This document shows, piece by piece, positions 1-52,846 of a DNA stretch of 52,846 nt. The DNA is taken from assembly GCA_030529365.1 (NCBI GenBank), contig JAUMXB010000016.1, positions 1-52,846 on the forward strand. The letters run 5' to 3'. The translations under genes and the position numbers were made by a program. Every line of letters starts with the position of its first letter. Positions within the stretch are counted from its first letter, which is position 1. The notes beneath the pieces were generated by a model. It had not been told where the DNA came from. It worked only from the letters and a program-made list of their open reading frames with translations, and did no database searches. Source of the DNA: Cardiobacteriaceae bacterium. Lineage in GTDB: Bacteria; Pseudomonadota; Gammaproteobacteria; Cardiobacteriales; Cardiobacteriaceae.

Positions 1-38
1 AGACAGCCTGTTTTGCGAATATTCCTTATGACTATCTT

Positions 39-86
39 TAGAGCGTTGGCTATACATGGGTAAACAGATAAATCCAATTTGCTCTA
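39..86. repeat. Short TAGAGC-ended inverted-repeat element
   Basis: A 48-base stretch starts TAGAGCGTTGG and ends CCAATTTGCTCTA, so its ends are inverted repeats. The same TAGAGC/GCTCTA ends bound the larger elements at 24804-24989 and 32133-32271. It looks like a decayed or internally deleted member of that family and directly abuts the next element at 87. Confidence 0.4.
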
Positions 87-320
87 GGGGCTGTTGATCA
101 TTGATGCCTTGATGCAATGAACTTCAAATAAAGCAGCGAATTAAAGCCCCTCTCCATTGAGGGACTCGTCAGAGCTCGCGAAGCGAGATTGGGGTTGGGG
201 ACTCGAAGAGCTGCGGAGCAGAGAGGGGGATAAAGAAAATCGTGCAGCGACGAACCAACTGATATTTCAAATATTTTTCTGAAACCCGGTAAACTCTAGT
301 CGTGAATTGTCAACAGCCCC
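87..320. mobile_element. MITE-like element with GGGGCTGTTGA ends
   Basis: The left end GGGGCTGTTGATCATT and the right end AATTGTCAACAGCCCC are imperfect terminal inverted repeats. TA flanks both sides (85-86 and 321-322), as for elements that duplicate a TA or YTAR target. No transposase frame is present in the 234 bases, so it would be non-autonomous. The inside carries a GC-rich module at about 161-200 that recurs in reverse orientation inside the element at 24804-24989. An IS5-like or IS630-like parent is possible but not shown. Confidence 0.55.
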
Positions 321-410
321 TAAAGCCCATCCTGCGGCGCATCAGGAAATGTTGCTCTTGCGGGCAGATGGCGGGTTGATGAGCGTTTTTGGTTGTTTTT
401 AAAATTTCAT

Positions 411-494
411 TAAAAATGATGATTTTTTACCATAATAAAGCGCTTATCGTGAGAAATTTTCTCGCAATAAGCGCTTGGTAGTGAGAAAATTTCC
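411..494. repeat. AAGCGCTT double-core element 1
   Basis: Cores AAGCGCTT lie at 438-445 and 469-476, 31 bases apart, with a GAGAAATTTTCTC palindrome between them. The left outer arm reads GATTTTTTACC and the right one GAGAAAATTT. The element ends 2 bases before the sixA stop codon (497-499, minus strand), so it forms the 3' end of the metal-transport operon. Confidence 0.85.
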
Positions 495-496
495 CA

Positions 497-910
497 TCAG
501 GAATATCTGGCTCGCAATTGCCATTCGCCGCTGTCATTGCTTAGCCAGTAGAGTTCGCTGTAGCCGAAAAAGGGGGCGGGAATATCCAGCCAGCGTGCGA
601 CGGCCGCGCCTATCCACGGCATGTGGCCAACGATGACCGCGTTTTCGTCGGTGATGCTGTCGATGGCGGCCCAGACGGCAGCAAGACCGTTGCCAGGATT
701 GAGGCCGGGGAGAATGTGCGGCGTGCGGTAGCAGGCGGCAGTTTGCTGGCCGCGCAGGGCTTCGGAGGCATACACGGGAAAGTCCGTGTTTTGCCCGGCG
801 AGCCATTCCGCGGTGTGCTGCGCTTGCAGGAGGCCACGCCCGGTGAGGGGGCGGGCGAGGTCGCTCAGGGCAAAGCCGGCTTCGGCATGGCGCCAGAACA
901 GTCGGTTCAT
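497..910 (-). CDS. sixA: SixA-like phosphohistidine phosphatase
   Basis: A 137-residue protein of the histidine phosphatase (phosphoglycerate mutase-like) superfamily. The N-terminal RHAEAG motif supplies the catalytic His and Arg, and VIVGHMPWIG near residue 95 carries the second active-site His. The size fits SixA, which removes phosphate from histidine of phosphotransfer proteins (in E. coli, HPt domains and the PTS-Ntr protein NPr). The start at 910 is chosen because its ATG overlaps the stop of the upstream permease gene as ATGA and the frame upstream has no plausible domain. It is the last gene of a five-gene operon with a Mn/Fe ABC importer. That partnership is unusual; the substrate in this organism is unknown. 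Confidence 0.85.
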   Translation of the reverse strand: MNRLFWRHAEAGFALSDLARPLTGRGLLQAQHTAEWLAGQNTDFPVYASEALRGQQTAACYRTPHILPGLNPGNGLAAVWAAIDSITDENAVIVGHMPWIGAAVARWLDIPAPFFGYSELYWLSNDSGEWQLRARYS

Positions 911-1758
911 GGGTGCTCCCGGGCAGGATTGTGTTGGCGAAGATGGCGATGCTGCCGCGCAAGACGCAGAGCGAGCATGAGGAGGAAGAAGACGCCTTGC
1001 AGCAGCACGATGCAGGCAGAGGGCGAGGCATCGAGATGGAAGCTCACGAATATGCCGCCAGTGCTGGCGAGAATGGCGAGCAGGCAGGCAATCCAGAGCA
1101 TGTCGCGAAAACGGGTGGCCACGAGTTGCGCGCTGATGCCGGGCGTGATGAGCATGGCCACGACGAGGACGACGCCCACGGCCGGCAAAGCAGCTACCAC
1201 GGTGAGCGAGAGCAGGGCGAGCAGCAGCATGTAGAGCCAGCCGGTGGGCAGGCCGGCAACGCGCGCCTGCACTTCGTCGAACACGAAAAGGAGAAAGTCG
1301 CGCCCCTTGATGGCCATGACGATGATGACCAGCGCACTCATCCACAGCGCCTGCGCGCGCGTGGGCGCATCCACGCCGAGCAGGTTGCCAAAGAGAATGT
1401 GGGTAAGATGCTGGGCGCTGCCCATGCGGATATAGAGAATGATACCGAGGGCGAACATGCCTGCAAACACGATGCCGAGCAGGGTATCGGCGCGGATGAC
1501 GCTGTGGCGGTGCAGCCAGCCGCTGCCCAGTGCGCAGACGAGGCCGGCCGCGAAAGCGCCTATCCACAGCGGCATGCCCAGCCATGCGGCGATGACCACG
1601 CCAGGCAGGATGCCGTGGGCAATGGCGTCGCCCATGAGCGACCAGCCCTTGAGAACGATAAGGCAGGAGAGAATGGCGCAGGGAATGCTGACGCTGATGG
1701 CAATCAGCAGCGCCTGCTGCATGAAGGAATATTGCAGGGGTTCAAGAAGCCACATCAT
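907..1758 (-). CDS. Metal ABC transporter permease (ABC-3 family), second subunit
   Basis: A 283-residue polytopic inner-membrane protein starting MMWLLEPLQYSFMQQALL. It belongs to the ZnuB/SitD/MntB permease family: the segment GWSLMGDAIAHGILPGV and the C-terminal LPAVGVVLVVAMLITPG are typical. It would form the membrane channel together with the permease encoded upstream. The start at 1758 overlaps the upstream stop (ATGA at 1758-1755), and its own stop overlaps the start of sixA in the same way. The longer in-frame extension upstream is only the shadow of the neighbouring permease gene. Confidence 0.9.
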   Translation of the reverse strand: MMWLLEPLQYSFMQQALLIAISVSIPCAILSCLIVLKGWSLMGDAIAHGILPGVVIAAWLGMPLWIGAFAAGLVCALGSGWLHRHSVIRADTLLGIVFAGMFALGIILYIRMGSAQHLTHILFGNLLGVDAPTRAQALWMSALVIIVMAIKGRDFLLFVFDEVQARVAGLPTGWLYMLLLALLSLTVVAALPAVGVVLVVAMLITPGISAQLVATRFRDMLWIACLLAILASTGGIFVSFHLDASPSACIVLLQGVFFLLMLALRLARQHRHLRQHNPAREHP

Positions 1759-2594
1759 GCTGTCTGCCTCCGCGCGTGGCGTTGATGGCGCACATGGGAA
1801 TGGATGAATACGCCGAGAAAACAGGCGGTTTGCAGGAGAACAATCATCGCACCGGGTACCAGATCGAGATAATAGCTGATGTAAACACCGAAAATGCAGG
1901 TGGTGATTCCGATGGCAAGGGCTATCCACAGGACGCGGCCGAAGCGCTTGGACAGGAGAAAAGCCGTCGCCCCGGGCGCAATGAGCAGGGCAATGACGAG
2001 AATGGCGCCCACGGCCTGCAAGGCGGCGACCACGGCCATGCTCACCAGGGCGAAGAAAAGCAGTTGCAGGCGGCGTACCGGCAGGCCGCTGACCATGGCC
2101 TGCACTTCGTCGAAGAAAAGGAGCATGAAGGTGCGCCACTGTACGGCAAGGACGATGAGGGTGATCGCGGAGATGACGAGCATTTGCACGAGATCGCGAT
2201 CGGCAATGGCGAGAATCTGGCCGTAGATGACGGCTTCAAGGTTGATGGCCGTGGGATTCAGGGAAATCAGCAGCAAACCGGCGGCGAAGAAGGTGGTAAA
2301 CACAAAGCCGATCACGGCATCCTGGCGCAGCATGGGCAGGCGGCGCAGAGCCAGCATGCCGAGCATGGCGAGCATGCCGGCAAAGAAAGCGCCAACGGTA
2401 TAGGGCAGGGAAAGCGCATAGGCGGCAGCCACACCGGGCACAACGGCATGGGAGAGCGCATCGCCCACCAGTGACCAGCCTTTCAGCATGAGATAGACGG
2501 AAAGCAGGGCACAAACGCCGCCAACAACGGTGGCGGCAAGCAGTGCTTTCTGCATGTACTGGTAATGCAGGGGTTCGAGCAGCAGCGCAATCAT
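1755..2594 (-). CDS. Metal ABC transporter permease (ABC-3 family), first subunit
   Basis: A 279-residue membrane protein, paralogous to the next gene downstream. It shows the family segment GWSLVGDALSHAVVPGV and a series of hydrophobic helices. Two different permease genes in one operon is the SitC/SitD (YfeC/YfeD) arrangement of enterobacterial Mn/Fe importers rather than the single ZnuB of zinc systems. Start and stop codons overlap the neighbours by four bases (ATGA), indicating translational coupling. Confidence 0.9.
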   Translation of the reverse strand: MIALLLEPLHYQYMQKALLAATVVGGVCALLSVYLMLKGWSLVGDALSHAVVPGVAAAYALSLPYTVGAFFAGMLAMLGMLALRRLPMLRQDAVIGFVFTTFFAAGLLLISLNPTAINLEAVIYGQILAIADRDLVQMLVISAITLIVLAVQWRTFMLLFFDEVQAMVSGLPVRRLQLLFFALVSMAVVAALQAVGAILVIALLIAPGATAFLLSKRFGRVLWIALAIGITTCIFGVYISYYLDLVPGAMIVLLQTACFLGVFIHSHVRHQRHARRQTA

Positions 2595-3451
2595 GGCATG
2601 TTCTCTCCTGCACCGTGCGCGGGGCTGTGTTTGCTGTCGCCATAGAAGACGGCGGGATGTTCGTCGTCGCTGACCAGCGTCAGCTCCGGCATTTGTTCGT
2701 CGCCGAGGTAGATGTTCTTCAGGCGGCCACCAAAGGCGCGCTCGAGATTGTCGCGGGTATAGGTGGTGACCATGTCGCCCACGGCAATGATGCGATGACG
2801 CAGCAGCACGACTTCATTGCAGAATTGCGGCACGGCACCAAGGTTGTGCGTGGAAACCAGCATCAGGTAGCCCTGGTCGCGCAATTCCTGGAGCAACGCC
2901 ATTACGGCCTGTTCGGTACTGATGTCCACACCGGTAAACGGCTCATCCAAGAGGATGACCCGGCTTTCCTGGGCAAGGGCACGGGCGAGGAACACCCGTT
3001 TTTTCTGGCCGCCGGAAAGCGCGCCAATCTGGCGGTCGGCCAGATCGGCAATGCCAAGGCGGGCAAGCGCTCCATCAACCTTGGCGTAATCCTGCGCGCG
3101 CGCATGGCGGAGGAAATTCATGTGGCCGTAGCGGCCAAGCAGCACAACATCGCGCACGCGAATGGGAAAATGCCAGTCAATCTGCTCGCTCTGCGGCACA
3201 TAGGCAATCGCGTTCTGCTTCAGTGCGGAAGCAACGGGCAGACCGTTGATGAGAATCCGTCCGGCCTGCGGACGGAGAATGCCCATGATGGCGTTGAACA
3301 GCGTGGACTTGCCACTGCCGTTCACGCCAACCAGGGCGCAGACCGTACCGCCTGTCAGGGAAAAAGAAACATCGTCAATGGCACGCAAACCGTTGGGATA
3401 AGTGAAATTGACATGCTCCAGCAATAAGGAAGGTACGGTCGGGGTCGTCAT
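2591..3451 (-). CDS. Metal ABC transporter ATP-binding protein
   Basis: A 286-residue ATPase. Walker A is GVNGSGKST near residue 43, the signature is LSGGQKKRVFLARAL and Walker B is VILLDEPFTGVD, followed by the H-loop STHNLG. The C-terminal tail beyond residue 240 is variable. It powers import through the two downstream permeases and is closest in architecture to SitB/YfeB/MntB-type ATPases. Start and stop each overlap a neighbour as ATGA. Confidence 0.92.
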   Translation of the reverse strand: MTTPTVPSLLLEHVNFTYPNGLRAIDDVSFSLTGGTVCALVGVNGSGKSTLFNAIMGILRPQAGRILINGLPVASALKQNAIAYVPQSEQIDWHFPIRVRDVVLLGRYGHMNFLRHARAQDYAKVDGALARLGIADLADRQIGALSGGQKKRVFLARALAQESRVILLDEPFTGVDISTEQAVMALLQELRDQGYLMLVSTHNLGAVPQFCNEVVLLRHRIIAVGDMVTTYTRDNLERAFGGRLKNIYLGDEQMPELTLVSDDEHPAVFYGDSKHSPAHGAGENMP

Positions 3452-4341
3452 TTTTGTTCAAATCCTTTCAGGAGGGTGTCGGTAGTGACTTTCAGCAGGT
3501 CGAGGAAAGTCGGCACCGGGCCGTCGGCCGCAGACAATGAATCCACATACAGCACGCCGCCGTAACGCGCACCGCTTTCCTGGGCAACCTGCTTCGCCGG
3601 CTGGTCGGAAACCGTACTTTCGCTGAAGACTACCGGGATTTTCTCGGCCTTGACTTTCTCAATCAGATCGCGAATCTGCTGCGGCGTGCCTTGCTGCTCG
3701 GCATTGATCGGCCAGAGGAAAGCTTCGCGGAAACCGATATCCTTGGCAAGGTAGCTGAAAGCGCCTTCGCTTGATACCAGCCAGCGCTGCCCTTCAGGAA
3801 TCACGGCAACCCGCGCCTTGATTTCCTCGCCCATTGCATTGAGCTTGGTTTTGTAGGCATCGGCATTCTTCTGGTATTGCGCGGCATTTTCAGGATCCAC
3901 GCCGGAAAGCGCTTTGGTGATGTTGTCCACATAAACGTGGGCATTGCTGACCGACATCCACGCATGCGGATTGGGTTTGCCATCGTACTCGCCGCCATGA
4001 ATGGAAAGCGGCTCGATGCCTTCGGTAACCACGGCAGAGGGCACATCCTTGATGTTGGCAAAGAAGCGCTCGAACCAGGTTTCCAGATTGAGGCCGTTCC
4101 AAAGAATCAGATCCGCCTTCTGCGCACTGATCAAATCCTGCGGCGTGGGTTCGTAATAGTGGATTTCCGCGCCTGGCTTGGTGATGGAAACCACCTCGGC
4201 ATGATCACCGGCCACATTCTGCGCCATGTCGGCAATGATGGTGAACGTGGTGGCAACGACAGGCTTCTTGTCGGCAGCAGCGGCGAAAGGCACACAGGCG
4301 GCCAGAGCGACAGTCAGGAAAATACGACGGGTCATGAACAT
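3448..4341 (-). CDS. Periplasmic Mn/Fe-binding protein of ABC importer (SitA/MntC type)
   Basis: A 297-residue cluster A-I substrate-binding protein with a Sec signal peptide (MTRRIFLTVALAACVPFAAA). Candidate metal ligands are the His of EIHYYEP, the His of NPHAWM, the Glu of FSESTVSD and the Asp of LYVDSLS. A His-His-Glu-Asp set is characteristic of Mn/Fe-binding members, and the His-rich loop typical of ZnuA is absent. The start at 4341 has GGAG six bases upstream; a second ATG at 4335 is also possible. It is the first gene of a five-gene operon. A perfect palindrome lies 16-30 bases upstream and may be an operator. Confidence 0.9.
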   Translation of the reverse strand: MFMTRRIFLTVALAACVPFAAAADKKPVVATTFTIIADMAQNVAGDHAEVVSITKPGAEIHYYEPTPQDLISAQKADLILWNGLNLETWFERFFANIKDVPSAVVTEGIEPLSIHGGEYDGKPNPHAWMSVSNAHVYVDNITKALSGVDPENAAQYQKNADAYKTKLNAMGEEIKARVAVIPEGQRWLVSSEGAFSYLAKDIGFREAFLWPINAEQQGTPQQIRDLIEKVKAEKIPVVFSESTVSDQPAKQVAQESGARYGGVLYVDSLSAADGPVPTFLDLLKVTTDTLLKGFEQK

Positions 4342-4356
4342 TTAGATCTCCTTGAT

Positions 4357-4371
4357 TGCGAATAGTTCGCA
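4357..4371. promoter_or_regulatory. Palindrome TGCGAA-TAG-TTCGCA upstream of the metal importer
   Basis: A perfect 6-3-6 inverted repeat lies 16-30 bases before the start codon of the substrate-binding protein gene. Position and symmetry fit a repressor site for a metal-responsive regulator, but it does not match the classic Fur box and no regulator gene is nearby. A stem in the leader RNA is an alternative. Confidence 0.35.
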
Positions 4372-4439
4372 TTTAATGCTAACACAACTTTTTCCGCTTT
4401 CCTAACAAAATTTATCGCATAACCATATTATCTCCAATG

Positions 4440-4458
4440 GTGGACAATTTTGGTCCAC
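4440..4458. promoter_or_regulatory. Palindrome GTGGAC-N7-GTCCAC
   Basis: A perfect 6-base inverted repeat with a 7-base spacer sits about 100 bases upstream of the metal-importer start. It could be a distal operator or a weak hairpin. No gene within the surrounding 4380-4560 region was recognised. Confidence 0.25.
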
Positions 4459-4742
4459 AATAATGAAAGGATGAAAGATATCGAGAAAATCCTAAAACCC
4501 ATTGGAAAATATGGGAAATTTTATCATAAATTGAAGAGCGATGCTTGCTCGACAGGCTTGCGGTTAGTGGGAGAGGTACAGGCGCGCCGTTCGCAATAGC
4601 TGCCAGCCATGCGAAATTGGCCTTGGCGGAAACGCGGGACAAGCGCATAACATAGAGAGTTGGCGTGGAGATTTATGCAGCCATTCAGCCCCAAAAATTT
4701 GCAACGACTTCCCGAAAAACAGGCAGAACGAAAGCAGACTGC

Positions 4743-4857
4743 GGGTTCCCATGAACAACAGCCGCGTTTTCATGGGAATCCGGTAGCTCGCAACAAGCAG
4801 CCTCCCAGCGCAGATGGTAAAACATGTTGGGGTTCGGCGAAGCCTCACGCCAACCTG
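4743..4857. repeat. TTGGGGTTCG/CCAACCTRC repeat, copy 1
   Basis: The stretch contains a hairpin (TTCCCATGAA ... TTTTCATGGGAA) followed by GTTGGGGTTCGGCGAAGC and CCAACCTGCG. The same modules occur at 17463-17589, 23459-23587, 35184-35291 and 41834-41913. Motifs of this kind are dispersed MITE-like repeats in many proteobacterial genomes. No coding frame is supported here. Confidence 0.5.
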
Positions 4858-4892
4858 CGTCAGTCGTCCAAAAAATCGCACCAAGCACTTAA

Positions 4893-4971
4893 TGTGATGA
4901 GAAATTTTCTCATGAATAAGCGCTTGTTGTGAGAAAATTTACCAAGAGAAGCGCTTCTTGATGGTAAAAAA
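4893..4971. repeat. AAGCGCTT double-core element 2
   Basis: Cores lie at 4918-4925 and 4949-4956, 31 bases apart, with GTGAGAAAATTTACC between. The left arm is GAGAAATTTTCTC and the right arm GGTAAAAAAC. This is the only copy not close to the 3' end of a recognised gene; it lies next to a possible broken gene at 5034-5360. Confidence 0.8.
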
Positions 4972-5033
4972 CATCCATAAGTGGAAAATTTATAAAATTT
5001 ATACCTTTCAATGAGATGCGTTTGGGAGGATAG

Positions 5034-5360
5034 ATGGCAAGCATCCGCACCATGCAGCACTTGCTGGCGGAAGCCGCCTTGGCAATCGGGGCAAAAGATA
5101 GCGACGAAGAATAAATATTTTCAGCGCGCCTTGATTGCACAAGTTCCAATCCGTGGTTTTCATGGCGGTGTGGGCAGGTGCGCGAATCAAGAAAGTCATT
5201 TCGAAGTCATATGGCTGTCTTCGCAGAAAACAGGGTGCAAACGGTGTGATATGTTTCAACCACCTTTTCCGGATACGTTGGTCAATAATGGCTATAAACC
5301 CATTGAAGAAGAAAGGTATTTTGAAAGGCTTCAGCTGCTTTGTGATAATTGTAGGGACGT
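5034..5360 (+). pseudogene. Possible frameshifted gene remnant
   Basis: An ATG at 5034 with a good ribosome binding site (GGGAGGA, 5024-5030) opens a 26-codon frame (MASIRTMQHLLAEAALAIGA ...) that stops at 5114. From about 5104 another plus frame continues with protein-like sequence, including FHGGVGRCANQESHFEVIWL and VNNGYKPIEEERYFERLQLL. This pattern fits a small gene broken by a frameshift. No family was recognised; it could equally be a genuine 26-residue peptide followed by non-coding DNA. Confidence 0.25.
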
Positions 5361-5416
5361 TGCCTGCAACGTCCGTGGCAGACGCAGATTTCGGGACGTA
5401 GCAGGCTACGTCCCTA
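5352..5416. repeat. Two short ACGT palindromes
   Basis: GGGACGTTGCCTGCAACGTC and GGGACGTAGCAGGCTACGTC (followed by CC) are near-perfect palindromes spaced about 40 bases apart. A related GCGTTGCGGGCAACGTC occurs at about 32103-32120. They resemble very short dispersed palindromic repeats with no coding content. Confidence 0.4.
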
Positions 5417-5520
5417 TACGTCGGGCGTGAATGCTGATCAATGGCTTGCCCGGCGGGCAATCGAAGCGCTGTGTCGCAGAAATAGTGGCTTGGGATGTTG
5501 AAGAAAATGGGCAGAAGCGC

Positions 5521-5614
5521 CGTAGGTCGGGCACTTTGTGCCCGACATCAAACAAACGTCAGTCATGAATGACCGGGCACCCATGAAAATGCGGTAGCTT
5601 TTTCATGGGAACCC
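5521..5614. repeat. Short palindromes GTCGGGCACTTTGTGCCCGAC and CCCATGAAAA hairpin
   Basis: GTCGGGCA-CTTTG-TGCCCGAC is a near-perfect hairpin, and CACCCATGAAAATGC ... TTTTCATGGGAA nearby is the hairpin module of the CCAACCTAC repeat family. From 5615 to 5768 nothing coding or repetitive was recognised. Confidence 0.35.
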
Positions 5615-5768
5615 TGGCCGCCCTATGAAAGGTGGGCTGAAGCTTACCTGTGGTTGAGATCGGTGCGTAACCGTACAAAAATGTTTTACCAATGTGCGGT
5701 TACGAGGTTGTGCTGTCAACTGTACTACGCAAATGACGGGTTCCGAGATTGCTGAATGTAACGGCCAT

Positions 5769-5795
5769 AAAAAAGCCCCGCCTGGCGGGGCTTTT
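5769..5795 (-). terminator. Intrinsic terminator of the autotransporter operon
   Basis: The hairpin AAGCCCCGCC-A-GGCGGGGCTT (minus strand) is followed by a run of T. It begins 15 bases after the stop codon of the TpgA-like gene. Confidence 0.85.
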
Positions 5796-5809
5796 CGAGC
5801 GTCTGTCGA

Positions 5810-6580
5810 TCAGCGCTGTGCGCTGCTGACCGAGACCTCTACCCGACGATCCGGTTGCAGGCAGCTGATCAGTTCGCCACGCGAGAGTCCCGCGTCGCAA
5901 TGGGAGACGGGGTTGGCTTCGCCGCGTCCAACCGCGTTCACACGTTCAGCGCTGATGCCACCAGCCACGAGGTAGCTGCGTACCGTTTCGGCGCGCGCTT
6001 GCGAGAGGCGCTGGTTGTAGGCATCGTCGCCCAGGCGGTCGGTGTAGCCAGTGACAGTGATGCTGCCCTTGTCGCCTCTGGCGCGGATTTTGCCGAGAAG
6101 ATCATCAAGGCTTTCTTCGGCACCGGGGCGCAGTGTGCTGGCGTTGAAGTCGAACAGGGCATCCGCAGAAAGGCGGTAAGGTTCTGCGCCATAGGCATTT
6201 GCGCAGTCTTCCGGCATCCAGTAGATGGCGGAGACGCGATCATCTTTGTCGTAGATGAGTTTCATATGGCAGACCGCCTGGTTTTCACGGGTATATTCCG
6301 GGCGCTGGAAGATGTAGTTCCATTCGCGTGCACCATTGATTTCCTTGAAGTGCGGTACATCGAGAAGATCAAAGACATTGCGGCGATCGAGGCCTACACG
6401 CACGGTTGCAATGTTGTGCGAAGGCAGGCGCAAGGCTTCATCGCGCCAGCTTTTGTCCTGCCCCGGCCATACGAGCTCTTCCACGCTGCCATCAGGTTGC
6501 ACACCACGGCTTACGGTGGAGGTACAGGCGGACACCAGAAGTGCCGCGCCCAGTGCTGTCAAAATATGGATGTTTTTCAT
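5810..6580 (-). CDS. tpgA: TpgA-like lipoprotein (SmpA/OmlA plus OmpA domains)
   Basis: A 256-residue lipoprotein with signal and lipobox MKNIHILTALGAALLVSAC, the lipidated Cys being residue 19. Residues about 45-130 resemble the SmpA/OmlA (BamE-like) fold; residues about 150-250 are an OmpA-like peptidoglycan-binding domain (FDFNASTLRPGA ... NQRLSQARAETV ... VGRGEANP). This two-domain layout and its place directly behind a trimeric autotransporter match TpgA, the partner of the Acinetobacter adhesin Ata, which helps its outer-membrane assembly. The start at 6580 is chosen because the lipoprotein signal begins there; the longer frame upstream runs into the adhesin gene. It follows that gene after 10 bases and is followed by a strong terminator, so the two form a bicistronic unit. 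Confidence 0.85.
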   Translation of the reverse strand: MKNIHILTALGAALLVSACTSTVSRGVQPDGSVEELVWPGQDKSWRDEALRLPSHNIATVRVGLDRRNVFDLLDVPHFKEINGAREWNYIFQRPEYTRENQAVCHMKLIYDKDDRVSAIYWMPEDCANAYGAEPYRLSADALFDFNASTLRPGAEESLDDLLGKIRARGDKGSITVTGYTDRLGDDAYNQRLSQARAETVRSYLVAGGISAERVNAVGRGEANPVSHCDAGLSRGELISCLQPDRRVEVSVSSAQR

Positions 6581-6590
6581 GAGGTTTTCC

Positions 6591-9500
6591 TTACCATTGA
6601 TAACCGATGCCAACAGTCGCACCAGCATCTTTGCTGTTGACGTTGAGCGTGCCTTTCAGAATCCAGCGGCCGTTGTCGCTGATGGTGGATGCGCCGATGG
6701 CGATGGCAGTCTGGCCGTCATAGTGACCAGCGCTTGCCGCTACCATGTTGGCACCCGGACGGTACGCCTGCGGCAATCCAGCGGAAGCCATGGCTGATGC
6801 GATACCGGCACGAGCGCGCTTGTCCACATCGCCCAGTTGGTTTCCGAGGGCGTGCAATTGTGCGCCGTTTACGGCTTCCATGCTGTCTGGAGCCACGCGT
6901 CCGGCAGCAACATTGCGAACTGCCTGACCATTGGCATTCAGGCCGTTGGCATCCACGTAAGTGTTGTTGTTGATGGTGAGGCCGTCTTTGTTTACGGTTA
7001 CGGGGCCTGCGTTCAGGCTGCTGACGACAACATCATCCGCAAGGGCGACGTTGTAATCATCGCCGCTTTGCGTGACTTTGATGCCTTTGCCAGCCGATAC
7101 AGTAGTGTTATCCACAACATAGGTGTTGTTGATAATGGTACCAGGGTTGCGGGCAATCTCGTCTTTAAGTTGCTTGACGTTTACAGCGTCATTTTCATTT
7201 TTCCCGGCGGCAACGTTGACGATTCTATCGCCACCAACACTCAATCCCTCAGGCGTACTGCTAAGGACGGTATTGTGATTCGCATCGCCAATCTTGACTT
7301 CTGTGAACTCAACTTTATCTTTCGTGGCAATGCTGACTTTGCCGGCAGCCTGTGTCACTTTGATATTTTTATCTGCTTCAATCGTCACAGTTTCACCGGG
7401 ATTGACCAGCTCGTTGCTGCTACCACTGACTTCGCCATTTGCTGTAGCTGCTGTGGTCAAAGTAAAGCCGGAGTTGTTGATGGCGTCAGCAATATCCCCG
7501 GCAGTGGCAAGCTTGCCAGCGTCGGAAGGCGCTACTCCGGCCTGACCAGCATTGGGCTTGCCGGCCGCAACGGTTGTAATTGGAGCAGTATTGGCCTTGA
7601 GCGCGCCGCTTGCGTCTTTCACGATAGTAGTGCCATCAGTATTGACGGATACGGCATAGTTGGTCGAGCCGGTGTTGGCATTGGTTGTGGGGATGACGGT
7701 TACCGAACCATCGCCCGCGCTGACCGTGCTCTTGGCTGCGGCAGCCTGTTGCTGCACGGCATACAGCTGGCTGCCATTCACCGCATCGGTACTGGTGGCG
7801 CTGATCTCGCCTGCGGCCACATTGGTAATCTTGTTGCCGCCGTTGTTCAGGCCTGCGTTAGTAAGCTGAACAGGATTGTTCGGTCCGCCACTCAGCGTGA
7901 TGCCCGCGTTGTTCACAGTAGTATTTCCTGCTTTCAAGCTGCCATCATTGCCGAGGTTGACATCTTTGGCGAGTTTCACGGTCAGCGTGCCGTTATCAGC
8001 GTGTACACCGATATTGTTTTCGGTGAGATTGGCTTTGGCTCCACCCTTGATATCTACCTGGCTACCCAGCGTGCGTGCAAAAGCCGCACCGGTGTCACCG
8101 CCAAAGATCAGCGGTTTCACTACCTGGTTGTTCAGGTTTTGGAGAGCTCCGGCTACGGTATTGACGGCAGGAAGTTCCGTACCATCGGTTGCGGTGATGA
8201 TATAGCTCGGTGCGTTGAAAGTGCCGTCATCAGGATTCAGACTCGCACCGCCCCCCAGAGCATCGACTGCACCTTTCAATTGGCTTACGTTCACTGCGTC
8301 AGTGTCCTTGGTGCCTTTGGCAACATTGCCCACCTTGGCAGGTACTGCTGTTTGCAAGAGCCCCGGATTCAAGGCCGATATGGTGATGTCTTTGCCAGTA
8401 TAAGGAGTTTTGGTTGGATCGTCGGCTTTGTAGAAGCTGCCGTCCGGATTGCGGATCAATACATCGCCAGCCTCATTGACATAGGCAAAAGGCGAGTTGG
8501 AATCGACTTGCGTGGTGATTGCCAGATTTGCTTTCGCCAATGCGTCTTCCAGCTGCTTCTTGTTGACTGCATCTGTATCGGCTTCACCTTTTGCCACATT
8601 GGTTACTTTATTGCCACCAGCATCCAGGCCGCCTTTGCCAGTAACCTTACCTGCAAAAACGGGGTTGTCTGCGATGCGAATATCGACTGTTCCTGCGGTG
8701 CTATCAACGACTGTATGCACATTCGCATTGGAAGATGCGCTTGTTGTGGGAAGCCCGCCGGAGATAGTAACCGTTTGACCCAGCTTGCGCTCTGAAGAGC
8801 CGGTATTGCCATTGAAAGTCAGAGGTTTGAAAGCTTGCTCCGCGACTTGATTGATGGCGCTGTTCACGTTGGTCACAGCAGCACCGTTCACGGTAATAGT
8901 ATCGCCGTTCAGAACATTAGAGCCTGTTTTGACGCCATCATTGTTCAGTACGACCTGATTTGCGCCTGTGCCAGCGGTGACACTGTTAAAAGTGACATTT
9001 TGCTTGGTTGCCACCGTGATTTTGTTAGTGGCTTGGGTGATTTTGATATTTTCACCGGCATCGATAGTCACGGTTTCGCCGTTTTGCACTTTTTCTACGG
9101 TTTCATTGAATACTTCACCGCCGGTGGAAGCCGAGGTGGTGAGCTTGAAGCCCGCGGCTTTCAGCTGGGCAACGTTCACGGCATCGGTATCTTTGGTGCC
9201 GGCTGCGACGCTGGTAATTTGGCGGGTAACGGTGGTGCCGTTGCCTACCGATACGGCGGCGTGCGTTGCAGTCCAGGTGCTGTTGTTTTTGGCATCGGCA
9301 GCCTCCAGAGGGTCTGCACCTACTTGATCGTTCGATACATCCGCTACGCTCAGGGAGCCAAGCGCTACGCCATTGTTGACGGTGGCACGGGCTTCACGGC
9401 CAATGGCAGTTGATTGCATTGCTGCCGCTGTGGCTTTGCTGCCCAAAGCCAAGCTGTGATCGCCACTGGCATTAGCCTCAAAACCATAAGCGGAGGAACC

Positions 9501-11006
9501 TGCCGCCGTGGCTTTGGAGTAGGGGCCGACGGATGTGGTGGAATCATTGGATGAAGATGCACCATCGCCGATAGCAACGGCAGATTTGCCGGTTGCATGC
9601 GAGTCTTGGCCACCTGCAAATGAATTTTGTCCCAGTGCTTCGGAAGCTTGGCCCACCGCTGTTGCATTGGTGCCGAAGGCAGTACTGTTCATGCCAATGG
9701 CGACAGAGCCGTTACCTGTGGTGGTGCCTACATTGCGAATATTGAGTTCGTTGCCTTTACGGTCACGGACTTTGTCTCCATTGATTTCTGCGGCTTTGAC
9801 ATGCGCACTGTTCCCAATGACGACTGCATTTTGCGAAGCGGCGATGGCTGTTTTACCAATGGCCATTGCAGCATCGGCGGTTGCCTGCGTGCTGACGGAA
9901 CCCAGGGCGATGCTGAAGTGTCCGGTTGCCTGGGTATTGGTGGTTTCATCTTGTGTACCACCAATGGCAATGGCACTGGTGCCGACAGAAGTGGCTTTGC
10001 GGCCGATCGATACAGTGTGGGAGCCTGAACCAGTGGCATTTTCACCAATGGCAATGGCACGCTGATTGCCGGTCTTGGCACCGGAACCCACGGCAATCGT
10101 GGCGGCTTGCGTGGCAACAGTGTTTACACCAACGGCAACCGAAGTTGCGCCTGCACTGGCTGTGTTGCCCACAGCAACCGCATTATTTCCAGATGTGGCT
10201 GCCTTGAAACCCACGGCAACAGTCGTTGTCCCCGTCGAGTTGGCACCATTACCCACGGCAACCGAGCTGACGCCGGGCGACATGGCTTTGTAACCCACAG
10301 CAACGGAAGTTTCCGTACCTTTAACACCTCTGTTGGCATCGGTACCAATCGCGATAACATGGGTGCCGCTAATTTCAGCCCCAGCCCCGGTGCCGATACC
10401 AATCACGTTATTCGCTTTAACCACCTTGCTGACAGCGCCTTCACCAATACCGATATTGCGTCCCGTGCTGCTTGTCGCCGTATTTTCCAGACCGGCGGAC
10501 TTACCAATCATGATATCCGTCTCACCCATGGATGTGGCATTTTCGCCAATGGCAATGGTCTGATTGTGGTGCGCCTGGGTTTTGGCGCCAATGGCCAGGC
10601 CGGAGGTGTGCGAAGCCGATGAACTGGCACCCAGCGCCACGTTGCTCTCGCCAGTGGTTTGGGCGCCTTTGCCAATGGCAACGGATTTGGCCTGTTTGGT
10701 GTCGTAAGTATCGACCACAGAAGTTGTATCGTCACCGCAGAGAACGCTTTGGCTGGTAGTGTCGTAATAGCAGTAGTTATCGCCATTGCCACTGGGCACC
10801 GGATATTTGTTGCCGGAAGCCGCCATCACCTGTCCGCTGGCGAGCAAGAGTGCGGAGGCCAGTGCTGTGCAGGCAAAGCGCTTGCCACCGGCGATAACAG
10901 TGGCAGATTTGCCGCCTGCGGATTTGCCGTGTGTTTTGGCGATTTCCGGCACGGCTACCCAAGTACCAAGCGCCTTGTTGTAAAGGCTTTTGTAGATATG
11001 GTTCAT
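6591..11006 (-). CDS. Trimeric autotransporter adhesin (YadA/Ata type)
   Basis: A 1471-residue type Vc secreted surface protein. The N-terminus (MNHIYKSLYNKALGTWVAV) is an extended signal peptide region, with likely cleavage after the VMA near residue 60. Residues about 100-560 hold many YadA-head repeats of the AIGxxA/SVAVG kind. Neck motifs (DAVNVAQL near 605, DAVNKKQL, DAVNVSQL, DAVNGSQL, DAVNVKQL, EAVNGAQL near 1375) alternate with stalk segments. The last ~90 residues form the four-strand YadA anchor ending GIGYQW. It should trimerise and mediate adhesion to host matrix or autoagglutination, but the ligand cannot be read from sequence. Long open frames on the plus strand inside this gene are codon-bias shadows. 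Confidence 0.95.
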   Translation of the reverse strand: MNHIYKSLYNKALGTWVAVPEIAKTHGKSAGGKSATVIAGGKRFACTALASALLLASGQVMAASGNKYPVPSGNGDNYCYYDTTSQSVLCGDDTTSVVDTYDTKQAKSVAIGKGAQTTGESNVALGASSSASHTSGLAIGAKTQAHHNQTIAIGENATSMGETDIMIGKSAGLENTATSSTGRNIGIGEGAVSKVVKANNVIGIGTGAGAEISGTHVIAIGTDANRGVKGTETSVAVGYKAMSPGVSSVAVGNGANSTGTTTVAVGFKAATSGNNAVAVGNTASAGATSVAVGVNTVATQAATIAVGSGAKTGNQRAIAIGENATGSGSHTVSIGRKATSVGTSAIAIGGTQDETTNTQATGHFSIALGSVSTQATADAAMAIGKTAIAASQNAVVIGNSAHVKAAEINGDKVRDRKGNELNIRNVGTTTGNGSVAIGMNSTAFGTNATAVGQASEALGQNSFAGGQDSHATGKSAVAIGDGASSSNDSTTSVGPYSKATAAGSSAYGFEANASGDHSLALGSKATAAAMQSTAIGREARATVNNGVALGSLSVADVSNDQVGADPLEAADAKNNSTWTATHAAVSVGNGTTVTRQITSVAAGTKDTDAVNVAQLKAAGFKLTTSASTGGEVFNETVEKVQNGETVTIDAGENIKITQATNKITVATKQNVTFNSVTAGTGANQVVLNNDGVKTGSNVLNGDTITVNGAAVTNVNSAINQVAEQAFKPLTFNGNTGSSERKLGQTVTISGGLPTTSASSNANVHTVVDSTAGTVDIRIADNPVFAGKVTGKGGLDAGGNKVTNVAKGEADTDAVNKKQLEDALAKANLAITTQVDSNSPFAYVNEAGDVLIRNPDGSFYKADDPTKTPYTGKDITISALNPGLLQTAVPAKVGNVAKGTKDTDAVNVSQLKGAVDALGGGASLNPDDGTFNAPSYIITATDGTELPAVNTVAGALQNLNNQVVKPLIFGGDTGAAFARTLGSQVDIKGGAKANLTENNIGVHADNGTLTVKLAKDVNLGNDGSLKAGNTTVNNAGITLSGGPNNPVQLTNAGLNNGGNKITNVAAGEISATSTDAVNGSQLYAVQQQAAAAKSTVSAGDGSVTVIPTTNANTGSTNYAVSVNTDGTTIVKDASGALKANTAPITTVAAGKPNAGQAGVAPSDAGKLATAGDIADAINNSGFTLTTAATANGEVSGSSNELVNPGETVTIEADKNIKVTQAAGKVSIATKDKVEFTEVKIGDANHNTVLSSTPEGLSVGGDRIVNVAAGKNENDAVNVKQLKDEIARNPGTIINNTYVVDNTTVSAGKGIKVTQSGDDYNVALADDVVVSSLNAGPVTVNKDGLTINNNTYVDANGLNANGQAVRNVAAGRVAPDSMEAVNGAQLHALGNQLGDVDKRARAGIASAMASAGLPQAYRPGANMVAASAGHYDGQTAIAIGASTISDNGRWILKGTLNVNSKDAGATVGIGYQW

Positions 11007-11102
11007 GTGATTGGTCCTGTGATTGAGAAATGGAAAGGTGACAAGAAAAGCAAATCGCGCGCCAAAATGCGCAGCTGGTTGGTAAGAATTAGGAAGTGCG
11101 CA

Positions 11103-11130
11103 ATTATAAGGGGCTTTTCGGAGTGGTTAA
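11103..11130 (-). promoter_or_regulatory. Candidate promoter of the autotransporter operon
   Basis: On the minus strand a perfect TATAAT (11108-11103) lies 16 bases downstream of TTAACC (11130-11125). This predicts a leader of roughly 90 bases before the start codon at 11006. The rest of 11007-11220 is AT-rich and non-coding. Confidence 0.45.
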
Positions 11131-11220
11131 ATATTTATTATCACTCTTTCATAATTTCGTCCGGTGTTATCGCCGGTGCTGTACCCGGACGAAAACATAT
11201 GCTTTGGGATTATGTTGGAG

Positions 11221-11297
11221 AATGAGAAATTTTCTTATCAACAAGCGCTTATAGCGAGGAAATTTCTCACGATAAGCGCTTGTTGATGGTAAAAATA
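11221..11297. repeat. AAGCGCTT double-core element 3
   Basis: Cores lie at 11243-11250 and 11274-11281 (31 bases apart) with GAGGAAATTTCTC between. The right arm GGTAAAAA ends about 20 bases beyond the argB stop codon (11315-11317, minus strand). Confidence 0.85.
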
Positions 11298-11314
11298 TAC
11301 TATTTTTCTGTATT

Positions 11315-12088
11315 TTATGAAGATATGCTGGTGCCGATGCTGCCGGGTGCTTCCAGCAGGCGGAGAAGATTGGCGGGATCGGTGCCGTCGATGATGGTGG
11401 TGCGTTGTGCGCCGCGCAGGGCCATGAGGGCGCATTGCACTTTGGGGAGCATGCCGCCGTGGATGGTGCCGGCGGTGATGAGTTCGTCGATTTGCGCGGG
11501 GGTGGCGTGGGGGATGCGCTGTTTTTCCGCGTCGAGGATGCCGGGGACGTTGGTCATGAGGATGAAGTGGTCGGCGGCAAGGCTCGCGGCGATGTGGGCG
11601 GCGCTGAAGTCGGCGTTGATGTTGAGGGCGTTGCCGTGTTCGTCGAGGGCGAGCGGGGCGATGACGGGCAGGTAGCCGTTGTCGAGCAGGGTGTAGATGA
11701 TTTCCGGCTGCACGTCGCGGATTTGCCCGACGCGCCCGAGTTCAGGCGTATGCTCGGCAGTGAGCATGGCGCCATCCTCGCCGCTGATGCCGCAGGTGCG
11801 CAGGCCGCTTTGGTGCAGGGCGCGGACGATGGCTTTGTTGACGTGGGCGCAGAGCGCCATTTCCACGATATCGAGCGTGGCCTGGTCGGTGTGGCGCTGT
11901 CCGGCGACGAAGTGGCTCGGCGTGCCGGTTTTTTCCAGCCAGTGATTGATTTGCGGGCCGCCGCCATGAACGATGACGGGGCGGTAGCCCAGTTCGCTGG
12001 CGCCGCGGATGGCCTGGGCAAAGGCGCGCAGGGCGTCGTGGCCGTCGATGGCGTTGCCGCCGTATTTGATGACGAGGGTTTGCATCAT
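11315..12088 (-). CDS. argB: Acetylglutamate kinase
   Basis: A 257-residue amino-acid kinase that phosphorylates N-acetyl-L-glutamate in arginine synthesis. The nucleotide-binding start [12 protein letters not shown], the glycine-rich [11 protein letters not shown] and the substrate region [12 protein letters not shown] are diagnostic. The length fits the short enterobacterial form. The start at 12088 makes an ATGA overlap with the dut stop; the next codon is also ATG. It ends the coaBC-dut-argB operon and is followed by an AAGCGCTT element. No other arg gene is in the window. Confidence 0.95.
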
Positions 12089-12549
12089 TGTTTTCCGGTG
12101 TGGCCGAAGCCGCCTTCGCCGCGCTCGCTGAGTTCGAATTCGCTGACGATGTCGAGCGTGGGGCGCAGGACGGGCAGGATGACGAGCTGGGCGATGCGTT
12201 CGCCGAGTTCGATGGTGTAGGGGGTGCGGCTGCGGTTCCACAGCGAGACTTTCAGCTCGCCCTGGTAATCGCTGTCGATGAGGCCGGTGAGGTTGCCGAG
12301 GACGATGCCGTGCTTGTGGCCGAGGCCGGAGCGGGGCAGGATGACGGCGCAGTAGCCGGGATCGGCGAGGTGGATGGCGATGCCGGTGCCGATGAGGGCG
12401 GTTTCGTTCGGCGCGATGGTGAGGCGCGTTGCGTCGCTGTCGAAGACGGCGCGCAAGTCCATGGCGGCGCTGCCGCTGGTGGCGTATTCGGGCAGGGGAA
12501 TGGTGCGGCCAAGGCGGGGATCGAGGATTTTGACGTTCAGGCGTTGCAT
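12085..12549 (-). CDS. dut: dUTP diphosphatase
   Basis: A 154-residue homotrimeric dUTPase, which hydrolyses dUTP to dUMP and diphosphate and so keeps uracil out of DNA. All five family motifs are visible: [44 protein letters not shown] and the C-terminal [12 protein letters not shown], where His replaces the more usual Ser. It lies 9 bases after coaBC and overlaps argB by four bases. Confidence 0.95.
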
Positions 12550-12558
12550 GGGTTTCCT

Positions 12559-13728
12559 TCAAATCAGGGGCGTGAGAATGTCGAGGATTTGCCGGGCGAG
12601 CGTGCGCTTGCGCGCGTGCGGCAGGGCGGTTTCGCGCCCGGCAGTGATGAGGGTGACGCGGTTGTGGTCGCTCGCGAACACGTCTTCGCGCACGTCATTG
12701 GCGATGATCATGTCGAGGTTCTTGCGCGCGCGTTTTTGCCGCGCGTATTCGAGAACATTGTCGGTTTCGGCAGCAAAGCCGACAACGTAGGGGCGGTTTT
12801 CCGCAAGCGCGGCAACACTGGCGACGATGTCGGGATTTTCCACCAGTTCGAGGGTGAGCGCGCCGTGCACGGTTTTTTTATGTTTCTGTGCGACAGGCGT
12901 GGCGACGCGATAGTCGGCAACGGCGGCGGCGGCAATAAAGCAGTCGGCGCCCGGCGCGTGCGCCATCGCTGCGCGGTACATGTCCTGCGCGCTGGCCACA
13001 TCGATGCGCGTGCATCCGGCGGGCGTGGCAAGGGCGACAGGGCCGGAGATGAGCGTGACCTTGGCACCGGCCCCGGCAGCAGCCTCTGCGAGGGCATAGC
13101 CCATCTTGCCGGAACTGTGATTGGAGAGGTAGCGTACTGGATCGATGGCTTCGCGGGTGGGGCCGGCGGTAATCACGATATGCTTGCCGGCAAGCGCTTG
13201 TGGGGCAAAGAGGCGCGCGGCCATGTCTTCCGGCTCAAGCAGGCGGCCGGCGCCAATATCGCCGCAAGCCTGTTCGCCTTCGCCAACGGGCAGAATCTCG
13301 TGCTTTTCCCGCGCGGCAAGCTGGGCAAGATTGGCCTTGACGGCAGGATGCGCCCACATTTGCTGGTTCATGGCAGGGGCGATGACGATGCGCGCGGCGG
13401 TTGCGAGATACAGCGTGGTGAGAAGATTGTCGGCAATGCCGTGCGCCAGTTTGGCAATGGTATTGGCGCTGGCCGGCGCAACGAGATAGAGATCGGCCCA
13501 GCGCGCCAGCTCGATATGGCTCATGCCCTGTTCCGCATCTTCATCAAAAAGGGCGCTGCGCACCGGCTCGCCGCTGATGGCCTGCAAGGTGAGCGGCGAG
13601 ACGAATGCCGTGGCATGTTCGCTCAGCACGAAACGGATGTTATGACCCTGTTTTTGCAAAAGCCTTGCCAGTATGATGACTTTGTACGCCGCAATGCCGC
13701 CACTGATACCGATGAGGATGTTGGCCAT
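12559..13728 (-). CDS. coaBC: Bifunctional phosphopantothenoylcysteine decarboxylase/synthase
   Basis: A 389-residue two-domain enzyme of coenzyme A synthesis. The N-terminal flavoprotein CoaC (about 1-185) starts MANILIGISGGIAAYK and contains the PASANT and PAMNQQMW segments; the C-terminal CoaB (about 186-389) has ITAGPTREAIDPVR and the SNHSSGKMG nucleotide loop. The start at 13728 is favoured because the flavoprotein fold begins there; a longer frame upstream lies in radC. Its ATG overlaps the ATG of divergently transcribed radC by two bases, so each gene's promoter must lie inside the other's coding sequence. Confidence 0.95.
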   Translation of the reverse strand: MANILIGISGGIAAYKVIILARLLQKQGHNIRFVLSEHATAFVSPLTLQAISGEPVRSALFDEDAEQGMSHIELARWADLYLVAPASANTIAKLAHGIADNLLTTLYLATAARIVIAPAMNQQMWAHPAVKANLAQLAAREKHEILPVGEGEQACGDIGAGRLLEPEDMAARLFAPQALAGKHIVITAGPTREAIDPVRYLSNHSSGKMGYALAEAAAGAGAKVTLISGPVALATPAGCTRIDVASAQDMYRAAMAHAPGADCFIAAAAVADYRVATPVAQKHKKTVHGALTLELVENPDIVASVAALAENRPYVVGFAAETDNVLEYARQKRARKNLDMIIANDVREDVFASDHNRVTLITAGRETALPHARKRTLARQILDILTPLI

Positions 13729-14446
13729 GAAAACGCCTGATAATGAAGCCGGAAAAGTCCGCAGTTTACCCAATGAACGCAAATTCTGCACGGACGACAT
13801 GCCGCGCGAGCGTTTGCAGCGGCTGGGCGCGGAAGCGCTTGCCGATTACGAGCTGCTTGCCATTCTGTTGCGCACCGGCAGCGGCGGCAAGAATGTGCTG
13901 GAATTTGCGCGTGAACTGCTTGCTGCGCGCGGCGGGCTGGTCGGGCTTTTTGCCAGCGGTTTTGAGGAGTTGCTTGCCGTCAAAGGATTGGGCAAGGCGA
14001 AAATTGCCGAGATACTGGCAGTCGCGGAGCTTTCGCGGCGTTTCCTGCATGCGGAGCTGAACCGCTCGGAATGGACCTTCGCCCATGCCGACGATGTGCG
14101 CGATTTTTTGCTTGTGCATTATAAACATTTGGGTTTTGAGGAGATGGGGATGATTTTGCTAGATCAACGCCATCGTTTTTTGGCTTTCGAACGGCTCGTG
14201 CAAGGCGGCGCGGCAACGTTGACCGTGCCGGTTCGCGCCCTGCTGGAAGGATGTTTCCGCCACTGCGCGGCTGCCGTGATTCTGGTGCACAACCACCCGG
14301 CAGGCACGCCGCAGCCCTCGCAAGCCGATTGCTCCACAACAAGAACACTCGAACAGGTTCTGGACATGATCGACATCCGTTTGCTTGACCACTTCATCGT
14401 GGCGGGAAATCGCGTGGTTTCCATGCGGGAAAACGGAGGGTGGTGA
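13727..14446 (+). CDS. radC: RadC family JAMM-domain protein
   Basis: A 239-residue protein with an N-terminal helix-hairpin-helix region (RERLQRLGAEALADYELL ... VKGLGKAKIAEIL) and a C-terminal JAMM metalloprotease-like domain. The metal motif is complete: HNHPAGTPQPSQAD, with the two His and, ten residues on, the Asp. The historical link with DNA repair is uncertain and the true substrate is unknown. The start at 13727 has GAGGA about eight bases upstream. It is divergent from coaBC with overlapping start codons. Confidence 0.92.
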   Translation: MKTPDNEAGKVRSLPNERKFCTDDMPRERLQRLGAEALADYELLAILLRTGSGGKNVLEFARELLAARGGLVGLFASGFEELLAVKGLGKAKIAEILAVAELSRRFLHAELNRSEWTFAHADDVRDFLLVHYKHLGFEEMGMILLDQRHRFLAFERLVQGGAATLTVPVRALLEGCFRHCAAAVILVHNHPAGTPQPSQADCSTTRTLEQVLDMIDIRLLDHFIVAGNRVVSMRENGGW

Positions 14447-14484
14447 TATGATATGGCAGGTTCGACAAGGATAAAGGTTGATTT

Positions 14485-15288
14485 ATGGTAAAAACCGCAC
14501 TGATTGTAGATGACTCGCGCCTGGCACGGCTGACCCTCAAGCGCCTGCTGATGAAATACGATATCGAGGTTTCCGAGGCTGAAGGCGTACTCGATGCCGA
14601 GCGCTGGATCACGCACAACATGCTGCCCGACATCATCTTCATGGACATCATGATGCCGGAGCTCGACGGCTATGACGGCCTTGCCCGCCTGCGCCAGGAT
14701 CCCGATACCCGCGACGTGCCGGTGATCATGTATTCCGGCGATATTTCCGAAGAATCACGGCGCAAGGCGCGTGATGGCGGCGCGACCGGTTATTTGCCGA
14801 AACCGGCCGATGCCAGCCGTCTGGATCATTTGCTGAGCGCTCTCAAGAAACGCGCCCGCCCCGAGCGCGCGGAAGCGCCGGTTGCCAAACCGGTTGCGCC
14901 GGTGCGCGCGCCGGAACCGGCTTACCAGAGCGAACCTGTGCCCGAGACGGTGGAAACCACCATGCCGTCATTCGCGACCAATATTCCCGCAGCGGTCGTG
15001 CCGCCTCCCGCCTCTGCGCAGGTGATTGTGCAGTCGGCGGATAGCGAGGAATTGCGCCAGCGTCTGGAAACCCTGGAAATCCAGGTGGGCGCGCACATGC
15101 GCGGCAATGCCGGCCACAAGGAAAGAGACAGCGTGATGTCTGCGGAAATCGAGCGCCTGCGCCGCGACGTGACCTATCTCCAGCAGCAGCTGGGCAAACT
15201 GGAACAGCGCGCCAGCACGAATCTCGTGCTCGGCTCCGGCGGCCTGATTCTCTCCATTATTGCCGTTTTCTGGCATCTGCTGCGCTGA
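14485..15288 (+). CDS. Receiver-domain protein with C-terminal coiled coil and membrane anchor
   Basis: A 267-residue protein. Residues 1-120 are a CheY-like receiver with the acidic pair D9/D10, phosphoacceptor D54 (FMDIMMPE), S84 and K106 (YLPKPAD). Residues about 125-190 are a Pro/Ala/Val-rich linker, about 195-240 are predicted coiled coil (LRQRLETLEIQVG ... EIERLRRDVTYLQQQLGKLE), and 247-265 form one hydrophobic helix (GLILSIIAVFWHLL). There is no DNA-binding or enzymatic output domain, so phosphorylation would act on a membrane-tethered coiled coil. No kinase gene is adjacent. The ATG at 14485 follows an AAGG-like site. A terminator follows. Confidence 0.75.
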   Translation: MVKTALIVDDSRLARLTLKRLLMKYDIEVSEAEGVLDAERWITHNMLPDIIFMDIMMPELDGYDGLARLRQDPDTRDVPVIMYSGDISEESRRKARDGGATGYLPKPADASRLDHLLSALKKRARPERAEAPVAKPVAPVRAPEPAYQSEPVPETVETTMPSFATNIPAAVVPPPASAQVIVQSADSEELRQRLETLEIQVGAHMRGNAGHKERDSVMSAEIERLRRDVTYLQQQLGKLEQRASTNLVLGSGGLILSIIAVFWHLLR

Positions 15289-15313
15289 TCGTCAGCGACA
15301 ACCATGCAACCGG

Positions 15314-15343
15314 ATGGCCGTGCGAAAGCATGGCCATTTTTTT
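15314..15343 (+). terminator. Intrinsic terminator after the receiver gene
   Basis: The hairpin ATGGCCGTGC-GAAA-GCATGGCCAT (one G-U pair) is followed by seven T residues. It starts 26 bases after the stop codon. Confidence 0.85.
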
Positions 15344-15360
15344 GTGCCGGCAAAAAGGAC

Positions 15361-15437
15361 GATGAGAAAATTTATCATCAATAAGCGCTTATGGTGATAA
15401 AATTTCTCATGATAAGCGCTTTATTGTGGTAAAAAAT
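15361..15437. repeat. AAGCGCTT double-core element 4
   Basis: Cores lie at 15383-15390 and 15414-15421 (31 apart), separated by GTGATAAAATTTCTC. The element lies just after a classical GC-rich terminator, between convergent genes. From 15441 to 15610 no gene was recognised. Confidence 0.85.
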
Positions 15438-15610
15438 TGCTATTTTTAGGAAAAATATGAATAATACTATTCTTGGGGGAACCTTGCACAAACAACGGAC
15501 TGGCTGTTTGTCCCGACAGAGCCATCAATCGCGGAGAGCATTCCGGGATGCTGGCATTGCCATGCCGGGGGGCGTGCGGACGCATTCACTGCCAACCGGC
15601 AGTGCCGGCA

Positions 15611-15895
15611 TTACTGCAATTCGCCGCATTCGCCACGATGGCGGCTGACGACCTTGCCGATCACGCCGCAAATATGGCAGGTATTGGAGAACGTCTGGCG
15701 GAAGATGCGCCCCTCATGTTCGACGACGAGGCACACGGGATCATACTGCTGGGTGCAGATGCGTTGCGGTTCGCAGGGCGCGAAGATGTAGGCGGGAAGA
15801 GGTGCGGCATCGTTTTCGGGTACGGCAACGGGAGAGGCGACAGGGGCTGTCTGGCAGGCGGCGAGCATGAGCGGGGCGAAAAACAGGGCTTTCAT
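15611..15895 (-). CDS. Kazal-like domain lipoprotein
   Basis: A 94-residue lipoprotein with lipobox MKALFFAPLMLAAC (lipidated Cys14), a short Pro/Ala/Val linker, and then a domain with six cysteines at 41, 47, 55, 73, 76 and 90. The pattern CTQQYDPVC ... FSNTCHIC ... HRGEC matches Kazal-type serine protease inhibitors (YxPVC, NxC, GEC). It could protect the envelope against host proteases, but the reactive-site loop is not classical and inhibition is unproven. The start at 15895 has GGAG upstream and begins the signal peptide; a longer in-frame extension to 16102 has no signal sequence. Confidence 0.7.
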   Translation of the reverse strand: MKALFFAPLMLAACQTAPVASPVAVPENDAAPLPAYIFAPCEPQRICTQQYDPVCLVVEHEGRIFRQTFSNTCHICGVIGKVVSRHRGECGELQ

Positions 15896-16129
15896 GGGCG
15901 TTTCTCCGGCAAGGCGTGAGCGGCGCTTTGGCCATTGGGGATGATCGGGCAAGGATAGCGATGGAGTGCATGGAGTCAACGGCATCCCCGGCAACAAGGC
16001 GCTGGCATGGCGGTTTTCCGGTTTGGGCTCCGGTTTGCCGGGCTTGTTGTCGATGGCTGGCATGGGCGCATGAAGAATCCGGCCTGAGAGCAGGATTTTC
16101 ATGCGCTGCCGAATGGGTTGCCGAGGTTT

Positions 16130-17356
16130 CTATTCTTCGCCGTCGGTGGACGGATAATCGCGGAAGATGCCGTAGAAGCGCAGGGCATAGAGGATAAAGG
16201 CAAGGGCGGCACACAGGGATGGCAGGGTGTAGGTGAAGGAGAGGTAGGCGGATGGCCAGTGGCTGGCGCTCCACGGCGACAGCACACCGCGCAGCAGGGT
16301 GGCGGCGATGATGAGGGCGAAGGCCAGGCGGCTTGCCAGAGTGTAGCGCAGGGTTTGCCCGCTGTGGCGCAGGCCTGCGATGTGCATGATGTTGAGGATC
16401 ATGAGGAGATAGCCGCCGATGGCGATGAGGTGCAGGCTGGCGCTCATGGCAAGCGGGCTGGCGGGGATGAGCAGGCTGGCGGCATAGCCGAGGTAGCCGA
16501 GCGCGGGCAGCAGCAGGGCGGCATAGAAGGGGCGCACGTAGCGGCGGCGCAGGAGAAGGAGATGGTGCCAGGGCTGGAGATTGGCGAGGAGAACGCCGGC
16601 TGCGGCCAGCGCCAGCCAGCCGTGCAGTTCGTGGTCGGCGGAAAGGCAGAGGGCGGCAGCGAGTATGCTCAGGGAGAGGGCGGCGAGGTTTTTGGCGATG
16701 GGGTTGGGGATGAAGCGCGGCGTTTCGTCGGCCTGGCGCAGCCAGAGGGGATAGCGGCGCGGGTGCTGGTCGCGGTCGCGCATGGCGTCGCTGAGCGCTT
16801 CGTTGCCGATGACCATGCCGACGCGGAATTGCACGATCATGAGGGCGATGAGGTGGATGTGGAGCATGGCGCGCAGGTAAAGGGCGTCGGCGCTCATGGC
16901 GTAGGCAAGATGGAGGGCGTTGATCCAGAGCAGGCAGTAGAGAAGGCTATCCTGGCGGCGGTCGCGGAAGGCAAGGCGGACGGCAAAGGCGAGGAGTCCG
17001 AGCCAGTAGGCGGCAAGGAAGGCGGTGCTGACGGCATGCCACGGGGCGCTGAGCAGGGCGATGCCCCAGCAGGCAAAGAGGAAGCTGCTGGTGCGCAGCA
17101 GGGGGCGGGTGTAGTCCGTCCAGCTGACCAGCGCGGTGAGCAGGAAGCCGCCATAGGCGGCTGCGGCGGCGAGGTCGAGGTAGAGATAGAGGTGCCAGGG
17201 CAGGGCGGTCACGGGTGGCTGGATGCCAAGGCCGGTCAGGAACCAGGGCAGGCCGGCGGCGATGATGGCCACCGGCAGGGCAAGGAAGAAGATGCGCAGC
17301 GGATGGGCGAGGAAGTCGCGAAGCAGTTCGGACGGGGTGAGTGATCTTTTTCTCAT
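16130..17356 (-). CDS. NnrS family membrane protein
   Basis: A 408-residue integral membrane protein with about twelve hydrophobic helices. WHLYLYLDLAAAAAYGGFLL followed by TALVSW resembles the NnrS segment in which a His-containing helix precedes GFLLTA. Family members are haem- and copper-containing proteins linked to denitrification or nitric-oxide stress. No nitrite or NO reductase genes are in the window, so a role in NO defence is only inferred. The gene stands alone between non-coding DNA on both sides; 15896-16129 holds nothing recognisable. Confidence 0.75.
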   Translation of the reverse strand: MRKRSLTPSELLRDFLAHPLRIFFLALPVAIIAAGLPWFLTGLGIQPPVTALPWHLYLYLDLAAAAAYGGFLLTALVSWTDYTRPLLRTSSFLFACWGIALLSAPWHAVSTAFLAAYWLGLLAFAVRLAFRDRRQDSLLYCLLWINALHLAYAMSADALYLRAMLHIHLIALMIVQFRVGMVIGNEALSDAMRDRDQHPRRYPLWLRQADETPRFIPNPIAKNLAALSLSILAAALCLSADHELHGWLALAAAGVLLANLQPWHHLLLLRRRYVRPFYAALLLPALGYLGYAASLLIPASPLAMSASLHLIAIGGYLLMILNIMHIAGLRHSGQTLRYTLASRLAFALIIAATLLRGVLSPWSASHWPSAYLSFTYTLPSLCAALAFILYALRFYGIFRDYPSTDGEE

Positions 17357-17371
17357 GATTTTGCCAATTTT

Positions 17372-17451
17372 TGATAATTTATAACGATAATAAGCGCTTA
17401 TGATAGGTTATTTTTATCGCAACAAGCGCTTGTGAATGGGAAATTTTCTCA
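17372..17451. repeat. AAGCGCTT double-core element 5
   Basis: Cores lie at 17392-17399 and 17424-17431, 32 bases apart, with GATAGGTTATTTTTATC as a diverged central part. It sits between the start of the NnrS gene and the 3' end of the ABC ATPase gene (17610), with a second repeat type in between. Confidence 0.75.
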
Positions 17452-17462
17452 TCTGGTTGGGC

Positions 17463-17589
17463 GTAGGTTGGCGGGTTTCCCATGAAAATGCAGTCGCATT
17501 TTCATGGGTGCCCGGTGGTGAGCCGTTAGGCGAACCACAACAAATTCATACCAGAATGTTGGGGTTCGCTGCGCTCACCACCAACCTAC
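17463..17589. repeat. GTAGGTTGG...CCAACCTAC element (best copy)
   Basis: The 127-base element has perfect 9-base terminal inverted repeats, GTAGGTTGG and CCAACCTAC. Inside are the hairpin CCCATGAAAATGC/GCATTTTCATGGG and the segment GTTGGGGTTCGCTGCGCTCA. It is non-coding and MITE-like. Related, often rearranged copies lie at 4743, 23459, 35184 and 41834. Confidence 0.65.
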
Positions 17590-17609
17590 ATCGTCATTCG
17601 CTACTCTGC

Positions 17610-18320
17610 TCAATGCCATGCGAGCGTTTGCGCGCGCTGCCACAGGGGATTTTGTTCCTGGGCGGCAATGAAATGCTGGTCGCGTTCGTTTTGCGGGGTG
17701 TCGAGGTGGAGCGTGGCAGTGAGTTGCGCCGGTTTGTCGCTCAGGAAATAGATGTCGTTGGCCATGCGGATGGCTTCGTGGGTGTCGTGAGTGACCAGCA
17801 CCACGCTGGTTCTGCCGGACAGGGTGCGTTCGCAGATAATTTGTTGCAGGTGGCGGCGCAGGTTGCTGTCGAGCGCGGAGAAGGGTTCATCCATGAGGAG
17901 CAGGTCGGGATCGGTGATGAGCGCGCGGGCAAGGGCGACGCGCTGGCGCATGCCGCCGGAGAGTTCGTGCGGGTATTTGCCAAGGTCGTTGGCCTTGAGG
18001 GCAAGCGCGAGAAGAAGTTCATGCGCCTGTTCACGCGCGCTTTTTTTGTCGGCATGGCTGACGAGGGCGACGTTGTCGAGGGCGTTTTTCCACGGCAGCA
18101 GGCGGTGTTCCTGAAAGAGGTAGGTGAGGCGTTCGGCACGGTGGCGGATATGGCCGCGATCAGGGTCTTCAAGGCCTGCGATGAGGCGCAGCACGGTGGT
18201 CTTGCCGCAGCCGGAGGCGCCAAACAGGCAGGCGACGCGGCCGGGCGCGAGGGTGAGGCTCAGGTCTTCGATGATGGTTTCGCCGCTGCGGCGGTAGTGG
18301 AGGTTTTCGAGCGTGAGCAT
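17610..18320 (-). CDS. ABC transporter ATP-binding protein (NitT/TauT type)
   Basis: A 236-residue ATPase starting MLTLENLHYRRSGETIIEDL. It has Walker A (GASGCGKTT), signature (LSGGMRQRVALARAL), Walker B (LLLMDEPFSALD) and the H-loop Thr-His. Similarity is to the SsuB/TauB/NrtD group. Its start overlaps the permease stop by one base (TGATG), so the two genes are translationally coupled. The substrate is unknown; sulfonate, nitrate, thiamine precursors or similar small molecules are typical of the family. Confidence 0.88.
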   Translation of the reverse strand: MLTLENLHYRRSGETIIEDLSLTLAPGRVACLFGASGCGKTTVLRLIAGLEDPDRGHIRHRAERLTYLFQEHRLLPWKNALDNVALVSHADKKSAREQAHELLLALALKANDLGKYPHELSGGMRQRVALARALITDPDLLLMDEPFSALDSNLRRHLQQIICERTLSGRTSVVLVTHDTHEAIRMANDIYFLSDKPAQLTATLHLDTPQNERDQHFIAAQEQNPLWQRAQTLAWH

Positions 18321-19117
18321 CAGTATTCCCACGGGGTGATGAGGCGGCGCAGCGGCTCGAGGATGAGGTATTCGATGATCATGATGATGGCAACGCTGAT
18401 GAGGACAAGGGCGAGGATGGTTTCGGCATCGAGCATGGCGCGGGCGTCTGCAAGGCGTGCGCCCAGTCCGCTGCTGCCGGCAAGCAGTTCGGCCATGATG
18501 GTGATTTTCACGCTGATGCCGGCGGCGACGATGAGCGAGGGCAGCAGGTATTGCGCAAGTGCGGGCAGATAGAGGGCGGCAATGCGGCGCGGCCACGGCA
18601 GGCGGTAGCTCGCTGCCATTTCCGTGAGCGGCACGGGGATGCTCATCATGGCACGCATGGCGGAGGCGAAGGAGAGCGGCAGGGCGGCCATGATGACGGT
18701 AAAGATGATGCCGGTGTCGTTCATGCCGAACCAGAAAAGGGCGAGCACCACCCAGATAATCGGCGGCATGCCGAGCAGCAGCGTCATCAGCGGGCGAAAG
18801 AGCACGGCCAGCGTTTTGAAGCTGCCGGCGATGAGACCGGCGGTGATGCCGATGGCGGAAGCGGCGGCGAAACCGAGTGCGGCGCGGTAGAGGCTGTACC
18901 AGAGATCGCTTGCGGCGAGGTCGCGCGTGAGCTGCCAGGCGCTGATCCATACCTGGCGCGGCGCGGGCAGGATGAGCGGATCGAGGTTGCGCGCGGCGAT
19001 GTGCCAGAGGGCAAAGAAAAGGCCGAGGCCGGCGAGGGCGGAAAATCCGCCCCAGAGGTAATCCAGGGTTTTGGCGGTACGGGCGCGCGGAACGGGAATG
19101 GCGTGAAGACGGATCAT
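18320..19117 (-). CDS. ABC transporter permease (NitT/TauT type)
   Basis: A 265-residue BPD-type inner-membrane permease. An N-terminal helix (FSALAGLGLFFALWHIAA) is followed by a five-helix core with the coupling-helix region EMAASYRLPWPRRIAALYLP, corresponding to the EAA motif. It would form the channel with the ATPase downstream and receive substrate from the binding protein encoded 110 bases upstream. Confidence 0.88.
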   Translation of the reverse strand: MIRLHAIPVPRARTAKTLDYLWGGFSALAGLGLFFALWHIAARNLDPLILPAPRQVWISAWQLTRDLAASDLWYSLYRAALGFAAASAIGITAGLIAGSFKTLAVLFRPLMTLLLGMPPIIWVVLALFWFGMNDTGIIFTVIMAALPLSFASAMRAMMSIPVPLTEMAASYRLPWPRRIAALYLPALAQYLLPSLIVAAGISVKITIMAELLAGSSGLGARLADARAMLDAETILALVLISVAIIMIIEYLILEPLRRLITPWEY

Positions 19118-19191
19118 GGCCGGGCAATGATGGATGGCGGGTTTATGGGAGGTGAACAGTTGTCAACGACGACGGCGTTTGGTGCGAGACA

Positions 19192-19217
19192 AACCCCGCC
19201 ATTTGGCGGGGTTTTTT
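19192..19217. terminator. Hairpin between binding-protein and permease genes
   Basis: AACCCCGCC-ATTT-GGCGGGGTT forms a 9-base stem. The T-run is six long on the plus strand and only three on the minus strand. For the minus-strand operon it would act as a partial terminator or mRNA stabiliser, giving more binding protein than permease. Confidence 0.55.
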
Positions 19218-19227
19218 GTGCCTGTTG

Positions 19228-20187
19228 TCATGCGCGGTAGAAAAGTCCGCTGTCCGGCATCTTGTCGCCGGTGATTTTCGGATTCAGCGCGTGCAGTTCG
19301 CTGAAGAAATGGAGAATGTCGTTTTCAATGCTGGCGGCACGGGTGGTGGCGAAGTGCGAATGGGGAATGGCCTTGGCCAGCACGGGAGCCGGGAAGGGCA
19401 GCAGGTCGCCGGTGAGTTTTGCCGTTGCCATGGGATCGGCCAGGGTGCGGGCAAGCGCATCTTCAAGGGCGGCATCGAGTCCGGCAATGAAGTCGCCGTG
19501 CTGCTCGATGAAAGGCTCGGTAAAGAGCAGGCCGGCCTGGGGAATGACAGGGCTGGTGTTGAAGGTGCTGCCCCACAGGGTTTGGAAATCAAGGGCGCGC
19601 ACGATGGCGGCACCGCTTTCCTTGCCCTTGAGTTCGGCCATGCTCATGACAGGCTCGGGCAGCAGCGCGCAATCCACCTTGCCGCTCAGGAAAAGCATCA
19701 GCGCTTCCGGCGGGGTGGCGGTGTATTGCACGTCGATAGCGGCGAAATCCACGCCCTGTTTTTTGCACAGCGCTTGCAGCACGAGATCGGGCATGTCGTT
19801 CTTGAAGGGGATGACGAGTTTTTTGCCTGCGAGTGCGTCGAGGCCGGAGAGGGGTTCGCGCGCACCCAGATAGAGCAGGCCTTCGGTCATGATGTTGTAG
19901 AGTTTGACTTTTCTGCCCTGGTTGTAGAGGTTGGCGGCAACATAGCTGGGTACGATGGAAGCGCCAATGTCGCCGTTGACGAGGCCTGCGCGCAACTGGT
20001 CGGGCGTGCGCCACGCCTTGACGGCAAACGGGGTTTTGCCGTGTTTGGCGGCGACGGCAAGCAGGGCGGTGGGCGTGACTGGCGGGCCCCAGAGCGTGAG
20101 ACTGGCCTTGCTGTCGGCACGGACGGGCAGCGCAAATGCGGCGAGGGCGGCAGAGGAGAGAGATACAAATTGACGTCTGTTCAGCAT
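19228..20187 (-). CDS. ABC transporter substrate-binding protein (NMT1/NitT/TauT type)
   Basis: A 319-residue periplasmic protein. The N-terminus MLNRRQFVSLSSAALAAFAL has a twin-arginine motif (NRRQF) followed by a hydrophobic stretch, suggesting Tat export. The body, with LTLWGPPVTPTALLAVAA, KVDCALLPEPVMS and similar segments, fits type II binding proteins of NitT/TauT transporters. The start at 20187 has GGAGA nine bases upstream. It lies first in the operon with the permease and ATPase, separated from them by a hairpin. Tat export might mean folding in the cytoplasm before export; the ligand cannot be inferred. Confidence 0.8.
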   Translation of the reverse strand: MLNRRQFVSLSSAALAAFALPVRADSKASLTLWGPPVTPTALLAVAAKHGKTPFAVKAWRTPDQLRAGLVNGDIGASIVPSYVAANLYNQGRKVKLYNIMTEGLLYLGAREPLSGLDALAGKKLVIPFKNDMPDLVLQALCKKQGVDFAAIDVQYTATPPEALMLFLSGKVDCALLPEPVMSMAELKGKESGAAIVRALDFQTLWGSTFNTSPVIPQAGLLFTEPFIEQHGDFIAGLDAALEDALARTLADPMATAKLTGDLLPFPAPVLAKAIPHSHFATTRAASIENDILHFFSELHALNPKITGDKMPDSGLFYRA

Positions 20188-20319
20188 GATGCGTCTCCGC
20201 TATGGTTGAGGGCGGCTATTATACAAAGGCGATTTTGGAAATAGAAATGATTCTTGTCAATTTGCCTCGTGCCGGCAAAGCCCGGACAATGGCGCTTTCC
20301 CGTCGCAGAGGAGGCAAAC

Positions 20320-20652
20320 ATGAGTTTTCTTGACCAACCCTGTCTGGTGATGACGACTGCCGCCGATCAGGCCGCTGCCGCGCGCATCGGTTCGGCCTTG
20401 CTGGCGGCGCGGCTCGCGGCCTGCGTGCAATATGAAAACATCCAGAGCGATTATGTGTGGCAGGGGGAAATTCATTCGGATACGGAAGTGCGCCTGCTCA
20501 TCAAGACACTGCGCAGCCGTTACGAAGCGGTGGAGGAGATGATTCTCGACCTGCACGATTACGATTGCCCGCAGGTTGTCTGGCTGGGCGTGGACGGCGG
20601 CAGCGAGGCGTATTTGCAATGGCTGCGGGATGTGGTGACCGCAGAGGCGTAG
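20320..20652 (+). CDS. cutA: Divalent-cation tolerance protein CutA
   Basis: A 110-residue CutA1-family protein, which forms very stable trimers and binds copper in vitro. The family core is visible: LAACVQYENIQSDYVWQGEI and the C-terminal CPQVVWLGVDGGSEAYLQWL. The start at 20320 follows a strong AGAGGAGG site; the frame extends further upstream without support. It is divergent from the ABC binding-protein gene and followed by a single-core AAGCGCTT element 19 bases after its stop. Confidence 0.9.
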   Translation: MSFLDQPCLVMTTAADQAAAARIGSALLAARLAACVQYENIQSDYVWQGEIHSDTEVRLLIKTLRSRYEAVEEMILDLHDYDCPQVVWLGVDGGSEAYLQWLRDVVTAEA

Positions 20653-20670
20653 TCTGCCATGTTTTGTATA

Positions 20671-20729
20671 AAAATAGCGTTTTTTTACCGCAACAAGCGC
20701 TTATTGGTGGTAAAAAATGATCATTTTTA
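20671..20729. repeat. AAGCGCTT single-core element 6
   Basis: One core at 20695-20702 is flanked by longer arms, AAAATAGCGTTTTTTTACC on the left and GGTAAAAAATGATCATTTTT on the right. It lies between cutA and ogt on the plus strand. Confidence 0.8.
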
Positions 20730-20800
20730 TGGTTTTTATATTGTGGTTGGCAGGATATGTTCCCGTCTGACGGTAAAAACAAAGATGTTGGGTGAATATT

Positions 20801-21319
20801 ATGAATGGTGTTTTGCAGGTTTCCCGTGTGGATACTCCGCTGGGCGGGATGGTGATGGCATTCAGTCCGCGCGGGCTGGCACTGCTGGAATTTGTTGATT
20901 GCCTCGACGCGCGGCAAACCCTGCCACGGCTTGCCAGCGCTTCCAATCTGACGGTTCGGGAAGGGGAAGATGCGCGCGCCCGTGAGGTGGCAGCGCAGCT
21001 CGCGGCCTATTTTGCCGGCAAACGGCGCACGTTCGATGTGGCGCTGGATATGGTGGGCACGGATTTCCAGCGTCGTGTGTGGCAGAGTCTCTTGCAGATT
21101 CCCTACGGGGAAACATGGAGTTATGCAAGGCAGGCGGCGTTTCTCGGCGACAGCCGGGCGGTGCGCGCCGTGGCCGGTGCCAACGGACGCAATCCGGTTT
21201 CCATCATCGTGCCCTGTCATCGCGTGATCGGCAGTAACGGACGGCTGACCGGCTATGGCGGCGGCATGGCGCGCAAGGCGGCGTTGCTGGCGATGGAAGG
21301 TGCGGATTTTCGTCCTTGA
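20801..21319 (+). CDS. ogt: Methylated-DNA--protein-cysteine methyltransferase
   Basis: A 172-residue suicide alkyltransferase that repairs O6-alkylguanine and O4-alkylthymine. The catalytic motif PCHRVIG and the DNA-binding region RRVWQSLLQIPYGETWSYA are intact, followed by LTGYGGGMARKAALL. Its size and N-terminal ribonuclease-like domain match Ogt rather than the larger Ada. A GTG at 20792 is in frame, but ATG at 20801 is better spaced from GGGTGA. Confidence 0.92.
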   Translation: MNGVLQVSRVDTPLGGMVMAFSPRGLALLEFVDCLDARQTLPRLASASNLTVREGEDARAREVAAQLAAYFAGKRRTFDVALDMVGTDFQRRVWQSLLQIPYGETWSYARQAAFLGDSRAVRAVAGANGRNPVSIIVPCHRVIGSNGRLTGYGGGMARKAALLAMEGADFRP

Positions 21320-21392
21320 GGCTGGATTTATCGGGAATGCTGGGGTAGTGTTGGCAACGTAGATCGATAGTTGTTCATGCGAGGAGACGGTT

Positions 21393-21701
21393 ATGGGTAG
21401 TGATCCCTATTTTGATGATTATGAAGATGATTTCGAAGACGGCGATTTTGACGGCGATGACTTCGAAGACGAGGGTTTCGATGAGGAAGGCCATTTCGAC
21501 GGCATCGACGAAGCCTTTGAGGAGGCCTTCGAGGAAGAGGAAGAAGCATACGGCGAGCATGGCGTGCGCGAGCTGGGCGACGAGTTCGAGCAATGGAACG
21601 AAGGCTTCGAGCGCAGCAGCGATGACGGCTGGTTTTACGACGACGAAGACGGCGGCGATTTCGATGGCGGCTTCGGCGAATTTGAAGATGACAATTACTG
21701 A
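21393..21701 (+). CDS. Hyperacidic small protein
   Basis: A 102-residue protein with 47 Asp/Glu residues, two Arg, two His and no Lys, starting MGSDPYFDDYEDDFEDGDFD. Aromatic Phe/Tyr/Trp residues are spread between the acidic runs. There is no signal peptide or membrane segment. The ATG at 21393 follows GAGGAGA at good spacing, and the gene lies 16 bases upstream of ampG in the same direction, so it is probably expressed. No family was recognised. Possible roles such as DNA mimicry, cation buffering or chaperoning are speculation. The reverse strand also has a long open frame here, an artefact of the GAN codons. Confidence 0.65.
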   Translation: MGSDPYFDDYEDDFEDGDFDGDDFEDEGFDEEGHFDGIDEAFEEAFEEEEEAYGEHGVRELGDEFEQWNEGFERSSDDGWFYDDEDGGDFDGGFGEFEDDNY

Positions 21702-21717
21702 TTTGCGGAGCATGTGA

Positions 21718-23268
21718 ATGGTGCAGGCGCACAAAAGCTGGCGGCAGGCGCTTGCCGTGTATCTCGACCGCCGCAGCCTGACCATGCTCGGTTTGGGCTT
21801 TTTTGCCGGTTTGCCGCTGTTTCTGGTGTTTTCCAGCTTGTCGCTGTGGCTGTCGGAGGCGGGCATCAAGCGCAGCGAGATCACCATGTTCAGCCTCGCG
21901 GCATTGGCCTACTCTTTCAAATTCATCTGGGCGCCGCTGATCGACAATCTGCCCCTGCCTTTCCTGACCCGCACGCTGGGACGCCGCCGCGCCTGGCTGC
22001 TTACTGCGCAGGTGTGCATCATTCTCGCCATTTGCGCCATGGCGCTGACCGATCCCGCGCAAAGCGGCATGGCCATCGTGATGGCGCTCGCCGCGATTGC
22101 CCTCGGCTTTTCTTCCGCCACCCAGGATATCGTGATCGATGCCTACCGCATTGAAATTGCAGAAGGCGATCTCGCCATGCAGCCCGTGTTTTCCTCGACT
22201 TACGTGGCCGGTTACCGCCTCGGCATGATCGTATCGGGGGCGGGCGCGCTCTTTCTCGCCGACTATTTCGGCTCGAGCAAGGAAAGCTATGCCTATGGCG
22301 CGTGGCAGTCTGCCTATCTCATCATGGCGGCGGTGATGGCGGCGGGCGTGGTGCTGACGCTTGGCATCCGCGAACCGCGCCACAGCGTGCAGACCAGCCG
22401 CGCGGCGGGCGACAATCTGCGCCTGCTTTTTCTGTTTGCGGCCATGGTGGCGGCCTTTGTGGCCGTTTTCGTGCTGGGCGGCAAATTCCTGCCCGCAACC
22501 AAGGATGCGCTGTACGGCTTTTTGCGCGAAACGCTGCGCTTTGCCGTGGCCGCCATGGCGGCTGCGCTCGCAGCCTGGGCCTTGGTGAAAAGCCGTCGCG
22601 TGCCGGTCGCGCTGGTGCAGGAAACCTGGGTGGAGCCGCTCGCCGATTTCTTTCGCCGCTATGGCAAACCGGCCTTGCTGCTCCTTGCGCTCATCGGCTT
22701 TTTCCGTGTTTCCGACGTGGTGGCTGGCGTGGTCTCCAACCTGTTCTACGAGCATCTCGGCTTCAGCAAGAGCGATATTGCCGCTGCCGTGAAAACCTTC
22801 GGCGTGATTGCTTCCATCATCGGCGGCTTTGCTGGCGGCATTCTCGCCCAGCGCTTCGACCTGATGCGCATGATGATGATTGCGGCCATCCTCGCCTCGG
22901 GCACCAACGTGCTGTTCAGCCTGATGGAATGGACGGGCGCGTACCGCATGACGGTAGGGGAAATTCCGGTGATGCTCTATGGCGTGGTCGGCTTTGATAA
23001 CCTCGCTGCCGGCTTTGCCGGCGCGGTGTTTGTGGCGTTCCTCTCCGCGCTGACCAGCATCCGCTTCACCGCCGTGCAATATGCGATTTTCAGTTCGCTG
23101 ATGACGCTGTTCCCGAAACTGCTCGGTGCCTATTCCGGCAGGATGGTGGATGCGCTGGGCGGCTATCCCGCCTTTTTCCTGATGACGGCGGCGCTCGGCA
23201 TTCCCATCCTGCTGCTGGTCTGGCTCAACGACCGTGTGATTTTCCGCAAGCAGGACTCTGGCGAATAG
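21718..23268 (+). CDS. ampG: Muropeptide permease AmpG (MFS)
   Basis: A 516-residue major-facilitator protein. The start region YLDRRSLTMLGLGFFAGLPL with SLWLSEAGI and the following FKFIWAPLIDNLPLPFLTRTLGRRRAW (as KFIWAPLID and GRRRAW) are AmpG hallmarks, as is GFSSATQDIVIDAYRIE. AmpG imports GlcNAc-anhydroMurNAc peptides released during wall turnover. NagZ, the next enzyme of that recycling path, is encoded at 47973-48977. GGAG lies eight bases before the start. Confidence 0.93.
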   Translation: MVQAHKSWRQALAVYLDRRSLTMLGLGFFAGLPLFLVFSSLSLWLSEAGIKRSEITMFSLAALAYSFKFIWAPLIDNLPLPFLTRTLGRRRAWLLTAQVCIILAICAMALTDPAQSGMAIVMALAAIALGFSSATQDIVIDAYRIEIAEGDLAMQPVFSSTYVAGYRLGMIVSGAGALFLADYFGSSKESYAYGAWQSAYLIMAAVMAAGVVLTLGIREPRHSVQTSRAAGDNLRLLFLFAAMVAAFVAVFVLGGKFLPATKDALYGFLRETLRFAVAAMAAALAAWALVKSRRVPVALVQETWVEPLADFFRRYGKPALLLLALIGFFRVSDVVAGVVSNLFYEHLGFSKSDIAAAVKTFGVIASIIGGFAGGILAQRFDLMRMMMIAAILASGTNVLFSLMEWTGAYRMTVGEIPVMLYGVVGFDNLAAGFAGAVFVAFLSALTSIRFTAVQYAIFSSLMTLFPKLLGAYSGRMVDALGGYPAFFLMTAALGIPILLLVWLNDRVIFRKQDSGE

Positions 23269-23283
23269 CTTCTGTCTGATAGT

Positions 23284-23366
23284 GTTTTTTTCTCACCATG
23301 AAGCGCTTATAGTGAGAAAATTTATCGCAACAAGCGCTTTGTAATGGTAAAAAATCACTATTTTTT
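23284..23366. repeat. AAGCGCTT double-core element 7
   Basis: Cores lie at 23301-23308 and 23332-23339 (31 apart) with GTGAGAAAATTTATC between. The left arm TTTTTTCTCAC begins 16 bases after the ampG stop; the right arm is GGTAAAAAATCACTATTTTT. Confidence 0.87.
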
Positions 23367-23458
23367 CGATATTTTTGAATCTGTAAAGGTACATTCCCCG
23401 CTACTTGCGGCGTAAATAGCATAAAAACACGCTGTAAACCCAATTCGGCTGAAGGGCG

Positions 23459-23587
23459 CAGGTTGGCGCGGATTCCCATGAACAACAGCCGCATTTTCAT
23501 GGGTGCCCGGCGGTGAGCCGCAGGCGAACCCCAACATCGACCAAATCATTGCGTTGGGGTTCGTGCTGCGCACTCACCACCAACCTG
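23459..23587. repeat. CAGGTTGG...CCAACCTG element
   Basis: A second nearly complete copy of the element at 17463. The ends are inverted repeats, and inside are the CCCATGAA/TTTTCATGGG hairpin, GGTGCCCGGCGGTGAGCCG and GTTGGGGTTCGTGCTGCGCA. A partial piece follows at 23686-23733. The segments between them are non-coding. Confidence 0.6.
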
Positions 23588-23760
23588 TCCGCTACCTGTT
23601 TTTTGAAAGAGTGACGGAAGAGTTCTGACTTTAATAGCGATAGATACCCCGCAGCTTGCTGCGGGGTAGTTCATTTTGAGTGGTTTGCAGGTTGGTGGTG
23701 AACGGCGTGTAACGTCGTGAACCCCAACGTCAATCTCTTCGACAGGCTCTGTGTTCGCAG

Positions 23761-23788
23761 GTCGGCCATTGATGGCCGACATTTTTTT
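23761..23788 (+). terminator. Terminator-like hairpin without an obvious gene
   Basis: GTCGGCCA-TTGA-TGGCCGAC is a perfect 8-base stem followed by A and seven T on the plus strand. The nearest plus-strand gene, ampG, ends 490 bases upstream with another element in between. It may end a small transcript or be one of the short dispersed palindromes, like the one at 5521. Confidence 0.4.
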
Positions 23789-23840
23789 GTGTCGGGCACA
23801 AGCTGCCGCGACCTGCGGGGTGCGTCTGCCATGGAGCTAC

Positions 23841-24014
23841 AAAAAAGGGTGCCGTCACCGGGGCGCATGCCTGACAAGGAGTCAACAGGGCAAAAGCGCA
23901 AAGGCTTCGCAGAGCTTCCATGCCGTTGCTGCGAAGGGCGCTTTTGCAGGGCCGGCGACGAGGGAGCTGCCGACCGTTGGAGAGAGGGCATGCAGGTTGC
24001 CCCGGTGATGGCAT
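23841..24014 (-). ncRNA. Candidate structured RNA (rod-like, U-tailed)
   Basis: Read on the minus strand, about 170 bases fold into one rod. The closing stem pairs ATCACCGGGGC (24009-23999) with GCCCCGGTGAC (23864-23854), and GCATGCC (23993-23987) with GGCATGC (23871-23865). A large central bubble follows. The apical stem pairs GCAAAAGCGC (23947-23938) with GCGCTTTTGC (23899-23890), and CTTCGCA with TGCGAAG. The closing stem is followed by CCCTTTTTT. Closing stem, open bubble, apical stem and length recall 6S RNA, but the genomic context is not that of ssrS and no conserved 6S sequence was recognised. A TATAAC box at 24071-24066 could start it. A MITE is the alternative. Confidence 0.35.
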
Positions 24015-24083
24015 TGGATAAACGGAGATGCCGTGGACGGGTATCCGGGAGACGGCAAGGGGTATGTTATATTTGTGTTAAGA

Positions 24084-24163
24084 ATAGTTGTTTTTATCAT
24101 TAATAAGCGCTTATTATGAGAAATTTTTGCAATATGAGCGCTTATTTGTGAGAAAATTTCTCA
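24084..24163. repeat. AAGCGCTT double-core element 8
   Basis: The first core is AAGCGCTT at 24105-24112 and the second is degenerate GAGCGCTT at 24136-24143, still 31 bases away. The right arm GAGAAAATTTCTC ends 22 bases beyond the yceI stop (minus strand). Confidence 0.82.
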
Positions 24164-24184
24164 TATTGGTGTTTTGCGGACGGG

Positions 24185-24769
24185 TTATTTGCGCATGAAC
24201 TCGCCGCTGAAGGAAACGGGCACTTGCTCGACGATGGACGACAGCGCCATCACTTCCACAAGCTGCATCACGCCTTTTTCCATTTTCATGTCTTTGGTGT
24301 CGAGGATGACGGGGGTCAGGGTGTTGACCATGATTTTGTCGTCGGCGACGCGCTGCACGCTGAGTTCGGCTTGCAGGTTGATTTTCTGGCCGTGGATGTC
24401 AAGCACGAGCGGCTGCCGGAGTTTCAGGGTTTCACCGACGGCGAGCTTGTTCACCGCGTCGGCGTCCACTTTGCCGCTGACGGTGGCGGTGCCGAATTGC
24501 GCGGTTTCAAATACCCAGTCTTTCAGGCGCTGGTCGCGGATGTCGATGTTGGTTTTGACGCTGTTGAGATCGATGTTCAGGGTGAACATGCCGTCCTTGT
24601 CGAGCATGGCCTTGGAGCTGGTGAAGGCGGATTGCTCGGTGATGCTGTTTTTCTGCTGGTTGACTTTGATGCTGAGGAAGCTGATGTGGTTGTCGTTTGA
24701 TTCCCAGGCGGCGTTGTTGGCGTGGGCAAAGGCAGAGAGCATCAAAGAAGCGAGGAGGATTTTTTTCAT
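24185..24769 (-). CDS. YceI family periplasmic protein
   Basis: A 194-residue protein with a Sec signal peptide (MKKILLASLMLSAFAHA) and a YceI-like lipocalin-type beta-barrel body: DNHISFLSIKV near the start, GMFTLNIDLNSVKTNID and the central DWVFETAQFGTATVSG. YceI proteins bind isoprenoid-type lipids and are induced by base or stress; the ligand here is unknown. It is preceded by a TAGAGC element, which separates it from the hvf operon, and is probably a separate transcription unit. Confidence 0.8.
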   Translation of the reverse strand: MKKILLASLMLSAFAHANNAAWESNDNHISFLSIKVNQQKNSITEQSAFTSSKAMLDKDGMFTLNIDLNSVKTNIDIRDQRLKDWVFETAQFGTATVSGKVDADAVNKLAVGETLKLRQPLVLDIHGQKINLQAELSVQRVADDKIMVNTLTPVILDTKDMKMEKGVMQLVEVMALSSIVEQVPVSFSGEFMRK

Positions 24770-24803
24770 GTGTTTTTCCTTTTGTTATGTATGAGGTAAA
24801 GAT

Positions 24804-24989
24804 TAGAGCTTTTTTGACTCATCGAATGGCAAGATTTGCTGAAACAAGGATGTGGAAAGCTTTGTTTCTGCCCTCACCCCAACCCCAATCTCGCTTCGCG
24901 AGCTCTGACGAGTCCCGCGGGATTCGAAGAACTCGCGAAGCGAGATTGGGGCTTTAAGTTCCGTTCACATTTGAATCGAAAATGCTCTA
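24804..24989. mobile_element. TAGAGC-ended MITE, copy 1, supplying the hvfC stop codon
   Basis: The 186-base element starts TAGAGCTTTTTTGACTCAT and ends GAATCGAAAATGCTCTA, imperfect terminal inverted repeats. No transposase is encoded. It contains a long internal hairpin (AATCTCGCTTCGCGAG and its complement) and a module shared with 87-320. The flanking context CTAG at the hvfC end suggests insertion at CTAG/TA, as described for IS630-family transposases. The minus-strand stop codon TAG of hvfC (24989-24987) lies in the element's terminal TAG. Confidence 0.7.
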
Positions 24990-25745
24990 GACAGGGTGCC
25001 CGGCATGCAGGACGTCCAGCACCGCCCAGTGGCGCATGGCCTGGCGCAGCTGCGGACGCTTGCTTTCAATATCCGGCAGATAGTCGGCCAGTGCGGCGAT
25101 AAGCGCGTCGAGGCTGGCCGCTTCGCTGCCGATTTGCTGCAATAGCTGGAAGTCGGCAGGCGACGGTTCGGCATGCTGCACGCGGTCTGCGCTATCGCGC
25201 CAGATGAGGCTCAGGCAAGGGCGCGGCGGCGCATCCTTTTCGTGCACGCGATGGCCGTAGGCGGCGAGGCTGGCGCCAGGTGCAAGGCGCAGGGGCGTGG
25301 CGTCGAAGCTGTCGTCATCCAGTGCGGCAAGCTGTTCGGGGCCGAGTCGCGGCTGGCCGTCATCCAGGGCAATTTCCGCGGCCAGCTCGCGGCATTCGGC
25401 ATCCATGATGTCAAGGATGCGGATGTCCAGGCTGTGGCGCTCGCGATGGTGCGCCAGAAATTGCCCGGGAATATCGGAAAAGAGCGGCGAATGCGCCTGG
25501 CCGTTGGCCACGAAATCTTCCTTGGCGGCTTCCCAGTCGGCGTCATCGAGGAGACGGCGCGCATGGGTGAAGCAGCGGTCGAGAAAGTTGTGCAGGTTGT
25601 TGCGGATGAGACGTCGATAGACGGCAAGCCCTTCGTCGTCGCTTGCCACCGGCGGGGCAACGCTGTCCGGGCGGCGCAGATGGCCGGTGAGGGCATCGCG
25701 GTAGCGCTGTTCGGCAAGGGCGGACGCGGCTGCGGTGTTATGCAT
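24987..25745 (-). CDS. hvfC: HvfC-like RiPP maturation partner (DUF2063)
   Basis: A 252-residue protein. The N-terminal DUF2063 domain (about 10-100) includes [20 protein letters not shown] and [15 protein letters not shown]. Proteins of this family act with the adjacent DUF692 enzyme, binding or presenting the precursor peptide. The start at 25745 overlaps the hvfB stop by eight bases, indicating coupling. The C-terminus ([11 protein letters not shown]) ends on a TAG that belongs to the adjoining mobile element, so the original C-terminus may have been longer or may have ended at the same codon. Confidence 0.82.
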
Positions 25746-26628
25746 GTGCGGCCTCCGCACGGGCGGCGGCGTGTGCGTTGCGCGCCGGTTTGTGCGCGGC
25801 CTGCTGGATGCGGCGGATATGGTCCACTTCTTCGAGCAGCTCGGGCAGCGGCGGCAGGTTGAAATCGCGCTCCAGCAAGGTGGGCGGGATAAAGGGCAGC
25901 TTGCCGTAGGCGTAGGCGAGGATGTCCCACACGTCGTCGCAGACCGGTTCGCCGTGCGTATCGATGAGAAGGCGCGGGTTTTCCGAGTCGTGTCCGGCAA
26001 TATGAATATAGGACACGCGCGCGTGATCGACGCGGTCGATGAAGTTGCGCGGGGCGACGTGGCCGTGGTTGACGGCGTTCACATAGATGTTGTTCACGTC
26101 GAGATGGATGTTGCAATCGGCTTCCTGCGCGACGGCATTCAGGAAATCGACTTCATCCATTTCGCAATGCGGCGCGTGCAGGTAATACGAGGTGTTCTCG
26201 ATGGCGATGCGCGTTTCGAGAATATCCTGGGCGCGGCGGATGCGCGCGGCGGTATGGCGCACGTTTTCCGCGGTAAAGGCAAGCGGCAGCAGGTCGTAGA
26301 GATGGCCGTTGTGCTCGCAGTAGCTCAAGTGCTCGGAGAAGAAGCGGCAGTGGTACTGCTTCATGAACGCCTTGATATTGCCGAGCAGGGTTTCATCGAG
26401 GGGATCGCGCCCGCCCAGCGAGAGCGACAGGCCGTGAATGGCAAGCGGCCAGCGTTCGGCGGCGGCATCAAAGGCTTTGCGCGCCGCGCCGCCAATGTGC
26501 ATCCAGTTTTCCGGGGCGATTTCGATGAAATCGATGTGGCTGCCGTGGTCGGGCAGGGCGAGCATTTGTTCGGCAATGCTGCGGCGATAGCCGAGGCCCG
26601 CGCCGTAAAGGTCGCAAGAAGTCTTCAT
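25738..26628 (-). CDS. hvfB: HvfB-like multinuclear iron oxidative enzyme (DUF692)
   Basis: A 296-residue TIM-barrel enzyme of the MNIO (DUF692) family, relatives of MbnB and TglH. Typical segments with probable iron ligands are [46 protein letters not shown] and [12 protein letters not shown]. Such enzymes convert Cys residues of a precursor peptide into oxazolone/thioamide or related groups that bind copper. Two consecutive ATGs are possible; 26628 has the better spacing to AGGAG, 26631 is too close. It lies 207 bases downstream of the precursor gene hvfA, across two hairpins, and overlaps hvfC. Confidence 0.9.
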
Positions 26629-26670
26629 CATAACTCCTGAATAAAAGGCATTCGTGATGCCGCATCATGA

Positions 26671-26787
26671 ATGGTTTGCATGGGTATCTATACAGGTTCA
26701 CCTGGCTGGCCGGCCTGCGGAGGCGCAACCGATCACCGCAAAGCAATCATTCCGCAAACCACCTGTATAGATACCCATGAAAACCAT
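26671..26787. repeat. 27-base inverted repeat between hvfA and hvfB
   Basis: The left arm (26671-26697) and right arm (26761-26787) are inverted repeats with one mismatch; the core is CATGGGTATCTATACAGGT. The 63 bases between them are GC-rich. In the hvf transcript this would form a long stem between precursor and enzyme genes and could act as an mRNA-processing or attenuating structure. A 117-base MITE is the alternative, though no target duplication is evident. Confidence 0.55.
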
Positions 26788-26797
26788 AACGGGGAGA

Positions 26798-26819
26798 GGC
26801 GACGGCAGATGCCGCCGCC
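26798..26819 (-). promoter_or_regulatory. Hairpin just after the hvfA stop codon
   Basis: On the minus strand GGCGGCGGCA-TC-TGCCGTCGCC pairs over ten positions with one G-U. It lies 17 bases past the hvfA stop and lacks a T-run, so it is more likely a 3'-end stabiliser of the precursor mRNA than a terminator. Confidence 0.5.
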
Positions 26820-26835
26820 CGAAGAAATGCCAGTC

Positions 26836-27195
26836 TTATTTCCTGGCTTTTTTGTCGGCGCCGCAAGAGCCTTCGCTGTTCTTGCCGCCGCAGGCACCTT
26901 CGGCCGTCTTGCCGTCGGCTGCTTTCCCGTCAGCACCACAGGCGCCCTCGCTGCTCTTGCCGCCACAAGCACCTTCGGCGACTTTGCAGTTGTCTTTTTC
27001 GGCGGTTTGGCCTTCGCCACAGATTTTCAGCTCTTCGCCTTCTTTCCTGGCATTGTTTGCAGCGCATTTGCCTTCGCCGCATGCGCCCTGGGTGGCCTTG
27101 GTTTCCGCCTTTTCCTGCTTGGCAGGGGCGGTTTCCGCGAAAGTGGCGCCGCTTGCGAGCAGACCGGCCAAGGCAAGCATTGCGGTTTTCTTCAT
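26836..27195 (-). CDS. hvfA: HvfA-like RiPP metallophore precursor
   Basis: A 119-residue precursor. Residues 1-20 are a Sec signal peptide (MKKTAMLALAGLLASGATFA). The rest is hydrophilic with eight cysteines at 39, 44, 59, 70, 77, 86, 102 and 111. Five lie in repeated (E/Q)G(A/S)CG motifs: QGACG, three EGACG and EGSCG; GEGKC resembles the EGKCG motif of Haemophilus HvfA. In known systems the MNIO enzyme modifies such Cys residues to copper-binding groups and the product protects against copper. The start at 27195 has GGAG upstream. It is followed by a hairpin, an inverted repeat and then hvfB and hvfC. Confidence 0.88.
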   Translation of the reverse strand: MKKTAMLALAGLLASGATFAETAPAKQEKAETKATQGACGEGKCAANNARKEGEELKICGEGQTAEKDNCKVAEGACGGKSSEGACGADGKAADGKTAEGACGGKNSEGSCGADKKARK

Positions 27196-27217
27196 AAACA
27201 GTTTCTCCAGTGAATAT

Positions 27218-27673
27218 TCAAGGTTTGACAAGGAATCTCCGGACGATATGGTCCAGAGACAGCGCACCGGCGCCTTGCAGCACCAGCGGCAATAACGTAA
27301 TCAGATAAATCAAAGGCAGTTTGAAGCCGTTTTGCGAGACGTTGTAACCGTTGCCCGCATGGACGGCATACCAGGCGACTGCCGTGAGAATCATCAGCGC
27401 GACGGCGCTGCCACGCGTGAAAAGCCCGAGCGCGATCAAAACGGGCGCGACCAGCTCCGTCCACATCGACAGCTGCCAGTTGAAATCCGGCGGCAGGGCG
27501 GAAAACGGCCAGGGGAACTTGTCGGCAATATGGGCAAACCAATTCTCGCCGTTCCATTTTTCCAGCCCCGCCTCGAAAAATTCGTAGGCGATGAACAGGC
27601 GCAACCCGAGCAGGCCGACCGCTTTGCCTGCGTTGTCGGAAAACATTTGCAGGCGTTGCAGGGCCAGCTCCAT
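27218..27673 (-). CDS. DoxX family membrane protein
   Basis: A 151-residue inner-membrane protein with four helices, starting MELALQRLQMFSDNAGKAVG. GLRLFIAYEFFEAGLEKWNG and VAPVLIALGLFTRGSAVAL are typical of DoxX. DoxX proteins frequently accompany DUF692/DUF2063 RiPP operons, and a membrane role in the metallophore pathway is inferred. It starts 6 bases after the AhpD-like gene and ends 22 bases before hvfA, firmly inside the operon. Confidence 0.85.
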   Translation of the reverse strand: MELALQRLQMFSDNAGKAVGLLGLRLFIAYEFFEAGLEKWNGENWFAHIADKFPWPFSALPPDFNWQLSMWTELVAPVLIALGLFTRGSAVALMILTAVAWYAVHAGNGYNVSQNGFKLPLIYLITLLPLVLQGAGALSLDHIVRRFLVKP

Positions 27674-27679
27674 CCGGGA

Positions 27680-28015
27680 TTACTCCGCCGCCTCGAAGGC
27701 ATCAAGCGCGCGCGCCGAGTAAACCATCGCCGCGCCGGCATTCATGGCAACGGCAACGGAAAGCGCTTCGGCCAGTTCCTGTTCGGTGGCGCCGGCTTTC
27801 TTCGCCGCTGCGGCATGTACGCCAATGCAACCGTCGCAGCGCGTTGTGACTGCAACCGCCATGGAAATCAGCTCGCGGGTCTTGGTATCGAGCACGCCGC
27901 CCTCGGCATTGGCCTTGGCAAGCGTTTGATAGCCCTTCATGGTCTCCGGGCTCAATTTGGCAAAACCGCCCAGACGGGCCATCAGCTTGGTGCGATATTC
28001 TTTCCAGTTCAGCAT
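27680..28015 (-). CDS. Carboxymuconolactone decarboxylase/AhpD-like protein
   Basis: A 111-residue helical protein with the CMD-family CxxC motif in TTRCDGCIGVHAAAAKKAG. The nearby His and the Glu of TRELISMAVAV complete the usual proton-relay pattern. AhpD-like proteins are thiol peroxidase partners, so it may handle peroxide or thiol redox state linked to copper stress. The start at 28015 is placed by GGAG upstream and by family length; a frame extension to 28048 is unsupported. It is the first gene of the hvf operon and faces an araC-type regulator. Confidence 0.85.
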   Translation of the reverse strand: MLNWKEYRTKLMARLGGFAKLSPETMKGYQTLAKANAEGGVLDTKTRELISMAVAVTTRCDGCIGVHAAAAKKAGATEQELAEALSVAVAMNAGAAMVYSARALDAFEAAE

Positions 28016-28110
28016 GAGAAAACTCCTTGTGTTTTGAAGGGTGCGCATTGTAGGGCGGGCATGCTAAGCTGGTAATCCTGAAAAATCGCAAAAAACTCCG
28101 CAAACGTCTC

Positions 28111-29043
28111 ATGAGCACCATCGACCGCTTTCTAACCCTCCTCAACCTCTCCACCAGCCTCGATACCTATTGCGCCATGTGTTCCCCTTATGACCTGCCG
28201 CACCAGGCACTCGAACCCGGCAATATCTACTTCCACATCCTGCTCGCCGGACGCTGCACGCTGGTCACCGATTCCGGCCACACGCAAATCCTGCAACCCG
28301 GCGACTTTTATCTCCTGACCAGCGGCGAGGCGCATGCCATGCGCGATGGTGATGCGAGCCAGGGGCAACGGAAAGTTCGCCAAACCGACCACGACGGCAT
28401 CCGCCACGCCTGCAACTTCGAGGGCAGCGCCACCCCCGACATGGAAATGCTCTGCGGCTTCTTCCATACCGGCAACCCGGCAAGCCTGGCCCTGCTGCAA
28501 CAATTCCCGCAGCCGCTCTGCGTCTCCCTGCGCGATCATGGCGAACTCGATGCCCTGTGCGCCGTCATCCGCAACGAAGCGCTGGCGCAAAGCGCCGGCA
28601 GCGTGCGCGTCATCCACCATCTCTGCGAAATCCTGCTGCTCTTTGCCCTGCGCCGCGCCGGTGAAATCCACGTGGAAAATGGCATGCTCGCGCTCCTTGG
28701 CGATCCGGCACTCGAGCGCGTGCTTGCCCATGTGCTGGCCGACATCACGCAGCACCACAGCACCGAAGCGCTTGCCGACGTCGCCTGCCTGTCGCGCGCC
28801 ACCTTCGCGCGGCGTTTCCAGAAAGCGGCAGGCTGCGGCGTGCAAACCTTCATCCGCTCCCTGCGCATGATGGAAGCCGCGCGCCTCCTGAAAGACGGCA
28901 CCCTGCCGATCAGCCACATTGCCGAACGCTGCGGCTACCAGTCCGACACGGCTTTCCATGACAACTTCCGCGCCCAGTTCGGCATGACGCCCGCCAAATA
29001 CCGGCGCGAGTGCGCCAACAAAAACAGCAAGGATATTGAATAG
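28111..29043 (+). CDS. AraC family transcriptional regulator
   Basis: A 310-residue regulator. The N-terminal cupin-like sensor (about 1-190) contains YFHILLAGRCTLVT and LQPGDFYLLTSGEAH; the C-terminal pair of helix-turn-helix motifs includes VACLSRATFARRFQKAAG and ISHIAERCGYQSDTAFHDNF. It is divergent from the AhpD-like gene across 95 bases, which suggests that it controls the AhpD-DoxX-hvfABC operon and itself. The inducer is unknown. Confidence 0.88.
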   Translation: MSTIDRFLTLLNLSTSLDTYCAMCSPYDLPHQALEPGNIYFHILLAGRCTLVTDSGHTQILQPGDFYLLTSGEAHAMRDGDASQGQRKVRQTDHDGIRHACNFEGSATPDMEMLCGFFHTGNPASLALLQQFPQPLCVSLRDHGELDALCAVIRNEALAQSAGSVRVIHHLCEILLLFALRRAGEIHVENGMLALLGDPALERVLAHVLADITQHHSTEALADVACLSRATFARRFQKAAGCGVQTFIRSLRMMEAARLLKDGTLPISHIAERCGYQSDTAFHDNFRAQFGMTPAKYRRECANKNSKDIE

Positions 29044-29077
29044 AACGATATTTTCATATTACAAGAAATTATCGACA

Positions 29078-29150
29078 TTTTTTCTCACAATAAGCGCTTT
29101 ATGTTGAGAAATTTTCCCGGTATAAGCGCTTAATGATGAGAAAATTTCTT
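29078..29150. repeat. AAGCGCTT double-core element 9
   Basis: Cores lie at 29092-29099 and 29124-29131, 32 bases apart, around GTTGAGAAATTTTCCC. The left arm TTTTTTCTCAC begins about 35 bases after the araC-type gene's stop codon. Confidence 0.83.
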
Positions 29151-29244
29151 ATCGTGCTATTATCGGGGAGTGCTGGCGGCCATGTGGCGAAGCCGTAGAG
29201 GATTTCTGGCGCGAAGGTTTTGTCAGTTCCCGACTGCCAGGCAT

Positions 29245-29274
29245 AAAAAAAGCAGCTTGAAAAAGCTGCTTTTT
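29245..29274 (-). terminator. Terminator of tRNA-Ser
   Basis: The minus strand reads AAGCAGCTT-TTTC-AAGCTGCTT followed by a T-run, starting seven bases after the CCA end of the tRNA. Confidence 0.85.
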
Positions 29275-29281
29275 GGGGTAT

Positions 29282-29372
29282 TGGCGGAAGCGGTGAGATT
29301 CGAACTCACGGTGGGCTACGAACCCACGACGGTTTTCAAGACCGCTGCATTAAACCGCTCTGCCACGCTTCC
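29282..29372 (-). tRNA. tRNA-Ser (anticodon UGA)
   Basis: The 91-base gene has acceptor stem GGAAGCG/CGCTTCC, encoded CCA, a long class II variable arm (GTGGGTTCGTAGCCCAC) and anticodon loop CTTGAAA, giving UGA. A promoter and a terminator flank it, so it is a single-gene transcript. Confidence 0.95.
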
Positions 29373-29414
29373 GAAGGTGTGCAAGGATGTGTTCCTCGCG
29401 GTTTGAAGGCGCGC

Positions 29415-29443
29415 ATCTTACCGGCTTCATGAAAAGCTGTCCA
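29415..29443 (-). promoter_or_regulatory. Promoter of tRNA-Ser
   Basis: On the minus strand TGGACA (29443-29438) and TAAGAT (29420-29415) are separated by 17 bases and followed by a GC-rich discriminator (GCGCGCC), as expected for a stringently controlled tRNA promoter. The predicted leader is about 35 bases. Confidence 0.65.
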
Positions 29444-29472
29444 GTATTTTTGGCGCGTTGGCGGTGCGCGGT

Positions 29473-30393
29473 TTACCAGTCTGCCAGGGTGACGTCGCCA
29501 ATGTGCGCGGCATCGAGGTGGAGCATGAGCAGGCGGTCAACGCCGAGTGCAACACCGGCGCAATCGGGCAGGCCTTGCGCAAGGGCATCGAGAAAGCCTT
29601 CGTCGATTGCCATGGCAGGCAGCGCCATCTGTTCGCGCTGGCGGTTGTCGGCGAGGAAACGTTCGCGTTGCTGATCGGCGTCGGCGAGTTCCCAGAAGCC
29701 GTTGCAAAGCTCCATGCCGCGATAATAGAGCTCGAAGCGCGCGGCGACGGCGTTGCCGTGCGCATCTTGGTGCAGGCGGGCGAGGGCAGCCTGCGAGGGC
29801 GGGTAGTCGAGGATGAATTCGAGGCTGTCTGCGCCCAGTTGCGCTTCGATGAAATGGGTGAACAGGAGATCGAGCATGCCGTCGCGGTCGAGTGCCCACT
29901 CCGCGCTTTCCGGCAGCTGCTGCGCGCAGAAGCGGCGCAGGGCATCGTCGTCAAGCGCCATGATGTCGCGCCCGAAACGGCGGGAGAAGGCGGTGCGGTA
30001 GGGCGTGTGCCGCACGGGCAGTTCGCGGGTGCGCGGCAGCAGGGTGTGCACGAGTTCGGCAACTTCCTGCATGAGGCGGCGATGATCGAAGCCTGCGCGG
30101 TACCATTCGAGCATCATGAATTCGCGCTGGTGCTTGCGCCCCTGTTCTTCGCCGCGAAAGACGTGCGCGAGCTGGTAAATATCGCCCGAGCCGGCGGCGA
30201 GCAGGCGCTTCATCGCATATTCGGGCGAGGTTTGCAGAAAGCCCTGCGCCGGCACAGGCAGGCAGACAAGATGCGGATCGGTGACGCCAAAGGCACGCAG
30301 ATGCGCGGTATCCACTTCGAGCACGTCGCGCGCGGCAAAGAAGGCGCGAATGGCGGCGAGAAAGGCGGCGCGTTCGCCGATGCGCTTACGCAT
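29473..30393 (-). CDS. epmA: EF-P lysine aminoacylase EpmA
   Basis: A 306-residue class II lysyl-tRNA synthetase-like enzyme without the anticodon-binding domain. It attaches (R)-beta-lysine to elongation factor P. Class II motifs are visible: DPHLVCLPVPAQGFLQTSPE, the motif 2 region VFRGEEQGRKHQREFMMLEW and the motif 3 GVALGVDRLLMLHLD. The start overlaps the end of the upstream transporter gene by eight bases. EpmB and EF-P genes are not in the window. Confidence 0.92.
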   Translation of the reverse strand: MRKRIGERAAFLAAIRAFFAARDVLEVDTAHLRAFGVTDPHLVCLPVPAQGFLQTSPEYAMKRLLAAGSGDIYQLAHVFRGEEQGRKHQREFMMLEWYRAGFDHRRLMQEVAELVHTLLPRTRELPVRHTPYRTAFSRRFGRDIMALDDDALRRFCAQQLPESAEWALDRDGMLDLLFTHFIEAQLGADSLEFILDYPPSQAALARLHQDAHGNAVAARFELYYRGMELCNGFWELADADQQRERFLADNRQREQMALPAMAIDEGFLDALAQGLPDCAGVALGVDRLLMLHLDAAHIGDVTLADW

Positions 30394-31303
30394 GCTTTTC
30401 CCGCAGGCGTTTGATCAGCGCTTTGGCCACGATGGGCATGGCGAAGACGGGCAGTTGCAGCGCGCCGATCAGGGCGAGGAAGGTGTTGCCGAGGAAGGGG
30501 CTGGTGATGGTGAGGGTGAGCAGCACGTTGCGGCTGCCGCCCACCATGGCGGCGGCGATGGCGTCGTCGGTGCCGCGCTGGCGGTAGAGGAACCAGGCAA
30601 GCGCAAAGCCGCCGAAGCAGAGCAGGAAGGAAATGCCCATCAGATAGAGCGCGCCGCTGGCGCCCTGCTGGTCGTAAAGGTGGCGGAAGGCGGTGGTGAG
30701 GCCGAAGGGAAAGGCGAAGACGAGGATGACGGCAAATTGCGCCACGCGCGGATAGATGCGGCGCAGCCAGTGTTCGGGCAGGGTGGCGCGCAGGATGACG
30801 GAGAGCACGATGGGGCCGGCGATATAGATCAAGAGTTTTTGCACGTAGGCGACGAGATCGAGGCGGGCGCCGTCCGACCATTGCAGCAATATCCACAAGA
30901 CCAGCGGCATGAGGAGCGTGGCGGCAATGGTGCGCGCCATCGCGGGCAGGGGATCAAGCCCCACCGATTGCACCAGCGCGCCGGTCGCGAAAAGCGGCGC
31001 AGTCGCGCCCACGGCGGCAATGGCGATGAGCAGATCGCCGCGAATGCCGCAAAGCCATGCCACGCCGAGCATGAGCAGGCAGGAAGCGCCGACATGGGCG
31101 GCGGCAAACAGCCAGATGCCGCGCTGCGTGAGCGTTTGCAGGAGCTGGCGCTGGTTGATGCCGATCAGCGAAAAGCACATGAGGAAAAAGAGGATGGACG
31201 GCAGATAGGGCAACAGCCATGCCGCCGCATCGGGCAGGCAAAAGCCCAGCGCATAGAAAACCAGCATGAGGACGGGCGAATGGCGCACGAGAAAGGCGAG
31301 CAC
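30386..31303 (-). CDS. Bile acid:sodium symporter (BASS) family transporter
   Basis: A 305-residue polytopic protein with about ten helices. The segments ILFFLMCFSLIGIN near residue 40 and MVGGSRNVLLTLTI near residue 250 fit the BASS/ArsB-ACR3 superfamily, in which discontinuous helices form the Na+ and substrate sites. The substrate is not inferable. It overlaps epmA by eight bases and is probably cotranscribed with it. Confidence 0.72.
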   Translation of the reverse strand: MLAFLVRHSPVLMLVFYALGFCLPDAAAWLLPYLPSILFFLMCFSLIGINQRQLLQTLTQRGIWLFAAAHVGASCLLMLGVAWLCGIRGDLLIAIAAVGATAPLFATGALVQSVGLDPLPAMARTIAATLLMPLVLWILLQWSDGARLDLVAYVQKLLIYIAGPIVLSVILRATLPEHWLRRIYPRVAQFAVILVFAFPFGLTTAFRHLYDQQGASGALYLMGISFLLCFGGFALAWFLYRQRGTDDAIAAAMVGGSRNVLLTLTITSPFLGNTFLALIGALQLPVFAMPIVAKALIKRLREKHA

Positions 31304-31329
31304 GGGTATTCCTTTTTATAAATGCAACA

Positions 31330-31386
31330 AAAATAGTGATTTTTTACCATAACAAAGCGCTTCTTGCGGTAAAAAATCACTATTTT
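31330..31386. repeat. AAGCGCTT single-core element 10
   Basis: This is the clearest single-core copy. Core 31355-31362 is flanked by perfect arms AAAATAGTGATTTTTTACC and GGTAAAAAATCACTATTTT. It lies between two minus-strand genes, 33 bases after the stop of the upstream one (31419). Confidence 0.87.
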
Positions 31387-31418
31387 CTTTGTAAATTGAG
31401 AAATTTACAAGACTGGCA

Positions 31419-31775
31419 TCAGTAGAACACGAGATAGCGGATTTCGTCGCCTTCGGTTTCCCTGATGAGCATCAGCCAGTCCACCTCGCCTTTCTCGGCC
31501 ACATAGACTTCGCGGTGAATGGATTGCTGCATCGGGGAATTTTTCTTGATGGCGGTATCGGCGTGCTCGACCATTACGGAATATTCGGCAGGGCGCAGCA
31601 CTTCCGGGCTATAGACGCGGATGTTGTTGCGCGGGCAGCGGTTGATCAGCGACAGCACGGTAATCAGCGCGGCATTGGAACGCAGCACCTGCGAACCCAC
31701 CTGCTCGAAAAGCGCTTTTTTTTCATAGTCCGTGCCATGGTTCAGGGAGGAAACATAATCGGCGAGTTTTTTCAT
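31419..31775 (-). CDS. Hypothetical protein, 118 residues
   Basis: It starts MKKLADYVSSLNHGTDYEKK and ends EGDEIRYLVFY. It appears soluble with mixed helix and strand, without signal peptide or membrane segment, and contains one Cys. An AGGAG site lies eight bases before the ATG. It stands alone between an AAGCGCTT element downstream and about 170 bases of featureless DNA upstream. No family was recognised. Confidence 0.7.
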   Translation of the reverse strand: MKKLADYVSSLNHGTDYEKKALFEQVGSQVLRSNAALITVLSLINRCPRNNIRVYSPEVLRPAEYSVMVEHADTAIKKNSPMQQSIHREVYVAEKGEVDWLMLIRETEGDEIRYLVFY

Positions 31776-31945
31776 TGCGGTCTCCTAAATGACAAATTCT
31801 CCGGCAATCCCGGCGAAATGCCGCTCATTTTATACAGAATGCGGTAGCAATTTGTGGCGGTTTGCAAGGCGATGTTTGCATTGGCAAAAGCAGAGGCAGT
31901 TCAGAAGTATTGGGGATGTGATTCAATGGAATTTCATATTTTGAT

Positions 31946-32030
31946 TAAAAATGGCGATTTTTACTATAAATTAGTGCTTATTGCGAGAAATTTTTGCATC
32001 ATAAGCGCTTATTTGTGAGAAAATTTCTCA
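31946..32030. repeat. AAGCGCTT double-core element 11 (degenerate)
   Basis: The first core is degenerate TAGTGCTT at 31972-31979; the second is intact at 32003-32010, 31 bases away. GCGAGAAATTTTTGC lies between, and GAGAAAATTTCTC is the right arm. The yheS 3' end (32269) lies beyond a MITE that probably inserted between them. Confidence 0.75.
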
Positions 32031-32132
32031 TTTCAATTGGGCAGTGTGCGGTGGCGCCTTGCGGTACGGTTTTTTCATGGTTTTATCCGTTCATGTGATA
32101 CAGGCGTTGCGGGCAACGTCTCTGCTATTGCC

Positions 32133-32271
32133 TAGAGCATTTTTGATTCATCTAATGGCATGATTTGTTGAGAAAAAAATATGGAAAGTTTTGTTTCTGC
32201 CCTCACCCCAACCCCTCTCCCACGGGAGAGGGGCTTTGAATTCTGTTCACATTTGAATCAAAAACGCTCTA
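32133..32271. mobile_element. TAGAGC-ended MITE, copy 2, supplying the yheS stop codon
   Basis: The 139-base element starts TAGAGCATTTTTGATTCAT and ends TGAATCAAAAACGCTCTA, near-perfect terminal repeats of about 18 bases. CTAG is present at both junctions (32132-32135 and 32269-32272), consistent with insertion at CTAG. The inside holds CCCTCACCCCAACCCC and the hairpin CCTCTCCCACGGGAGAGG. The TAG stop of yheS (32271-32269, minus strand) lies in the element's terminal TAG, exactly as at hvfC. Confidence 0.78.
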
Positions 32272-34158
32272 GCCATTTTCCGCGCTTTCAATGGCTTCCA
32301 TGACTTCCATCCAGCGGCTTTCCGTCTCTTCCAGCGCGGTGCGGTTTTTGCCCTGCTTTTCAATGAGGGCGGTGAGGTCGGCCTTGCGGCTGTCGTCGTA
32401 GAGGGCGGGATCGGCCAGTTGCGTTTCGATGCTGGCTTGCTCGTCTTGCAGTTTTTCCATTTGCTTTTCCAGCGCTTGCAGTTCTTTTTTGAGCGGTTGC
32501 AGGCTCTGGCGGCGTTCGGCGTCGAGGCGTTTTTGTTCTTGTCGTGCGGCGGCGCTGTTTTCTTTGGGCGCTTGCGCCTCCGGTGCGGGTTTTTCCGCGC
32601 GCAGGAGCAGGCGGTAGTCGTCGAGGTCGCCGTCAAACGGGGTGATGCGGCCGTTCGCGACGTGGTAATACTCGTTGCAGGTGGCGGCGAGGAGATGGCG
32701 GTCGTGCGAGATGACGACGAGCGCGCCGCTGTATTGCTGAAGCGCCGTGGTAAGCGCGTCGCGCATGGCGAGGTCGAGGTGGTTGGTGGGTTCGTCGAGC
32801 AGGAGGATGTTGGGGTGTTTGGCGATGACGAGGGCGAGCGCGAGGCGCGTTTTTTCGCCGCCGGAAAACGGGGCGACGGGTTTATCGGCGCGTTCGCCGC
32901 CAAAGCCGTAGCCGCCGAGGTAGTTGCGCATCTCTTGCGTGGTTTTCGTGGGCCACAGGCGCGCGAGATGATCGAGTGGCGAGTCTTCGGGGATGAGGGC
33001 GTCGAGCTGGTGCTGGGTGAAGTAGCCGATTTCCGCGTAGGGATGAAGATTTTGCTCGCCTTCCAGGAGCGGCAGGACGCCTGCCATCAGCTTCATCACG
33101 GTGGATTTGCCCGCGCCGTTGTGCCCCAGAAGGCCGATGCGGGTGCCGGGCGAGAGGGTGAGGCGGATGTGGCTGACCACGGCTTTGCCGTCGTAGCCGG
33201 TGGCGGCGCGGTTGAGGGTCAGCGCTGGTTCGGGGAGATGCTCGGGTTCGGCAAAGGCGAGGCGGTAGCTGTGCTCGGGCGGGGGCGGCGGCGCGGCATC
33301 GAGCTTGGCCAGCGCTTTCAGGCGGCTTTGCGCCTGTTTGGCTTTGCTGGCCTTGGCGCGGAAGCGATCGACGAAGCTTTGCAAATGGGCGCGCTGGCGT
33401 TCGCTTTTCGCGTATTCGGCGTCCTGTTGCAGGCGCTTTTCGTGGCGCAGGCGCTCGAAGGCGCTGTAGTTGCCGCGCCAGGTGGAAAGCTCGCCGCGTT
33501 CGATGTGCCAGATGTGCTGGCAGAGGCCGTCGAGAAATTCGCGGTCGTGGGCGATGATGATCTGGCTGGCGGAATGGCTTTTCAGGAAGTCTTGCAGCCA
33601 GATGATGGCATCGAGATCGAGATGGTTGGTGGGTTCATCGAGGAGCAGCAGGTCGGAAGGCGCAATCAGCGCTTGCGCGAGGTTGAGGCGCATGCGCCAG
33701 CCGCCGGAGAAGGCGGAGACGGGTTTTTCGTGTTCTTCGGGGGCAAAGCCGAGGCCGGACAAGAGTTCGGCGGCGCGCGCCGGCTGTTCGTAGCCATGCA
33801 CGGCGGCAAACTGGTCGTGCGCCTGGCCAAGGGCGATGCCGTCGCCGCCCGCTTCGGCGGCTGCGAGCGCGGCTTGCGCGGCGCGGTAGGCGCGGTGGCC
33901 GTCGAGCACATAATCGAGCGCGGAGACGGGCGAGGAAGGCGTTTCCTGTTTGACGGAGGCGATCAGCCAGTTGTCGGGATAGGTCAGTTCGCCGCGATCG
34001 ACGTCGAGATCGCCACGCAGCGTGGCAAAGAGCGAGGATTTGCCGCTGCCGTTCCTGCCGGTGAGGCCGATGCGCTGGCCAGGATGGAGACGGGCGTTGG
34101 CGTGGTCAATGAGGATGGTGGCGCCGCGGGCGAGGCGGATGTCTTTGAGTTCGAGCAT
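32269..34158 (-). CDS. yheS: ABC-F family ATPase YheS
   Basis: A 629-residue cytoplasmic ABC-F protein with two ATPase domains and no membrane region. The first has Walker A GRNGSGKSS, signature FSGGWRMRLNLAQAL and LLLLDEPTNHLDLDAIIWL; the second has GHNGAGKST and FSGGEKTRLALALV. The linker RFRAKASKAKQAQSRLKAL lies between, and a charged coiled-coil C-terminus follows. ABC-F proteins act on ribosomes. The arrangement matches E. coli YheS along its length. The stop codon is contributed by the adjoining MITE, so the C-terminus may have been altered slightly. Confidence 0.92.
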   Translation of the reverse strand: MLELKDIRLARGATILIDHANARLHPGQRIGLTGRNGSGKSSLFATLRGDLDVDRGELTYPDNWLIASVKQETPSSPVSALDYVLDGHRAYRAAQAALAAAEAGGDGIALGQAHDQFAAVHGYEQPARAAELLSGLGFAPEEHEKPVSAFSGGWRMRLNLAQALIAPSDLLLLDEPTNHLDLDAIIWLQDFLKSHSASQIIIAHDREFLDGLCQHIWHIERGELSTWRGNYSAFERLRHEKRLQQDAEYAKSERQRAHLQSFVDRFRAKASKAKQAQSRLKALAKLDAAPPPPPEHSYRLAFAEPEHLPEPALTLNRAATGYDGKAVVSHIRLTLSPGTRIGLLGHNGAGKSTVMKLMAGVLPLLEGEQNLHPYAEIGYFTQHQLDALIPEDSPLDHLARLWPTKTTQEMRNYLGGYGFGGERADKPVAPFSGGEKTRLALALVIAKHPNILLLDEPTNHLDLAMRDALTTALQQYSGALVVISHDRHLLAATCNEYYHVANGRITPFDGDLDDYRLLLRAEKPAPEAQAPKENSAAARQEQKRLDAERRQSLQPLKKELQALEKQMEKLQDEQASIETQLADPALYDDSRKADLTALIEKQGKNRTALEETESRWMEVMEAIESAENG

Positions 34159-34287
34159 GGATGAGGCTTCAGGGGCAGTAGAGTATTTTGAATAATTGGA
34201 TGAGCGGATTTTTGCGACGATTTTGTATGATTTTTAAGGAATGCCGCCAGTTATTTAAAACTTCTGAATTAAATCAATTAGATAAAA

Positions 34288-34584
34288 TTACTTTCTTTCC
34301 GGATCCGTTTTTATGGCTGTTGCCAGATTTTGCAAATCAAGCAACGGGTTTTCCTGTAGCAGCAAGGCGAGATCCACATGCAATGCTTGTGCAAGTTTGC
34401 CCATGACGTCAATCGTGACGGCACGGTTTGCCCGCTCTACGTCGCCCAGATAGGCACGGCTGATTCCCGCATCGTGTGCAAGCTGTTCCTGGGAGATGTC
34501 TTTCAGGCGGCGCAATGTACGCAAATTGCGGGCAAATCGTTGCCTGCTTTCAAGAAAGATTTCGGATGATGACGGATTTTTCAT
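34288..34584 (-). CDS. XRE family transcriptional regulator
   Basis: A 98-residue protein with a central Cro/CI-type helix-turn-helix (about residues 20-75): LRTLRRLKDISQEQLAHDAG, ISRAYLGDVERANRAVTIDV and LAQALHVDLALLL. It resembles restriction-modification controller (C) proteins and other small stand-alone XRE regulators, but no restriction genes are nearby. The ribosome binding site is weak. A perfect palindrome 58-69 bases upstream may be its own operator. The 129 bases between it and yheS are AT-rich and empty. Confidence 0.82.
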   Translation of the reverse strand: MKNPSSSEIFLESRQRFARNLRTLRRLKDISQEQLAHDAGISRAYLGDVERANRAVTIDVMGKLAQALHVDLALLLQENPLLDLQNLATAIKTDPERK

Positions 34585-34641
34585 CCGCGTAGTGTTGGCA
34601 TTGCGACTTTGAGCAACAACACTCCATAAGATTCAAAAAGT

Positions 34642-34653
34642 AAACTATAGTTT
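34642..34653. promoter_or_regulatory. Palindrome AAACTATAGTTT between xre and PH-domain genes
   Basis: A perfect 12-base palindrome lies between the divergent XRE regulator and PH-domain genes, and includes a TATAGT on each strand that could serve as a -10 box. Controller-type XRE proteins bind such sites, so autoregulation is plausible but untested. Confidence 0.4.
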
Positions 34654-34730
34654 GCTTTCTGCATACCATTATGTAATATTTCGCTGCCCGTTTTGGGAAT
34701 GCCAAGTAATTGAGTAAGGAGGTTTATCGT

Positions 34731-35138
34731 ATGGCAACAAGATTTATCGCAGAACAACTGAATCAGGGAGAGGAGATAGTTCACGAGGGAAAAACGCATC
34801 CGTTATCCGCCATTGTGCCGGCCTTGTGGTGCTGTATCGGTGTGGGTTTTCTGAGGGGAAAGCATAAGGCGGTGATTGATTATTTCACTGCGGAAATTGC
34901 AGTAACCAATCGGCGTCTGATTGGCAAGAGGGGATTGATCAGTATCGAAACGATGGACTTGCAGCTGCAAAAAGTATCGGCGCTAGAGGTCAAGCAAACC
35001 GTGATGGGCAGAATTCTGGATTATGGGACGCTGTATATCGCAACCGATGGGTATCATCGCCATGTTTTTCATGGTGTGAGGGCACCTTACCGTTTCAGGA
35101 AGATTTTTAACGATGCCTTGGAAAATCGCAGGAGCTGA
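34731..35138 (+). CDS. Bacterial PH-domain protein
   Basis: A 135-residue protein starting MATRFIAEQLNQGEEIVHEG. Residues about 60-130 resemble a bPH2-type domain (ITNRRLIxKRG-like AVTNRRLIGKRGLISIETMD, then LQKVSALEVKQTVMGRILDYG). One short hydrophobic stretch near residue 30 may touch the membrane. The start at 34731 follows AAGGAGG at eight bases; a frame extension upstream is unsupported. It is divergent from the XRE regulator, which may control it. Confidence 0.75.
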   Translation: MATRFIAEQLNQGEEIVHEGKTHPLSAIVPALWCCIGVGFLRGKHKAVIDYFTAEIAVTNRRLIGKRGLISIETMDLQLQKVSALEVKQTVMGRILDYGTLYIATDGYHRHVFHGVRAPYRFRKIFNDALENRRS

Positions 35139-35183
35139 GGCAGCGATTCATAGCTACGATTAGATGCGCAAAGCGGCAAAAAG

Positions 35184-35291
35184 AACCCCCAACAGGATGA
35201 ATGGCAAAATGTTGGGGTTCGTGCTGCGCACTCACCACCGGGCACCCACGAAAAACGCAAAGCGTTTTATCGTGGGAACCCGCCAACCTAC
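35184..35291. repeat. TTGGGGTTCG/CCAACCTAC repeat, rearranged copy
   Basis: The modules of the 17463 element appear in a different order: GTTGGGGTTCGTGCTGCGCA, CACCACCGGGCACCCACG, a hairpin AAACGCAAAGCGTTT, then GTGGGAACCCGCCAACCTAC. It fills the gap between the PH-domain gene and the htpX 3' end. Confidence 0.5.
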
Positions 35292-35305
35292 GGTTATGGA
35301 TGTGT

Positions 35306-36175
35306 TTACGGATTCCACGCTTGCAGGGCGGCGATGCGCTTGGCGAGCGGCGGGTGGGTGGCAAAGAGGCCTGCGAAGGGCACGATGCCGAAGGCCTGGA
35401 AGTCTTTGTGCAGGGCGCCGTGCGCGCCTTGCTGTTGCACGCGTTGCAGGGCGGCCAAGGCATTGATCATGGACTGTTTGCCCGCGAGCAGGGCGCCGCC
35501 CTGGTCGGCCTTGAATTCGCGGTGGCGCGAATGCCAGAAGACGACGATGGAGGCGAGTGCGCCGAGCACGGTTTGCAGCAGCATGTAGATCATGAACTGG
35601 CTTTGCTGGTTGCTGCGGCCGTCGCGGTCGCGGCTCAGCATGCCGCTGATGATGTTGGCGAAGACGAACACGAAGGTGTTCATGGTGCCCTGGATGAGGG
35701 TGGAGGTGACCATGTCGCCGTTGTAAACGTGCGCCATTTCGTGGCCGAGCACGGCTTCCACTTCGTCTTTGCTCATGTGATTGAGCAGGCCGGTGCTGAC
35801 GGCGACGAGGGCGGCGTTTTTGTTGGCGCCGGTGGCGAAGGCGTTGGGCGCGGGGTGGTTGAAGATGCCGACTTCGGGCATGGCGACGCCGGCGCGCTCG
35901 GCCTGGCGGCGCACGGTGTCATACAGCCATTGTTCGGTGGCATTGCGCGGCTGTTCGATGACTTGCACGCCCATCTGCCGCTTGGCGAGCGATTTCGACA
36001 TAAAGAGCGAGATGAAGGAGCCGGCAAAGCCGTACACGCAGGCAATTGCGAGGAAAGACAGCGGGCTGCTGCCGCTTTGCGCGATGATCTGGTCGAGGCC
36101 GAACAGGCGCATGATGATGGCGAGCACGGCCATGACGCCGGCGTTGGTGAAGATCAAAAGGACAATGGGCTTCAT
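35306..36175 (-). CDS. htpX: Membrane protease HtpX
   Basis: A 289-residue inner-membrane zinc protease of family M48. The zinc motif HEMAH (in VLGHEMAHVYNGD) and the downstream Glu of HREFKADQGGALL are present. Two N-terminal helices (IVLLIFTNAGVMAVLAII; FLAIACVYGFAGSFISLF) and two central ones are visible. It degrades damaged membrane proteins together with FtsH. AAGGAAA precedes the ATG. It lies 61 bases downstream of manA. Confidence 0.95.
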   Translation of the reverse strand: MKPIVLLIFTNAGVMAVLAIIMRLFGLDQIIAQSGSSPLSFLAIACVYGFAGSFISLFMSKSLAKRQMGVQVIEQPRNATEQWLYDTVRRQAERAGVAMPEVGIFNHPAPNAFATGANKNAALVAVSTGLLNHMSKDEVEAVLGHEMAHVYNGDMVTSTLIQGTMNTFVFVFANIISGMLSRDRDGRSNQQSQFMIYMLLQTVLGALASIVVFWHSRHREFKADQGGALLAGKQSMINALAALQRVQQQGAHGALHKDFQAFGIVPFAGLFATHPPLAKRIAALQAWNP

Positions 36176-36236
36176 GATGTTTCCTTGAATAATTGTGATG
36201 GTCAGGCGTCATGGTATGGGGATATTGTCCGGGCTT

Positions 36237-37415
36237 TCAAGGGCAACGGTTGCTGGCAAGCGCAAAGTAGGCAGCACTTTCGGCAGCGAGATGCACGCGT
36301 CTGCCGGGCAGGAGGAAGGCGGCTTCGCCGCGCGCGAGAGTGAGCGTTTGCGCATCATCGCTGACGGCGAGCGTGCCTTCAAGGTTGAGGAGAATGGCGG
36401 CTTCTTCGCTTTGCCAGTCAAGCGCCTGGCCTTCAGGCAGGCGCGCGGTGTGGAGGATGAAGTCGTCCACGGGGGCGGGATGATGGTGCAGGCTGCCTGC
36501 GGGCGCGGGCGGCAGGATGGCCGGGGTCACTGGTTGGCTGTCGATGACGGCGAGGAGTTCGGCGATGTCGATGTGCTTGGGGGTGAGTCCGGCGCGCAGC
36601 ACGTTGTTGGAGGCGGCCATGAGTTCGATGTTCTGCCCGAGGAGATAGGCGTGCGGCAGGCGCGCGCCCTGGAAGATGCCTTCGCCTTGGTGGAGATGGA
36701 CGATGTTGAAAAGGTAGAAGGAGAGCAGGCCGGGGTCGAGGGCGTCGCGGGCGATGGCCATGCTGCGCACGGTGTGGTGCAGCCAGTAGTCGGGGTTGTC
36801 GGAGAGTTGCGCGGGCGCGGGGGCGTCGAGCAGGGGATGGAGCCAGGCGGCGAGTTCGACCTGGCTGGCGCGCATGATGCGGGCGTAGGCTTCGTGCAGG
36901 CCGTGCGCGGCAATGAGTTGGGCGATGGGGGCGAGGCTCGGGCGCGCGGCAAGGCGTGCGCTGATGGTAGCCGGATCGGCAAAGCCGTGCAGGAGCCAGA
37001 AATCGGAGAGGGCGACCATCATTTCCGGCTTGTGGTTGTCGTCGGGATAGTTGCGTTTGGCGGCGGGAATATTGGCGGCTTCTTCGCGGGCAAAGCCGGC
37101 TTCGGCCTGCGCTTTGTCGGGATGGAGCTGGATGGAGAGCGGCAGGCGCACGTCGAGGATTTTCAGGAGAAAGGGCAGGCGGTCGCCAAAGCGTTTGCGG
37201 CTTTGCGCGGAGAGCGCTTCGGGGTGGCAGGCGAGCCACTGGTCGAGCGGCTGGCGTTCGCCGTTGTCTTCTATCAGGGCAGGGGCTTGCGGATGATCGC
37301 CAAACCACAGTTCGGCTTTGGGCTGGTTATCCGGCATTTGCCCGAGCAGGCGGGGGATGTAGTCGTAACCGCCCCAGGCGTAGGGCTGGATGGCGCCGTG
37401 CAGTCGGTAGATCAT
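36237..37415 (-). CDS. manA: Mannose-6-phosphate isomerase, class I
   Basis: A 392-residue zinc enzyme converting mannose-6-phosphate to fructose-6-phosphate. The start MIYRLHGAIQPYAWGG, the zinc-site region SIQLHPDKAQAE with HKPEMMVAL, and the active-site segment LPHAYLLGQNIELMAASNNV are typical. It lies downstream of two mannose-family PTS operons on the same strand, which would deliver mannose-6-phosphate or a related sugar phosphate. An AAGCGCTT element separates it from the first PTS operon. Confidence 0.95.
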   Translation of the reverse strand: MIYRLHGAIQPYAWGGYDYIPRLLGQMPDNQPKAELWFGDHPQAPALIEDNGERQPLDQWLACHPEALSAQSRKRFGDRLPFLLKILDVRLPLSIQLHPDKAQAEAGFAREEAANIPAAKRNYPDDNHKPEMMVALSDFWLLHGFADPATISARLAARPSLAPIAQLIAAHGLHEAYARIMRASQVELAAWLHPLLDAPAPAQLSDNPDYWLHHTVRSMAIARDALDPGLLSFYLFNIVHLHQGEGIFQGARLPHAYLLGQNIELMAASNNVLRAGLTPKHIDIAELLAVIDSQPVTPAILPPAPAGSLHHHPAPVDDFILHTARLPEGQALDWQSEEAAILLNLEGTLAVSDDAQTLTLARGEAAFLLPGRRVHLAAESAAYFALASNRCP

Positions 37416-37437
37416 GGGGATTCCTTGATAATCTTCA

Positions 37438-37522
37438 AAAAATATTGATTTTTTACCATGATTAAGCGCTTATTGTGAGAAATATTATCGCAATAAGCGC
37501 TTGTGAGTGAGAAATTTTACCA
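37438..37522. repeat. AAGCGCTT double-core element 12
   Basis: Cores lie at 37464-37471 and 37495-37502 (31 apart) with GTGAGAAATATTATC between. The left arm is ATTGATTTTTTACC and the right arm GAGAAATTTTACC. It ends about 37 bases beyond the IID stop codon at 37559. Confidence 0.87.
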
Positions 37523-37558
37523 TTCCATACGCCCCGCATAGCGGGGCGCATTGCCATT

Positions 37559-38392
37559 TTACAGGCCGAGTATGCCGGCGTAGCGTCCGGCAATGCCGAT
37601 GGCGAACATCACGAAGATGATCAGGATGGGGCTGACTTTCTTCTTGAGCAGACTCATGCACAGGAAAGTGAGGAGAAGCGGCACCAGGCCGGGTAGCAGA
37701 TCGTTCAGTACCGATTGCACGGTAGTGACCACTTCGTCGCCCATGGCGTTTTTGTAGCGCGCGATTTCCAGCGGGATGTTGAGGCTGGCCCAGCGCGCGA
37801 CCAGTCCGCCCATGACGAAAAGACCGAGTACCGAGGCGGCGGTGGTGAGCTTTTGCAGTTGCCCGCCTTCCATGTCGGAGACGATTTCCGTTCCTTTGCG
37901 GTAGCCGTACATCATGGTGTACCAGCGGGTGGCGACACGCACGAGGTTGATGCCGATGAAAAAGAGCAGGGGGCCCGCGATATTGCCGGTAACGGCGAGC
38001 GATGCGCCGAGTGCGGCGAGGATGATGCGTGCCGTGCCCCAGTAAATGGGATCGCCCACGCCTGCCAATGGCCCCATCAGGCCGACTTTTACGCCGCTGA
38101 TGGCACCATCATCGATATCGGCGCCGTTGGCGCGTTCTTCTTCCATGGCAGCGGTGACGCCCATGATGGCCGAGCCTATCCAGGGTTGGGTGTTGAAAAA
38201 TTCCAGGTGACGCTTGAGCGCTGCGGCCTGGTCTTCCTTGCTGGTATAGAGGCGCTTGATCACGGGGATCATGGTCACGCAGAAGCCCATGGACTGCATC
38301 CGCTCGAAGTTGAAGGAGCCGAGCAGGAAAGTGGAACGCATATACATGCTGCGCAGGTCTTTGGGCGTGAGTTTTTTGCTGTGTTCGTTCAT
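37559..38392 (-). CDS. PTS mannose-family IID component (operon 1)
   Basis: A 277-residue membrane subunit. LRSMYMRSTFLLGSFNFERM near the start, HLEFFNTQPWIGSAIMGVT, MEEERANGADIDD, and VGLMGPLAGVGDPIYWGT are strongly conserved IID signatures. It forms the sugar channel with IIC. The start at 38392 has AAGGA upstream; the longer frame lies in the IIC gene. Specificity is unknown. Operon 1 is EIIAB-IIC-IID. Confidence 0.92.
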   Translation of the reverse strand: MNEHSKKLTPKDLRSMYMRSTFLLGSFNFERMQSMGFCVTMIPVIKRLYTSKEDQAAALKRHLEFFNTQPWIGSAIMGVTAAMEEERANGADIDDGAISGVKVGLMGPLAGVGDPIYWGTARIILAALGASLAVTGNIAGPLLFFIGINLVRVATRWYTMMYGYRKGTEIVSDMEGGQLQKLTTAASVLGLFVMGGLVARWASLNIPLEIARYKNAMGDEVVTTVQSVLNDLLPGLVPLLLTFLCMSLLKKKVSPILIIFVMFAIGIAGRYAGILGL

Positions 38393-38402
38393 GGCTTTTT
38401 CC

Positions 38403-39197
38403 TTACAGTCCTTCCAGTTCATCGTCGGCAAGCGTGGTCTGGCGCACAGGCTGGCCATTGCCGGCGGCGGCTTTGTTGAAACGCGGGCTGAGCTGCACAT
38501 ACAGAATGCCAAGCACCGCGCCGATGATGCCGAGGCCGATCAGGTTGTAGCCGGAGAATGTGGCAATCACGAAGCCAAGGAAGAAGAAGGGCATCAGCGC
38601 CTTGGCGCTCATCATGTTGATCACCATCGCGTAACCGACCACGACGATGACGCCGCCTGCAATGCGCAGACCTTCGGAGACTTCCACCGGAATCTGGTCA
38701 AGAAAGGCTTTTACGCCATCGGCGCTTGCTGCGGCCACCACAATCGCGGACGGAATCGCCACGCGCAAGCCTTGCAGAAGCAACGCCGTGAAGTGGCAAA
38801 GTTCGATGCCGCGGAAATTGGCCTCGCGCGCAAATTTGTCCGCCTGGTGCTGGAAAAATACGGCGATGGTGCGCACGAAAATGGTCAGCATTTGCCCTGC
38901 AACTGCTACCGGCACGGCAATGGCAATGCTTTCCGCTGGATTTTGCTGGCCTTTGATGACAAGAATGGTGGCAATCATGCTGGCGAGCGCGGCATCCGGC
39001 GCCATGGCTGCGCCGACGTTCATCCAGCCCAGGGCGACGAGTTCGAGCGTGCCGCCCACCATCACGCCGGTGGTCAAATCGCCGAGCGCGAGTCCCACCA
39101 GCGTACAGGCCACCAGCGGACGGTGCGTCTGCCGTTCATCGAGCACGGATCCCATGCCCGCAATCATTCCTACGATAAAGATCAATACGATATCCAT
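38403..39197 (-). CDS. PTS mannose-family IIC component (operon 1)
   Basis: A 264-residue membrane subunit with helices throughout. GMGSVLDERQTHRPLVACTL and LALGDLTTGVMVGGTLELVA are typical of IIC, followed by LGWMNVGAAMAPDAALAS. The gene lies 9 bases from EIIAB and 10 from IID, a tight operon. Confidence 0.93.
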   Translation of the reverse strand: MDIVLIFIVGMIAGMGSVLDERQTHRPLVACTLVGLALGDLTTGVMVGGTLELVALGWMNVGAAMAPDAALASMIATILVIKGQQNPAESIAIAVPVAVAGQMLTIFVRTIAVFFQHQADKFAREANFRGIELCHFTALLLQGLRVAIPSAIVVAAASADGVKAFLDQIPVEVSEGLRIAGGVIVVVGYAMVINMMSAKALMPFFFLGFVIATFSGYNLIGLGIIGAVLGILYVQLSPRFNKAAAGNGQPVRQTTLADDELEGL

Positions 39198-39206
39198 GAC
39201 AGACTC

Positions 39207-40169
39207 CTAGAATTTCACGTTTGCCAGCTTGGGCATCAAGTCTTCGGGGGCATTGGTGGCCACCTGCTGGATGGTCATCTTCACGCCCATGTCGTGCAGG
39301 CGTCTGAAAGCCGCCACATCGTCGGCATCCACAGCCACAGCCTGGCTGATCAGCTTGCTGCCTTCGCGGTGCGTCATCCCGCCAACGTTGACTTCGCGGA
39401 TATCCACGCCGCCCTCGATCAGGCGCACGATATCGCCGGGCTTGGTCACCAGCCACAGCACACTGCGGTCGGCGTACATCGGGTTGTGCCAGACCTTGAT
39501 CGCCTTGTCCACGGTAATCACATAAGACTGCAAATGCGCGGGGGCGACTTGCAGCAAGAGCTTGCTGCGCAATTCGTCTTTTGCCACATCGTCGCTGATG
39601 GCGAAAATCGCATCGCATTTCACGACTTTCGCCCACGAAGTGGCCACCTGACCATGAATCAGGCGGCTATCGATGCGCAGCAGGGGAATTTTCATGTGTC
39701 CGCTGGTAGGGCGGCCTTTCTTGCGATCCACTGCCGGCGCCTGAGTCTCTGCGGCAGCCGTGGCGGCGGGCTTGGCAAGCGCCGTGCGGAAAGCGCGCAG
39801 ACCTTCGGATGCGGCAGTAAAAGCGGACTGCACCAAAGTGGCGACTGTGCTGTTGTCATCGCGGCTGTCGAGAATTTCCAGCAGCATGGGCAGGCTGACG
39901 CCGGCCAATACATCGCTGCTTTCCGCTGTCGCGACCACGCGGCTTGCCGCGTTGTACGGACTGCCGCCAAAAAGATCCACCAAAAACAATGCCTCACGAC
40001 TGCCGGCGCTGGCCAGAATGGCCTCGTATTTCGCCACCAGATCGTCAGGCCCCTCACCCGGCATGAACGACACCGCATGCACGGCATCGGCCTCGCCGAA
40101 AACCATGGCAGCGGAGTTGACGAGTTCCTCGGCAAACCGTCCATGGCAGGCAACAATGACTGGAATCAT
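39207..40169 (-). CDS. PTS mannose-family EIIAB component (operon 1)
   Basis: A 320-residue cytoplasmic protein. The IIA domain (1-125) has the phosphorylated His9 (VIVACHGRFAEEL) and LVDLFGGSPYNAAS; an Ala/Pro linker (about 130-157) leads to the IIB domain with His172 in RIDSRLIHGQVATSW. It relays phosphate from HPr to the sugar. The start at 40169 has GGGAG upstream. A hairpin in the leader (CCGTCCG/CGGACGG at 40222-40240) may be regulatory. Confidence 0.93.
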   Translation of the reverse strand: MIPVIVACHGRFAEELVNSAAMVFGEADAVHAVSFMPGEGPDDLVAKYEAILASAGSREALFLVDLFGGSPYNAASRVVATAESSDVLAGVSLPMLLEILDSRDDNSTVATLVQSAFTAASEGLRAFRTALAKPAATAAAETQAPAVDRKKGRPTSGHMKIPLLRIDSRLIHGQVATSWAKVVKCDAIFAISDDVAKDELRSKLLLQVAPAHLQSYVITVDKAIKVWHNPMYADRSVLWLVTKPGDIVRLIEGGVDIREVNVGGMTHREGSKLISQAVAVDADDVAAFRRLHDMGVKMTIQQVATNAPEDLMPKLANVKF

Positions 40170-40355
40170 CAGAGCACTCCCGGTAAAGGAAAACAAAGTG
40201 GGAACATCCACTTGCATGGCCCGTCCGTATGGCGGACGGACATCGACAGCATATCCTAAAAAATGAGATAAAAAAGTGGAAATGTCGGGAAATGATAAAA
40301 AATGTCGTGGAAAGACAGGAAAGTGCTCTGGAAGGCAGTGATTCTAAAAAATCAT

Positions 40356-40440
40356 AAAAATAGTGATTTTTTACCATGAAGAAGCGCTTATCGTGAGAAA
40401 TTTTCTCGCAATAAGCGCTTGATAGTGAGAAAATTTACCA
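40356..40440. repeat. AAGCGCTT double-core element 13
   Basis: Cores lie at 40382-40389 and 40413-40420 (31 apart) with GTGAGAAATTTTCTC between. The left arm is AAAATAGTGATTTTTTACC. The right arm ends directly at the stop codon of the YobD-HAD gene (40442). It separates that gene from PTS operon 1. Confidence 0.9.
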
Positions 40441-40441
40441 T

Positions 40442-41725
40442 TCAGGTTTTAGGGAACAGACGCTCCAGTACGATGGCCATGCCGTCTTCGTTGTTGCTGG
40501 CGGTGACGTGTGCCGCCTGTTCGCGGATGGCTTGCGGCGCGTTGCCCATGGCGACGCCGTAACCGGCATGGCGGAGCATGTCGAGGTCGTTGAAATTGTC
40601 GCCGAAGGCAATGAGGGCTTCGCGCGGCACGCCGAGGCGCTCTTGCAGGAAGCGGATGGCGCCGGCTTTGGTCACCGATTTGTGGACGATTTCCAGATAG
40701 GTGTCTTTGGAGCGGCTGATTTGCAGGTGCGGGAAGGCGCTTTTCAGCTCGGCTTCGAGTGCGGCGATGACGGGCGCTTCGCCCATGACGAGGATTTTGT
40801 GCACGTCTGCTAGCGCTTGCGGTTTGGCGGTGGCGGCAAGGCCGGTAATCGCGCCTTCCTGTGCCGTCCAGGCGTTATCCGGCATGGGCGAGTACCACTC
40901 GGTGCCGCGATAGTAGTTGGGCGAGAGTTCGGCGCGGCTTTCGAGCAGGGTTTCAAGTTGGCGCAAGTCGGCGTTGTCGAGCGTGATGCTGTGCAGCGTT
41001 TGCAGGTCGCCGTCGAGAATGAGCGCGCCGTTGAAGGCGATGAGCGGCTGCTTGACGCCAATTTGCGCGACAAAGGGGCTGATGGCAAGTGGCGGTCGCG
41101 CCGAGACGAGGATGAAGGGCAGGCCGAGGCTCGCCACATGCTGCACGGCGGCCAGCGTGCGCGGGCTGATGACGTGCGCGCTGGTGAGCAGGGTGCCGTC
41201 GATGTCGGTAAAGATGGCGCGGTAGGGCATGACTGGCTCCTGGGCAGGGCGGTTGAAAAGATGGGCGAGGGCGTCTTCGCCAGTGAAAAAGGCGGCGGCT
41301 TTTTCGAGGTCGTCGATATGGGCGACGGGGAGGATGAGGTTTTGCCCGGAGAGCAGGGTGAGCACGAGCACGCCGTCTTCGGAGAGGCGCATGGCGGCGA
41401 TGGCTTCATAGGGCCAGTAGCGGCCGCCGGCGGTAAAGCCGTCTTTTTTCAGGCGCCATTTGGGATAGCGCAGGCCGTGGGCAAGGACGAGGGCGAGAAA
41501 TAGCGCGAGCGCGATGATGTTTGGCGTGTTTTTGCCGTGCGCGATTTCGTAGTAGAGACCGGCGACGATGATGACGCTGAAAAAAACGGCATCAGCAAGA
41601 CGGCGGCGCAAACGCACGGCGACCAGGGTGTTGCCGAAGCGTTTGGCTTGCACGAGGCCGTCATAGACGAGGAAGGCGGCGTAGCCGAAGACGAGAAGCC
41701 AGAGGGCGATGGTGGTGAAGGTCAT
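40442..41725 (-). CDS. YobD (DUF986)-HAD phosphatase fusion
   Basis: A 427-residue protein. Residues 1-150 match YobD/DUF986: helices TTIALWLLVFGYAAFLVYDG and ADAVFFSVIIVAGLYYE, then LSEDGVLVLTL and HIDDLEKAAAFF. Residues 166-427 form a Cof-type HAD phosphatase with FTDIDGTLL (D174, D176), VSARPPLAI, and FGDNFNDLDML. In E. coli yobD follows manXYZ; here it follows the second PTS operon but is joined in frame to the phosphatase. The internal ATG (codon 166, at 41230) has AGGAG six bases upstream, whereas the first ATG lacks a Shine-Dalgarno sequence. A separate 262-residue phosphatase could therefore also be made. It may remove phosphate from excess PTS sugar phosphates (inference). Confidence 0.85.
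   Translation of the reverse strand: MTFTTIALWLLVFGYAAFLVYDGLVQAKRFGNTLVAVRLRRRLADAVFFSVIIVAGLYYEIAHGKNTPNIIALALFLALVLAHGLRYPKWRLKKDGFTAGGRYWPYEAIAAMRLSEDGVLVLTLLSGQNLILPVAHIDDLEKAAAFFTGEDALAHLFNRPAQEPVMPYRAIFTDIDGTLLTSAHVISPRTLAAVQHVASLGLPFILVSARPPLAISPFVAQIGVKQPLIAFNGALILDGDLQTLHSITLDNADLRQLETLLESRAELSPNYYRGTEWYSPMPDNAWTAQEGAITGLAATAKPQALADVHKILVMGEAPVIAALEAELKSAFPHLQISRSKDTYLEIVHKSVTKAGAIRFLQERLGVPREALIAFGDNFNDLDMLRHAGYGVAMGNAPQAIREQAAHVTASNNEDGMAIVLERLFPKT
41230..41241 (-). promoter_or_regulatory. Internal ribosome binding site before the HAD domain
   Basis: On the minus strand AGGAG (41241-41237) stands six bases before an in-frame ATG (41230) exactly at the beginning of the HAD domain. 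It is probably a relic of, or an active, independent start for the phosphatase. Confidence 0.55.
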
Positions 41726-41762
41726 GAGGGAGTGAATTGGTGAAAATGCACGATGTTAAGCG

Positions 41763-41822
41763 TTTTTGATAGTTCTTTTTATCACGTTAAGCGCTTATTA
41801 GCGATAAAAAATGATTATTTTT
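41763..41822. repeat. AAGCGCTT single-core element 14
   Basis: One core at 41789-41796 has arms TTCTTTTTATC and GATAAAAAATGATTATTTTT. It lies upstream of the YobD-HAD gene and downstream of the second PTS operon. Confidence 0.75.
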
Positions 41823-41833
41823 GGATGTTTTTT

Positions 41834-41935
41834 GCAGGTTGGGGTGAGCGCAGTGAATCCCGCAAATGATTTTCAATGTTGGGGTTCGTGCTGCGCACTT
41901 ACCGCCAACCTACAAATGGTGGGCTTACGCCCACC
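41834..41935. repeat. CAGGTTGG...CCAACCTAC repeat plus GGTGGGC hairpin
   Basis: 41834-41913 is a shortened copy of the 17463 element (GTTGGGGTTCGTGCTGCGCA inside). It is followed at once by the perfect hairpin GGTGGGC-TTAC-GCCCACC (41918-41935), which lies 13 bases beyond the IID stop codon and may help terminate PTS operon 2. Confidence 0.5.
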
Positions 41936-41947
41936 CTACATTGTGGT

Positions 41948-42790
41948 TTATGCGAGTATCTTCAGCCAGTAGCCGAGGATGCCGATGCCGAAGATGCCGA
42001 AGATGAGCCACAGCGCGTTCACGCCCTTGCGCAGGAGGTACATGCACAAGAAGGTGAGCGCCAGCGCGGGCAGGCCGGGCATGAGGCTGTCGAGCACGGA
42101 TTGCACGGTGGTGACTTGCTTTTCGCCGATCTGGTTTTCAAATTCGGAGAGCACGAAGGGGATGTTGATGTTGGTCCATTTGTTGACCAGCGCCCCCATG
42201 ACGAACAAACCGAGAATCGATGCCGCTTCGGTGATTTTCTGCAAGACGCCGCCGCCCATGTCGGAGACGATTTCGAGGCCCTTGCGGTAGCCGTAATGAA
42301 TGCCCCAGTAGCGCACGAAGAGGCGCACGGCGTTAAAGAGGAAGAAGAATAACAAGGGACCGAGGATGCTGCCGCTTTGCGCGATGCCCGCGCCGAGGGC
42401 GGCAAATACCGGTCGCGCCGTGCCCCAGAAGATGGGGTCGCCCACGCCGGCCAAAGGGCCCATGAGGCCGACTTTGACGCCGTTGATGGCGGCATCGTCG
42501 ATCGGCGCGCCGTTGGCACGTTCTTCTTCCATGGCGAGGTTGACGCCGAGGATGGGGGCGGTGACGAAGGGCTGGGTGTTGTAGAACTCGAGGTGGCGCT
42601 TGATGGCGTCCTTGCGTTCCTGCGAGTTTTCATCGGGATAGAGCCTGCGGATGGCGGGCGCGATGCCGAAGGCGTAACCAAGCCCTTGCATGCGCTCGAA
42701 GTTCCATGAGCCTTGCAGGAAATTGGAGCGGATGAAGCAGGCGTTGAGATCGGCTTTGGTGAGGTGGATTTTTTTGTCTGTGGTTTCCAT
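41948..42790 (-). CDS. manZ: PTS mannose-family IID component (operon 2)
   Basis: A 280-residue membrane subunit with the IID signatures NFLQGSWNFERMQGLGYAF, HLEFYNTQPFVTAPILGV, AMEEERANGAPIDD and VGLMGPLAGVGDPIFWGT. It is clearly paralogous to the protein at 37559-38392. It is followed by the yobD-like fusion gene, the same order as E. coli manXYZ-yobD, which favours operon 2 as the manXYZ equivalent. Confidence 0.92.
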   Translation of the reverse strand: METTDKKIHLTKADLNACFIRSNFLQGSWNFERMQGLGYAFGIAPAIRRLYPDENSQERKDAIKRHLEFYNTQPFVTAPILGVNLAMEEERANGAPIDDAAINGVKVGLMGPLAGVGDPIFWGTARPVFAALGAGIAQSGSILGPLLFFFLFNAVRLFVRYWGIHYGYRKGLEIVSDMGGGVLQKITEAASILGLFVMGALVNKWTNINIPFVLSEFENQIGEKQVTTVQSVLDSLMPGLPALALTFLCMYLLRKGVNALWLIFGIFGIGILGYWLKILA

Positions 42791-42801
42791 GATGTGCTCC
42801 C

Positions 42802-43608
42802 TTAATCCAGTTGGTTATCCAGTTTGTTGCGGCCGTTGGCGGCGCTTTGCGCGCTGCCGGCGATGCCCTTGTGGTATTTCGGGTGCATCTGGATATAGAA
42901 GTAGGCGAGGGCGACGCCGAGGACACCCAGGGCGACGAGGTTGAAGTTGGTGAACGCGGCGACGACAAAGCCGACGAAGAAGAACATCATGAGATGCGGC
43001 GCACGCATCATGTTGATCACCATCGCATAACCGACGACGACGATCATGCCGCCCGCGACGTTCAATCCGCCGGTGACCACTTCCGGGATGCTGTCGAGCA
43101 TGTTTTTCACGGCATCGGTGCCCACGGTGGCGGCAACGATGACGGCGGGAATGGCCACGCGCATCGCCTGCATGAGCAGGGCCGTCAGGTGGAAGAAGGT
43201 GATGGTGGAGAGTTTGCCGGTCTGCGCGGCGCGGTCGGCGGCGTGGTGGAAGGCAACGGCGGCGGTGCGCACGAGAATGGTGAGCACCTGTCCGGCGGCG
43301 GCGAGCGGAATGGCGAGCGCGATGCCGGTGCCCATGTCCTGCTTGCCGGCTATGACGAGGATGGTGGAGATGATGGAGGCGAGTGCCGCATCGGGAGCGA
43401 GTGCTGCGCCGATGTTCATCCAGCCGAGTGCCATCATTTCCAGGGTGCCGCCGATCATGATGCCGGTGGTCATGTCGCCGAGCACGAGGCCGGTGAGGGT
43501 ACAGGCAATGAGCGGGCGGTGCGTCTGGAATTCATCGAGTACCGATCCGGCGCCGGCGAGGCAGCCGACGAGAAAGACGAGCACGATTTGCAGGGTGGAG
43601 AGTTCCAT
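42802..43608 (-). CDS. manY: PTS mannose-family IIC component (operon 2)
   Basis: A 268-residue membrane subunit starting MELSTLQIVLVFLVGCLAGA, with LDEFQTHRPLIACTLTGLVL and GWMNIGAALAPDAALASI. The C-terminal 25 residues are polar and cytoplasmic. Spacing to EIIAB is 2 bases and to IID 11 bases. Confidence 0.93.
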   Translation of the reverse strand: MELSTLQIVLVFLVGCLAGAGSVLDEFQTHRPLIACTLTGLVLGDMTTGIMIGGTLEMMALGWMNIGAALAPDAALASIISTILVIAGKQDMGTGIALAIPLAAAGQVLTILVRTAAVAFHHAADRAAQTGKLSTITFFHLTALLMQAMRVAIPAVIVAATVGTDAVKNMLDSIPEVVTGGLNVAGGMIVVVGYAMVINMMRAPHLMMFFFVGFVVAAFTNFNLVALGVLGVALAYFYIQMHPKYHKGIAGSAQSAANGRNKLDNQLD

Positions 43609-43610
43609 GG

Positions 43611-44648
43611 TCAGGCTCCTGGATTAGCGGGTTTGTATTTGTCGGCAATGAGTTGCAGCACGGGCACTTTCTTGTCGGAGGCGACTTTGCGCACTTCGAG
43701 TTCGATGCCGTGCTGATCCAGCTCTTTGAAGGCGGCGATGTCTTTTTCATCAACTGAAACAGAAGTATCGAGCATCACTCGCCCTTCTTTATAGGCCATG
43801 CCGCCGATATTGATGGATTTGATCGGCACGCCACGGCGCACAAGTTCGAGGGCGTCGCTGGGGTTGGTGAAAAGCAGCATCACTTTTTCGCCGGCATATT
43901 CGGGGTTGTTATAGACGCGGATCATTTTGTCGATATCAACGACGTGCGCGGTAACGCCCGGCGGCACTGCCTGCTTGAGCATGGTGGCGCGGGTTTTGTC
44001 TTTCACGACCTGGTCATTGACGACGATGATGCGGCTGATGCCGGTTTCTTTCGTCCAGCGCGTGGCGACCTGGCCGTGAATCAGGCGGTCATCGATACGC
44101 CAGAGACCGAATTGCATGTGCTTGCCGGGGATCACGGCTTTCGAGGCTTCGGCGCGCAGGCGCTGGATTTCGGGATCGTTGTCATCGAAATCGGCCGCAG
44201 GCGCTTCGGCTTGCGGCGCGCTGGCCGCGGCGGGCGGCGCGGTTTTTTGCGCCCTGGTTTTGAGCGCTTTCACGCCATCCGCGCCTTCATTGAGCGCGGT
44301 TTGCACGAGCGCGGCGAGGTCGTCGGTATCATCGCGTTCCATCAGGACGGAGACGAGCATGGGGATGTTGACGCCGCAGACGACTTCGCAATCTTCGCGT
44401 TCGCCGGCAATGAGGCTTGCGGCATTGAAGGGCGTGCCGCCCCAGAGATCGACGAGCAACAAAAGCCCGGCTGCTGTATCGAGTTCGGCGGCGGCGGCGC
44501 GGATTTTCCCGCCCAGCACTTCGCCGTTCTCGCCGGGCACAAAATCAACGCAGCGCACGTTTTCCTGCTCGCCGACGATCATCTCGCAGGTATCGAGAAG
44601 CGCCCTGGCGGCATGGCCGTGCGTGGTGATGACAACGGCAATGGACAT
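43611..44648 (-). CDS. manX: PTS mannose-family EIIAB component (operon 2)
   Basis: A 345-residue cytoplasmic protein. The IIA domain has His10 (VVITTHGHAARALL) and LLVDLWGGTPFNAAS. The linker (about 132-175) is Ala/Pro-rich and partly acidic. The IIB domain carries His191 in RIDDRLIHGQVATRW. The longer linker distinguishes it from the operon 1 paralogue. It is the first gene of the operon. The 265 bases upstream (44649-44913) show no gene. Confidence 0.93.
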   Translation of the reverse strand: MSIAVVITTHGHAARALLDTCEMIVGEQENVRCVDFVPGENGEVLGGKIRAAAAELDTAAGLLLLVDLWGGTPFNAASLIAGEREDCEVVCGVNIPMLVSVLMERDDTDDLAALVQTALNEGADGVKALKTRAQKTAPPAAASAPQAEAPAADFDDNDPEIQRLRAEASKAVIPGKHMQFGLWRIDDRLIHGQVATRWTKETGISRIIVVNDQVVKDKTRATMLKQAVPPGVTAHVVDIDKMIRVYNNPEYAGEKVMLLFTNPSDALELVRRGVPIKSINIGGMAYKEGRVMLDTSVSVDEKDIAAFKELDQHGIELEVRKVASDKKVPVLQLIADKYKPANPGA

Positions 44649-44913
44649 TTTCCCTCCTTTTGTCAGGGATATGGATGATCAGGCACGAGATGCGGCTGAC
44701 GGAGGGATTCTAACGGTTTTCTCAAGCGATGGAAATGATGCGGAGAGATAAGGTGTCGTTATTCAATAAAAAATTTAAATGATGATAAGCAGGGAAATCT
44801 GCTGGTTGCGTTTGTCACGGCAAAAACCATGCCGGATGGTTCGCTGCAAGCGTGATGCGGTCGGGGTTGGCTGCCCGGTGTTTGGTAAAAATGTATATTT
44901 CACAATTGTTGAA

Positions 44914-44996
44914 AAAATGATAAATATTCTCATGATAAAGCGCTTATCGTGAGAAATTTTATCACAACAAGCGCTTGTTGATGAGAAAAAATACCA
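44914..44996. repeat. AAGCGCTT double-core element 15
   Basis: Cores lie at 44938-44945 and 44969-44976 (31 apart) with GTGAGAAATTTTATC between. The right arm GATGAGAAAAAATACC abuts the lemA stop codon (44998-45000, minus strand). Confidence 0.88.
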
Positions 44997-44997
44997 T

Positions 44998-45579
44998 TCA
45001 GCCAAAGTTCACTTTGACAGGCTGGCGTTTTTCGGTGATGTCGTCAATTTCCAGCCATTCGCGAACCTTGAAGCCGAACAGGGCAGCGATGATGTTGTTG
45101 GGGAATTGCTGGGCGGTGTTGTTGTATTCGGTGACGCTGTCGTTGAAATGCTGGCGGGCAAAGGCGACGCGATTCTCGGTGGAGGAGATTTCTTCCTGCA
45201 AATCGCGCATTTGCTGGTCGGCTTTCAATTCGGGATAGGCTTCGAAGGTGGCATAGAGGCCGCCGAGCTGGGTATTGAGCGCCTGTTCGGCGCGGGCGAG
45301 TTGCGGGAGCGCTTCGGGATTGCGTCCGGCCTCGTGCAGGGCGCTGGCTGCCTGGTTGCGCGCGGCAGTGACGCGGGTGAGCGTTTCCTGCTCGTGTTGC
45401 AGATATTTTTTCGCCACTTCCACGAGATTGGGGATGAGTTCATAGCGCCGCGTGAGCTGCACGTCGATTTGCGCGAAGGCGTTGTCCACGTCGTTTCTGC
45501 GGCGTACCAGCGTGTTGTAAAAACTGACAACGGCGATTACGGCGATGGCTGCCAGGGCGAGAATGATCCATCCGAACAT
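44998..45579 (-). CDS. lemA: LemA family protein
   Basis: A 193-residue protein with one N-terminal membrane helix (MFGWIILALAAIAVIAVVSF) and a long helical body containing the LemA core: RRNDVDNAFAQIDVQLTRRY, ELIPNLVEVAKKYL, and FARQHFNDSVTEYNNTAQQF with PNNIIAALFGF. Function is poorly defined. LemA often neighbours htpX, which here lies 9 kb away. The start at 45579 has GGAGG upstream. Confidence 0.92.
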   Translation of the reverse strand: MFGWIILALAAIAVIAVVSFYNTLVRRRNDVDNAFAQIDVQLTRRYELIPNLVEVAKKYLQHEQETLTRVTAARNQAASALHEAGRNPEALPQLARAEQALNTQLGGLYATFEAYPELKADQQMRDLQEEISSTENRVAFARQHFNDSVTEYNNTAQQFPNNIIAALFGFKVREWLEIDDITEKRQPVKVNFG

Positions 45580-45642
45580 GATTGCCTCCGCGAAAGTTTG
45601 CGACAGCCGGACTATAGCAGCGGCCAGTTGTGATGGCAAAAT

Positions 45643-45670
45643 TTGTCTGCGGCGGTTTTTCGCGTACAAT
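45643..45670 (+). promoter_or_regulatory. Promoter of rnpB
   Basis: TTGTCT (45643-45648) and TACAAT (45665-45670) are spaced by 16 bases. The predicted start lies seven or eight bases downstream, exactly at the 5' end of the RNase P RNA. Confidence 0.65.
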
Positions 45671-45677
45671 CCGCGCC

Positions 45678-46009
45678 GAGCCGGCCAGACAATCGCTCGC
45701 GTTTGCGGGAGGAAAGTCCGGGCTCCACAGGGCGAAGTGCCGGGTAACGCCCGGGCGGCGCGAGCCGACGGAAAGTGCCACAGAAAATATACCGCCCCTT
45801 TGGGGGTAAGGGTGAAATGGTGCGGTAAGAGCGCACCGCGTTTTTGGTAACAGAAACGGCAGGGTAAACCCCACTCGGAGCAAGACCAAATAGGGAATCG
45901 ATGCGGCGGCCCGTCGTGATTCCGGGTAGGTCGCTACAGGTAGCCGGTAACGGCTATCGCAGATGAATGATTGTCCTCGACAGAACCCGGCTTATCGGCC
46001 GGCTCACCT
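45678..46009 (+). ncRNA. rnpB: RNase P RNA (type A)
   Basis: The catalytic RNA of RNase P, about 332 bases. The terminal helix P1 pairs GAGCCGGCC with GGCCGGCTC. Universal elements are present: GAGGAAAGTCCGGGCTCC, GTAACGCCCGGG, GGTAAGGGTGAAATGGTGCG, GGTAAACCCCACTCGGAGCA, and ATGAATGATTGTCC with ACAGAACCCGGCTTA near the 3' end. The 3' end CTCACCT corresponds to the CACCU end of E. coli M1 RNA. The tRNA-Arg gene begins at the very next base. Confidence 0.97.
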
Positions 46010-46086
<77 letters not shown>

Positions 46087-46139
46087 TTTTTGTTTTTCTC
46101 CGTCTATAATGCGTGTCCGCACAGATGATTGGAGAAAAA

Positions 46140-46547
46140 ATGGAATTTATCCATCAAAACATCGATCAGGCGCTGGAAAAAGATCAGGCCTATATCGAAA
46201 AGCTCTGCAACACGTTTTCCTTTACAGTGGTCTCGCGCGACAAGAATGCGCAGGGGCTTTTTCGTTCCCTGACGCTGGATACGGCGCTGCCCTGGAAAGT
46301 GGACGGGCAGGAGCATTCCCTGAAGACGCTGCTGGAATTGCGCTATGACCTGCATCATGGCGAGCGGCATACGGTGGCCAAGGTGGTGTATATCGACAGC
46401 GTGACCTATCTCGATCAGCATCGCCTGCTCAAGCATCATCAGGCGGTATTCAGCGACCGTTATTTCGATGAGCATACGCGCAACATTTTCCAGCACTTCG
46501 ATGAAGTGGTGAATGCCTATTTGCATGATGTGGGCGCGATTACCTGA
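46140..46547 (+). CDS. Hypothetical protein, 135 residues
   Basis: It starts MEFIHQNIDQALEKDQAYIE and ends HDVGAIT. It appears soluble with mixed helix and strand, without signal peptide; HHGERHTVAKVVYIDSVTYL is a central strand-rich segment, and the second half contains many His and Asp. GGAG lies five bases before the ATG. It is probably downstream of rnpB/tRNA-Arg in the same transcript. No family was recognised. Confidence 0.7.
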   Translation: MEFIHQNIDQALEKDQAYIEKLCNTFSFTVVSRDKNAQGLFRSLTLDTALPWKVDGQEHSLKTLLELRYDLHHGERHTVAKVVYIDSVTYLDQHRLLKHHQAVFSDRYFDEHTRNIFQHFDEVVNAYLHDVGAIT

Positions 46548-46555
46548 AAAGGGAT

Positions 46556-46640
46556 AGTTATTTTTTCTCATGATGAAGCGCTTATGGTGAGAAATTTTCT
46601 CAATGTAAGCGCTTTGTTATGAGAAAAAACGACTGTTTTT
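46556..46640. repeat. AAGCGCTT double-core element 16
   Basis: Cores lie at 46576-46583 and 46607-46614 (31 apart) with GTGAGAAATTTTCTC between. It lies between the convergent 3' ends of the genes ending at 46547 (plus) and 46658 (minus), where it could serve both. Confidence 0.9.
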
Positions 46641-46657
46641 CGGTGTTTTTTGAGCGG

Positions 46658-47038
46658 CTATTGGCAAGGATGCTGGAACGTGATGATCTGTCCGTCATGC
46701 TGCACGCGGGTTTGCTGCGCGCAGAGGGGAGCGAAACGCCGTTCGCTGCGGATGTATGGCGGAGAGGGCGGCGCAACCGGCGCGGGATAGGCGTATATCA
46801 CGGGCGGTGGCGCGGGCGGCGCCTGATGCAGGGAAAGGGATTGCCCGCCGTGCTGAAGATGGAGATCGACGGCGGGCGGGATGTAGCCGCTTTCCTGCCA
46901 ATGCATCTCGTTGCTGTGATGCAGGCTTTGTCCGCTGCCGTAGCGGACATGGCTGTGATGATGGTAGTCGCCCCGGTATTCGCTTTGCACGCAGGCGGCA
47001 AGCAGGCAGATGACGAGGGCGGGTAAGGCCGTTTTCAC
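46658..47038 (-). CDS. His- and Pro-rich lipoprotein, hypothetical
   Basis: A 126-residue protein with lipobox MKTALPALVICLLAAC (lipidated Cys16). A His-rich stretch (DYHHHSHVRYGSGQSLHH) suggests metal binding, followed by a proline-rich region (QAPPAPPPVIYAYPAPVAPP) and two further Cys near the C-terminus. The start is GTG at 47038, overlapping the hpt stop as GTGA, so it is translationally coupled to hpt. No family was recognised. Confidence 0.65.
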   Translation of the reverse strand: MKTALPALVICLLAACVQSEYRGDYHHHSHVRYGSGQSLHHSNEMHWQESGYIPPAVDLHLQHGGQSLSLHQAPPAPPPVIYAYPAPVAPPSPPYIRSERRFAPLCAQQTRVQHDGQIITFQHPCQ

Positions 47039-47586
47039 GGATTTTTCAGGGCATAGATGCCGGGCAGATGGCGGAAATAGCCGTGATAATCCATGCCGCA
47101 GCCGTAGATATAGCGGTCTTCCACGTCGGTGCCGATGAAATCGGCGTGGAAATCGGGGACCTTGCGATCATGCAATTTGTTGATCAGTACGCAGGTCTTG
47201 AGTGATGCAGGATTTTGCGCTGCCAGTTCATCAATCACGGCTTTCAGGGTAATGCCTTCATCGAAAATATCATCGATCAGCAAGACATGTTCACCTGCAA
47301 CCGGACTGCGCGGACGCATTTTCCATTCCAATCCAGCACCCTGATTGTTGCGATAGCGCGTGGCGTGGAGGTAATCCATGCGGTGGAAAAAGGTCAGGCG
47401 AGTCAGAAGTTGTCCGGCCGGGATCAGACCACCGTTCATCACGACCATAACCAGCGGGTTCAGGCCGGCATAGTGCAGGTTGAGCTGGGCGGCGAGATGA
47501 TCATAGGCGGCGTTGATCTGCGCGGCGTTGATCAGGCATTCGGAACGGCGCAGGACGTCTTCAAGTTCTTGGTTGCTCAGTGTCAT
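47035..47586 (-). CDS. hpt: Hypoxanthine-guanine phosphoribosyltransferase
   Basis: A 183-residue type I PRTase that salvages hypoxanthine or guanine to nucleotides. The PRPP-binding loop VLLIDDIFDEGITLKAV is clear, and VVMNGGLIPAGQLL precedes it. The C-terminal IYGCGMDYHGYFRHLPGIYA resembles the hpt forms of pseudomonads. It is part of an operon nagZ-dsrE-like-hpt-lipoprotein on the minus strand. Confidence 0.9.
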   Translation of the reverse strand: MTLSNQELEDVLRRSECLINAAQINAAYDHLAAQLNLHYAGLNPLVMVVMNGGLIPAGQLLTRLTFFHRMDYLHATRYRNNQGAGLEWKMRPRSPVAGEHVLLIDDIFDEGITLKAVIDELAAQNPASLKTCVLINKLHDRKVPDFHADFIGTDVEDRYIYGCGMDYHGYFRHLPGIYALKNP

Positions 47587-47594
47587 AAATGTTC

Positions 47595-47963
47595 TCAGTA
47601 GGTTAGGGTGGTAACGTTGCTGTTCATGATTTCGCCGACGATGTAGCCGCTGCTCACGACTTCGTCGATTTCGGGAATGAGGTTGTCGCCCCACTGCTGC
47701 ACCACGAACTTGCTTGCCTTGATGCGTACACCGTTTTGGTAGGCCTCGCAAAGCAGGTCGTAAATGCTTTCGTCGGCCTTGCGCGGCGAGGGGATTTTTT
47801 CCGCGAATTTGCGGATGGCGAGCTGCCCGGCCTGGCCAGAGAGGATAATTTCCGCGTGGTATTCCATGGAAGCGGCAATGGTGGCGTGATAAATCGGCTC
47901 GAAGAGCTCGGTGGGGTTGTCGGGGTTGCTGTTCAGCATGATGACGACAAGTTTTTCGGCCAT
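47595..47963 (-). CDS. DsrE-like family protein
   Basis: A 122-residue protein starting MAEKLVVIMLNSNPDNPTEL. The Rossmann-like layout with AASMEYHAEIILSGQAGQLA, VRIKASKFVVQQWGDNLIPE and SSGYIVGEIMNS fits the DsrE/DsrF/TusD fold. It has a single short hydrophobic core and no conserved catalytic Cys, so sulfur transfer is doubtful. It lies between nagZ (9 bases) and hpt (8 bases). Confidence 0.65.
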   Translation of the reverse strand: MAEKLVVIMLNSNPDNPTELFEPIYHATIAASMEYHAEIILSGQAGQLAIRKFAEKIPSPRKADESIYDLLCEAYQNGVRIKASKFVVQQWGDNLIPEIDEVVSSGYIVGEIMNSNVTTLTY

Positions 47964-47972
47964 GGGGTGTCC

Positions 47973-48977
47973 TTAATAAAGCTGCGGGTGGTGCCCGACG
48001 AGTTGGGCGCAAGCGTGTTGGTAGTACGCTGCGGCGTCGGGAGACGCGGGGCGGGCGCGCAAGGCGGCAAGACGTGCTTTTCTCGCGGGGTCGGGCAGAG
48101 GGGCGGCAGCGAGAACGGCTTCCATGTCGGCAAAGTTGTTGCAGATCATGGCGGCGTCGGCGCCGGCGTCGAGGGCGAGTTGCACGCGGGATACCGGATC
48201 GGCAGCGATAGCAAGCGCGCCCTGCATGTCGAGATCGTCGCTCAAGATTGCGCCGGCAAAGCCGTGATCGCGCAAGGTTTGCAAACAGGGGCGGGAGAAT
48301 CCGGCGGGCAGCGTATCTTCCGGGAGCATGATGTGCGCGGCCATGATGCCTTCGATGCCGTCGGCAATGCTGGCGATAAAGGGGGCGCGGTCGGCGGCGC
48401 GATCGGTTAGCGGGCGGTGGTCGCAGGGCAGCATGTGGTGCGAGTCGCCAGTGACGCGGCCATGCCCCGGATAATGCTTGCCAACCGCCGCCATGCCCTG
48501 ATGGCGCAGGCCGCGGCGCAGGGCGTTGGCAAGAGTGATCACCACGTAGGGATCATGGTGAAAGGCGCGGTGGCCGATGACGCTGGAGCAGTCGTCCTGC
48601 AAATCGAGTACCGGGGCGAGAGAGAAATCGATGTCGTGGCGGCGCAGTTCGTGCCCCATGATGTTGCCCGCGCATTCGGCGAGGCGGGCGGCGAGCATCG
48701 GGTCGTCATCATAGACACGACCAAAGGCTGCCATTTCCGGGAGGAGGGTAAAGCCGTCGCGGAAGCGCTGCACCCGTCCGCCTTCGTGATCGACGCAAAT
48801 CAGAAGATCCGGCGCTGCGTCGCGGATGGCAGTAGTGAGCGCAGACAGTTGCGCGGGCGAGGTGTAATTGCGGGAAAAAAGGACGACGCCTGCCACGAAA
48901 GGGTGACGAAGGCGGGGAATTTCTTGCGGCGTGAGTGTGGTGCCGGTGAGGCCGATGAACAACATGGCGTTTTCCAT
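47973..48977 (-). CDS. nagZ: Beta-N-acetylhexosaminidase NagZ
   Basis: A 334-residue cytoplasmic family GH3 enzyme that removes GlcNAc from anhydromuropeptides brought in by AmpG. The family motif KHYPGHGRVTGDSHH carries the catalytic His of the mobile loop, and the nucleophile Asp lies in ILSDDLDMQGA. VDHEGGRVQRFRDGFTLLP is also typical. The start MENAMLFIGLTG aligns with the E. coli protein; ATG at 48965 (MLFIGL) is an alternative with a better-spaced purine stretch. Confidence 0.95.
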   Translation of the reverse strand: MENAMLFIGLTGTTLTPQEIPRLRHPFVAGVVLFSRNYTSPAQLSALTTAIRDAAPDLLICVDHEGGRVQRFRDGFTLLPEMAAFGRVYDDDPMLAARLAECAGNIMGHELRRHDIDFSLAPVLDLQDDCSSVIGHRAFHHDPYVVITLANALRRGLRHQGMAAVGKHYPGHGRVTGDSHHMLPCDHRPLTDRAADRAPFIASIADGIEGIMAAHIMLPEDTLPAGFSRPCLQTLRDHGFAGAILSDDLDMQGALAIAADPVSRVQLALDAGADAAMICNNFADMEAVLAAAPLPDPARKARLAALRARPASPDAAAYYQHACAQLVGHHPQLY

Positions 48978-49055
48978 GAGAAAGCAGCGAATTTTAGCAC
49001 AGGCATGGCCGCTTTTTGTTATCCTGCACGCCATTTGCCGGACAGGAAACGAAAA

Positions 49056-49331
49056 ATGAGTGATAAAGTTTTTTGCGTCAAATTGCAGCGGGAAGGAACG
49101 CGCCTTCCGCGGAAACCAGTGGCGGGTGAGCTGGGCGAGCGCATTCTTCAGCACATTTCCCGGGAAGCCTGGGACATGTGGCTGAATCAACAAACCATGC
49201 TGATCAACGAGCATCGTCTGACCTCATTCGACCCGGAAGCTCGAGCTTTCCTGCAAGAAAAAATGGAAAGTTTTCTTTTTGAAAATCAAAAAGTTGAACC
49301 AGAGCAATATCGTCCGCAGGGAAAAGTTTGA
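49056..49331 (+). CDS. yggX: Oxidative damage protection protein YggX
   Basis: A 91-residue Fe(II)-trafficking-type protein that protects iron-sulfur clusters. VFCVKLQREGTRLP with its conserved Cys, PGELGERI-like VAGELGERILQHISREAWDM and WLNQQTMLINEHRL match the family along its length. The start at 49056 is divergent from nagZ. tRNA-Phe with its own promoter follows. Confidence 0.94.
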   Translation: MSDKVFCVKLQREGTRLPRKPVAGELGERILQHISREAWDMWLNQQTMLINEHRLTSFDPEARAFLQEKMESFLFENQKVEPEQYRPQGKV

Positions 49332-49340
49332 AAAAAAGTT

Positions 49341-49369
49341 TGACCTCGCCGGGCAAATGCTGTTTAATG
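49341..49369 (+). promoter_or_regulatory. Promoter of tRNA-Phe and ribosomal protein genes
   Basis: TTGACC (49341-49346) and TTTAAT (49364-49369) are 17 bases apart and followed by GC-rich GCGCAGCC, typical of growth-rate-regulated promoters. The tRNA starts 14 bases after the -10 box. Confidence 0.7.
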
Positions 49370-49382
49370 CGCAGCCTTTCAC

Positions 49383-49458
49383 GGCCAAGTAGCTCAGTTG
49401 GTAGAGCAGCGGATTGAAAATCCGCGTGTCGGTGGTTCGATTCCGCCCTTGGCCACCA
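49383..49458 (+). tRNA. tRNA-Phe (anticodon GAA)
   Basis: The 76-base gene has acceptor stem GGCCAAG/CTTGGCC, encoded CCA, and anticodon loop TTGAAAA, giving GAA. It is followed after 35 bases by rpmB without an obvious terminator, so it is probably processed from a tRNA-rpmB-rpmG transcript. Confidence 0.96.
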
Positions 49459-49493
49459 TCCTTATTTTCTAATTTATAAAAAGAGGTACGGCT

Positions 49494-49730
49494 ATGGCTC
49501 GTATTTGCCAGGTGACCGGTAAAAAGCCGATGGTCGGTAATACCGTCTCACACGCGAACAACAAAAATAAGCGCCGCTTTATTCCCAATATCCAAGAGCA
49601 CCGTTTCTGGGTAGCCAGCGAAAATCGCTTCGTTAAACTGAAAGTTTCTGCCCATGGCATGCGCATCATTGACAAGAAGGGCATTGATGCAGTTTTGGCT
49701 GAAATCCGCGCCCGTGGCGAGAATGTATAA
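49494..49730 (+). CDS. rpmB: 50S ribosomal protein L28
   Basis: A 78-residue ribosomal protein. [20 protein letters not shown], the basic [19 protein letters not shown] and the end of the fold are typical of bacterial L28. It is in an operon with rpmG 11 bases downstream. Confidence 0.98.
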
Positions 49731-49741
49731 GGAGTTGAGCG

Positions 49742-49912
49742 ATGGCCAAGAAAAACGTTCGTGAGAAAATCCGCCTGGTTTCATCTGAAGGCACCGGACA
49801 TTTCTACACCACAACCAAAAACAAGCGCAACATGCCGGAAAAAATGGAAATCAAAAAATTCGATCCGGTTGCCCGCAAGCACGTTATGTACAAAGAAGCC
49901 AAAATCAAGTAA
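49742..49912 (+). CDS. rpmG: 50S ribosomal protein L33
   Basis: A 56-residue ribosomal protein starting [20 protein letters not shown] and ending [10 protein letters not shown]. It is the zinc-free form, lacking the CxxC pairs of the other L33 type. It is followed by an intrinsic terminator. Confidence 0.97.
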
Positions 49913-49933
49913 TCCTGATTTTGTCGCCAAGAA

Positions 49934-49958
49934 AACCCGCCTTGTTGCGGGTTTTTTT
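49934..49958 (+). terminator. Intrinsic terminator of rpmB-rpmG
   Basis: AACCCGC-CTTGTT-GCGGGTT is followed by a run of T, 21 bases past the rpmG stop codon. Confidence 0.88.
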
Positions 49959-49975
49959 GTAACAGGAGACATGGC

Positions 49976-50803
49976 ATGTTGATTACTGTTCGCGATCTTG
50001 CTTTCCAGTATGGCAAAAAGCCGGTGCTTGCCGGTATCAATGCCGTGCTGCCGCGGGGCGAAGTGGTTGCTCTGGTAGGAGCTAACGGCAGCGGCAAGAC
50101 TACTTTGATGCATATTCTCCTTGGCGATTTGCGCGCAACGCGCGGCGAAGTGTTCTACGATGCCGCGCTGCGGACGCCAAACAGCATTGCTTTCGTGCCG
50201 GACAAGCCACCGCTTTATCCCGATTGGACGGTGCTTGAATTATTGCTCCGCCTGGCCGCAGAGCGCGGCATGGAGAAAGATGCGGTTGACGCTGTCGTGA
50301 TGCGTTGCGGTTTGTCGCCTGTGCTGGGAGTGCGTTGCCGCGAGCTGTCGCATGGCTATCGTCAACGCGCAAGTCTTGCGCAAGCCTTGTTGCACCGTCC
50401 GCAATGGTTGTGTATGGACGAGCCGATGAACGGTCTTGATGAAGAACAGCGCGCGGCCTTGCGCACCATGGTGGTGCAGCTTGCCCGCGAGGGCATGACG
50501 GTTTTGCTGACTCTGCATGATCTTGCGGATGTCGTCGCAGTTGCTGACCGGGTCTGGTATTTGCGCAATGGGCGGCTTTTCGACCTGCCGCGCGATGAGG
50601 AATGTGATATGTGGGCAGTATTTGTTCATGAAGGTGCGGCTGCCCGCTATGCATCTGGCGTGCAGCAAGGGCGGGCGCGCGGGTTTTCCCGTCTGGAATA
50701 TTCGGCGCTCGCCGATGCTTTGCGCGAGGATCCCGATTTGCTGCAAATAGGACGCGCCTATCCGGTCGCTGCGTTGCAGGCTAGGATGGCCGCATGTCAC
50801 TGA
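49976..50803 (+). CDS. ABC transporter ATP-binding protein (ABC-2 exporter type)
   Basis: A 275-residue ATPase with Walker A VGANGSGKTT, signature LSHGYRQRASLAQAL (LSHGY in place of LSGGQ) and Walker B WLCMDEPMNGLD with a following LTLHDL. Residues about 215-275 form a C-terminal extension. It pairs with the membrane protein encoded next, overlapping it by ten bases. AGGAG precedes the ATG at 49976. Substrate unknown; gliding or multidrug-type ABC-2 exporters have the same layout. Confidence 0.88.
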   Translation: MLITVRDLAFQYGKKPVLAGINAVLPRGEVVALVGANGSGKTTLMHILLGDLRATRGEVFYDAALRTPNSIAFVPDKPPLYPDWTVLELLLRLAAERGMEKDAVDAVVMRCGLSPVLGVRCRELSHGYRQRASLAQALLHRPQWLCMDEPMNGLDEEQRAALRTMVVQLAREGMTVLLTLHDLADVVAVADRVWYLRNGRLFDLPRDEECDMWAVFVHEGAAARYASGVQQGRARGFSRLEYSALADALREDPDLLQIGRAYPVAALQARMAACH

Positions 50804-51525
50804 ACCTCGGCAAATCTTGGCGTTTGCTGGCAACGCCTTCTTTCTGGGTGGCGCTGGGTATCGCCTGGTTGCTGTTTTCCCTGTATCTGCTCCTGGCCTT
50901 GCAGGAATATCTGGCCGTTGCACCGATGCTCGCCGGGCTCGACAATCAACCGGGCGCGACAGCCTTGTTGCTGGGGCAGGGCATGCGTGCCCTGCAATGG
51001 TTGATGGTGGTGTGGACCGTGTTTTTTGTGGCACGTCTTTTTGCCGGTGAACGGCAATGGATGGCTTTTCATTTGCGTCGTACTTCGCTGTCGCGTCGCG
51101 ACAGGGGGTGGCTTAGTCATTTGTGCGTGGCGTGGCTGGTATTGCTGTTGCTTTCTGTGCCGTTTTGGTTGCTGGTAGCATTGCTTGCGCTGGCAGTTGA
51201 TTGGGATGTGCATCTGCTCGTGGCGTATGCCCTGTTGCAGTTGGGATTTGCCGCCTATGCCGCAATGCTTGCGGCCATGCTCGCGCTTTGGCCCGGGCAG
51301 ATCATCACGGCGGCCTTGCTGGTGGCGATGGTGTGGCTGGTCTTGTGGTTGCTGCCGGTTCTAACTTCGCAGCCGCCCTGGCTGGTGGCGTTGTTGCAGT
51401 GGTTTTCACCTTTTTCGCACAATACCCTGCTGCTGGATGGCCTGTGGAGTGCGCAAACGGCGCTGTTTTTCCTGCTGCATGCAGCGTTTTTCTTGACTTG
51501 GATAGCTATGGGATGGAAGCGATGA
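50794..51525 (+). CDS. ABC-2 type membrane component
   Basis: A 243-residue protein with about six hydrophobic helices, starting MSLNLGKSWRLLATPSFWVA. A cytoplasmic basic loop (HLRRTSLSRRDRGWLSH) follows the second helix. No conserved family motif was recognised beyond the general ABC-2 permease pattern; its role is inferred from the ten-base overlap with the ATPase gene. Its stop overlaps the sohB start as ATGA. Confidence 0.7.
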   Translation: MSLNLGKSWRLLATPSFWVALGIAWLLFSLYLLLALQEYLAVAPMLAGLDNQPGATALLLGQGMRALQWLMVVWTVFFVARLFAGERQWMAFHLRRTSLSRRDRGWLSHLCVAWLVLLLLSVPFWLLVALLALAVDWDVHLLVAYALLQLGFAAYAAMLAAMLALWPGQIITAALLVAMVWLVLWLLPVLTSQPPWLVALLQWFSPFSHNTLLLDGLWSAQTALFFLLHAAFFLTWIAMGWKR

Positions 51526-52523
51526 GTTTTTCCGCGCTGCTTTATGAATACGGCTTGTTTTTGGCCAAGGCGATTACCATCGTTCTTGTCATCGTTGTCG
51601 TGGTGTTCGCTATGGGGATGGCGAAAAAAGGGCGCGAACGCGATATGCGCTGGAAAGTAACGTCGCTCAACGAGCAATTTGCCCGGCAGCGGGAACTGCT
51701 GTTGGACGAATGGCAGGATAAAAAGGCGCGGAAAATGCTTTTGAAAGCGCGGCGCAAGGCTGCGAAAGCAAGCAGGGAAGAGGAGCTGCCCCGACTGTTC
51801 GTGATGGATTTCGACGGCGATATTGCCGCCAGTGCTGTGGAAAGTCTGCGTGAGCAAATCAGCGCCATTTTGCAAGTGGCAGGTGAAGAGGATGAAGTGC
51901 TGCTGCGCCTCGAAAGCAGTGGCGGACTGGTGCATGCCTATGGACTTGCTGCCTCGCAGCTCGCACGTTTGCGCGACCGGCAGGTACGCTTGGTGATTGC
52001 CGTGGATAAAGTGGCGGCGAGTGGCGGTTATATGATGGCCTGTCTCGCCGACAAGTTGATTGCTGCGCCGTTTGCCGTCATCGGTTCGGTAGGTGTAGTC
52101 GGCGCTGTGCCCAATCTGCACGAATTCCTGAAAAAGCACGCCATCTCATATGAGCAGCATACTGCCGGCAAATACAAGCGCACTTTGACTGTGCTCGGGG
52201 AAAATACCGAGGAAGGGCGCGAACAGTTCAGGCATGAACTGGCCATTACCCATGAACTGTTCAAGGCGCATATTCGTGCTGCGCGCCCGAAGCTGGATGT
52301 AGAAAAAATCGCGACTGGCGAAACCTGGTATGGCACGCAAGCTGTGGCAAACGGCCTCATCGATGCGGTGGGCACCAGCGATGACTATCTGCTTGCCCAT
52401 CGCGACTCGCATCATATTCTCCTGTTGGAAGAGGAGATCCAGGAGAGTTGGCTGGATAAATTGCAGCATCGCTTTTTCGGTAGCGTGCGCGCTCATTCTC
52501 CTTTTAAGACCTATATCCAGTAA
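51522..52523 (+). CDS. sohB: Inner-membrane peptidase SohB
   Basis: A 333-residue S49-family serine protease. Two elements lead: an N-terminal membrane helix (AITIVLVIVVVVFAMGMA) and a charged juxtamembrane region rich in Arg/Lys. The catalytic segment contains the Ser-Gly-Gly of VDKVAASGGYMMACLADKL, and the Lys of the dyad lies in TAGKYKRTLTVLGENTEEGR. SohB can suppress loss of the periplasmic protease DegP in E. coli. The ATG at 51522 overlaps the preceding gene; an in-frame ATG at 51513 is an alternative. Confidence 0.93.
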   Translation: MSFSALLYEYGLFLAKAITIVLVIVVVVFAMGMAKKGRERDMRWKVTSLNEQFARQRELLLDEWQDKKARKMLLKARRKAAKASREEELPRLFVMDFDGDIAASAVESLREQISAILQVAGEEDEVLLRLESSGGLVHAYGLAASQLARLRDRQVRLVIAVDKVAASGGYMMACLADKLIAAPFAVIGSVGVVGAVPNLHEFLKKHAISYEQHTAGKYKRTLTVLGENTEEGREQFRHELAITHELFKAHIRAARPKLDVEKIATGETWYGTQAVANGLIDAVGTSDDYLLAHRDSHHILLLEEEIQESWLDKLQHRFFGSVRAHSPFKTYIQ

Positions 52524-52526
52524 ACA

Positions 52527-52605
52527 TGGGAAATTTTATCAATATCAAGCGCTTTTGTAAGGAAAAAATCTCGCGCAAAGCGCTTCCTTACGAGAAATTT
52601 TCTTG
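52527..52605. repeat. AAGCGCTT double-core element 17
   Basis: Cores lie at 52547-52554 and 52578-52585 (31 apart). The outer arms are GGGAAATTTTATC and GAGAAATTTTC; the central part (GTAAGGAAAAAATCTC) is diverged. It begins three bases after the sohB stop codon. Confidence 0.83.
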
Positions 52606-52606
52606 A

Positions 52607-52702
52607 TTTCATAATGATCCCGAGCTTCGTCGTTATCTGGAAGGAGACATCAGGACGAAGAAGAATCTTTGGGAGATTTTGCGTTCGAAGCCGAAGGTTT
52701 GA
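52607..52702 (+). pseudogene. Possible truncated gene end
   Basis: Immediately after element 17 an open frame without a start reads DPELRRYLEGDIRTKKNLWE and continues ILRSKPKV to a TGA. The composition is protein-like, so this may be the C-terminal remnant of a lost gene. No family was recognised. The following GGGGCTGTTGA (52702-52712) equals the end of the element at 87-320 and might be its boundary. Confidence 0.25.
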
Positions 52703-52752
52703 GGGGCTGTTGAAGCAGCCGGTGTAGTCGGCGCAGGAGATGGCAAGAAAGG

Positions 52753-52777
52753 ATCCCGCTTATTGGCGGGATTTTTG
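52753..52777 (+). terminator. Terminator-like hairpin near the window end
   Basis: ATCCCGC-TTATTG-GCGGGAT is followed by a T-rich run. It may end the transcript of the gene remnant or of sohB. The last 70 bases contain nothing else recognised. Confidence 0.55.
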
Positions 52778-52846
52778 GTTTTTTGGGCTGTTGGTTGTGG
52801 AGGTTTTTGGGGAGCTATTGGGTGCTGGATGGGGCTTGTTGGTGGT

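Follow-up and report, generated by a model that had tools for sequence, protein, structure and literature searches.

Captophorin operons are among the most numerous RiPP operons, and the physiological role of their products is still open (PMC12668002). One example is the hvf operon of Haemophilus influenzae, which is induced by hypochlorous acid (HOCl) via RpoE2 (PMC7907618). As to the response to oxidants, the RclR regulator of Pseudomonas aeruginosa switches on its neighbor rclX, an AhpD gene, under HOCl or hypothiocyanous acid (HOSCN), and resistance needs both genes (PMC7950407), while in Escherichia coli free copper signals rise with HOCl, and a copper reductase is under the control of RclR (PMC7527725). 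Here we describe a locus from a Cardiobacteriaceae bacterium, on a stretch of 52,846 nucleotides (the window), in which a captophorin operon appears to be under RclR-type control, with HOCl/HOSCN, oxidants produced by the immune defence of the host, as the signal, a reading to which we assign a probability of about 0.6.

Organization of the Operon

The region 24987-29043 contains a five-gene operon on the minus strand, encoding an AhpD-like protein, a DoxX protein, a Cys-rich precursor, an MNIO/DUF692 enzyme and a DUF2063 protein, along with a divergent AraC-type gene, and the coordinates originally proposed for this region hold on re-check. The features are as follows, G001 (= L002 = L099) being the sole congeneric genome compared.

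28111..29043, plus strand: RclR-like regulator, Cupin_6 and AraC HTH, 310 aa (domain and NCBIfam matches, alignments)
28080..28115, no strand assigned: block of 36 nt without differences between the two congeneric genomes, candidate regulator site
28047..28075, minus strand: candidate operon promoter, TTACCA - 17 - TACAAT (TTATCA/TACAAT in G001)
27680..28015, minus strand: RclX-like AhpD-family protein, 111 aa, E...CDGC...H (AhpD core 62.8 bits, cut-off 27.8)
27218..27673, minus strand: HvfX, DoxX-like membrane protein, 151 aa (NCBIfam 139.4 bits, cut-off 80)
26836..27195, minus strand: HvfA-like precursor, 8 Cys (HvfA model 21.1 bits, below the cut-off of 95)
27136-27195, minus strand: precursor signal peptide, judged by eye, followed by a 99-aa Cys-rich region
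26797..26820, minus strand: RNA hairpin 1, 10 bp, after the precursor stop (pair-keeping changes versus G001)
26671..26787, minus strand: RNA hairpin 2, a long stem with branches (pairing conserved in G001, fold z = -7.4)
25738..26631, minus strand: HvfB, MNIO/DUF692 iron enzyme (378.3 bits, cut-off 360; 3BWW, 3e-107)
24987..25733, minus strand: HvfC, DUF2063/NGO1945_C partner, RRE/PME1 (145.3 bits, cut-off 142)

The gene families named in the original prediction were all recovered: an AhpD-like and a DoxX protein upstream of the precursor (CMD/AhpD, 1.7e-23, motif CDGC; DoxX, 7.8e-22), the DUF692 and DUF2063 proteins downstream of it (PF05114, E 2.6e-98; DUF2063, 2.3e-19), and an AraC regulator divergent at the operon head (Cupin_6 and HTH_18 domains). 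The intergenic gaps, of 6 nt (AhpD-DoxX), 22 nt (DoxX-precursor), 204 nt (precursor-DUF692) and 4 nt (DUF692-DUF2063), are consistent with a single operon. Gene order is identical in G001, and no reading frame is interrupted in either genome. The RclR-like and the RclX-like genes are divergent, separated by a 95-nt spacer, and the 36-nt block contains a direct repeat of CGCAAA (28087-28092 and 28099-28104); positioned 12-29 bp upstream of the rclX -35, it is a candidate site for the regulator. When a shared RclR motif was sought, this direct repeat was absent from the Rhizobium spacers, and only one copy was found in E. coli. Repeats of 65-75 nt flanking the operon (24092-24156 and 29080-29144) were considered as the ends of a mobile cassette and rejected, as matches to them, about 80 or more in each genome, mark them as a dispersed repeat.

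The HvfABC-type assignment is strengthened by the family models, as HvfB, HvfC and HvfX all score above their NCBIfam cut-offs, and by conservation of the catalytic residues: R16, R17, D256 and F257 of HvfB correspond to R15, R16, D249 and F250 of FonB, which are the catalytic base and the substrate-gating residues. At the same time, HvfB scores below the cut-offs of both the bufferin enzyme BufB (259.8 bits, cut-off 310) and the methanobactin enzyme MbnB (51.5 bits, cut-off 325), and the precursor has no DUF2282 match. Judged from its sequence, this is thus a captophorin operon of the HvfABCX type from Cardiobacteriaceae.

Precursor Peptide and Predicted Chemistry

The precursor, of 119 aa, starts with a Sec-like signal peptide, judged by eye (MKKTAMLALAGLLASGATFA/ET), and contains, as had been claimed, 8 Cys, exactly five of them within (E/Q)G(A/S)CG. 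Such a combination of a signal peptide and Cys repeats directly 5' of hvfBC is the placement of an HvfA-type precursor, while the HvfA family model (NF050188) falls short of its cut-off, and the repeated EGKCG motif is not found in the peptide (EGKCG 0, EGKCA one, EGACG three, EGSCG one, QGACG one). The Cys contexts are QGACG (C39), EGKCA (C44), LKICG (C59), KDNCK (C70), EGACG (C77, C86 and C102) and EGSCG (C111), and all 8 Cys are common to the window genome and its congener. The mature peptide has six [E/Q]GxC motifs, whereas 20,000 shufflings of it gave 0.24 on average and never more than 3. In relatives, a Lys precedes the Cys at 442 of 541 sites, versus almost never in the window precursor.

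The original prediction envisaged an oxazolone/thioamide product, and here the chemistry of the class has since been revised to 5-thiooxazole (PMC12668002, PMC13419390). It had also been suggested that the product may differ, the motif being EGACG rather than EGKCG. However, FonBC modifies EAACGEGACG (PMC12668002), and the same core chemistry is therefore expected in the window precursor, unusual as this peptide nonetheless is. From these motifs, C39, C44, C77, C86, C102 and C111 are predicted to become 5-thiooxazoles, while C59 and C70 are probably non-substrates. The Lys-poor precursor presents a natural substrate for probing the residue tolerance of the enzyme.

Hairpins Between hvfA and hvfB

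Two strong hairpins occupy the gap between the precursor and HvfB genes. Taken together, they share 57 pairs with G001, with two compensatory and seven one-sided changes and none broken, and the columns differing between the two genomes are 11 of 114 among paired positions versus 28 of 62 among unpaired ones. In hairpin 1, pairing is kept through one compensatory change and three one-sided ones. Hairpin 2 is present in single copy in both the window genome and G001; it finds no match in Rfam at that site (E <= 1), and a search with its covariance model showed it to be absent from the other 38 relatives. It was considered as a mobile repeat, a reading dismissed on this distribution. The hairpins probably protect the upstream message or separate it from the downstream one, resulting in precursor in excess of the enzymes, and they would offer a possible account of the precursor/enzyme balance.

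The RclR-Like Regulator and the RclX-Like Protein

The best NCBIfam match of the AraC protein is RclR (NF040475), at 113.1 bits, far below the equivalog cut-off of 400, and so we label it RclR-like. It shares 29% identity with E. coli RclR, and its C21 and C115 align with the redox cysteines Cys21 and Cys89 of that protein, Cys89 standing opposite C115 in an alignment of 29 sequences and opposite a non-cysteine in an alignment of three. While Cys is common at the Cys89 position among the 29 homologues, only five have it at the Cys21 position, including the proteins of the window, its congener and E. coli. Cys21 is found in 10 of 10 RclX-linked AraC regulators versus one of 24 unlinked ones (Fisher p = 8e-8, or 9e-7 with the window genus removed, sequences being counted as independent and kinship ignored).

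The label RclX-like denotes an AhpD-family protein with a CxxC motif and an RclR-type neighbor, rather than similarity to the sequence of P. aeruginosa RclX. Its relatives, at 52-67% identity, are found beside RclR-type genes, and the best relatives found on plasmids for the AhpD protein and for the AraC protein are adjacent in Rhizobium (divergently) and in Photobacterium. AhpD relatives are also found with TetR regulators, so that such a protein is not confined to HOCl sensing. Between the window genome and its congener, RclX is 66% identical, versus 88% for both HvfB and RclR, suggesting that its tie to the pathway may be loose. No RclX-HvfX linkage was found elsewhere among the best HvfX and best RclX loci fetched in the class and phylum searches; a seeming case (L202/L243) has no HvfB and an AhpD-domain protein of another kind, and was rejected.

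Three other Cardiobacteriaceae (G003, G010 and G011) have an ECF sigma gene adjoining hvf, versus none beside hvf in the window genome (G000) and G001, which have RclR/RclX instead. This arrangement is known from two genomes of one genus, one of them a MAG of 78% completeness, and it was not found in any of about 80 clusters of HvfB relatives examined outside that genus. This difference in regulatory genes suggests host oxidants, and not copper alone, as the signal.

Proposed Mechanism and Alternatives

The most plausible reading of the regulator and the AhpD protein is that they form an RclR-RclX-like pair, and with both redox cysteines in place the inducer is likely HOCl/HOSCN rather than the copper of the original prediction. 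Host-made HOCl or HOSCN would oxidize C21 and C115 of the sensor, which would then switch on the promoter divergent from its own gene (about 28047-28075). An RclX-like peroxidase of the AhpD family, made first, would aid in removal of the oxidant or its products, with HvfX and the precursor made after it. In the cytoplasm, HvfC would present the precursor to HvfB, a mixed-valent iron enzyme, which would convert Cys of the EGxC(G/A) repeats into 5-thiooxazoles, and the modified peptide, exported by Sec, would bind copper in the periplasm, including copper freed from oxidant-damaged copper proteins. The hairpins after hvfA would keep the precursor level above that of the enzymes.

A more far-reaching version, in which the peptide and the RclX-like enzyme form one hypohalous-acid defence unit, the 5-thiooxazole thiol peptide taking up both periplasmic oxidant and copper and the two-hairpin RNA setting a high ratio of precursor to enzyme, we consider quite unlikely. 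If true, captophorins would serve host-associated bacteria mainly as antioxidant copper buffers, and ECF sigma factors or RclR-type regulators would have been recruited repeatedly to one signal.

Among the alternatives, an ordinary copper-responsive captophorin or bufferin operon, induced by copper or another metal directly or via the AraC protein, with the AhpD gene incidental, would agree with the frequent induction of 5-thiooxazole operons by excess metal (PMC12668002) and with the aid that bufferins give to growth in copper stress (PMC12452194). We find it unlikely, as the regulator keeps the cysteines of an HOCl sensor and has no known metal-sensing relatives among the homologues found by searches, an oxidant-defence gene heads the operon, and the nearest operon to have been studied well is induced by HOCl (PMC7907618). 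With HOCl/HOSCN as the probable inducer, a missing copper response would not count against the operon. It is very unlikely that the signal for the AraC-AhpD pair is a reactive electrophile or a quinone, as part of a general thiol-stress response in which the peptide is as much a thiol sink as a copper binder: plasmid AhpD-family genes or cupin AraC regulators do occur near genes for nitroreductase, OsmC, thioredoxin, alkene reductase and glutathione transferase, but the TetR regulators at some of these loci are unrelated, the Cys21-bearing AraC proteins are of the HOCl type in both organisms studied, and P. aeruginosa rclR is dispensable against NEM, methylglyoxal and diamide (PMC7950407). The Lys-poor repeats and the low HvfA score could also mean that the precursor is no substrate for 5-thiooxazole formation, HvfB making another change or the operon decaying. 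Against this highly improbable reading stand the processing of EAACGEGACG by FonBC (PMC12668002), the intact catalytic residues and, in both genomes, the intact frames and 8 Cys.

Comparison with Known Systems

Of the MNIO-made copper-binding peptides, bufferins (Buf1/Buf2) and methanobactin resemble the present one in its predicted copper binding, and differ in enzyme family, the BufB and MbnB cut-offs being unreached, and in the DUF2282 precursor, which is absent here. The P. aeruginosa genes PA14_21570-21600, induced by HOCl/HOSCN, may be a bufferin operon. As to the regulatory genes, an RclR-type AraC regulator likewise adjoins an AhpD-family CxxC gene in P. aeruginosa, but rclX is there a single-gene operon with no peptide genes attached (PMC7950407). 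In E. coli, a Cys21/Cys89 regulator is likewise divergent from its targets, rclABC, one of them copper-handling; however, besides the low regulator identity (29%), the products of these targets, a flavoprotein reductase along with two small proteins, include no RiPP. The fonABC locus of Fontimonas thermophila (fontiphorin) and the ngo locus of Neisseria gonorrhoeae (gonophorin) share the MNIO and PME1 pair and EGxCG repeats, and the gating residues of FonB are the same in the window HvfB, but Lys precedes Cys there, and the fon locus possesses neither RclR/RclX nor a DoxX gene. The hvfABCX operon of nontypeable H. influenzae (oxazolin, a captophorin) has HvfX, a secreted Cys-repeat precursor, HvfB and HvfC in the same order, as in the DoxX cluster RS07455-07470 (PMC7907618). 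Unlike in that operon, in which the regulator is the ECF sigma factor RpoE2 and the repeats are EGKCG, here RclR-like and RclX-like genes stand at the operon head, the repeats are EGACG, EGSCG and QGACG, and two hairpins lie between hvfA and hvfB. In conclusion, this variant of a captophorin operon combines RclR-like and RclX-like genes with a Lys-poor precursor and two conserved hairpins.

Gene Content and Conservation

All the genes that the original prediction had named are present where it placed them, and its HvfABC-type assignment holds, as HvfB, HvfC and HvfX each score above the NCBIfam cut-offs. The precursor reaches only 21.1 bits against the NCBIfam HvfA model, below the cut-off of 95.

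Features of the locus (operon genes in transcription order, with NCBIfam scores and cut-offs)
27680-28015, minus: AhpD-family (RclX-like) protein, first transcribed
27218-27673, minus: DoxX protein, second; HvfX, 139.4 bits (cut-off 80)
26836-27195, minus: Cys-rich secreted precursor (hvfA), third
26797-26820 and 26671-26787: two hairpins between hvfA and hvfB
25738-26631, minus: DUF692/MNIO enzyme, fourth; HvfB, 378.3 bits (cut-off 360)
24987-25733, minus: DUF2063 protein, fifth; HvfC, 145.3 (cut-off 142)
28111-29043, plus: AraC-type regulator with a Cupin_6 domain, divergent from the operon
29076-29150 and 24092-24156: dispersed repeat of about 72-75 nt, flanking the operon
29282-29372, minus: tRNA-Ser (anticodon TGA), lying past the regulator and the adjoining repeat

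The bacterium is a member of the Cardiobacteriaceae, and among named relatives the closest is a MAG from this family whose HvfB is 88% identical. The matching contig is apparently C148 of the congeneric genome G001, in which all six genes are present in the same order; the arrangement is known from two genomes, both of one genus. In both, hvfC is followed by a gene for a YceI-like secreted protein (24185-24769 in the window), possibly linked in function to the operon. Between these two genes lies a dispersed hairpin repeat (CCCCAATCTCGCTTCGCGAG..., 24874-24958), with tens of matches per genome. The flanking repeat consists of two dyads whose AAGCGCTT cores are spaced by about 31 nt, and further copies are found near 421-495, 4899-4974, 11224-11297, 15364-15439, 40363-40440, 44912-44993 and 46556-46647; each congeneric genome has some 80 matches or more, a first look having given 532 and 491 candidates.

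The longer hairpin (26671-26787) folds with z = -7.4. Of the 57 pairs that the two hairpins have in common in the window and G001, folded separately, seven carry one-sided and two carry two-sided changes, none being broken, with differences at 11 of 114 paired versus 28 of 62 unpaired columns. The longer hairpin occurs once in each of these two genomes and matches no Rfam family, and a search of 38 other relatives did not find it. As no T-run follows the stem, it is not a classic terminator; our best guess is that it protects the upstream message.

Precursor and Predicted Chemistry

A solved structure close to HvfB is 3BWW, the MNIO of Histophilus somni. The catalytic base and three substrate-gating residues defined for FonB, the MNIO of Fontimonas thermophila (PMC12668002), are kept in the window enzyme (D256/D249, F257/F250, R16/R15 and R17/R16, HvfB/FonB). 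The oxazolone/thioamide chemistry originally proposed is an older assignment, superseded by 5-thiooxazole, now assigned to the characterised products of such operons by two groups (PMC12668002, PMC13419390).

Among 67 precursors encoded beside HvfB relatives, called by a simple open-reading-frame scan and probably including a few false calls, lysine directly precedes cysteine at 442 of 541 sites, and EG(A/S)CG outnumbers EGKCG only in the window genus and in one unrelated proteobacterial MAG, E14_bin-0077 (L003, 2581-5224). The HvfB of the latter is 56% identical to that of the window, and a membrane protein gene (DedA-like by eye) separates it from the Lys-poor precursor. FonBC, the Fontimonas enzyme with its partner, completely modifies a substrate bearing EAACGEGACG and tolerates alanine after cysteine, and it leaves motifs unprocessed when a charged residue stands in that position (PMC12668002). 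From these tolerances, six of the eight precursor cysteines are predicted to be modified and C70 (KDNCK) to be left unmodified; C59 (LKICG) is a doubtful site.

An RclR/RclX-Like Head

The top curated match of the regulator is RclR, a reactive-chlorine sensor (113 bits, cut-off 400; 29% identity to the E. coli protein). In E. coli, RclR becomes active when its Cys21 and Cys89 are oxidised (PMC7464077), and in an alignment of 29 proteins the window regulator has cysteines at both positions (C21 and C115). The Cys89 position is a cysteine in 24 of the 29, the Cys21 position in five (window, congener, E. coli RclR, a Rhizobium protein and homologue L147), and the 23 proteins without Cys21, one fragment excepted, group together on one side of the tree (support 84/93). 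The Rhizobium Cys21-bearing regulator adjoins an RclX-like gene, and all seven AraC neighbours of RclX loci found in a phylum-wide search have both cysteines. With these seven and the window, congener and Rhizobium proteins taken as linked, Cys21 is present in 10/10 RclX-linked regulators versus 1/24 unlinked (Fisher p = 8e-8, relatedness ignored).

The AhpD protein retains the family residues E, CxxC and H. In Pseudomonas aeruginosa the AhpD gene rclX adjoins rclR, RclR activates it under HOCl and HOSCN, and resistance requires both genes (PMC7950407). When the window AhpD and AraC proteins were searched independently against 72,556 plasmid records, their best matches adjoined each other in Rhizobium and Photobacterium. 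In Klebsiella and Erwinia, members of the AhpD family also accompany TetR regulators and redox genes of other kinds, and the family is therefore a general oxidant-defence part. RclX is 66% identical between the congeners (L099 3734-4072 in G001), HvfB and the regulator 88%, and window RclX is equally close to a Photobacterium plasmid copy (67%); the divergence may reflect fast evolution or replacement in place. The 95-nt divergent spacer is 83% identical between the congeners, with a fully identical block of 36 nt made up of the final 31 nt of the spacer and the opening codons of the regulator gene; this block holds a direct repeat, CGCAAA-N6-CGCAAA, just downstream of which, on the operon side, is a promoter-like TTACCA-17-TACAAT.

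A Probable Regulator Change and Comparison with Known Operons

Across 80 named loci of HvfB relatives (59 longer than 11 kb, the others ending at contig ends), profiles built in this analysis matched RclX or RclR in the congeneric locus only, and 12 of the 80 carry an ECF sigma gene. Within the family, such a gene directly follows hvfC in G003 and G011, and hvfC plus a DoxX gene in G010, the precursors of all three being mostly EGKCG; no match to it was found in the window genome (97% complete) or in G001 (78%). The hvf genes of Haemophilus influenzae are HOCl-induced and require RpoE2, an ECF factor resembling SigE of Neisseria (PMC7907618). On the simplest reading, the regulator changed and the signal was kept. 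In E. coli, free copper signals rise in both compartments on exposure to HOCl, and a copper(II) reductase is under RclR control there (PMC7527725); this would give a reason for making a periplasmic copper binder under HOCl-type stress. Our literature search found no paper joining RclX with MNIO operons.

In conclusion, the locus is a captophorin-type operon and therefore of a known kind; what is new is the RclR-like/RclX-like head, the Lys-poor repeats and the conserved RNA element, in a locus without the sigma gene of its relatives.
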